From Fidelibacterota bacterium (GTDB lineage Bacteria; Fidelibacterota; Marinisomatia; SCGC-AAA003-L08; D37C17): 34,336 bases of DNA. The notes below the pieces were generated by a model, which worked only from the letters and a program-made list of their open reading frames with translations, was not told where the DNA came from and searched no databases. The stretch is from positions 56,307 to 90,642 of the forward strand of contig PBGO01000018.1 in NCBI GenBank assembly GCA_002719095.1. The letters run 5' to 3'. Positions 1 to 34,336 of the stretch are shown in pieces. A program made the position numbers and the translations under genes. How positions within the stretch are numbered: position 1 is the first letter of the stretch; the number at the start of each line of letters is the position of its first letter.

Positions 1-114
1 AAAGAAAAATTAATCGCGATTTTAAACGGTGTAAAAGGTCTTGAAGATAACAAAAGCATTAAATCGAAAAGACCAAGCAGGAAAGCTAAGTCAAACTTAA
101 AAAAATCTAAGTAA
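1..114 (+). CDS. C-terminal end of an unidentified protein (5' cut by window edge)
   Basis: Frame 1 is open from the first base to a TAA at 112-114 and encodes 37 residues. The last half is very basic, with many Lys and Arg plus Ser (for example KSKRPSRKAK), which suggests a disordered tail that binds nucleic acid or an acidic surface. A good rho-independent terminator lies just downstream, which supports this being a real gene end. The fragment is too short and too low in complexity to assign a family. Confidence 0.6.
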   Translation, partial: KEKLIAILNGVKGLEDNKSIKSKRPSRKAKSNLKKSK

Positions 115-136
115 TTTTTTCTTTTTTTTTAATTAT

Positions 137-168
137 TGAAAAAACCCTCATTTGAGGGTTTTTTTATA
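137..168 (+). terminator. Rho-independent terminator
   Basis: An inverted repeat AAAAACCCTC / GAGGGTTTTT closes a short ATTT loop and runs straight into a T tract. It lies about 25 bases after the stop of the preceding reading frame and separates it from the secretin gene. Confidence 0.85.
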
Positions 169-189
169 GGTAATCTTTTTCTTATATTA

Positions 190-202
190 TTTGCTAATTA
201 TG
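190..202 (+). promoter_or_regulatory. Start-site context TTTGCTAATTATG (possible leaderless promoter element)
   Basis: The 13 bases ending in the secretin ATG differ by one base from the 13 bases ending in the gpmA ATG at 5712-5724. Neither gene has a Shine-Dalgarno sequence. The TTTG resembles the end of the Bacteroidetes-type -7 element (TAnnTTTG), although here TA and TTTG are three bases apart (TATTATTTG). Whether this is a promoter with a leaderless transcript is inference. Confidence 0.2.
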
Positions 203-2215
203 AGAAAATTAACTTTACTAATACTAACGTTTTGTGTTTGTTTAACAAGTCCTTACGATAATTGTAAATCAATATCTCTGAACCATATTAAATCTACCGA
301 TGCGCTTGCAATGCTGAAAGGTTTGGGATATAGTATTGTTGATTACACTAAAGATGAACAAAGCAACTACATTCCCAAAGTTGATATATTTGAAGATTTT
401 GATAATCTTGTTTCAGGTATTTCAATAATAAAGTTTCCATCAACTGAATCAGAATTTTTAGATTCGGGCATTTATGATGGAGAATCAACTTCTGGCCTTG
501 AAGGTATGTCTTCTTATTTAGGCGGTAGTTCAATGCCAAATATTATTTCTGGAAATCCTCCAGAAAAGATTATGGTCTGCTTTGATAACGGAAAGGAATC
601 CGATTTTATAAACTTACTAGATTTTCTAAAAAATAAAATTGATGTCCCTGCTTCGCAAATTATGATTGAGGCTTTGGTTATAGAGATAAACAGTGATGAG
701 CTAGCAGAGTTAGGTATAAATTTATCGGGACAAGGAGAAAACTATACAATTTCAACACCAGATAAATCTAGTGATAGCGGAACTGAAGTTATTTCAGGTT
801 TATCATTTGAGTACTCAGATGCGGGCTTAACTGACTCTGATGGACTTTTACTTCAAAGTATGTTTAATGCGAATCTTGAAGCAATTCTAAATTCATCAAG
901 TGGAGAAATTTTATCAAAACCTTCAGTTATGGTAATGGACGGTCGCCAAGCAAGAATACAAATTGGGCAAAATATACCAATAACTCGTACAACTTCAAGC
1001 ACAACATATACCTCCGAAGATATCGAATATGTCCCAACAGGAATAATACTTAATATTAGGCCGAGAATTAGCTCTACTTCAAATGAAATACTAATGCAGG
1101 TTGAAACAATAATAACTGACCCTGAAAACTTATCTTATAACGAAGATGGTATTTTAATAACACCAATTATTAATAATCGTAAAGTTGAAACCTTTGTAAG
1201 GGTTGAAAACAATAATCCATTTATTATTGGAGGCTTGATAAGCGATAAAAAATATGATAGCAAGGGCGGAGTACCTATAATATCCGATATTCCGTTTTTA
1301 GGAAGATTTTTTTCTAATGAAGGTAAAAATAATTTAAAAAAAGAAGTTATCATTGTGCTAACACCACATATTATATCAACTGAAAATAAAAGTTTTAGTC
1401 GAGTCATTCCTCAAAACTCACATCTTTTTGACTCTTTTGGAAACGAGCTTTTCCCAAATAGTTACAGATTAAAAGACGACGATATTTTTGATTTATCTTT
1501 TATCAAAAAAAGTGAAAAAATAAATGAGATAATGATTAATTACAGAACAAAAAATGCCAGTAATAATGAAGAAATTAGTGAGCTGACAAAAAATTTACTT
1601 GACAAAAATATTTTACCAGGCGAGGATATTCTTGTAAGAAGAATGATTTATGAAATAATCGAAAGAGAAGATTACTTTAAATATATAAATCCAGAGAAAA
1701 TTATTTTTCCAAGTCATAACGAAGGAGTACAATCACTACTAGAAGTATTAAATGATTACAACATTTTTGATAGTGAGCACTCCAAAGTATTAGTCTTGAA
1801 GTTCCTTGATGATAAAAATTCTAAGAAACCCTTTGTAAGGCCTTCTTTTAGTGTTGATGCTATTAGTACTGAATCAAGCTTTAGCAAAGAATTTAAACAA
1901 TTACTTTATCAAAAGAATCAAGTAAATGGTAATGCCATTCTTATATCTAAAGACAAACATCTCAAAAGATTATATGAGACTATAATTTTAAAAAAAATAT
2001 TAAAGTTAAACCCTGACTTAAGATTAGATATTAATTCATTCAAGACAGGTCTTGAAATTATTTTTCCATCAACAGAATCTTTGATAAACAATGAATTGTT
2101 TATAGATCGTGAAATTGCTCAGTATTATTATGAAATTAACTGGTATTATGAGGCGTTTGAAAATAAATTTAATCAACAAATGAAACCAATTCTTGAAGGA
2201 AATTATAATGAGTGA
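200..2215 (+). CDS. Orphan secretin (GspD/PilQ/type III family) with a novel ~270-residue C-terminal extension
   Basis: Predicted outer-membrane multimeric channel. I chose ATG 200 rather than an upstream in-frame TTG because it leads directly into a Sec signal peptide (MRKLTLLILTFCVCL). An N-terminal segment (about residues 27-60) resembles secretin periplasmic domains. The N3-like stretch around 150-175 reads PASQIMIEALVIEIN. The secretin core spans about 225-397 and ends in the diagnostic VPIISDIPFLGRFF and KKEVIIVLTPHII. From about 400 to 671 there is a Lys/Glu/Asn-rich region I cannot assign; most secretins end shortly after the TPHII motif apart from a short S-domain. No other secretion-system gene lies nearby. 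The stop overlaps the start of the downstream channel gene by 8 bases, so the two are probably co-translated. No clear Shine-Dalgarno is visible. Confidence 0.88.
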   Translation: MRKLTLLILTFCVCLTSPYDNCKSISLNHIKSTDALAMLKGLGYSIVDYTKDEQSNYIPKVDIFEDFDNLVSGISIIKFPSTESEFLDSGIYDGESTSGLEGMSSYLGGSSMPNIISGNPPEKIMVCFDNGKESDFINLLDFLKNKIDVPASQIMIEALVIEINSDELAELGINLSGQGENYTISTPDKSSDSGTEVISGLSFEYSDAGLTDSDGLLLQSMFNANLEAILNSSSGEILSKPSVMVMDGRQARIQIGQNIPITRTTSSTTYTSEDIEYVPTGIILNIRPRISSTSNEILMQVETIITDPENLSYNEDGILITPIINNRKVETFVRVENNNPFIIGGLISDKKYDSKGGVPIISDIPFLGRFFSNEGKNNLKKEVIIVLTPHIISTENKSFSRVIPQNSHLFDSFGNELFPNSYRLKDDDIFDLSFIKKSEKINEIMINYRTKNASNNEEISELTKNLLDKNILPGEDILVRRMIYEIIEREDYFKYINPEKIIFPSHNEGVQSLLEVLNDYNIFDSEHSKVLVLKFLDDKNSKKPFVRPSFSVDAISTESSFSKEFKQLLYQKNQVNGNAILISKDKHLKRLYETIILKKILKLNPDLRLDINSFKTGLEIIFPSTESLINNELFIDREIAQYYYEINWYYEAFENKFNQQMKPILEGNYNE

Positions 2216-3743
2216 TTTTTGGCTTAAAATTTATACGGAACTTTCACAAGATGATGGTTCAATTTTGATGATGATTTTTGTAGTAATAGGTTTATCACTC
2301 ATTTTTTTTATATCAAGGAGAATAAGTCAACTAAAAAAAATTAGAAAAAGAACACAGCTTCTATTAGCAATAGACATTGTGATTTTTCCAGTAATAATTA
2401 TTTTATTTAGCTTTATTATGAAAGCATTTGATATCGAAGACTCCTCATCGATTACATCGACTCTAATTTTGCTATCATTTACTTGGTTTTTTAATAGATT
2501 TTTATCATTATTTTTCTGGGGGCAGAGATTTGTCGATAAGACAGGAGAAAAAGCACCTAAACTTCTTCAAAATTTTATTTCGCTTATAATTTATTTATTA
2601 GTTTTGGCTTTCATTGTTGGATACATATTTCAAAAGCCTGTTACAAGTATCTTAGTTTCAACCGGTCTATTTGCAACCGTGATTGGATTTGCAATGAAAG
2701 ATTTTATAGCAGATGTAATTAATGGGATTTCTCTATCAATAGAGCGTCCTTACAATATTGGTGATTGGATAGAAATAGAAAATGGAAAATATCTTGGTAA
2801 AGTGATTGATATTACTTGGAGAACTACAAGACTGTTATCTCGTAATGACAGTATGATAGTTGTTCCAAATAATCGTTGTGGAAATATGATAATCCATAAT
2901 TTTTCAAAACCCGGAGAAGTTTATTCTAGTAATTATTGGATTTCAATTAACAGTACTTTACCGCCAAATTTAGTACAAAGGCAACTGCTTCATGGAATGC
3001 AAACTGTAAAAAATATTGTAAAAGACCCAGCACCTAGAGCATACCTAGCTGATGCAACTTCTGAGCCATTTAAGTACAATATTAGAGTATGGTGGAAAAG
3101 CTATGAGTTTAGTTATTTTGGGCGAGACCATCTTTTTAAGAGTGTTACCGAAAGTCTTGCAAAAGTAGGTATTTCTCAAACCTCATTACAATGGCAGGTT
3201 TCTAAAAGGGGACAACTCGATCAGATTCAACTTAAAAATGTTACTTACTACGACCAAGTTCAAAAAGTAGATATTTTTCAAAATTTCAGTGAAACAGATA
3301 TCAATTTGCTTATTTCAAATTCATTAATTCGAACATTTGACCCCAACGAAAGTATTGTAAATGAAAAAGAAGACGGTGATTCGTTGTTTTTAATTATCTC
3401 TGGGAATGCACGAGTATCAATACAAAAAGATGGGTCAGAAATAAAGCTTGGCTTATTATCTCCAGGTGATACTTTTGGCGAATTTTCTCTTTTAACTGGA
3501 GATAAAAGATCTGCGACAGTAAAAGCGATAAATCATTTAGAATGTATGGAAATTCCTAGAGAAGCTTTGAAAAGTATAATTGAGAAAGACCCTAACTTAA
3601 TTGATGAACTCTCATCTACAATGGCTCGTAGACAAGAATCAAATAAGAATATTAGCGAGAAAAATAAAAAGTTATCTCCAAAAGAAATATTTGATTATTA
3701 TAAGTCTGAATTTGATAAAAAAATTAAAAAATTCTTCAGCTAG
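2208..3743 (+). CDS. MscS-family channel fused to a C-terminal cyclic-nucleotide-binding domain (bCNG type)
   Basis: Inner-membrane channel of the bacterial cyclic-nucleotide-gated MscS subfamily. I chose ATG 2208, preceded by GAAGGA at a 7-base spacing, over an in-frame TTG at 2193. There are hydrophobic segments near residues 18-36, 51-74, 84-104 and 121-141. The pore-lining MscS helix follows at about 145-178 (STGLFATVIGFAMKDFIADV), then the MscS beta domain (RPYNIGDWIEI). The cNMP fold covers about 350-470 and contains a phosphate-binding cassette, FGEFSLLTGDKRSATV, with the Arg that contacts the cyclic phosphate. The known family opens or closes in response to cNMP rather than tension. 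Coupling to the upstream secretin is the notable context; co-function is inference. Confidence 0.92.
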   Translation: MSDFWLKIYTELSQDDGSILMMIFVVIGLSLIFFISRRISQLKKIRKRTQLLLAIDIVIFPVIIILFSFIMKAFDIEDSSSITSTLILLSFTWFFNRFLSLFFWGQRFVDKTGEKAPKLLQNFISLIIYLLVLAFIVGYIFQKPVTSILVSTGLFATVIGFAMKDFIADVINGISLSIERPYNIGDWIEIENGKYLGKVIDITWRTTRLLSRNDSMIVVPNNRCGNMIIHNFSKPGEVYSSNYWISINSTLPPNLVQRQLLHGMQTVKNIVKDPAPRAYLADATSEPFKYNIRVWWKSYEFSYFGRDHLFKSVTESLAKVGISQTSLQWQVSKRGQLDQIQLKNVTYYDQVQKVDIFQNFSETDINLLISNSLIRTFDPNESIVNEKEDGDSLFLIISGNARVSIQKDGSEIKLGLLSPGDTFGEFSLLTGDKRSATVKAINHLECMEIPREALKSIIEKDPNLIDELSSTMARRQESNKNISEKNKKLSPKEIFDYYKSEFDKKIKKFFS

Positions 3744-3751
3744 CCTATCTT

Positions 3752-4192
3752 TTAAATATCAGTTGACATTTTTATCAAAGATTCTCTATCAATAATATCT
3801 AAAGTTTTTTCATGCGTGGATTTGGCTAAAATTTTTGGTGCAACTCCATTATCATAAGCCTCTTTCCATCGAATTGCACATAGACACCATTTATCACCCG
3901 GCTTTAATCCTGGGAAATTAAATTCTTTTCGTTCTGATATTAAATCATTACCCCTACCTAATGAAAAGTTTAAAAATTCCTCAGTTATAATCGCACATAC
4001 TGTGTGTGTTCCATAGTCTCTTTCTCCTGTCTCACAGTATCCAGTTCTATAAAAACCTGTTATGGGATCGTTACAACACAAATTAAGCTCAGTACCTAAA
4101 ATATTTTTACTTTTCATAATTACTAGCTTTGAGTCGCAAGATACAATTAATACAAAAAAAAAATACATTATTATATTTATCATAATATTCAT
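3752..4192 (-). CDS. DUF2237 family protein with an N-terminal lipobox
   Basis: The body matches the DUF2237 family: NILGTELNLCCNDPITGF, GSHTVCA-like GTHTVCAIITEEFL, FPGLKPGDKWCLCA and a final THEKTLDII segment, with its conserved Cys residues. DUF2237 proteins are usually short cytosolic proteins of unknown function. Here about 25 extra residues precede the domain. They form a hydrophobic stretch ending in LIVSC, a good lipoprotein signal peptidase II site, so the product may be a lipoprotein. An alternative start at Met26 (4117) would give the ordinary cytosolic form but has no Shine-Dalgarno. The 4192 start lies two bases after the stop of the aldo/keto reductase, which suggests translational coupling. 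Confidence 0.88.
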   Translation of the reverse strand: MNIMINIIMYFFFVLIVSCDSKLVIMKSKNILGTELNLCCNDPITGFYRTGYCETGERDYGTHTVCAIITEEFLNFSLGRGNDLISERKEFNFPGLKPGDKWCLCAIRWKEAYDNGVAPKILAKSTHEKTLDIIDRESLIKMSTDI

Positions 4193-4194
4193 AC

Positions 4195-5139
4195 CTATAC
4201 ATTATTAATTTCATCCATTATTTCATCAGTTAGTAAAGCTTTAAATTGATTAGATTTGATGTTTTCTTTGAGCTGAGATAATTTTGAAGCACCCAGTATT
4301 ACGGTTGAAACATTTTGATTTTTTAAGCACCATTGAATTGCTAGTTGAGATGGTTTTAAATTAAGATTTTTAGAAATCTTAACAAGTTTATCTACTTTTT
4401 TTAAATCCACATCTTGTACTGAATCTGAAAGCCACTCATAACCTTTGACTTTAAATCTTGATTTTTGAGGAATTGATTTATTGTATTTTCCTGTTAATAT
4501 TCCCGAGGCCAAAGGAGACCATATCGTTGTTCCCATTCCGTATTTCTTATATAGAGTCTTATATTCTTTTTCAAATCTCTCACGGTGAATTATATTATAT
4601 TGGGGTTGCTCCATCAAAGGTCCTACAAGATTATGCTTGACAGCCTCTTTGTGCGCTATAGTTATATCTTTTGCGCTCCACTCAGACGTCCCCCAGTACA
4701 AAATTTTTCCCTGAATGATTAAATCATTCATAGCTCTCACCGTCTCGATTATTGGTGTATCTGGATCTGGTCTATGGCAAAAAAACAAATCAAGATAATC
4801 TAACTGAAGTCTAGTCAATGCAGCATTACATGCATCATGTATATGCTTCTTTGATAAGCCTCTCTGTGTTGGCAATTCTCCGCCCCAGAAAACTTTACTA
4901 GAAATGATAAATGTATCTCTTCCCCAACCCAACTTTTTTAAAATCTTACCCATCAAAATCTCTGATTCTCCAGAAGCATATGCCTCTGCATTATCGAAAA
5001 AATTAACGCCTTGATCGTAAGCATAAGACATACAATCCATTGCACTTTTTTGATTTAATTGATTTACAAAAGTAACCCACGAACCGTAAGATAATTCGCT
5101 AATTTTAAGGCCAGAGTTTCCTAATTTACGATATTCCAT
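4195..5139 (-). CDS. Aldo/keto reductase, Kv-beta-like (AKR6 type)
   Basis: NADPH-dependent TIM-barrel oxidoreductase acting on aldehydes or ketones in the cytosol. The catalytic tetrad is visible: Asp49 and Tyr54 in FFDNAEAY, Lys82 in SSKVFWGG and His122 in FFCHRPDPDTP. The closest resemblance by eye is to the voltage-gated K+ channel beta subunit: GLSKKHIHDACNAALTRL, ILYWGTSEWSA, TIWSPLASGILTGKYN and VILGASKLSQL all have direct counterparts there. Channel beta subunits carry Asn where this protein has His, so this one should be a full catalyst. The gene is the middle of a three-gene minus-strand run. Its Shine-Dalgarno AGAGG lies inside the last codons of the upstream membrane-protein gene. 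Confidence 0.95.
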   Translation of the reverse strand: MEYRKLGNSGLKISELSYGSWVTFVNQLNQKSAMDCMSYAYDQGVNFFDNAEAYASGESEILMGKILKKLGWGRDTFIISSKVFWGGELPTQRGLSKKHIHDACNAALTRLQLDYLDLFFCHRPDPDTPIIETVRAMNDLIIQGKILYWGTSEWSAKDITIAHKEAVKHNLVGPLMEQPQYNIIHRERFEKEYKTLYKKYGMGTTIWSPLASGILTGKYNKSIPQKSRFKVKGYEWLSDSVQDVDLKKVDKLVKISKNLNLKPSQLAIQWCLKNQNVSTVILGASKLSQLKENIKSNQFKALLTDEIMDEINNV

Positions 5140-5140
5140 A

Positions 5141-5593
5141 TTAACCTCTTATTTTATAATTTTTGTGAGAATGAATTCCTATTAAATAAATGAAAACCAT
5201 ACACCAACTCAAATATATAAATGGCGAATCTGGTATCCAAACATAGCCTAATATTGAGCTTATGAAAATTAGAATCCCAACAACAACCAATAATCTTACC
5301 CTAACTTTTCTTGATTCAGATATGGTGCCAATTGAAAACGCTATTATAAATAACCCAATTATTAAAACCCATAAACCAAAAAATCTATAGATTTGAGTTA
5401 AATAATCAGATAAATTTTGATTGCTTGAATGAAATAAATCATCAAATGATTCTATCTCTAAACGAATTAGGTTAGCTTTTTTATCAAGTAACCAAGGTTG
5501 ATCTGAAAATAGCCAACAAAATCCAAAAAATAAAATAGAAACACCCATCAAAATGAAAGAAATTTTAAACAATAAATCGTTCTTAATTTTCAT
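5141..5593 (-). CDS. Small integral membrane protein of unknown family
   Basis: 150 residues with four clear hydrophobic segments near residues 9-29, 70-89, 98-115 and 121-140. A polar loop of about 40 residues (roughly 30-68) lies between the first two, and the C-terminus is short and basic. I recognise no family motif. The gene is first in a minus-strand run with the Kv-beta-like reductase (1-base gap) and the DUF2237 protein, so the three are probably co-transcribed. The 128 AT-rich bases upstream, shared with the divergent gpmA, must hold the promoter, but I cannot pick out a convincing box. Confidence 0.75.
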   Translation of the reverse strand: MKIKNDLLFKISFILMGVSILFFGFCWLFSDQPWLLDKKANLIRLEIESFDDLFHSSNQNLSDYLTQIYRFFGLWVLIIGLFIIAFSIGTISESRKVRVRLLVVVGILIFISSILGYVWIPDSPFIYLSWCMVFIYLIGIHSHKNYKIRG

Positions 5594-5711
5594 TTTAAAT
5601 TAAATAATTCTGTTAAATTGGTGAATAAGCTTTAAAACTAAAATAATATTCATTATTTAATTTAAAAAAATAATATTAAATATTTTTAATTCTTTAGTTA
5701 ATTAAATAACT

Positions 5712-5724
5712 TTTGGTAATTATG
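5712..5724 (+). promoter_or_regulatory. Start-site context TTTGGTAATTATG (possible leaderless promoter element)
   Basis: Twelve of 13 bases match the sequence ending at the secretin start (190-202), with the same six-base distance between TTTG and ATG. The preceding TAACTTTTG keeps the same TA-three bases-TTTG layout. There is no Shine-Dalgarno. Promoter function is inference. Confidence 0.2.
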
Positions 5725-6387
5725 AAAATAAATATAAACAGTAATTTATATCTAGTAAGGCATGGTCAGTCAATATATAATCTTGAAAATCGGTTTACTG
5801 GTTGGAAAGATGTAGATTTGACTCCGCTTGGAAGAGAACAAGCTAAAGAAGCATCAGTCTTGTTGTCAAATTATAAATTTGATATGGCTTTTACTTCCAA
5901 CCTTATTAGAGCTCAGAAAACATTAGATATAATTCTCTCAAATCTTGGTAAAAGTTTGAAAGTCATTAAAAATGAGGCATTAAATGAGCGTGATTATGGT
6001 GATTTAGTGAGCCAAAACAAAGATGAAGCCTCTAAAAAATTTGGAAAAGAGCAAGTTCAAATATGGAGAAGGAGCTTCGATGTACCTCCACCAAATGGAG
6101 AATCACTTAAAATGACTTTTAACAGAACTGTACCTTACTTTAATTCTATAATAAGACCACATCTTCTTGAAGGTAAAAATATAATTCTTGCAGCTCATGG
6201 AAATAGTATTAGATCAATAATCATGGAACTTTTAAAGTATGATGCAAGTCAAATTATTAAAACTGAAGTTGGTTGGTGCGAGCCAGTTATATTTAGCTTT
6301 GATAGAACAGGTAGTATAAAAGACTTCAAGCTCATCACACGTTCTAGTGAAAAAAGTAAAAGCAACTTTCCCAAAATAAAATATTAA
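5722..6387 (+). CDS. gpmA: 2,3-bisphosphoglycerate-dependent phosphoglycerate mutase
   Basis: Interconverts 3- and 2-phosphoglycerate in glycolysis and gluconeogenesis through a phosphohistidine. The phosphate-accepting His14 is in LVRHGQS. Other active-site residues are Arg63 (NLIRAQKT), Glu89 in ALNERDYGDL and the second His159 in AAHGNS. The ERDYG and VPPPNGESLK signatures match the short bacterial GpmA form of just over 200 residues. I chose ATG 5722 over an in-frame TTG at 5713 because it gives the usual short N-terminus before LYLVRHG. The gene is monocistronic: it diverges from the membrane-protein operon and ends one base before the convergent NHL-protein gene. Confidence 0.95.
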   Translation: MKININSNLYLVRHGQSIYNLENRFTGWKDVDLTPLGREQAKEASVLLSNYKFDMAFTSNLIRAQKTLDIILSNLGKSLKVIKNEALNERDYGDLVSQNKDEASKKFGKEQVQIWRRSFDVPPPNGESLKMTFNRTVPYFNSIIRPHLLEGKNIILAAHGNSIRSIIMELLKYDASQIIKTEVGWCEPVIFSFDRTGSIKDFKLITRSSEKSKSNFPKIKY

Positions 6388-6388
6388 A

Positions 6389-7984
6389 TCAGTCTAAATC
6401 AATAATTATATTAACTAAAGTAACAACATCAAGAACATTTAGCTCATTATCAAAATTTAAATCTGCTAAAATCATTTGTTGATTATTAAAGTTGATATTG
6501 TTTGTTAAATAACTCACTAAACCTACAACATCTAAAACGTTTAATGTTTCATCAACGTTAATATCACCAATTATCATGTTATGATCTATTCGATGAACTG
6601 AGTTTTCTGAGTGATTAACGTACCAAATTTTTCTGTCTGGACCAATTTTTACTCCCATTATACTATTTTGATAACCAGTATCGATTACACCAATTTCTTG
6701 CGGGTTATATGATGATGTATCATAGATGTGTATGTACCCAGATTCATAGTCACTTACAACAAGGCGATTGTTATAAAAGTCAATTCCTGAAGGCTTTAAA
6801 AGTCCCTGTTCAATATAAATATCCCACGACGCATTCTCCATAAGCCAATATTGTTCAAGAGATTCTCCATAAGGATTAAGCTCTTCTAGATAATTACCTG
6901 AAAAAGTATCAAAAATCAATATTCTCTGGTTACCTGTATCCGCAATATAAAGCAGACCGGTATTGTCATCAAATACTAGATGACTGGAAACACCATCATG
7001 CATATTTATCTCAATATCATCATATCTCCACACTTTGCCATCGGAATGATCATGTCCTCCTGGTTCATGTGGATTAGAAAAATCATACCTAACAATTGAC
7101 GAGTGATACCCATCAAAAACCCAATAAACATTTCCAGTACCTGCATAATCTATTCCCATTGAAAAAGGGCTTTGATGAATCATATCTAAATGACTTCCTA
7201 GTAAAGGTCCATTCTGATTTATAATAGCATACTGAGAAAGGTTAGAATCCCATAAAGTTGGTCCACTAAAGAAACCATTAATATTATTATTTGCATCTTT
7301 ACACTCAAGAGTGTTAGCGAAAAAACCCTGATTATCAAATGCTAATGCGCTTGCTGTATTCATAAAATGTCTTGAATAAGAATCTTTTCTATACTCTGAT
7401 GTTTGATTCGATTCCCCCGCATCACTGTATATCACTGTACTACCTCCTGGCTCAAGCTTTTTAGCATATATTATACTTTCTGAAAAGTCTGTCAACTGCC
7501 AAGAAATTTCTTTTGCCCAATCATCAGTATTGATTATCACTTCGATTGAAGATTCATTTTCTGCACAAGAATTCGGGCACGAAGACTCTATGAAAAATGA
7601 AGTTGATTCGCTAGATTCATATTCTCCTCCTGAAGCGTAAATATTATTACAATCAGAAACAAGATAAGAACCTTCACCGCTATCGCAACAAATACCGTCA
7701 TCATCAGAATCATAAATAGTAAAAATCAAATTCATATTTACTGGCAAACAATGGCTTGTTATAATTTGACTATTATTTTGGTAGGCATCTTCACCCTGAT
7801 TCAATACCCATAATTGATTATTAATAATTGGATGGAAATCTAAATCTCTTGGTTTTTCTACTCCATCCTCAATTGTACCTATAAGTTCATGGTTATGGGA
7901 ACTATTAATATATAAATCGATTGGGTTTTGTGCTAAAATTATCGTTAAAAAAACCAAAAAAATATTACTTTTATTAGAAACCAT
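6389..7984 (-). CDS. Secreted NHL-type beta-propeller protein with inserted DGICC module and C-terminal dockerin-like repeats
   Basis: Extracellular protein of unknown role. A signal peptide (about residues 8-19, ending AQN) comes first. NHL/SMP-30-like blade motifs occur at about 45-62 (PRDLDFHP, LWVLNQ) and again from about 205 to 465 (SALAFDNQGFFA, LLYIADTGNQRILIFD, GIDFYNNRLVVSDY, KIWYVNHSENSVHRID). Between them, roughly residues 67-181, lies a Cys-rich insert with SHCLP, IYDSDDDGICC and TDDWAKEISWQL, in an order reversed relative to the usual module. The last 60 residues hold two dockerin-like calcium loops (GDINVDETLNVLDVV and ADLNFDNELNVLDVV). The gene follows the S9 peptidase gene by 11 bases and is probably in one operon with it. 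Ligand or substrate unknown. Confidence 0.85.
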   Translation of the reverse strand: MVSNKSNIFLVFLTIILAQNPIDLYINSSHNHELIGTIEDGVEKPRDLDFHPIINNQLWVLNQGEDAYQNNSQIITSHCLPVNMNLIFTIYDSDDDGICCDSGEGSYLVSDCNNIYASGGEYESSESTSFFIESSCPNSCAENESSIEVIINTDDWAKEISWQLTDFSESIIYAKKLEPGGSTVIYSDAGESNQTSEYRKDSYSRHFMNTASALAFDNQGFFANTLECKDANNNINGFFSGPTLWDSNLSQYAIINQNGPLLGSHLDMIHQSPFSMGIDYAGTGNVYWVFDGYHSSIVRYDFSNPHEPGGHDHSDGKVWRYDDIEINMHDGVSSHLVFDDNTGLLYIADTGNQRILIFDTFSGNYLEELNPYGESLEQYWLMENASWDIYIEQGLLKPSGIDFYNNRLVVSDYESGYIHIYDTSSYNPQEIGVIDTGYQNSIMGVKIGPDRKIWYVNHSENSVHRIDHNMIIGDINVDETLNVLDVVGLVSYLTNNINFNNQQMILADLNFDNELNVLDVVTLVNIIIDLD

Positions 7985-7995
7985 ATTATTTGAAC

Positions 7996-9921
7996 TTATT
8001 TCTTCAAATGTTTATTTAAAAAAGTTATCATTTCTCTGTAAAAATCAAATTGATTTGATTCATTGTAAAAACCATGGCCTTCATCTTCTTTCAACATATA
8101 AGGAACGTCGATTCCCTTAAGTTTAAGAGCATTTACAATCTGGTCAGATTCAGCTTGTTTAACTCTTGGATCGTTTGCGCCTTGAGCAACGAAAAGAGGT
8201 GCTTTTATTTTATCAATATGGAATAATGGAGATGCTGCTCTAAGTAGCTCTTCCTCAGTTTCAGGATTACCAATCATCTCATACATCATTTGTCTTCCTA
8301 ATTCCCAATATGGAGGTAAAGTTTCAAGAAGTGTAAAAATATTTGAAACTCCGACATAGTCTACCCCGCAAGCATACAAGTCTGGTGTAAAGGCTAATCC
8401 AGCTAAAGTCGCATAACCACCATAAGATGCTCCATATATTCCAATTCTATCAGGATCTGCAATACCTTCATCAATAAGCCAATTCACCCCGTCAGTTATA
8501 TCATCTTGCATAGTTTTCCCCCATTGCTTAAAACTTGCCTCCCAAAAATCTCTTCCATATCCAACACTTCCGCGGAAGTTCATTTGAAGTACTGCATATC
8601 CCCTATTTGCTAAGAACTGAACTTGTGAGTCAAACCCCCAATTATCTCTTGCCCAAGGGCCACCGTGAGGATTTATAATTACTGGTATTTTTTCATTTTT
8701 TTTATAATTTAAAGGTAAAGTCAAATATCCAGGAATTGTCAAGCCATCTCGAGACTTGTAAGATATTGGAGTCATGAAAGCCATATCTTTTTCATTTAAC
8801 CATGGACTTAAGTCAGCCAACTTGATCAGGTTGTCTTGTTTAATGTCATAATAATAGTAGGTTCCTCTTGATCGATCACTATATGTTATAACAATTGCTT
8901 TAGTTTCATCCTTACTAAAATCTGTTAACGCAACTTCAAATCCTTCTAACTTGGACTCCAGTTTTTTTTGCAAACTTTCTCTCCATTCATCAAAAAAGTG
9001 TGTCTGTCTTTTATCAGTTGTGTAAGAAACACCAGTAATTTTTTTTCGTTTCTTAGACCGCATGAGGCCATAAACATCTACCTCATCGTTTTCAAAAATT
9101 AATTCATATTCTTTTGCCTGATTTAAATCAAATTTAAATATTGCGCTTTTATCTCTTCCTCTGTTAGAAGAAACATATAATTCTTTATTATCAAAAGTGA
9201 AGTATAGTGGAGATACAGATTCTTTAAAATTCGTAGTTAAAATAGATTTAAATTCGTCTGACTCGGACTCTCTATAAAGAAGGCTTGAATTTACTCCATC
9301 GGAGGTTGTTGCAATTCGCAATTTGCCATCATTATCAGTCATCCATCCAGAAATATTACCCGGGTTTTCTGCAATCATTTGCATTTCACCACTATTAACA
9401 TTAAGACGATAAACATCATGAATTCTTGCATTTCTTTTGTTAATCGCAACCAAAATAAAATTTGGATCATCCTCTAAATTATCTGTAATTCTTGCTTGTA
9501 TATTTTCAAATGGAGTTAAATCAATATTATTTTTACCATCAATATTTACTGCATAAATATGGATGTTCTCATCCCCTCCCTTATCTTGTACATAAGCAAT
9601 TCTCTCATCGTTTAGCCAACCATAACCATAGAGACTTCTCTCTGAAGCTGACGTTAATCTGATTTCGTTATCAGAGTCAATTTCTCTTATATAAACATTC
9701 ATCATTCTATTTCCATCTTCCCAAGGTTTCATATAAGATATATATTTACCATTAGGAGATAATTGAAATGATGACATTTCTGGATTTCTAAAAAAATCCT
9801 CTAATGGAATTTCTTTAACAGAATTAATAAGATTCATTGCATAATCTCCTTCATTTGATTTTTGACAACTGTAAAATAAAATTATGTTAATTGAAAGTAG
9901 AGCTATTATTAAATTTTTCAT
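7996..9921 (-). CDS. S9 family prolyl oligopeptidase / acylaminoacyl-peptidase-like lipoprotein
   Basis: Serine peptidase predicted to cut short peptides outside the cytoplasm. The N-terminus (KNLIIALLSINIILFYSCQK) is a signal peptide with a Cys at the expected lipobox place. Residues about 40-370 form a WD40-like seven-blade propeller. The alpha/beta-hydrolase domain follows (about 385-641) with the nucleophile Ser near residue 500 in GIYGASYGGYATL, the Asp near 582 in ANDPRVKQ, the His near 617 in EGHGFYN, and an oxyanion-region HGGPWARD. Length is typical of S9C enzymes. A good GAGGAAT Shine-Dalgarno precedes the ATG. It is the first gene of a pair with the NHL protein, and fits the peptide-scavenging theme of the window. 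Confidence 0.95.
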   Translation of the reverse strand: MKNLIIALLSINIILFYSCQKSNEGDYAMNLINSVKEIPLEDFFRNPEMSSFQLSPNGKYISYMKPWEDGNRMMNVYIREIDSDNEIRLTSASERSLYGYGWLNDERIAYVQDKGGDENIHIYAVNIDGKNNIDLTPFENIQARITDNLEDDPNFILVAINKRNARIHDVYRLNVNSGEMQMIAENPGNISGWMTDNDGKLRIATTSDGVNSSLLYRESESDEFKSILTTNFKESVSPLYFTFDNKELYVSSNRGRDKSAIFKFDLNQAKEYELIFENDEVDVYGLMRSKKRKKITGVSYTTDKRQTHFFDEWRESLQKKLESKLEGFEVALTDFSKDETKAIVITYSDRSRGTYYYYDIKQDNLIKLADLSPWLNEKDMAFMTPISYKSRDGLTIPGYLTLPLNYKKNEKIPVIINPHGGPWARDNWGFDSQVQFLANRGYAVLQMNFRGSVGYGRDFWEASFKQWGKTMQDDITDGVNWLIDEGIADPDRIGIYGASYGGYATLAGLAFTPDLYACGVDYVGVSNIFTLLETLPPYWELGRQMMYEMIGNPETEEELLRAASPLFHIDKIKAPLFVAQGANDPRVKQAESDQIVNALKLKGIDVPYMLKEDEGHGFYNESNQFDFYREMITFLNKHLKK

Positions 9922-9998
9922 TTATTCCTCAAATTTTTTTGGTTTAAAAATAGTTCAAATAGTCCTTATAATATATATCTAATTAACTTAAGTAAAAT

Positions 9999-10886
9999 AT
10001 GAAAAATAAAATACTAACTGTAGGATCGATTGCTATTGATGAGCTTCATACGCCTAAGGGTTCGCAAAAGAATATTCTTGGAGGTTCAGCAACATTTTTC
10101 TCTATTGCAGCATCAAAATATAATCCAATTAATCTAATTGGAATTGTTGGAAATGATTTTCCGAAAGAGGGCTGGGATTTATTCAGAAGATATAACATTA
10201 ATACAGACCTTGTATCTAGGAAAGATGGTCAAACCTTTAACTGGGGAGGAAGATACTCAGATGATTATTCAATAAGAGAAACAATATATACCAACCTTGG
10301 TGTCTTTGATAATTATTCGCCAACCTTGCCTGAATCCTTAGATACTGACTATTTATATTTAGGTAACATCCAGCCATCCCTTCAACTTGATGTGATTAAG
10401 CAAGTTAAGAATAAAAAGAGAGTTGTTAGCGATACAATGAATCTATGGATAAATCTTGATAAAAAAGGTCTGTGGAACGTCATAAAAAAAAGTAATATTT
10501 TTTTACTTAATGACGAAGAAGCTATGGAACTTACAGATGAAACAGATCTAGAAAAGATTGCTGAAATATTACTTTCATCAGGACCTGAAATTGTCATAAT
10601 TAAAAAAGGATCTAAAGGGGCTTTCTTGGCAACAAATAATACCAAAATTAATGTGCCTGTTTATGATAAGATTAATTTGTTTGATCCAACAGGTGCCGGG
10701 GATAGCTTCGCTGGCGGGCTAGTAGGGTACTTTTCTAAAAATGGAGAGAATAATCTTAGAGAAGCAATGATTCACGCAACGGTAACTGCATCATATACTG
10801 TTTCAGATTTTGGAGTCAAGGGCTTAATATCAAGCTCACAAAAATCGTTCGAAGATAGGTGTGAATACTTAAGATCTAAAATTTAA
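9999..10886 (+). CDS. PfkB-family carbohydrate/nucleoside kinase
   Basis: ATP-dependent kinase of the ribokinase/PfkB fold. The N-terminal TVGSIAIDELHTP and the substrate-lid motif LGGSATFFSIAA are present. The C-terminal PfkB signature 2 is intact at residues 229-240 (DPTGAGDSFAGG), with the catalytic base at Asp235. Length (295) is normal. The substrate cannot be read from the sequence; sugar, nucleoside and other PfkB members all share these motifs. The gene diverges from the S9 peptidase gene and is followed by a weak hairpin plus T-run before hsp20. A TATAAT-like hexamer lies about 30 bases upstream of the ATG, without a convincing -35 box. Confidence 0.93.
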   Translation: MKNKILTVGSIAIDELHTPKGSQKNILGGSATFFSIAASKYNPINLIGIVGNDFPKEGWDLFRRYNINTDLVSRKDGQTFNWGGRYSDDYSIRETIYTNLGVFDNYSPTLPESLDTDYLYLGNIQPSLQLDVIKQVKNKKRVVSDTMNLWINLDKKGLWNVIKKSNIFLLNDEEAMELTDETDLEKIAEILLSSGPEIVIIKKGSKGAFLATNNTKINVPVYDKINLFDPTGAGDSFAGGLVGYFSKNGENNLREAMIHATVTASYTVSDFGVKGLISSSQKSFEDRCEYLRSKI

Positions 10887-10905
10887 AAGACATATTGTCA
10901 TATAT

Positions 10906-10928
10906 AGTGACTTTTTGTCATCTTTTTT
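10906..10928 (+). terminator. Weak hairpin with T-run after the PfkB gene
   Basis: AGTGAC - TTTTT - GTCA(T)CT can pair with one bulged base and is followed by TTTTT and more T-rich sequence to about 10944. The stem is short, so this is only a possible terminator. Confidence 0.3.
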
Positions 10929-10999
10929 CTGCTTTTTTTCTTTTGGTCTGATTATTGAATTATTTGTTATGAGTTTATTAACAACAAAAGGAGATAATT

Positions 11000-11413
11000 A
11001 TGAACTTAATAAAAGTAAAAAGCAACCCATCAGTATACAATGCTGTTGATTCAATTTTTGATAATTTTTTAACAAGTTTTAGTGAGCCAAAAAGTTGGTC
11101 ACCAAAATATAACATTATTGAGAATGAAGACAATTTCATCGTTCTGTATGAAGTTCCCGGCTTAAAAAAAGAAGAAATAAAAGTTAAAACAGATAGTAAA
11201 AATCTATATGTTTCAGCCAAGAATGATATCTCACAACAAAATGATTCATATTATAGTGATTTTAATAATACTTGTTTCTCAAATAAATTCAGTTTACCTG
11301 ATAATATTAAGTCAAGCGGAATAGAGTCAAAACTAGAAAATGGAATTTTAGAAATAATAATCCCAAAAGAGATAAGTGTTTCAGAAAAGATGAAAACTAT
11401 TAAAATTAAATAG
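11000..11413 (+). CDS. Small heat-shock protein, Hsp20/alpha-crystallin family
   Basis: ATP-independent holdase that keeps unfolded cytosolic proteins soluble. The 137-residue length is typical. The alpha-crystallin domain runs from about residue 36 (PKYNIIENEDNFIVLYEVPG) to the end, with FSLPDNIK and the family hallmark LENGILEIIIPK near its C-terminus. A short C-terminal tail contains TIKIK, a plausible I-x-I anchoring motif. The ATG has a strong Shine-Dalgarno (AAAGGAG at a 7-base spacing). The gene stands alone between the PfkB hairpin and a strong terminator. I found no CIRCE operator upstream. Confidence 0.95.
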   Translation: MNLIKVKSNPSVYNAVDSIFDNFLTSFSEPKSWSPKYNIIENEDNFIVLYEVPGLKKEEIKVKTDSKNLYVSAKNDISQQNDSYYSDFNNTCFSNKFSLPDNIKSSGIESKLENGILEIIIPKEISVSEKMKTIKIK

Positions 11414-11427
11414 TAAGTCAACTTATC

Positions 11428-11460
11428 AAAAAAAGGGAGGTTTAAAGACCTCCCTTTTTT
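11428..11460 (+). terminator. Strong rho-independent terminator after hsp20
   Basis: A near-perfect inverted repeat, AAAAAAGGGAGGT and ACCTCCCTTTTTT around a TTAAAG loop, ends in a run of six T. The flanking A and T tracts make it potentially bidirectional. It ends only 11 bases before the start codon of the next plus-strand gene, so that gene needs its own promoter overlapping the terminator, or read-through. Confidence 0.93.
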
Positions 11461-11471
11461 AAACTATCCAA

Positions 11472-11897
11472 ATGAAATCCAAAAGCCTAAGACCATTTCA
11501 TCTTGCTTTTCCTGTTAATGACATAACCGAATCTAAAGTATGGTATGTCAAATTTCTAGGTTGTAAAGTTGGTAGAGAATCTAAAACATGGATTGATTTT
11601 AATTTTTTTGGCCACCAAATAAGCGCTCATTTATCAATTGAAAAACAAAGTTCGCAAAAAAATGACGTAGACTCCAAAAAAATTCCTATTAGACATTTCG
11701 GAATTATACTGCGTGAAAGCGATTGGAACAATCTAAAAAATAGACTTATAAATTTAAATATCAATTTTATTGTAGAACCCTACAGACGATTCAAAAACCA
11801 AAAAGGAGAACAGTCAACATTTTTTATAAAAGATCCTTCTGGTAATTATTTGGAATTTAAATCATTCAAAAATGACAGTGCTATTTTTGAAAATTAA
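11472..11897 (+). CDS. VOC-fold (glyoxalase/dioxygenase superfamily) protein
   Basis: Single-domain metalloprotein of 141 residues with the paired beta-alpha-beta-beta-beta layout of the vicinal-oxygen-chelate superfamily. Candidate metal ligands are His10 (PFHLAFPV), His75 (IRHFGIIL) and Glu128 (GNYLEFKSF). Conserved stretches include LGCKVGR, WIDFNFFGHQ and FIKDPSGNYLEF. The reaction is not readable; dioxygenase-like, lyase-like and resistance functions share this fold. It begins just after the hsp20 terminator and has no clear Shine-Dalgarno. Its TAA stop shares a TTAA palindrome with the TAA stop of the convergent ABC transporter gene, so the two reading frames overlap by four bases with no terminator between. 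Confidence 0.88.
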   Translation: MKSKSLRPFHLAFPVNDITESKVWYVKFLGCKVGRESKTWIDFNFFGHQISAHLSIEKQSSQKNDVDSKKIPIRHFGIILRESDWNNLKNRLINLNINFIVEPYRRFKNQKGEQSTFFIKDPSGNYLEFKSFKNDSAIFEN

Positions 11898-13672
11898 TCT
11901 AGAACAACACCCGTTTGAATGTCCCAAAGTTTTTTGTACAGCCCTTCTTCTAATATTAAATCTTCGTGATTACCTTGTTCTGCAACTTTTCCATCATCAA
12001 TGACAATAATTTTATCAGCGTATCTAATTGTTGATAATCGATGGGCTATTACTAAAGCTGTTCTGTTTTTACAAATATCTTTCATAGATTTCTGAATCAA
12101 AGACTCTGTATGATTATCAATGGAAGATGTTGCCTCGTCAAAAACTAAAATTGGAGGATTTTTATATAAAGCCCTAGCAATTGCAAGCCTTTGTTTCTGA
12201 CCTCCAGATAACTTGACACCTCTTTCCCCAATCATAGTTTCGAAATCTTTATCAAAGCTTTCGATAAACTCAATTGATTGACTTAAAATTGCCGCCCTTT
12301 TCATATTTTCAATATCTGCTTTCTCTGATGGATAAATAATATTATCTTTGATTGTTCCGTCAAAAAGAAAAGTATCTTGACCAACCAAACCAATGTTCTT
12401 CCTTAACTGATTCAGCTTTAAATTTTTTATATTCTCATTACCAATTAAAATTTCTCCTAATTGAGGATCGTAGAATCGAAGCAAAAGCTTAACCAAGCTT
12501 GTCTTACCAGCTCCGGTAGGACCAACAATTGCTGTAATTTTATTTTTTTCAACTGAAAAACTAATGCTATCAAAAATTGTATTTTTCTTATTGTAATAAA
12601 AGTTAACTGAATTAAATGAGATAGATTGATCAAACTTTAAAAATCCTCCCTCCTGTCCATCCTTAATAGTAGGAATAAAATCAATTGTGTCTAAAATTCT
12701 CTTTGTTGACGCCATCGATCTTTCAAATAAATCAACAATTTCACCTAAACTTGTAAAAGGCCATAGAAACCTTTGCGTCAAAAATAGAAGCATAGCGAAT
12801 TCACCTGCACTAATTTCCTTATTCAATGCCATCAAACTTCCCAAAACCATTGTTGCAAGAAATCCACTCAATACTCCCATTCTAACTATAGGAACAAAAG
12901 CTGAGCTAAGTCTTATAGCACCCTTATTTTTATCCAAATACTTATGACTTAAAGCCTCAATCTTATCTATTTCCTTATCCTCTGAGGCAAAACTTTTGAT
13001 TGTAATAATTCCAAGTAAATTATTGAAAATAGATGAGTTAAGATCTCCTACAGATTTTCTAACATCCAAATATTTTGGAGATAAGTTTTTCTGAAAAAAC
13101 ATTGATATAAAAAAAATAATTGGAATGGGAATTAGAATAATTGTAGCTATAAGTGGAGAAATCAAAAAGAAAACCCCTCCAATCAAAACTGTCGATACAA
13201 TAATCTGGACAATTTGATTGATACCATTATTGATAAATCTTTCTAATTGATTGACGTCATCATTAATTATTGATGTAATGTTTCCTAGCTTTTGATTTTC
13301 ATGCCATCTTATATCAAGGCTTTGTACGTTTGAATATAAATCACGCCTTACATCATGCTCTATTGATTGAGCAATATTCCTCCAACCTACCATGTATAAA
13401 TATTGAAAAATAGATTCAAAAGCCCATATCCCGAATGTTAGAATTGCTAAAGTTATAACCTGATCTTTTGAATCATGTATACCAAATAAATTTAAAAAGT
13501 TATTGTCCGAGCTTGTAACAACATCAACTGCTATACCCAAAAGTATTTCAGGAGCTATATCAAAAAGCTTATTAATAACGGAGTATGTAGTAGCTAAATA
13601 AATTTTACACCTCCATTTCCTTGCAAACTTAAAAAATCGTAAAAATGACTTTAGAGAGTTTGTATCGTTCAT
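11894..13672 (-). CDS. ABC exporter, fused permease and ATPase (MsbA-like)
   Basis: Half-transporter of 592 residues that should dimerise in the inner membrane and export a hydrophobic or lipid substrate. The N-terminal ~330 residues form a six-helix ABC exporter domain with ENQKLGNITSIINDDVNQLE, the conserved intracellular loop. The ATPase part has Walker A GPTGAGKTS near residue 385, Q-loop VGQDTFLFDGT, signature LSGGQKQRLAIARAL, Walker B ILVFDEATSSID and H-loop AHRLST, all intact. Substrate is unknown; MsbA-like and multidrug-like half-transporters look alike at this level. The start codon overlaps the stop of the upstream ROK kinase gene (ATGA), so the pair is an operon. Confidence 0.95.
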   Translation of the reverse strand: MNDTNSLKSFLRFFKFARKWRCKIYLATTYSVINKLFDIAPEILLGIAVDVVTSSDNNFLNLFGIHDSKDQVITLAILTFGIWAFESIFQYLYMVGWRNIAQSIEHDVRRDLYSNVQSLDIRWHENQKLGNITSIINDDVNQLERFINNGINQIVQIIVSTVLIGGVFFLISPLIATIILIPIPIIFFISMFFQKNLSPKYLDVRKSVGDLNSSIFNNLLGIITIKSFASEDKEIDKIEALSHKYLDKNKGAIRLSSAFVPIVRMGVLSGFLATMVLGSLMALNKEISAGEFAMLLFLTQRFLWPFTSLGEIVDLFERSMASTKRILDTIDFIPTIKDGQEGGFLKFDQSISFNSVNFYYNKKNTIFDSISFSVEKNKITAIVGPTGAGKTSLVKLLLRFYDPQLGEILIGNENIKNLKLNQLRKNIGLVGQDTFLFDGTIKDNIIYPSEKADIENMKRAAILSQSIEFIESFDKDFETMIGERGVKLSGGQKQRLAIARALYKNPPILVFDEATSSIDNHTESLIQKSMKDICKNRTALVIAHRLSTIRYADKIIVIDDGKVAEQGNHEDLILEEGLYKKLWDIQTGVVLD

Positions 13673-14559
13673 TTGGTTTTCAAATTAATAGCAGCACCCA
13701 CCATATGAGATTTACTTTTAAATTTACTTTCTTGAACTTTACATGGAAATTGTCTGAAAATTGGTGAGTTTTCACTTATAGATTTTAGCATTTCCTCCTT
13801 GTAAATAGCAAATGCTTTTGATAGACCACCTCCAATTACAATTACTCCCGGGTCAATCATATTTATGACATGACTTATGACAACGCCAAGATTTCTTCCA
13901 AAATCGTTAAATATTTCTTTTGCTTTATGATCACCATCAATAGCATATTTTTGAATTATTCTTGGACTTATTTTTTGTCCATAAATTTTTTCAATATTAT
14001 TTTTAATATATTTTAGACAGACCTTGTCTTCCCAAATACCCCATTCACAAGATGAGATACCGTATTCAGCTGCCATACCATTTTTACCCAGATGCATTTT
14101 TCCATTCAATACAACTCCAAACCCTAATCCTGTTCCCAAAGTTATACCAACAAAAATCTCCTCTTTTTTGTGAGCTTGTGACCACTCTCCTAACGCAAAT
14201 AAATTGGCGTCATTTTCAATCAAAACCTCACAATTAAAGTATCGTTGTAATTTTAATTTTAAAGAAAAATTTTGGAATAACTTCAAATTTGGAGTTTCGA
14301 GTATGATACCATTTTTTGAATCTAAAGGACCCGGACAAGCAACAGATAAACCATTGACTCTTGATTTATCAATACTATTTTTTTTTAATAATCTATTAAT
14401 TTGAAAACATATTCCCTTAAGAAGCTCTGATGCGGTGGAATAATTTCTTACCTGATCTTTTGGAGACATATCTAGAATAGCTAATTTATCATAGCTCAAT
14501 ATAGCTGATTCAAAAGTAGTTCCACCAATGTCAATAGTGATAATAGTATCTTTTTTCAC
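13669..14559 (-). CDS. ROK-family sugar kinase with a degenerate zinc site
   Basis: Probable glucokinase-like ATP-dependent hexose kinase. The phosphate-binding loop TIDIGGTT starts at residue 8, the sugar-binding segment is GLSVACPGPLD, the catalytic Asp117 is in ENDANLFALGE, and LGTGLGFG completes the ATP site. In most ROK kinases E-x-G-H is followed by a C-x-C-G-x-x-G-C-x-E zinc motif. Here the region reads AAEYGISSCEWGIWEDKVC: the His is Ile and only two Cys remain, ten apart, so normal zinc binding is unlikely. Start is GTG at 14557-14559, which gives the usual N-terminal spacing to DIGGT; a TATAAT sequence lies eight bases upstream of it. The stop overlaps the ABC exporter start. Confidence 0.88.
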   Translation of the reverse strand: MKKDTIITIDIGGTTFESAILSYDKLAILDMSPKDQVRNYSTASELLKGICFQINRLLKKNSIDKSRVNGLSVACPGPLDSKNGIILETPNLKLFQNFSLKLKLQRYFNCEVLIENDANLFALGEWSQAHKKEEIFVGITLGTGLGFGVVLNGKMHLGKNGMAAEYGISSCEWGIWEDKVCLKYIKNNIEKIYGQKISPRIIQKYAIDGDHKAKEIFNDFGRNLGVVISHVINMIDPGVIVIGGGLSKAFAIYKEEMLKSISENSPIFRQFPCKVQESKFKSKSHMVGAAINLKTK

Positions 14560-14560
14560 A

Positions 14561-14590
14561 AATGTAAATTATAACCCTTACATTATGTAA
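14561..14590. promoter_or_regulatory. Operator-like inverted repeats between divergent ROK and C25-like genes
   Basis: AATGTAA (14561-14567) and TTACATT (14578-14584) form a perfect 7-base inverted repeat spaced by 10. The right half also forms a perfect 13-base palindrome, TTACATTATGTAA (14578-14590). The TATAAT-like box for the minus-strand ROK gene lies inside the 10-base spacer. The arrangement fits a repressor site on a divergent promoter, but AT-rich sequence makes chance palindromes common. Confidence 0.35.
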
Positions 14591-14658
14591 CAAATTAATT
14601 ATTTAGTGCTTGATACAATTAGCATAAATTTACTTTGAATTGTAAAATGGAGATAATT

Positions 14659-17600
14659 ATGGTTTTAAAAAATTATATGAATGTTATTTTGTTATTAGTA
14701 GGTCTAATTTTTGCAAATAAAGAAGTATCTAATTTTAAATTTGAACAAGGTAAAATCATATTTGAGCTTGAACAAATTCACGAAAAAACAGAGGAAGGAT
14801 ATCTTAAACTGCCCATCAAACAATCTTCATCGTCCGATATTGGATATCCAGAAATACCTTCATATAGTAGCTTATATCTTGTGGATCCGTCTGCAAACTA
14901 TAGCTTTGATGTTGTTGTTCATGATTCTTATACTATTGATGATGTAGTAATCTACCCTCACCAGGGTCCAAATTCGGCAGAAAAACTAACAAAAAATGAA
15001 ATATTTTATAACAGCAATAATACTTATCCTGAATCTTTAATCTCTGTTTCAGATCGCAAGAAAGCAAGAAATATGGAATTAGTTTCAATAATTGTTTATC
15101 CTTATTCTTATAATGCAGGAACAAAAGAGCTTGAGGTTTTTACAAACCTTGAGATTATAGCAACCAAAGAATCATATCGAGAGTCTAGTAATAACGCGGA
15201 GATGAAGCGTTCAAGATTATTTGAACAATTATATTCTGATATGATTATAAACTTTGAAGAATCTAGCAGAGAAGAAGACTATCAACATCCATCTATTTTG
15301 TATATTTGTGGTGGAAATTCATGTGATAACTCGTACGCGCAACAGCTATTTCAATGGAGACATGAGCAAGGTTATATTGTTTATACCGCTACAGAATCAG
15401 AAGTTGGTGGAAATAATGCATCAGCATCAGAAATAAAAAACTTTATAGAAGATGCAGTAGAATCATGGGACAACCCTCCAGAAATGGTAGGGTTGATAGG
15501 TGACACAGAGGGAAGCTACGATTTACCATGTAATTTTCACGATTGGGGAGGAGGAGGATGGTATGGAGGCTACAACGGCTCTTCTGACTTTGATTATACT
15601 CAGCTTGATGGAAATGATTTACTTGCTGATGTATTAATTGGCAGAATATCTGCAGAAAATTCTTCCGATTTAGCCAATATAATCAATAAGACAATTCAAT
15701 ACGAGAAAGGTATATATCAATCTGAAAGTTGGTTTGAAGGTGCTGCCCTAGTCGGAGACCCATCAGATTCAGGAGTATCAACAATAATCACCAATCAATA
15801 CATTGAAAATATTCTCGGAAATTATGGTTTTGAAAATATTTCTACAAATTATGGACAAGGTAATTATGACGATTGGGTTGAAGATAGATTTGACGAAGGA
15901 ATTCTATATTATAATTACCGAGGATTTTATGGATCAAGTGGCATTAATTCATCGGGTTTCAACAACGGGTTTGAAACACCTTTCGTTACAAGTTTAACTT
16001 GTGGTACAGGTGGTTTTGATGGTAATGCTGACAGCGAAAATTTTGTCAGGGCAGGTTCTGTCACTCAACCCAAAGGAGCAGTTGCTGCAGTTGGGGTTGC
16101 TACATCAGGGACTCATACAGCTTACAACAATATAGTAGATATGGGCATATACGAAGGTATATTCTCTAAGAGTTTAGAGTATTCTTCAGCAGTGACTACG
16201 AGTGGACATCTGGCTCTATTTAATACATACCCTTCTGACCCAGCTAATATTACAGAAACTTTTATATCGTGGACCAACTTAATTGGCGATCCTGCGCTTC
16301 ATTTGTGGACTGACACTCCTAAAAATTTCTCAATTAATTATCCTTTATCTATTAACCAAGGAACAACTAATATGGTAATAGGTGTTAATGATGGCAATGG
16401 AAATTCAGTTGAAGGTGCGATAGTAACATTACTACAAGGTAATGATATCATATATGTATCAAAAACTTCAGATATTGATGGTTTTGTTGATTTTCACTGG
16501 GATGATGTTTCAAGCTCTGAAGATATAATACTCACAATCAGAAAAAGAAATTTTAGGCCATTCCAAAGAACTATCGAAGTTTCAAACGATAGTTTTTTAG
16601 CAGCTGATGATTCAAATATTTTATTTATTGGTCAGGAAAATATTTATCCAGGAAATTTAGTAACTTTCAAGATTCCTGTTACAAATTACAATAATAATCC
16701 AGCGCAAAATGTGGTTGGGACACTAACATCAAACTCAAATTTTGCAACAATCATACAAGCAGTTTCAAATTATGGAAGCATAGGATCTAATCAAAATAAC
16801 GATGGTACAAATTATCAAATACAAATTTCTGATGATGCATACGAGACATCAAATCTAGAGCTAAAGCTAAATGTAATTTCTAATAATTCGAATAATATGT
16901 ATTCCATTCCCATAACTGTGAGTGCACCATTGATTGAACCAATTGCAACTATAATTAATGAACAAGAGCAAACTATTGCAATATCATTATTGAATAGCGG
17001 CTCGGTTCGTGCAGAGGATTTAAACATTGAATTAGAATCAAATAATGAGATGATTAGTATTTTAACTTCTTCACAATTCGTTGACAATTTAAATCCTGGG
17101 CAATACAACGACATAGTCTTTAATTACAATACGAATGCAAGCTTCATTCCTGGCCAAACTTTTTCTTTGCCTATCACAATATCTAGTAGTGCAGGCTATA
17201 ATAAGCAAGAGTTTGTTAATGTAACTCTTGGTCAAGTTTCAACCACAGATCCTCTTGGTCCAGATGAATATGGGTATATGATATATGATTCTGGCGATTC
17301 TAACTATGATTTAGCTCCTGAATATGAATGGATTGAGATTGCTGAAGGGCTAGGCAATAATCTTAATTTAGATGACGATGGAGATGGAAACGGTTCTAAT
17401 AGAACTGCCTTAGTCTCTCTTCCTTTTAATTTTAAGTTTTATGGTCAAACCTATACCGAAATTACTGTTAGCGCAGATGGATGGATATCTTTTGGAAGAA
17501 ATGACATCCCCTCTTTCAGGAATCATCCATTGCCTGGAGCAGGAGGTCCATCTCCAATGGTTGCTGCTTTTTGGGATGATTTAAAAACAGGTTCCGGTGG

Positions 17601-18144
17601 AAATGTCTATACTTATAGCAATGATGAATATTTAGTCATTCAGTGGGATTATATGCGAACTTACCAAAACAATGATAGGCAAACATTTGAAATCATTCTT
17701 TATAATAATGAACTTCTTGATGATCCTACTATTTCAGGAGATAATGAAATTAAAATTCAGTATTACGATTTTAATAACACTACTTCTGGATACTATCCTG
17801 AAGGAGGCACACCCGTGCATGGATGTTATTCGACTATAGGTATTGAGAATCACATGGGAAATCAAGGTCTGCAGTATACGTTTGATAATCAATACTCACC
17901 AGCAGCGATGAGTTTGAGTGATGGTGATGCTATTTTTATTACAACAGGAAAAATATCGTACACATTAGGTGACCTCAACTTTGATAGTACAGTAAATGTT
18001 CTTGATGTTGTTACATTAGTAAATATTGTATTAAATATAATTGAGCCTAATTCTGCGCAAGAATTAGCATCTGATTTGAACGGAGATGGAACTTTAAATG
18101 TTCTTGATGTAGTTTTAATAGTTAATCTAGCTCTAGGTACGTAA
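14659..18144 (+). CDS. Giant secreted peptidase-C25 (gingipain)-like protein with dockerin-like tail
   Basis: 1161 residues from ATG 14659, chosen for GGAG eight bases upstream and the signal peptide that follows (YMNVILLLVGLIFA). An N-terminal prodomain (about 20-205) precedes the C25 domain (about 210-560): ILYICGG, MVGLIGDTEGSYDLP, VLIGRISAEN and LIGDPALHLW are typical. The Cys448 nucleophile motif is kept (LTCGTGGFDG), but the expected GHG His region reads NYRGFYG, with Phe423 in the His place. Ig-like/CARDB-like domains follow, then a beta-sandwich with LPFNFKFYGQTYTEITVSAD, and two dockerin-like loops at the C-terminus (GDLNFDSTVNVLDVV and SDLNGDGTLNVLDVV). It may be a non-catalytic or unusual protease. 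The 13 bases ending at its ATG match those of hsp20. Confidence 0.88.
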   Translation: MVLKNYMNVILLLVGLIFANKEVSNFKFEQGKIIFELEQIHEKTEEGYLKLPIKQSSSSDIGYPEIPSYSSLYLVDPSANYSFDVVVHDSYTIDDVVIYPHQGPNSAEKLTKNEIFYNSNNTYPESLISVSDRKKARNMELVSIIVYPYSYNAGTKELEVFTNLEIIATKESYRESSNNAEMKRSRLFEQLYSDMIINFEESSREEDYQHPSILYICGGNSCDNSYAQQLFQWRHEQGYIVYTATESEVGGNNASASEIKNFIEDAVESWDNPPEMVGLIGDTEGSYDLPCNFHDWGGGGWYGGYNGSSDFDYTQLDGNDLLADVLIGRISAENSSDLANIINKTIQYEKGIYQSESWFEGAALVGDPSDSGVSTIITNQYIENILGNYGFENISTNYGQGNYDDWVEDRFDEGILYYNYRGFYGSSGINSSGFNNGFETPFVTSLTCGTGGFDGNADSENFVRAGSVTQPKGAVAAVGVATSGTHTAYNNIVDMGIYEGIFSKSLEYSSAVTTSGHLALFNTYPSDPANITETFISWTNLIGDPALHLWTDTPKNFSINYPLSINQGTTNMVIGVNDGNGNSVEGAIVTLLQGNDIIYVSKTSDIDGFVDFHWDDVSSSEDIILTIRKRNFRPFQRTIEVSNDSFLAADDSNILFIGQENIYPGNLVTFKIPVTNYNNNPAQNVVGTLTSNSNFATIIQAVSNYGSIGSNQNNDGTNYQIQISDDAYETSNLELKLNVISNNSNNMYSIPITVSAPLIEPIATIINEQEQTIAISLLNSGSVRAEDLNIELESNNEMISILTSSQFVDNLNPGQYNDIVFNYNTNASFIPGQTFSLPITISSSAGYNKQEFVNVTLGQVSTTDPLGPDEYGYMIYDSGDSNYDLAPEYEWIEIAEGLGNNLNLDDDGDGNGSNRTALVSLPFNFKFYGQTYTEITVSADGWISFGRNDIPSFRNHPLPGAGGPSPMVAAFWDDLKTGSGGNVYTYSNDEYLVIQWDYMRTYQNNDRQTFEIILYNNELLDDPTISGDNEIKIQYYDFNNTTSGYYPEGGTPVHGCYSTIGIENHMGNQGLQYTFDNQYSPAAMSLSDGDAIFITTGKISYTLGDLNFDSTVNVLDVVTLVNIVLNIIEPNSAQELASDLNGDGTLNVLDVVLIVNLALGT

Positions 18145-18149
18145 TATAT

Positions 18150-19163
18150 TTACTTTTCAATAATACCATATTCAAGCATTTGGTTAGCTGTTTCAATAAT
18201 TGACTTTTCAATTCTTGAAGGCTCCCATTTTAAAATATTTTTGGCATTAGCACATCTCAATTTATTTTTAAACCCAAGGTAAAATATTACTATCTCTAAC
18301 TCTTTATCAAAATTTGATAAAAATTTAACTAGAAAATTTGGAGCATTAAATTTAGGCGCTCTTTTATAACCGTTATTCCTTAGTATTTGAGCTAGCTCCT
18401 GAAACCATAAGCTCTTTGCTGAAAGCAAAAATCTTTTACCGTTAGTTGCTGAACTTAGCATGGCTTTAACATGTATTTTGGCAACATCTTTAACGTCAAC
18501 AAGATTTAGTCCGCATTTTGGAGTAAAAGGCATTGAACCGTCTAATAATTTTTTAACAACCTGATTTGAAATACCAATATCCATTGATAGAGAAGGTCCT
18601 ACAACTATCACAGGATTTATTGTACAAACCTCAATTTTATTAGAATTGTCTTCCTTACGAAAATAGTCCCACAAAAATTTCTCAGCTTTTGTTTTACTCA
18701 TATCATAAGGACTTATATTGGGGTTATCTAAATTTGTCCAATCTTGGTCACTAATCTCATTTTTTCTTGAGCCTGCTCCAATGGCAGAAAATGATGATGT
18801 CATGATAAATTTCTTAACATTATTTTTAATTGACGAAAATAAACAGCGCCTAAGACCATCTACCGCAGGTCTCACAAGATCATCAATGTTATTTGAAGAA
18901 AGTAGAGATACTGGAGAAGCTGCATGAATTACATACTTACATCCATTAATAGCATCATCCCATCCTTCATCTTCTAATAAATCTAAGTAACAAATTTCTA
19001 ATTTATTATTACAGTTTACAATTTTTGATATAGAATCTACAACTTCTTGCTTTCTTGATTTTGTTCTAATTGAAGTCTTAACAGAAAAGCCATTTTTAAT
19101 TAGTTCAACTATACAATGTTGTGCAATGTATCCTGTTCCTCCAGAAACAAATACTTTATCCAT
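18150..19163 (-). CDS. Extended SDR, dihydroflavonol/cinnamoyl-CoA reductase-like
   Basis: NAD(P)-dependent oxidoreductase of the extended short-chain dehydrogenase class, 337 residues. The dinucleotide loop SGGTGYIAQH is at the N-terminus. YVIHAASPV is the family hallmark near residue 80. The catalytic Ser is in FIMTSSFSAIG (near 123) and the Tyr153-Lys157 pair is in SPYDMSKTKAEK. The pattern fits the dihydroflavonol-4-reductase branch, whose bacterial members act on varied aldehydes or ketones; the substrate is unknown. It is the last gene of a five-gene minus-strand run, 24 bases after the upstream SDR, with a GGGGTGAG Shine-Dalgarno. It ends five bases from the convergent C25-like gene. 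Confidence 0.92.
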   Translation of the reverse strand: MDKVFVSGGTGYIAQHCIVELIKNGFSVKTSIRTKSRKQEVVDSISKIVNCNNKLEICYLDLLEDEGWDDAINGCKYVIHAASPVSLLSSNNIDDLVRPAVDGLRRCLFSSIKNNVKKFIMTSSFSAIGAGSRKNEISDQDWTNLDNPNISPYDMSKTKAEKFLWDYFRKEDNSNKIEVCTINPVIVVGPSLSMDIGISNQVVKKLLDGSMPFTPKCGLNLVDVKDVAKIHVKAMLSSATNGKRFLLSAKSLWFQELAQILRNNGYKRAPKFNAPNFLVKFLSNFDKELEIVIFYLGFKNKLRCANAKNILKWEPSRIEKSIIETANQMLEYGIIEK

Positions 19164-19187
19164 AACTCACCCCTAAAATTAGATAGT

Positions 19188-20018
19188 TTACTTTTTTGAA
19201 TGACCTTCCCAAAAATCCATACTTTTAAAACCACCAAGTACGCTGCCAAGAAAATCAAAAATAGGTCTTGGAAAAATAGACTTGATAAAAGGGATAAGTT
19301 TTACAAATCCAGGCTCAATGACAAAAAGTTTACCAGTTTTAACTGCTTTGATTATCTTTTTGCTTATTTTTTGTTGCGACAGCATTGGAATAAAAGTTGG
19401 TTCTTTTATACCATTAAACATACCTGTATTTATGAATGCTGTACAAACGATTGTCATGCCGATATGATTGTACCCTTTTTTCTTTAATTCAATACGTAAG
19501 CTCTCAGACAAGTTTGTCAATGCAGACTTACTTGACGCATAACTTGCTGCCCCTGGTAGAGATGTAAAGCCTGAAGCGCTCGATATGTTTATAATGTGCG
19601 ATTCTTGCTGATTAATTAAGTCATCAAGAAAAATATGTAAAAAATTAATGACACCAATTACATTTACATCATAAGTGATTTTATGTTTTTCAATAGAAGT
19701 GTCTAAAAAATCACCTCCGAATACAACACCTGCATTATTTACTAAAATATCAATCTTTCCTAAATCTGAATGAATTTTATTTTTTACAGATTGAATTTTA
19801 TCATAGTTAGTTACATCTAAACAATATCCATAACATTTAACGCCGTAGGAGGTTATCTCTTTAATATTTTCAGGAAAGCATTCTGGCCTAAAAAAAGATT
19901 CATTCAGGTCACATATTATAATATTCGCCCCTTTAGAAGCAAACTCAATTGCAATTTGTTTACCAAGACCTCTTGCGCCTCCTGTGATTAAAATATTTTT
20001 ATTTTTAAAGTTTTTCAT
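19188..20018 (-). CDS. Classical SDR oxidoreductase
   Basis: 276-residue short-chain dehydrogenase. The cofactor loop is TGGARGLGK (residues 12-20). CLDV precedes the NNAG motif (94-97), the catalytic Ser147 is in IINISSASG, and Tyr160 and Lys164 are in SYASSKSAL. Asp37 after the second strand (IIICDLN) suggests NAD(H) preference. The substrate is unknown. The hydrophobic C-terminal region (KLFVIEPGFVKLIPFIKSIF) resembles that of membrane-associated SDRs acting on lipid-like substrates. It sits 12 bases after the glutathione peroxidase gene. Confidence 0.93.
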   Translation of the reverse strand: MKNFKNKNILITGGARGLGKQIAIEFASKGANIIICDLNESFFRPECFPENIKEITSYGVKCYGYCLDVTNYDKIQSVKNKIHSDLGKIDILVNNAGVVFGGDFLDTSIEKHKITYDVNVIGVINFLHIFLDDLINQQESHIINISSASGFTSLPGAASYASSKSALTNLSESLRIELKKKGYNHIGMTIVCTAFINTGMFNGIKEPTFIPMLSQQKISKKIIKAVKTGKLFVIEPGFVKLIPFIKSIFPRPIFDFLGSVLGGFKSMDFWEGHSKK

Positions 20019-20030
20019 TAATAAGAAATA

Positions 20031-20609
20031 CTAATCATTAATTTTTGATATAATGTCTTCAGAAAGAGGACTTATTTGAGGTCCCCAAACACTTATGAGT
20101 GATCCACTCTCGTCAATAAGATACTTACTAAAGTTCCAAGTAGGTTTTTTGGTGTTCCAGCCATTTTTATTTTTATCAGATAGCCATTTAAAAATTGGGT
20201 GAATTTTTTTTCCTTTCACTGAAATTTTTTCAAACATGTCAAATTTTATTCCAAAATTAACTTCACAAAAATTTTTAATTTGCTCATTAGAGCCGGGCTC
20301 CTGACCTAGAAAATCATTTGAGGGAAAGGCAAGAATATGAAGCTTATCTCCAAAATTAGCATGAAGATTTTGGAGATCTTTATACTGCGGAGTATAACCA
20401 CATTGCGATGCCACATTCACGATAAGAATTTTTTTATTTTTGTAATCTGACATTGATATATCATTTCCATTAATAGTCCTCGCTGACAAATCATAAAAAG
20501 ATTCTTTTGGTGAAGCTTTCTTAACATTTTGCGTTTGGAAATTAGTACATCTGTTGAAAACAACTACAATAAATATCAAAATTGGCAATATAAAAAAAAC
20601 TAATTTCAT
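20031..20609 (-). CDS. Membrane-anchored glutathione peroxidase family protein
   Basis: Peroxidase reducing organic or lipid hydroperoxides. The catalytic tetrad is visible: Cys70 (NVASQCGYTPQY), Gln103 (LGQEPGS), and Trp158 with Asn159 (PTWNFSKYLI). Cys115 in IKNFCEVNFGIKF sits where thioredoxin-dependent members keep a resolving Cys, so thioredoxin is the likelier reductant. Residues 3-19 are strongly hydrophobic and followed by RC, giving a membrane anchor or export signal facing the periplasm; most GPx proteins lack this. The start overlaps the START gene stop by four bases (ATGA) and has an AAGGAG Shine-Dalgarno. Confidence 0.95.
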   Translation of the reverse strand: MKLVFFILPILIFIVVVFNRCTNFQTQNVKKASPKESFYDLSARTINGNDISMSDYKNKKILIVNVASQCGYTPQYKDLQNLHANFGDKLHILAFPSNDFLGQEPGSNEQIKNFCEVNFGIKFDMFEKISVKGKKIHPIFKWLSDKNKNGWNTKKPTWNFSKYLIDESGSLISVWGPQISPLSEDIISKIND

Positions 20610-21295
20610 TTAATCTCCTTAATATAACTTTCTTTCAAAATACTTTTAAATAAGTTGATGATAGACTGAGAAGCAAAATAATCATTTAAACTTGCGGTTA
20701 ATGACCCTCCCGAATCCATGTAAAGAATATATGATACTTTACTAATATTCTCTGATAAGTTATTTATTTTCCAATATCCTGCACCAGAATTTAAATAAAC
20801 TGCACCAGGATTTTTATTAATAATTGATTTTAATTTTGAGGATGCTTTTACTTCGGACATACTTATAAGAGACCAATTTAGCTCTCTTTCATTCATTCTT
20901 TTAATCTTAAAAAAATAATGTCTGTCATCAATGAAAGGGATTGGGATAGGAAAATAATTATAAGCATAAACTTCATTATTTTTCTGTCCAACAATAAAGG
21001 ACTGAACATCAGCATTATCCATTATCTCAGGATAATTATCAATATCCATAACAATATCTAACACTGACTTTGCGTTGAAACTAACAATTTTCTCTACTTT
21101 CAACGCCCTAAGATTTAGTCCTTGGATACTTTTTTCATAAACATTAATACTATCACTACGTATTTCAACTAAACTCCAATTTTTTTCGTTTCTCAACTCA
21201 ATTAAAAGCTCATTGTTATTTACCGGAATAGTAAATGAAAAAACTAAATATAAAAATAATATAAATCTTTTATTTTTTACTTCTAACTCTAACAT
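20606..21295 (-). CDS. Secreted START/SRPBCC-domain protein
   Basis: Probable lipid-binding protein outside the cytoplasm. From Met at 21295 the N-terminus is basic then hydrophobic (RFILFLYLVFSFTI), a signal peptide. The rest matches START-type helix-grip proteins: WSLVEIRSDSINVYEK, VLDIVMDIDNYPEIMDNA, IPFIDDRHYFFKIKR and a final helix. I prefer 21295 over the in-frame upstream ATG at 21334, which would put 13 charged and hydrophobic residues before the signal. Either start overlaps the upstream acyltransferase gene (by 26 or 65 bases). The ligand is unknown, but neighbours suggest lipid or lipid peroxide handling. Confidence 0.82.
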   Translation of the reverse strand: MLELEVKNKRFILFLYLVFSFTIPVNNNELLIELRNEKNWSLVEIRSDSINVYEKSIQGLNLRALKVEKIVSFNAKSVLDIVMDIDNYPEIMDNADVQSFIVGQKNNEVYAYNYFPIPIPFIDDRHYFFKIKRMNERELNWSLISMSEVKASSKLKSIINKNPGAVYLNSGAGYWKINNLSENISKVSYILYMDSGGSLTASLNDYFASQSIINLFKSILKESYIKEIK

Positions 21296-22016
21296 TAACA
21301 GCAGGATTTCCTTTCCATATTTCTTTTTCTCCAATAATACTTCTTTTTTTCAAAACAGATTTAGTAGCTAGAATACTTCTATCTCCAATGTGGCAGCCAG
21401 GCCAAATTAGCGATTGCGCACCAATTGTACATTTTTTCCCAATTTTAACTTTTTCCAAGATAAGCTTGCCTCCTTCAACTGTATGACAATTTATACTTGA
21501 ACCACCGCCAATAACTGAACCATCTCCAACTTCTAGCAACCAAGGATCATTAATATTAATTGTGTTTAATTGAACATTTTTGCCAATCTTGGCACCAATG
21601 ATTTTAAAGTAAATAATATTTATAAAAGATGGTGTTATAAAGTCTAAAAAAGTTAGATTAGCTAACCTAAGAAATGCACCACATACCCCCCACTTTACAG
21701 ATTGGAAAGAACCTAATTTATAAATTCCCTCTTTTGGTTTTATAGGTAATAACCTCAATGTAAAAGAAACAATTAACAGTAAACTAATTCCAAACGTAAA
21801 AAAGCATAAAGAAATCAAAATTCCAAAAGTAATTGTATTAAAAATATATGAGTCAAAAAGCATAAAAAAATCTCTGTTATCAAATAATATTATTGCAGGC
21901 GTTAAGCTCAATCCGTAGACGATACATGCAATGAAAATAAAAGCTATTGTTAAAACAGCCTGCAAGATTGGAAATATTTTTTTCACTAGCTTAAACCATA
22001 TTTTATCATATACCAA
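21270..22016 (-). CDS. Membrane protein with hexapeptide-repeat (left-handed beta-helix) acyltransferase domain
   Basis: 248 residues. Two hydrophobic spans (about 14-40 and 58-88) anchor the protein. The second half carries hexapeptide repeats (IGAKIGKNVQLNT, VGDGSVIGGGSSIN, IGKKCTIGAQSLI, GCHIGDRSILATKSVL) and ends EIWKGNPAV, a usual ending for LbetaH acetyl/acyltransferases. The layout resembles the C-terminal part of Pls-type proteins linked to lipid or peptide modification. The only start in the right place is TTG at 22014-22016, with no good Shine-Dalgarno; the next Met is past residue 45. It heads the five-gene minus-strand run and diverges from algH. Confidence 0.82.
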   Translation of the reverse strand: MVYDKIWFKLVKKIFPILQAVLTIAFIFIACIVYGLSLTPAIILFDNRDFFMLFDSYIFNTITFGILISLCFFTFGISLLLIVSFTLRLLPIKPKEGIYKLGSFQSVKWGVCGAFLRLANLTFLDFITPSFINIIYFKIIGAKIGKNVQLNTININDPWLLEVGDGSVIGGGSSINCHTVEGGKLILEKVKIGKKCTIGAQSLIWPGCHIGDRSILATKSVLKKRSIIGEKEIWKGNPAVNVRVRSKK

Positions 22017-22086
22017 AATTTACACTTTATTAAACTGTAAAGTAAAAATATTTTGGAAAAATGGTCTTTTTTTACGATAATTAAGT

Positions 22087-22638
22087 ATGAAGAAAAATAA
22101 AAATTTAAAGAACCACTTTCTGATCACGATGCCACAGCTTAATGAAAGCGTTTTTGATAAAGGCATAATATATATATGTCAACACAATAAAGATGGTGCA
22201 ATGGGGATAATGATTAATAAGCCTATACCTAATATTGATGAAGTTCTATCAAAATTTGAACTTAAGAATATAACACCAAAACCAAATATCTATCTTGGCG
22301 GCCCAGTAGATTTAAATAAAGGATTTGTGATACATCAAAGTGATTATGAGACTAATGGTACTCTTGAAATTTCAAAAAATATTTCTCTAACATCAAATTT
22401 AAAAATCGTTAATGATATTTTAGATGGTAATGGACCAAATAAGTTTAGGTTGGCATTGGGCTACTCAGGTTGGGGACCTGGACAGCTAGAAAAAGAGCTA
22501 AAACATGGAGACTGGTTACTTCTTCCAGCAAATCAGAATCTTATTTTTAATACTCCAGATGAAATGATGTGGAAAACTGCGTATAAAAATCTTGGAATCA
22601 GCCTGAAAGACTTTGGTGGTACTGCTGGTATAAGTTAG
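22087..22638 (+). CDS. AlgH/YqgE (UPF0301) family protein
   Basis: 183 residues, matching the UPF0301 family along its length: NHFLITMPQLNESVFDKGI, GAMGIMINKPI, IYLGGPVDLNKGFVIH, FRLALGYSGWGPGQLEKEL and WLLLPANQNLIFNT. The biochemical role is not established; in Pseudomonas AlgH has been tied to regulation of alginate. It stands alone, divergent from the acyltransferase operon and convergent with tldE. No clear Shine-Dalgarno precedes the ATG. Confidence 0.95.
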   Translation: MKKNKNLKNHFLITMPQLNESVFDKGIIYICQHNKDGAMGIMINKPIPNIDEVLSKFELKNITPKPNIYLGGPVDLNKGFVIHQSDYETNGTLEISKNISLTSNLKIVNDILDGNGPNKFRLALGYSGWGPGQLEKELKHGDWLLLPANQNLIFNTPDEMMWKTAYKNLGISLKDFGGTAGIS

Positions 22639-22663
22639 ATACTTATATCTAAAACAGAAAAGC

Positions 22664-23989
22664 TTATAAAGTAAACTTAAATGAACTCAAGAGTATTCCT
22701 GGACAAATATTTCCACCTAATGATCTTTGCTGGTATGTACCAACAGAAGGTATAAATTCTGTTTTATCTCCTACAGATTCCAAACTACTACCAAAAAAAC
22801 TATAAATACTATCATCAAATCTCATATTTTCAATTGGAGCAACGATTTCTCCGTTTTCTACCCAAAAACATGCATATCTTGTCATCCCGGTAATTCTACC
22901 TCCAAGATTATCGCTCCAGTTCAAATAATGTAAATTGCTTAAATAGAGACCTTTATCAATTTTTTGTAATATTTCAGATTCTTTTAAATCTCCAGAATCT
23001 AGCTTTGGAGCTCTTAAATATTCTCCCTCATCAGCAAAATTTGAGTTTATACTATACTCTTTTGCAGTTCTTGAACTAACTAACGTATTTTTTAAAACAC
23101 CGTCATCTATAATATTTAAAACTTTTGGTGCTACTTCCCCAATTGAATTAAACCTTGGTACAAAACCACTTGAAAAATCTTCTGTCAATGAAAAACAGTT
23201 CGATAATTTTTCTGCTTTTCGCATTTTTATCAAAGCACTCTGTCCTTGACGAATAGAGGACTCCCCAACGCCATTCCAAGAAAACATGCCAATTAAATCT
23301 GAAACACCCGCCGGAGCAATATATGTTCTGTATTCTCCTGGGCTTAATTTTATTGAATCTCTCTCTAATAACTTAAGCTTTTGGATTGAGGAATTCATGT
23401 ATGACTCATAATCATTTTGATCCCAACAATTTCCTGCATATGTGCCTTTAACCATTTTCTCATCTTTAGTGACTAATGAAAAATCTAATGAAAAAGTATC
23501 CGTCTCAAACCAGTGATTTAACCCTAGTGAATTCGAGCATCCTCTAAAGATTGTACCTGATGCCCATATTCCTGCTAAATCAACATCCTTGACAACATCT
23601 GTTAGTGATTCAACTGTGGATATTTTTGACAGTAGTTTTCCTGGGTTAATTTCAATTAGTGAGTTAGTTTTTTTTGGCGGCATAACCAAAAATGGATCTA
23701 AAGGTAACTGCACTACTTCACTTTTTAATCTTTGAAGTTCTTTAATAGCTCGCTTTGAATCTATTTCCAGGTTATTTGATAAAGTTATTGCACTGTGACA
23801 AACCTTACCATTGTCAATTATGGATAATGATAGATTTGTGTCAACTACATCTCCAATCTGACGTACTTTAGAATTGCTAAGTCTGCAAAAATGACTTTCC
23901 TCTCCTGATAAAGATAAAGTTAATACTTGTTTAGAATCTAAATAACTAAACAATTTAGCTGATAATTTTTCAAAAAAATTACAATCCAT
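22664..23989 (-). CDS. TldE/PmbA family metalloprotease partner
   Basis: Non-catalytic partner of TldD in a heteromeric cytosolic protease. I chose ATG 23989, one base after the tldD stop with GGGAG just upstream, over the in-frame upstream start at 24043, which would sit inside tldD. Family features: LSLSGEESHFCR, DLAGIWASGTIFRGCSNS, FSLVTKDEKMVKGTYAG and the glycine-rich end GMTRYACFWVENGEIVAPIENMRF. As expected for TldE, it lacks the HExxxH zinc motif. The conserved order tldD-tldE with coupling supports the pair. Confidence 0.92.
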   Translation of the reverse strand: MDCNFFEKLSAKLFSYLDSKQVLTLSLSGEESHFCRLSNSKVRQIGDVVDTNLSLSIIDNGKVCHSAITLSNNLEIDSKRAIKELQRLKSEVVQLPLDPFLVMPPKKTNSLIEINPGKLLSKISTVESLTDVVKDVDLAGIWASGTIFRGCSNSLGLNHWFETDTFSLDFSLVTKDEKMVKGTYAGNCWDQNDYESYMNSSIQKLKLLERDSIKLSPGEYRTYIAPAGVSDLIGMFSWNGVGESSIRQGQSALIKMRKAEKLSNCFSLTEDFSSGFVPRFNSIGEVAPKVLNIIDDGVLKNTLVSSRTAKEYSINSNFADEGEYLRAPKLDSGDLKESEILQKIDKGLYLSNLHYLNWSDNLGGRITGMTRYACFWVENGEIVAPIENMRFDDSIYSFFGSSLESVGDKTEFIPSVGTYQQRSLGGNICPGILLSSFKFTL

Positions 23990-23990
23990 T

Positions 23991-25415
23991 TTATGCTCCC
24001 CCAAAAACTTCAATATTGCTAAACAGACAGGCAGGCGTAGCATGTCCTACTCTAATTACTTGATTTGGTTCGCCTTTTCCACAATTTGGAGTCCCAAAAA
24101 CCTCAAAAGTTGACTCATTCCCAACCATTTTTAGACTATTCCAAAATGGTGTTGTCACGCCACGATAATTTGGATTTTTAACAACTTTTGTCAATTTTCC
24201 ATCTTCGATAAGGCGACCATATTCCATACCAAACTGAAACTTATTTCTGTAATCATCAATAGACCAGGACTTATTTGTCTCAACATATATGCCTCTTTCG
24301 ACTGAAGATACCATATCCTTAAATGTAGATTCTCCTGGTTCTAAATTTAAATTTGCCATTCTATCAATCGGTGCACGATTCCATGAAGAAGACCTAAAGT
24401 TTGCAACTGCAGGAATTCCTGATCTTGCTTGGCTTTCCATTCCACCTAATCCACATATAAGTTTGCCTTCTTTAATAAGATATTTCTTTTCAGCTTTCAT
24501 GCCACCATCATCAAACATATACGAAGCCATTTCATTTGATATAGTTGGGTCAAAGGTTACATTCATTATTTCTGAACCGTATTTCAGTTTTCCAAAATCA
24601 TCTAACCGAACAAAACTCCAGCCAGCGTAGTTCCTCTCATCACCCAAAATTCTATCAATTTCCAAAGGATGACCGATGCTCTCATGAATTTGAAGAACCA
24701 TTTGACTAGGCGCAATTATTACATCCATTTTCTCATTGGGACATTCATCAGCTTTAACTAATTCTAAAGCCTCCGTAAGAATTTTTTCACAGTTTCCCAT
24801 AACAATATCTTCATTGAGTGCTTCCAAGCCCATTTGATGGCCCATCCTGCCCATTGAGCGTCTTTGAATGACATCATTATCTTTTACGTTAACTGCTTGA
24901 TCTGTAATCAGAATAAGAAACTGCTGATTTGCATCACTACCATTAGTGCAAACGTAATTGAATTCTGTTTCTACTATCATCGCCATTGAAGATGCTGATA
25001 TGACTTTATCTGAACTTTTCAAGAATTGATTAGCTTTAATTAGTATTTGATTTATTTCACCCGCGGATAATGATGATGCATCTTTCAAAAACTTTGATTT
25101 GTAGTTTCCAACAGCTTTAGGTCTGACATCAGGATTAAACTTAAATAGTGAATTATGGGATGCAATCTTTGCATTTTCAAAAGCACTTTTAGCTGCTTTG
25201 TTGACTCCAAAAGATGTCATATTGTTTGTGGCAGCATAACCAAATTGGCCATTATGTAATACCTCTACCATAATGCCGTGTGTGTCAACAGAAGTATTTG
25301 ATTGGGGATTTAAGTCTCTTATAGATCTATAAGTTTTAGTTTCCTTTACTTCTCTTAGACCAACCCATTCAGCAGAAACGTCAATAGTATTTAATAATGA
25401 TTTCAAATCTTTCAT
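23991..25415 (-). CDS. tldD: TldD family metalloprotease, catalytic subunit
   Basis: Zinc protease that, with TldE, trims peptides in the cytosol; in other bacteria the pair processes microcin B17 or degrades unfolded peptides. The zinc motif is HESIGHPLEIDR (HExxxH) at about residues 243-254. Other family blocks are GFVRL-like WSFVRLDDFG, GGMKAEKKYLIKEGKL and a C-terminal GFGTPNCGKGEP-like VFGTPNCGKGEP. The ATG has a GGAG Shine-Dalgarno. It is divergent from the peptide importer, 128 bases away, which fits a role downstream of peptide uptake. I see no precursor peptide gene nearby that would suggest natural-product maturation. Confidence 0.94.
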   Translation of the reverse strand: MKDLKSLLNTIDVSAEWVGLREVKETKTYRSIRDLNPQSNTSVDTHGIMVEVLHNGQFGYAATNNMTSFGVNKAAKSAFENAKIASHNSLFKFNPDVRPKAVGNYKSKFLKDASSLSAGEINQILIKANQFLKSSDKVISASSMAMIVETEFNYVCTNGSDANQQFLILITDQAVNVKDNDVIQRRSMGRMGHQMGLEALNEDIVMGNCEKILTEALELVKADECPNEKMDVIIAPSQMVLQIHESIGHPLEIDRILGDERNYAGWSFVRLDDFGKLKYGSEIMNVTFDPTISNEMASYMFDDGGMKAEKKYLIKEGKLICGLGGMESQARSGIPAVANFRSSSWNRAPIDRMANLNLEPGESTFKDMVSSVERGIYVETNKSWSIDDYRNKFQFGMEYGRLIEDGKLTKVVKNPNYRGVTTPFWNSLKMVGNESTFEVFGTPNCGKGEPNQVIRVGHATPACLFSNIEVFGGA

Positions 25416-25543
25416 TTTTATCTCCTAGATAACACAAAATTTATATATAAAATAATATTGAGACTATTTGTTTTTAACATTTCTAGAATTACTAATAAAT
25501 CGCTAACTTATTTATGTTCAAAAAAAATCATATTGAGGTAAAT

Positions 25544-27460
25544 ATGTTTAAAAACCATAAAAAATATTATTCGGTAGCATTAATTTTAATCAGTGTATCA
25601 TTACTTAATGCAGTCAAGTTTGCTCCAAAGGAGGAATTCAAAAATCCAATACTCAAAGATTCAAAAGAAGATGGCGGCTTGGGTTTCGATGAAATAGCAG
25701 ATGTTGCAGGTTGGCAGACAAGTAAAAATATAAAAACTGGCGATCCTAGAGCCACTAAAGGTGGAAGTCTCACAATGCTTGGGGGTGCAGAATTTCCCAG
25801 AACTTTTAGAGATATTGGTGTCGATACAAGGCATCAAATAAATTCACTGATGTCTTCTCTACAATATGAAGCATTACTGTCTTTCGATTATGAAGATCTT
25901 GAATACAAACCCAACTTAGCTACCCATTGGAAGATTGAGCCTGATTCTTTAACCTTTAGATTCAGAATTGACCCAAATGCAAAATGGTCCGATGGTAGAG
26001 ATATAACTTCCAATGACGTTGTAGCTTATCTAAGATTAATACTTGACCCTGGCCACGAAGATCCAAATACAAGTAGAATAATGGGTGAACTATTTGAATT
26101 ACCTGTAGCTGAGTCAAAATATATAGTGAAAGTAGTTGCCAAGAAAAAAGACTGGAGAAGTTTTAGGTATGCAGCCTCATTTACTCCGTTGCCAAGCTTT
26201 TACTTAGACAAGATTGATGGTGCAGGATACATAGAAAAGTATAATGATAGCTTTATGCCAGTATCAGGACCATATAAATACGACGAAGCTAATACAGTTA
26301 AGGGCGCTGACGGGGTAATTACTTTTAAAAGACGTACAGATTATTGGGCTAAAGATTATAAACGTAATATCGGTTTTAATAATTTTGACCAAATCAGATT
26401 TATTTTTATAATGGATGAAAATCAGCAACAAGTTAGTTTTTTTAATGGCGAATTTGATATGTATTCAGGTTTTAGAGCTCAATGGTGGGTTGAATTATTT
26501 AACGAAAAGGAACAAGCTGAAATAAGTCGAGGATGGATTCATAAAATTAAGATATTTAATTCTCTACCAAAAGGCCCATCTGGCATTGTTTTTAATACTA
26601 AAAAAGCTCCTTGGGATGATATCAAGGTTAGAAAAGCTTTTGCACATCTTTTTGATGTTGAGAAATTAAACAAGAGATTATTTTTCAATGAATATAGCCA
26701 ACTCAATACTTTCTTTTTTGGAACACCTTATGCAAATCCACGCAACCCATTTACAGAATACAACCCTGAAAAAGCACTTTCTTTACTCAACGAAGCTGGT
26801 TGGGTGATGGAGCCTGGAGAAACTTGGCTTTCTAAAAATGGAAAAAAATTTGAATTTGAGTTTTTAATTGCAACTGGTGGAGAAAGAATCTATTCTTCAT
26901 TCCAAGACGATTTGAGTAAAGTTGGTATAAAAATGACATTTAATCAAATGGATAATATTGGAAAATTCTCTTCTACTATGAAAAAAGAATTTGAAGTTAC
27001 ATCTCAGGGTTGGACTGCAGGGTTTTTTCCTTCTCCAGAAGGTATGATGCATTCAAAATTTGCAGAAGATATAGAAGTAACTAACATTACCTCAATGGCA
27101 ATACCAGAAATGGATAAACTAATAGATATGTACAATGCAGAATGGGATGCAAAAAAAAGAGTTCCATTAGCTCATAAAATTGATAGTATTGCTATTAACT
27201 CATATCACTATGCAATGGGGTGGACATCTCCCTATGGGCTTAGAATGATGTATTGGAATAAATTCGGTATTCCTGAAACAGGTATAAGTTATATTGGAGA
27301 TTGGATGGCTCCTATATTCATGTGGTGGAACGATCCTGAAAAAGAGATACAATTAGAAAAGGCAATTAGTTCACAATTAAGTTTGGATAAATCAAATGTT
27401 GGTAAAAAGTCAAGTACTGGTGATTGGAACGAAATTGATTATTGGAATAAAAAGCCTTAG
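25544..27460 (+). CDS. Periplasmic peptide/solute-binding protein of a Dpp/Opp-type ABC importer (SBP family 5)
   Basis: Binds a substrate, most likely peptides, and delivers it to the permease encoded next. I chose ATG 25544, preceded by TTGAGGT, over ATG 25514 because the signal peptide (YYSVALILISVSLLNAV) then sits at the usual distance. Family 5 blocks: NLATHWKIEPDSLTFRFRI, AKWSDGRDITSNDVVAYLRL, PVSGPYKYDEAN, APWDDIKVRKAFAHLFD and YNPEKALSLLNEAGW. It is long for the family (638 residues), as in some family 5 proteins for larger ligands. It is the first gene of a five-gene operon, followed two bases later by the first permease. Confidence 0.95.
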   Translation: MFKNHKKYYSVALILISVSLLNAVKFAPKEEFKNPILKDSKEDGGLGFDEIADVAGWQTSKNIKTGDPRATKGGSLTMLGGAEFPRTFRDIGVDTRHQINSLMSSLQYEALLSFDYEDLEYKPNLATHWKIEPDSLTFRFRIDPNAKWSDGRDITSNDVVAYLRLILDPGHEDPNTSRIMGELFELPVAESKYIVKVVAKKKDWRSFRYAASFTPLPSFYLDKIDGAGYIEKYNDSFMPVSGPYKYDEANTVKGADGVITFKRRTDYWAKDYKRNIGFNNFDQIRFIFIMDENQQQVSFFNGEFDMYSGFRAQWWVELFNEKEQAEISRGWIHKIKIFNSLPKGPSGIVFNTKKAPWDDIKVRKAFAHLFDVEKLNKRLFFNEYSQLNTFFFGTPYANPRNPFTEYNPEKALSLLNEAGWVMEPGETWLSKNGKKFEFEFLIATGGERIYSSFQDDLSKVGIKMTFNQMDNIGKFSSTMKKEFEVTSQGWTAGFFPSPEGMMHSKFAEDIEVTNITSMAIPEMDKLIDMYNAEWDAKKRVPLAHKIDSIAINSYHYAMGWTSPYGLRMMYWNKFGIPETGISYIGDWMAPIFMWWNDPEKEIQLEKAISSQLSLDKSNVGKKSSTGDWNEIDYWNKKP

Positions 27461-27462
27461 AA

Positions 27463-29202
27463 ATGACATCATATTTGATAAGAAGATTACTTTTATTAAT
27501 TCCAACTTTTTTTGGAACAACTCTTTTGGTTTTTTGGATTTTAAATATCACTCCTGACGGTCCCTATGAGCGAAAAATCGAAGAAATAAAAGCTGCAAAT
27601 ATGCAGAAAAATGAAGGCGGTTCGACATCTTCATTTAGTGATACCCCTTCAGGAGAAGTCAACAGAGATACCTCAAAAAAAATAAAAAGGTCAATGCCTC
27701 TTTGGAATCCTGATATATCAATGATTAACAGATATCTAATGTGGCTAGGCTTTGCGAAACGAGAAATTGAATGGGTTGCAAATCATAATGTAAATTTACC
27801 CTACAGATTTACAGTTGGTCCATCGTATGAAACAAACGAACAAGGAGTTCCAATTTCAATTCAAAAATATATATTTCCAGTCTCCATCAATGGAGAATTA
27901 GCTATTTATGAAAGTTCTCCAGGTACAGATTTTGACTCGGAATATTTTATGAACATAGAGGATACTAATTTTGACGCAATTGGATATATTCAAAAACTTA
28001 GAGTTTGGGAGCCATATTTACTTACTTTAGACAAAGTAGATTACGAAAACAAGAAATTACTCTTTCAGAAGTATCTTTTCATGGATGAGAATTTCAACGT
28101 TTATGAAAGTATTTTATGTACAAATACAAATCATCCAGATTACACAACTTTACCTGCAGTAAGCGATTTAGAAAAACAAAAAGAAACATTCTGGCAAGAG
28201 TCAGAATGGATAGCCGTTGAAATTGATAAATTTCATGCAGACTTGATTTACGAAGACAAAAATAAACTTATAAACTCATCTTTATTCAAAGAAAATTGGA
28301 AGAAATCAGATTGGCTTTCAACTAAAATCATTGATTTTAATTGGTTTACTCAGTACTTAAATAAAACAAAAAATATTTCAAATGATAAAATAGAACTTTC
28401 TCTATTGCAATTCAGGGGAATTTTCAATGGCTACCTAGGCGAAACTAATGATAAGAGAAGTGTTGCTCAAGAAATATGGACTAGAATACATATTTCATCT
28501 TTTTTTGGGATTACGGGTTTTTTACTTTCATATTTAGTTTGTATTCCTCTTGGAATCATGAAAGCTTTAAAGCATGGCTCTAGATTTGATGTGACATCAA
28601 GTGGCTTAGTTTTCATTGGATACTCTATTCCTGCTTATGCGTTTGGTGTTCTACTAATATGGTTTTTGGCCTCAAGTGCAAGCCCTCTAATATCGTGGGG
28701 TTGGATTGATACTACACTTTTACCAAACAAAGGTTGGCGTCCTTCAAACTGGGAAGACTTATCATTTGGAGGTAAAATTTTAGGTCAATTGCAACATGCA
28801 CTACTGCCTACAATATGTTATATGTTAGGCTCATTTGCAACACTTACAGTTCTTATGAAAAATTCCTTGATGGAAAATATGAGCCAAGATTATGTAAGAA
28901 CAGCTTTTGCAAAAGGGTTAAAAGAAAAGTCAGTAATTTTCAAGCATGCAGTACGCAATTCATTAATTCCCATGGCCACAGGTATTGGAGGCTTAATTGG
29001 TATTTTTCTTGCAGGATCATATCTAATCGAAAAAGTTTTTAACATCGATGGAATAGGGTTGCTTGGGTTTAAATCCATTCAAAACCGTGATTATGGTATA
29101 TTTCTTGGTTTCCTAGTTATTGGTACTGTTATAAGGTTGATTGGTAATCTAATATCAGATATATGCTATGCTATCATAGATCCTAGGATAAGGTTTAAAT
29201 AG
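27463..29202 (+). CDS. Dpp/Opp-type ABC permease (DppB-like) with a ~200-residue periplasmic insertion
   Basis: Inner-membrane permease. The N-terminus is canonical DppB (TSYLIRRLLLLIPTFFGTTLLVFWILN) and so is the part from about 320 to 579 (SVAQEIWTRI, VCIPLGIMKALKHGSRFD, ATLTVLMKNSLMENMSQDYVRTA-type loop, FAKGLKEKSV coupling helix and the DPRIRFK end). Normal DppB has about 300-340 residues. Here YLMWLGF (near 91) and GYLGE (near 317), normally joined by a short loop, are separated by about 210 extra residues rich in Trp, Asp, Asn and Lys, on the periplasmic side. A Ser/Gly-rich linker (about 50-70) precedes. I do not recognise the inserted domain. Confidence 0.93.
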   Translation: MTSYLIRRLLLLIPTFFGTTLLVFWILNITPDGPYERKIEEIKAANMQKNEGGSTSSFSDTPSGEVNRDTSKKIKRSMPLWNPDISMINRYLMWLGFAKREIEWVANHNVNLPYRFTVGPSYETNEQGVPISIQKYIFPVSINGELAIYESSPGTDFDSEYFMNIEDTNFDAIGYIQKLRVWEPYLLTLDKVDYENKKLLFQKYLFMDENFNVYESILCTNTNHPDYTTLPAVSDLEKQKETFWQESEWIAVEIDKFHADLIYEDKNKLINSSLFKENWKKSDWLSTKIIDFNWFTQYLNKTKNISNDKIELSLLQFRGIFNGYLGETNDKRSVAQEIWTRIHISSFFGITGFLLSYLVCIPLGIMKALKHGSRFDVTSSGLVFIGYSIPAYAFGVLLIWFLASSASPLISWGWIDTTLLPNKGWRPSNWEDLSFGGKILGQLQHALLPTICYMLGSFATLTVLMKNSLMENMSQDYVRTAFAKGLKEKSVIFKHAVRNSLIPMATGIGGLIGIFLAGSYLIEKVFNIDGIGLLGFKSIQNRDYGIFLGFLVIGTVIRLIGNLISDICYAIIDPRIRFK

Positions 29203-29204
29203 AT

Positions 29205-30785
29205 ATGTTGGGCAAACGGTATATTCAAATATTTACTTCTGTAGTAATTTTAATAATATTTTTATTATTGGTAACCGGCTATTTTGACTTTTTAATACAA
29301 TTATTCAGATTTCTACTAGTTTCTTTTCTAAATATTATTGATCTAGTATTTTATTTAATTTTGAGTGCATTTAGCTTTTTAAATATTATTATTAAAATTT
29401 TACCTTCGAATTTCAACGAATTAATAAGTTCAATTATAAAACTAAGTCCTTTTCTGATTATTATAACTCCAATCCTAATTTTTAGAAGATTCAAACTATT
29501 AACTTTGCATTCAAATAAACTAGATACTAAAAAAAGTGAATCGATTTTTCAAAAAAGATTAAGAAAATTTAAATCAATTAAGCGTGGTTACTACTCGCTT
29601 ATCATATTATTGGTTCTATACGCTACTTCTCTCATAGGTCCGCTGTGGATGAACAACAAACCCCTCTACGTTTCATTCTCAAACCAAAAATATGACTTTG
29701 GTGAGGTTTTCAATGACAAAAATAAGAATGGAGTGTGGGATAAAGGTGAACCGTTTGAAGACCAGAAATCAATATTTTTTCCGGCTATTAAAGATTTTTT
29801 TAGTTTCGTTCCAGGGTTTTCAGAAGCTAGGTATGGCGCATCGATTTTTAATCAAAAAGGTGCACTCGTTGACTTTCGAAAACTAAATGATAGCCTAAAT
29901 AGCTCTCAAAATAATGGGGCTGGATTCATAGTCATGCCTCTCTACATGTATCATCCTCATGAGGATTTGAGTGATAAGCTTGATGAAAAATATAAAGATG
30001 CTAATAATAATGGAAAATGGGATGAGGGTGAAGATTTTAATGATGAAAATAAAAATAACGAATATGATACTTTCAACCCTCCAACAAAACCTGGTGATTC
30101 TAAACGAAACTTTTTAGGAACAGAAACCAGCGGAAAAGATGTTTTTGCTAGGTTAGTTGATGGCTATAAAATTAGTATAACTTTTGCTTTAGTTGTTACG
30201 ACACTTAGTTACATCATTGGAGTAATAATTGGAGCGTTTTTAGGCTATTTCGGCGGGAAGTGGGATTTATTCGGAGTAAGATTAATTGAAATATTTAGTT
30301 CTATACCCTTTTTATTTGTTCTTATGATTTTAGCAGGCTTTATGAAACCTGGAGTATTATTGCTGGCCCTGTTATCCGTGATTCTAAAAGGATGGATAGG
30401 AATTACAATGTATATAAGAGGAGAATTTTTTAGAGAAAAACCTAAAGATTATGTTTCTGCTGCAGTCTCTATGGGGCAATCGAATACAAAAATAATGTTT
30501 AAACACATATTACCTAATTCACTCACACCTATAATAACCTTTGCTCCTTTTTCAATTATTGGAGACATATTCACTTTGGTTTCACTTGACTTTTTAGGAT
30601 ATGGGCTCAGGCCTCCCGCATCAAGTTGGGGCGCTCTTTTAAAGCAAGGCTCAGAAAATTTGCTTGAATGGCATCTATTAGTTTTTCCTGTTTTGGTTTT
30701 AACAATTACAATTTTTATGATTACATTCATAAGTGAAGCAGTAAGAGAGGCGTTCGATCCAAGGGTTTATTCGAGATTAAGGTAA
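29205..30785 (+). CDS. Dpp/Opp-type ABC permease (DppC-like) with extra N-terminal helices and EF-hand-like periplasmic loop
   Basis: Inner-membrane permease of 526 residues against about 290 in ordinary DppC. Residues 1-110 add roughly three hydrophobic segments. The canonical first helix follows (about 128-148). A periplasmic insert of about 150 residues then contains three calcium-type loops: DKNKNGVWDKGE (171-182), DANNNGKWDEGE (265-276) and DENKNNEYD (280-288). The normal DppC core resumes at NFLGTETSGKDVFARLVDG and ends in DFLGYGLRPPASSWGALLKQG and EAVREAFDPRVY. The stop overlaps the ATPase start (TAATG). Calcium binding is inferred from D-x-N-x-N-G spacing. Confidence 0.93.
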   Translation: MLGKRYIQIFTSVVILIIFLLLVTGYFDFLIQLFRFLLVSFLNIIDLVFYLILSAFSFLNIIIKILPSNFNELISSIIKLSPFLIIITPILIFRRFKLLTLHSNKLDTKKSESIFQKRLRKFKSIKRGYYSLIILLVLYATSLIGPLWMNNKPLYVSFSNQKYDFGEVFNDKNKNGVWDKGEPFEDQKSIFFPAIKDFFSFVPGFSEARYGASIFNQKGALVDFRKLNDSLNSSQNNGAGFIVMPLYMYHPHEDLSDKLDEKYKDANNNGKWDEGEDFNDENKNNEYDTFNPPTKPGDSKRNFLGTETSGKDVFARLVDGYKISITFALVVTTLSYIIGVIIGAFLGYFGGKWDLFGVRLIEIFSSIPFLFVLMILAGFMKPGVLLLALLSVILKGWIGITMYIRGEFFREKPKDYVSAAVSMGQSNTKIMFKHILPNSLTPIITFAPFSIIGDIFTLVSLDFLGYGLRPPASSWGALLKQGSENLLEWHLLVFPVLVLTITIFMITFISEAVREAFDPRVYSRLR

Positions 30786-31765
30786 TGAAAAAGTTAATAG
30801 AAGTTAAAAATCTAAAAACATTTTTTTACACGGAGGCTGGTACAGTTAAAGCCGTTAATGATGTTACATTTGATATTTTTCAAGGAGAAGTATTGGGTAT
30901 TGTTGGTGAATCTGGTAGTGGTAAGTCAGTAACGTCTCTTTCAATTAATAGACTAATACCAAATCCTCCAGGAGAGATTGTTGGAGGTGAAATATTGTAT
31001 CGTAAAAAAAATCTTCTTGATTTATCATATGAAGAAATGAGAAACTTTAGAGGAAAAGATATTGCAATGATATTTCAAGAGCCTATGACATCATTAAATC
31101 CAGTTGTTAGAATTGAAAGGCAAATGAATGAAATATTAATTAAGCATGAAGGTATCAATAAAATTGAAGCAACTAAAAGAAGCATTAAAATGTTAGATTT
31201 AGTTGGAATACCTGAGCCTGAAAGAAGAATTAAAGACTACCCACATCAATTTTCTGGTGGCATGAGACAAAGAATTATGATAGCAATGGCTCTCCAATGT
31301 AATCCAGCGCTGCTCATAGCAGACGAACCAACAACTGCTTTAGATGTTACAATTCAAGCTCAAATATTAGATTTAATGATGAATTTAAAAAATAAAAGAA
31401 AAGATGCAGCTATTTTATTAATCACACATGATTTAGCTGTTGTAGCAGAAACCTGCGATCGTGTTATTGTAATGTATGGAGGAGTAATACAAGAGATTGC
31501 AAATGTTCATGAGCTTTTTAAAAACCCTGTTCATCCGTATACTAAAGCGCTAATGGATTCAATTCCAAAAATGGATATTAAAGAAAAACGATTAAAGGCT
31601 TTGAAAGGTATGGTACCATCAATTTTAGAACTTGGAGATGGGTGTAAACTCTGTACAAGATTTGAGCCGGAAGACTGTGCTTGCGCTGGAACAAAGATTG
31701 AGCCAGATCTTATAAAAGTTGGTGAAAATCATTATGCAAGAATTAATCCGGATTTAATTAAATGA
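30785..31765 (+). CDS. ABC importer ATPase, DppD/OppD-like
   Basis: Cytosolic ATPase powering the peptide importer. Walker A GESGSGKS at residues 41-48, Q-loop IFQEPMTSLNPV, signature QFSGGMRQRIMIAMAL, Walker B LLIADEPTTALDV and the H-loop LITHDLAVVAE are all intact. The C-terminal oligopeptide-transporter extension follows (HPYTKALMDSIP). It holds four Cys in C-x2-C-x7-C-x-C (CKLCTRFEPEDCAC), in the place where DppD-type proteins carry a Cys-rich motif linked to a [4Fe-4S] cluster. Length is normal (326). The start overlaps the permease stop by one base and the stop overlaps the next gene by four. Confidence 0.96.
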   Translation: MKKLIEVKNLKTFFYTEAGTVKAVNDVTFDIFQGEVLGIVGESGSGKSVTSLSINRLIPNPPGEIVGGEILYRKKNLLDLSYEEMRNFRGKDIAMIFQEPMTSLNPVVRIERQMNEILIKHEGINKIEATKRSIKMLDLVGIPEPERRIKDYPHQFSGGMRQRIMIAMALQCNPALLIADEPTTALDVTIQAQILDLMMNLKNKRKDAAILLITHDLAVVAETCDRVIVMYGGVIQEIANVHELFKNPVHPYTKALMDSIPKMDIKEKRLKALKGMVPSILELGDGCKLCTRFEPEDCACAGTKIEPDLIKVGENHYARINPDLIK

Positions 31766-32625
31766 GTAGCCTCTTAAAAATAAGGAATTTATCAGTTGAT
31801 TTCCCAATATTTGGAGGCGTTTTTCAACGCTCTATTGGGGCAGTAAATGCCGTTAAAAATGTAAGCTTTAATTTGAATCAAGGTGAAACTTTAGGTATTG
31901 TTGGTGAATCTGGTAGTGGTAAATCTACTCTTGGCAAAGCTATTCTTAATGTTTTGAAATTAACAGCTCCTGACGTGAAAATTAACGGCGATATTTACCT
32001 TGAGAGCAATAATGAAAATGTAAATATTCTGAATCTTTCTCGTCCAGAAATGCGTCCATATAGAACAGATATTCAAATGATATTTCAAGATCCATACTCT
32101 TCTTTAAATCCAAGAATGATTGTTAGAGATATTATACAAGAACCACTTGACATTAATACCCGATTAAGTAGTAGAGAGAAAAAAGATAAAGTAAACTGGC
32201 TATTAAATAAAGTTGGCCTAACACCTGAGCAATCAGGAAGGTATCCCCATGAATTTTCAGGAGGCCAGAGGCAAAGAATTGGTATTGCTAGATCTTTAGC
32301 AACAGATCCAAAAATTATTATTGCTGATGAACCTGTATCTGCATTAGACGTTTCAATTCAGGCACAAATCATCAATCTTATGATGGATTTACAAGAAGAG
32401 TTCAATTTATCAATTATATTCATTGCTCACGATTTGTCAGTTGTAAAGCATATTTCAGATAGAGTTGGAGTTATGTATCTAGGAGAACTAGTTGAGATAA
32501 ATGATACTAAAAAGATATTTAGCAACCCATCACATGAGTACACAAAAACTTTACTAAGAGCCATCCCTGAACCAAATCCTGAAGGCAGAGAAGTTAGAAA
32601 AGCGAACAGATTAAAACCTATTTAA
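31762..32625 (+). CDS. ABC importer ATPase, DppF/OppF-like
   Basis: Second ATPase of the importer. Walker A GESGSGKST at 48-56, Q-loop IFQDPYSSLNPR, signature FSGGQRQRIGIARSL, Walker B IIIADEPVSALDVS and H-loop FIAHDLSVVKH are intact. The C-terminal extension ends soon after HEYTKTLLRAIPEPNP and lacks the Cys motif found in its partner, so at 287 residues it is a short form. The start is an ATGA overlap with the first ATPase gene. Its stop lies inside the last codons of the convergent secreted-protein gene (8-base overlap), with no terminator hairpin between. Confidence 0.95.
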   Translation: MSSLLKIRNLSVDFPIFGGVFQRSIGAVNAVKNVSFNLNQGETLGIVGESGSGKSTLGKAILNVLKLTAPDVKINGDIYLESNNENVNILNLSRPEMRPYRTDIQMIFQDPYSSLNPRMIVRDIIQEPLDINTRLSSREKKDKVNWLLNKVGLTPEQSGRYPHEFSGGQRQRIGIARSLATDPKIIIADEPVSALDVSIQAQIINLMMDLQEEFNLSIIFIAHDLSVVKHISDRVGVMYLGELVEINDTKKIFSNPSHEYTKTLLRAIPEPNPEGREVRKANRLKPI

Positions 32626-34336
32626 TCATTAATAATTTCATTTGATCAGAAATATTATTAGAAGTTAATTTGCATATATAAGTACCTGAGCTAACTTCAA
32701 TACCACTTTGGTTTTTACCGTTCCAATGAGCATCATACAACCCTGGATCAAGATTTTCGTTCTTTAATTCTTTTACAAGCTTACCTGCTAAATCATAAAT
32801 TGAGAGTACTACATGAGATTTTTTTTCTACATTAAAACTTATAGTAGTACTTGGATTAAACGGATTAGGGTAATTTTTTATCAATCCAAAAGTATTTACA
32901 TGTTGATTGTCATTGTAATTTGAATAAGTTAAGGTTAATGAACGTATTTCATTATTCTTAAAGGGAGCAACATATCCATTCAAATCAATCAATTCTCCAG
33001 TAGATTTTTTGAAAAGCTTAATACTTGGTTTATCTCCATCAACGCAATAACCAGCTGAGTAATTATATCCATCATCTCCCATTACAGGAATGTCCGTATG
33101 TATGCCATTCCAAATTCGTGAACCAACAAGGATGTTATTATTATATGCTAATAAGTAATCGCCTTCAGAAATCTCTAAATGCTCATCGATACTATCAACA
33201 AAGTAAAAAGATTGAGATGATGATTGGTTAAAAGAAAAAGCATTATCATCTTGTAATGTATATGAATTTGACCTTGAATTTGCGTTACTGTAAGAAAAAG
33301 ATAAAGCATTATCAACCTTCATCCAATAACCTCTCCCTCCTTGAAATTGGCTTAAACTTCCTACCCAACCTAAAACAGGATTTGGGCTTGCAGCAACACC
33401 TTCTCCAATTATACCATTAATTTGTGATACAAAATCTCCTTGTAGTGCTTGACCCACATCAAGCGGGAATTCATTTGGATAAGATATTAGGTTTGCACCA
33501 AAATTTAAATCATAAACTGCTTCTGCATCAATATAATTAGCATCAGTAATATCTAATGATGAACTTGAATTAACAATTACCCAGTAACCAGATAATGGAT
33601 TTATTTCGCTTAAACTTCCTACCCAACCTAAAACAGGATTTGGGCTTGCAGCAACACCTTGTCCAATTATACCTGTTACAGAACCTTCCAAGGATTGCAT
33701 TACATTCAATAGAGATGCATCTTCCGGTAATGCATAGAAACTTATAAGATTTGCACCATAATGTAAATCAAGTGAATATGAAATAGTTGATGTTAAAACA
33801 CCATTTAATAAATCAATATAATAAAATCCATTGTTTGACCAAGCTAACGATTCCTGATGACTTACCTGCGCATCAAAAATTTCACCTGATGATACATCAT
33901 AAACTTTAAACGATGGTTCATCACCTGTTAGAAAATATCCATCAGTGTAATCTGAACCATCATCTCCCATTGCAGGGATATCAGTATATGCTCCATTCCA
34001 AATTCGCGATCCAACACATTTATCACCCTTAAAAATTCCTAGCCAATCAACTCCTAGCTCAAGTGGTTCCCCTTGAAAAGTCGCATCAATAATGAAATAA
34101 AAAGCTTGTAATGTTGATTGCTCGAATATTAACTCATCAGGTGTTTGAGCTACACACGTTCCATCATCAATGGTAGCATTAGCATTATAATTAGAGGCAC
34201 TCTCATCTGTACAACCCTCAATAAATGTTACACCTCCTTCATTAATATCTTCTTCAACTTCTTCTAAAGCTTCTTCAATACTTTCAGCTCCAGTAAAATC
34301 TGTTTCTGCTAATTCTTCTTCTGTAAGTGTAATTGT
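32618..34336 (-). CDS. Large secreted protein with internal repeats and type IX-secretion-like sorting tail (5' end beyond the window)
   Basis: The frame is open to the window edge: translation continues upstream of the first internal Met at 33970, so at least 572 residues belong to a longer protein. From the visible N-side: an acidic stretch, then GCTDESASNYNANATIDDGTC (seen in many marine FCB secreted proteins, with two Cys). Two copies of a module follow (VGSRIWNG-YTDIP-MGDDG, then GD-PS-K), near window 34020-33880 and 33130-32990. Between them are two copies of LDLHYGANLISF-type repeats ending GVAASPNPVLGWVGSLS. The C-terminus is a FlgD-like/type A sorting domain: NYPNPFNPSTTISFNV, VVLSIYDLAGKLVKEL, HWNGKNQSGIEVSSGTYI. 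No catalytic motif is seen; role unknown. Confidence 0.85.
   Translation of the reverse strand, partial: TITLTEEELAETDFTGAESIEEALEEVEEDINEGGVTFIEGCTDESASNYNANATIDDGTCVAQTPDELIFEQSTLQAFYFIIDATFQGEPLELGVDWLGIFKGDKCVGSRIWNGAYTDIPAMGDDGSDYTDGYFLTGDEPSFKVYDVSSGEIFDAQVSHQESLAWSNNGFYYIDLLNGVLTSTISYSLDLHYGANLISFYALPEDASLLNVMQSLEGSVTGIIGQGVAASPNPVLGWVGSLSEINPLSGYWVIVNSSSSLDITDANYIDAEAVYDLNFGANLISYPNEFPLDVGQALQGDFVSQINGIIGEGVAASPNPVLGWVGSLSQFQGGRGYWMKVDNALSFSYSNANSRSNSYTLQDDNAFSFNQSSSQSFYFVDSIDEHLEISEGDYLLAYNNNILVGSRIWNGIHTDIPVMGDDGYNYSAGYCVDGDKPSIKLFKKSTGELIDLNGYVAPFKNNEIRSLTLTYSNYNDNQHVNTFGLIKNYPNPFNPSTTISFNVEKKSHVVLSIYDLAGKLVKELKNENLDPGLYDAHWNGKNQSGIEVSSGTYICKLTSNNISDQMKLLMIK
33069..33128. repeat. 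Diverged direct repeat, copy near the C-terminal side
   Basis: Aligns without gaps to 33957-34016 with 50 of 60 bases equal. Both encode VGSRIWNG and a following DIP-MGDDG on the minus strand, showing an old duplication of a module in the secreted protein. Confidence 0.85.
33351..33415. repeat. 65-base direct repeat, copy 1
   Basis: Matches 33609-33673 at 64 of 65 positions (the one difference is C against G at 33403). On the minus strand it encodes GIIGEGVAASPNPVLGWVGSLS-type sequence within the large secreted protein. Confidence 0.95.
33609..33673. repeat. 65-base direct repeat, copy 2
   Basis: Second copy, 258 bases from the first in the same orientation and reading frame, with one mismatch. 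The flanking repeat units have diverged far more than this core. Confidence 0.95.
33957..34016. repeat. Diverged direct repeat, copy near the N-terminal side
   Basis: Partner of 33069-33128 (50 of 60 bases equal, no gap). Confidence 0.85.

Follow-up and report, generated by a model that had tools for sequence, protein, structure and literature searches.

An orphan secretin family linked to inner-membrane transporters and channels, and its one-genome variant overlapping an MscS channel with a cyclic-nucleotide-binding domain

Secretins are known as gates in secretion and pilus machines that consist of many components, and the one encoded here is a member of a widespread, apparently undescribed orphan family that is neither GspD nor PilQ. 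Judging from its gene arrangements across genomes, we see about an even chance that this family provides inner-membrane transporters with an exit gate in the outer membrane and does not belong to a T2SS, T3SS or pilus. A less secure, though still serious, extension of this idea is that the family would serve interchangeable partners (NTT-HEAT-cNMP proteins, ABC exporters and MscS channels) with control by cyclic nucleotide (cNMP) in several lineages, and that in this genome a cNMP-gated MscS channel replaced the carrier, which might amount to an undescribed class of two-membrane systems. The window, a stretch of 34,336 nucleotides from a marine Fidelibacterota bacterium (contig PBGO01000018.1), is a one-genome variant of the broader secretin-transporter theme and not its defining member. 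Novelty lies in the arrangement, and every component belongs to a known protein superfamily; among open-licence PMC papers, we found no title or abstract that pairs secretins with Marinimicrobia, mechanosensitive channels, ABC exporters or HEAT/cNMP proteins.

The secretin-channel gene pair

An earlier note on this DNA had described an 8-base overlap between a secretin gene and a gene for an MscS channel fused to a cNMP-binding domain, and the two reading frames indeed share exactly these bases (Table 1). The signal peptide that it ascribed to the secretin is compatible with the hydrophobic N-terminus of the protein (MRKLTLLILTFCVCLTSP..., judged by eye). Between the stop of the preceding gene at 114 and the start of the secretin lies a hairpin with a T-run (-16.7 kcal/mol) that is absent from the output of a separate pattern scan, and the gene 3' of the channel (3752-4192) is on the opposite strand, so that secretin and channel look like one bicistronic unit.

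Table 1. Features of the secretin-channel region in positions of the window
Feature	Position	Strand	Basis or remark
Small secreted basic protein, 3' end of gene	1..114	+	ORF L066_17; own transcription unit
Terminator-like hairpin with T-run	137..166	+	z = -4.8
Orphan secretin, 671 aa	200..2215	+	ATG at 200, stop at 2213-2215; PF00263 E 2e-41; full-length family
Secretin beta-barrel domain (PF00263), aa 232-392	893..1375	+	Foldseek best matches GspD-type secretins
Family-specific C-terminal alpha/beta domain, aa 398-671	1391..2212	+	conserved in 49 members; AF2
Stop/start overlap ATGAGTGA, 8 bases	2208..2215	+	sequence
MscS-family channel with C-terminal cNMP-binding domain (bCNG-like), 511 aa	2208..3743	+	ATG at 2208, stop ends at 3743; PF00924, PF00027
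MscS beta-domain, aa 165-234	2700..2909	+	profile match, MS_channel_2nd, E 5e-15
Cyclic-nucleotide-binding domain, aa 375-461	3330..3590	+	profile match, cNMP_binding, E 4e-21
Phosphate-binding-cassette motif FGEFSLLTGDKRSATV, Glu and Arg present	3474..3521	+	sequence

The preceding gene encodes a small secreted basic protein of 100 aa (full gene G000:C24:56118-56420) whose place before the secretin is that of small secreted proteins in relatives (L067_7, L072_3), a likeness seen by eye only; BLAST did not cluster them. Farther away, the window encodes a C25 (gingipain-type) peptidase with a dockerin domain (14635-18144) and an NHL-repeat protein whose dockerin match is weak (6389-7984), and some 2.5 kb upstream of the secretin, a gene has a weak CsgG-like match (E 3.6e-5; L066:14949-15971, that is, G000:C24:52948-53970).

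The secretin family and its partners

Homologues align with the window secretin over their full length including the ca. 270 C-terminal residues, and it is this full-length match, C-terminal domain included, that places the window secretin in the family. The AF2 model of the C-terminal domain is of good confidence (pLDDT 87, pTM 0.86), and neither profile search nor fold search gave a PDB match for it; the full-length secretin was modelled as a monomer with moderate confidence (pLDDT 73.8, pTM 0.47). At E <= 1e-60, the family was found in 40 of the 171 genomes of the class (Marinimicrobia). Outside the phylum it occurs in records labelled Gemmatimonadetes, Latescibacteria, Opitutia/Verrucomicrobia, Acidobacteria, Deltaproteobacteria, Bacteroidetes, Phycisphaeraceae and Lentisphaeria, where the names are record labels and the GTDB phylum searched around L142 ("Gemmatimonadetes") includes the genomes of L141, L147 and L155 as well. 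Most genomes are MAGs, and the clades are unevenly sampled. In one locus, a single ORF of 1238 aa encodes the secretin together with a secreted acidic EF-hand-like protein (L105:6947-10663), a fusion that may be an artefact given ambiguous bases there. Since this ORF (L105_9) made a clustering lump the secretin with the EF-hand proteins downstream of it, counts do not rely on those cluster labels.

A first partner in Marinimicrobia is an NTT-HEAT-cNMP gene, which lies within 3 kb of the secretin in 20 of 43 loci, convergent after it in the window's taxonomic family and divergent upstream of it in another. This gene is present in 37 of the 40 secretin-bearing genomes of the class (Fisher p 3e-12, ignoring relatedness); the remaining three are two incomplete MAGs (58% and 72%) and the window genome, which has no match at E 1e-30 and is 90% complete, so that absence is not certain. 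Another 42 genomes of the class carry NTT-HEAT-cNMP and no secretin, and the gene therefore has other roles too. In five loci outside the phylum (L141, L142, L143, L147 and L155), genes for NTT-HEAT, for a cNMP-binding protein and for the secretin follow each other on one strand, and in L153 the order is secretin, NTT-HEAT-cNMP and class III cyclase. A eukaryotic-type cyclic-nucleotide phosphodiesterase (PF00233) stands directly 3' of the secretin in three loci (L143:6523-7887, L148:2243-3490 and L167:2054-3394). The operon of NTT-HEAT and cNMP-binding genes was already known from work that makes no mention of secretins (Major et al. 2017, PMC5381601).

Two side observations concern these genes. 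The phosphodiesterase of L148 has a lipobox-like signal (LSGC), with a similar LTPAC seen by eye in L143 and L167. Many NTT-HEAT genes of Marinimicrobia lie away from secretins and adjoin a conserved membrane protein of ca. 100 aa and a secreted protein that bears the motif NTNGALENC (L178, L179, L181, L182, L184, L185, L188, L191 and L193).

ABC exporters are a second partner. In 11 loci of Phycisphaerae and Lentisphaeria genomes, both are encoded by one ORF (L160, L162, L164, L168, L171, L213, L214, L217, L218, L220 and L221), with an ABC part that consists of PF00664 and PF00005 where scanned and with one of the fusions residing in a single contig of 7.4 Mb. In nine of these 11 ORFs, a hydrophobic, signal-like stretch separates the exporter from the secretin part, and the product may thus be cut there. 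Four further loci (L222-L225; 15 with the fusions) carry exporter and secretin as adjacent genes on the same strand, and a search of five fusion genomes for NTT-HEAT gave no match.

The third partner is an MscS channel without cNMP domain directly downstream of the secretin on the same strand, found in L219 and eight related genomes of Phycisphaerae type (n = 9; the eight channels are 68-76% identical to that of L219). From secretin to channel start codon, the gap is about 0 to 290 bases, and the pair persists though other neighbours are rearranged. No channel hit was obtained in L233 of the same group or in the more distant L234 and L239.

A proposed gate for interchangeable transporters and its alternatives

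Three kinds of transporter or channel are thus tied to one gate family by fusion, operon and conserved neighbourhood, for which shared function is the best explanation and which suggests that the overlap in the window is more than packing. Roughly half of the sampled loci have such a linked inner-membrane gene, in the window the overlapping MscS-cNMP channel, and about half have no transporter of these kinds within 5 kb. Since the nine MscS pairs and the majority of the ABC fusions stem from one or two lineages, they represent few independent events. Further points against this explanation are that the exact pair occurs in one genome only, that the NTT gene of Marinimicrobia is convergent or divergent, not co-transcribed with the secretin, and is present in 42 genomes of the class without it, and that the Phycisphaerae MscS channel has no cNMP domain and shares just 28% identity over 133 aa with that of the window. 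The two-membrane pairing of secretin and channel proposed in the earlier note hence survives in part: the secretin stands outside T2SS and type IV pili, and inner-membrane transporters or channels, often ones with cNMP binding, recur as companions of its family, but the exact pair does not recur in relatives.

In most relatives, the partner would be an NTT-HEAT-cNMP protein; in the window genome, the MscS-cNMP channel would take its place and bring along the same kind of regulatory domain. Cyclic nucleotide bound on the cytoplasmic side would open the channel, possibly in concert with membrane tension, and so admit small solutes or nucleotides to the periplasm, which they would then leave through the secretin; for this scheme, we infer physical contact, cargo, direction and gating ligand from sequence. 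If true, it would constitute a second, TolC-like route across the Gram-negative envelope in which a secretin travels with single inner-membrane transporters, even in-frame with an ABC exporter, and it would place the uncharacterised NTT-HEAT-cNMP proteins and bCNG channels in a physiological context, namely the controlled movement of nucleotides or solutes through both membranes. Thanks to the ABC fusions and MscS pairs, the idea can be put to a direct test.

An unlikely reading, yet the one that competes best, is that the secretin alone, or together with neighbouring lipoprotein and secreted acidic EF-hand proteins, forms an export pore for protein or polymer, with the transporters being incidental and the overlap reflecting gene packing in a small genome. 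Two other Marinimicrobia families indeed have a lipoprotein upstream of the secretin and a secreted EF-hand/acidic protein downstream, and Latescibacterota-type loci with no transporter nearby have a lipoprotein 3' of the secretin that is related to the former (profile-profile probability 97%), while the uniqueness of the MscS-cNMP pair to one genome points the same way. This reading does not account for the fact that three kinds of inner-membrane transporter have become linked to the family repeatedly and independently, single-ORF fusions included, or for an MscS pair that is kept amid rearranged neighbours. The lipoprotein may serve the secretin as an assembly factor; in the window's taxonomic family, the small secreted basic protein occupies its place.

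The channel itself has three hydrophobic segments (aa 14-42, 47-77 and 116-146) ahead of its MscS beta-domain and C-terminal cNMP-binding domain, the combination that defines bCNG channels, and its PDB relatives are MscS, YnaI, PKA/PKG and CRP. We take the Glu and Arg of its phosphate-binding-cassette motif to be those of cAMP/cGMP binders such as CRP and PKA, and we infer that the channel is opened by cyclic nucleotide. The cyclases for which the earlier note had suggested a search do exist in the genome, as two of class III, but on other contigs (C30 and C13).

Conservation of the pair, which that note had proposed to check, did not hold up. At E <= 1e-22, none of the 170 other genomes of the class has a counterpart of the channel (1/171 with the window), and the only channel-like protein among the 244 other genomes of the phylum (2/245 with the window) is 28% identical and lies away from any secretin, so that no second pair was found; the exact combination of secretin and MscS-cNMP channel is seen in the window genome only and, within its own phylum, is not conserved as a unit. 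The note had also considered that related secretins might sit in ordinary T2SS or pilus operons with the channel as an occasional neighbour. Family secretins are not in such operons and have other partners, but the channel is a neighbour in one genome only.

One could see an ordinary bCNG or osmotic-release channel, recently acquired and acting at the inner membrane only, whose position behind the secretin is meaningless. The missing orthologue in the class fits this, as does the existence of stand-alone MscS-cNMP channels such as that of the phylum relative just mentioned. We nonetheless regard it as improbable because the channel overlaps the secretin in one unit and because, in a second lineage, an MscS channel became established independently behind secretins of this family.

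Comparison with known systems

With GspD of the T2SS and PilQ of type IV pili, the window secretin shares the beta-barrel, and its best Foldseek matches are PulD, GspD and XcpQ. It differs from them in lacking STN and Secretin_N, in its scores and in its own C-terminal domain. Against the GspD model TIGR02517, it reaches 169.8 bits (curated cut-off 351.35), against the PilQ model 133.9 bits (cut-off 284.35), and its match to the MshL model is likewise well under the curated cut-off; STN (N0) and Secretin_N were found in none of the 49 family members scanned, in which PF00263 was the only domain detected. As the earlier note had stated for the adjacent genes, there are no GspE/F, PilM-P or pilin genes among those scanned over ca. 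18 kb upstream (L066) and 10 kb downstream, and hence neither the GspE/F and pseudopilin genes co-located with T2SS secretins nor a pilMNOPQ context.

T2SS genes can be scattered in some bacteria, and the genome does encode a pilus-type machine, of which the window secretin might be a second, detached outer-membrane component. The odds are heavily against it, since that machine, on another contig (G000:C1) with PilB- and PilT-type ATPases and PilM, has its own secretin with both STN and Secretin_N, and since the family's relatives are located elsewhere with other partners. On domains, scores and the separate pilus locus, we rejected a second pilus secretin.

The bCNG channels are members of the MscS superfamily with a cNMP-binding domain, according to Caldwell et al. 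2010 as cited in PMC4560390. The window channel has the same order of domains and differs in that its gene overlaps that of a secretin. NTT-HEAT and NTT-HEAT-cNBD proteins (Major et al. 2017, PMC5381601) combine an inner-membrane carrier homologue with a cNMP-binding domain, fused or in an operon, and differ from the window in that no NTT-HEAT protein was detected in its genome. TolC-type tripartite efflux and type I secretion resemble the proposed system in the way of working only, with one outer-membrane channel family for various inner-membrane transporters; in the window, the outer-membrane part is a secretin and not a TolC-type factor, and no periplasmic adaptor was identified among the scanned neighbours of the pair. 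For bCNG channels, we know of no link to an outer-membrane gate.

Pycsar effectors, like the window channel, are membrane proteins with a cNMP-binding domain, and PADLOC models of them match this domain of the channel; that it is a cyclic-nucleotide-activated defence effector placed behind the secretin by chance is nevertheless very improbable and was rejected, as the matches are limited to the cNMP domain, there is no TIR or PycTM match, and both class III cyclases lie on other contigs and not beside the channel. Another MscS homologue of this genome and a class III cyclase domain are some 3 kb apart (G000:C13:9850-10485 and 13760-14194).
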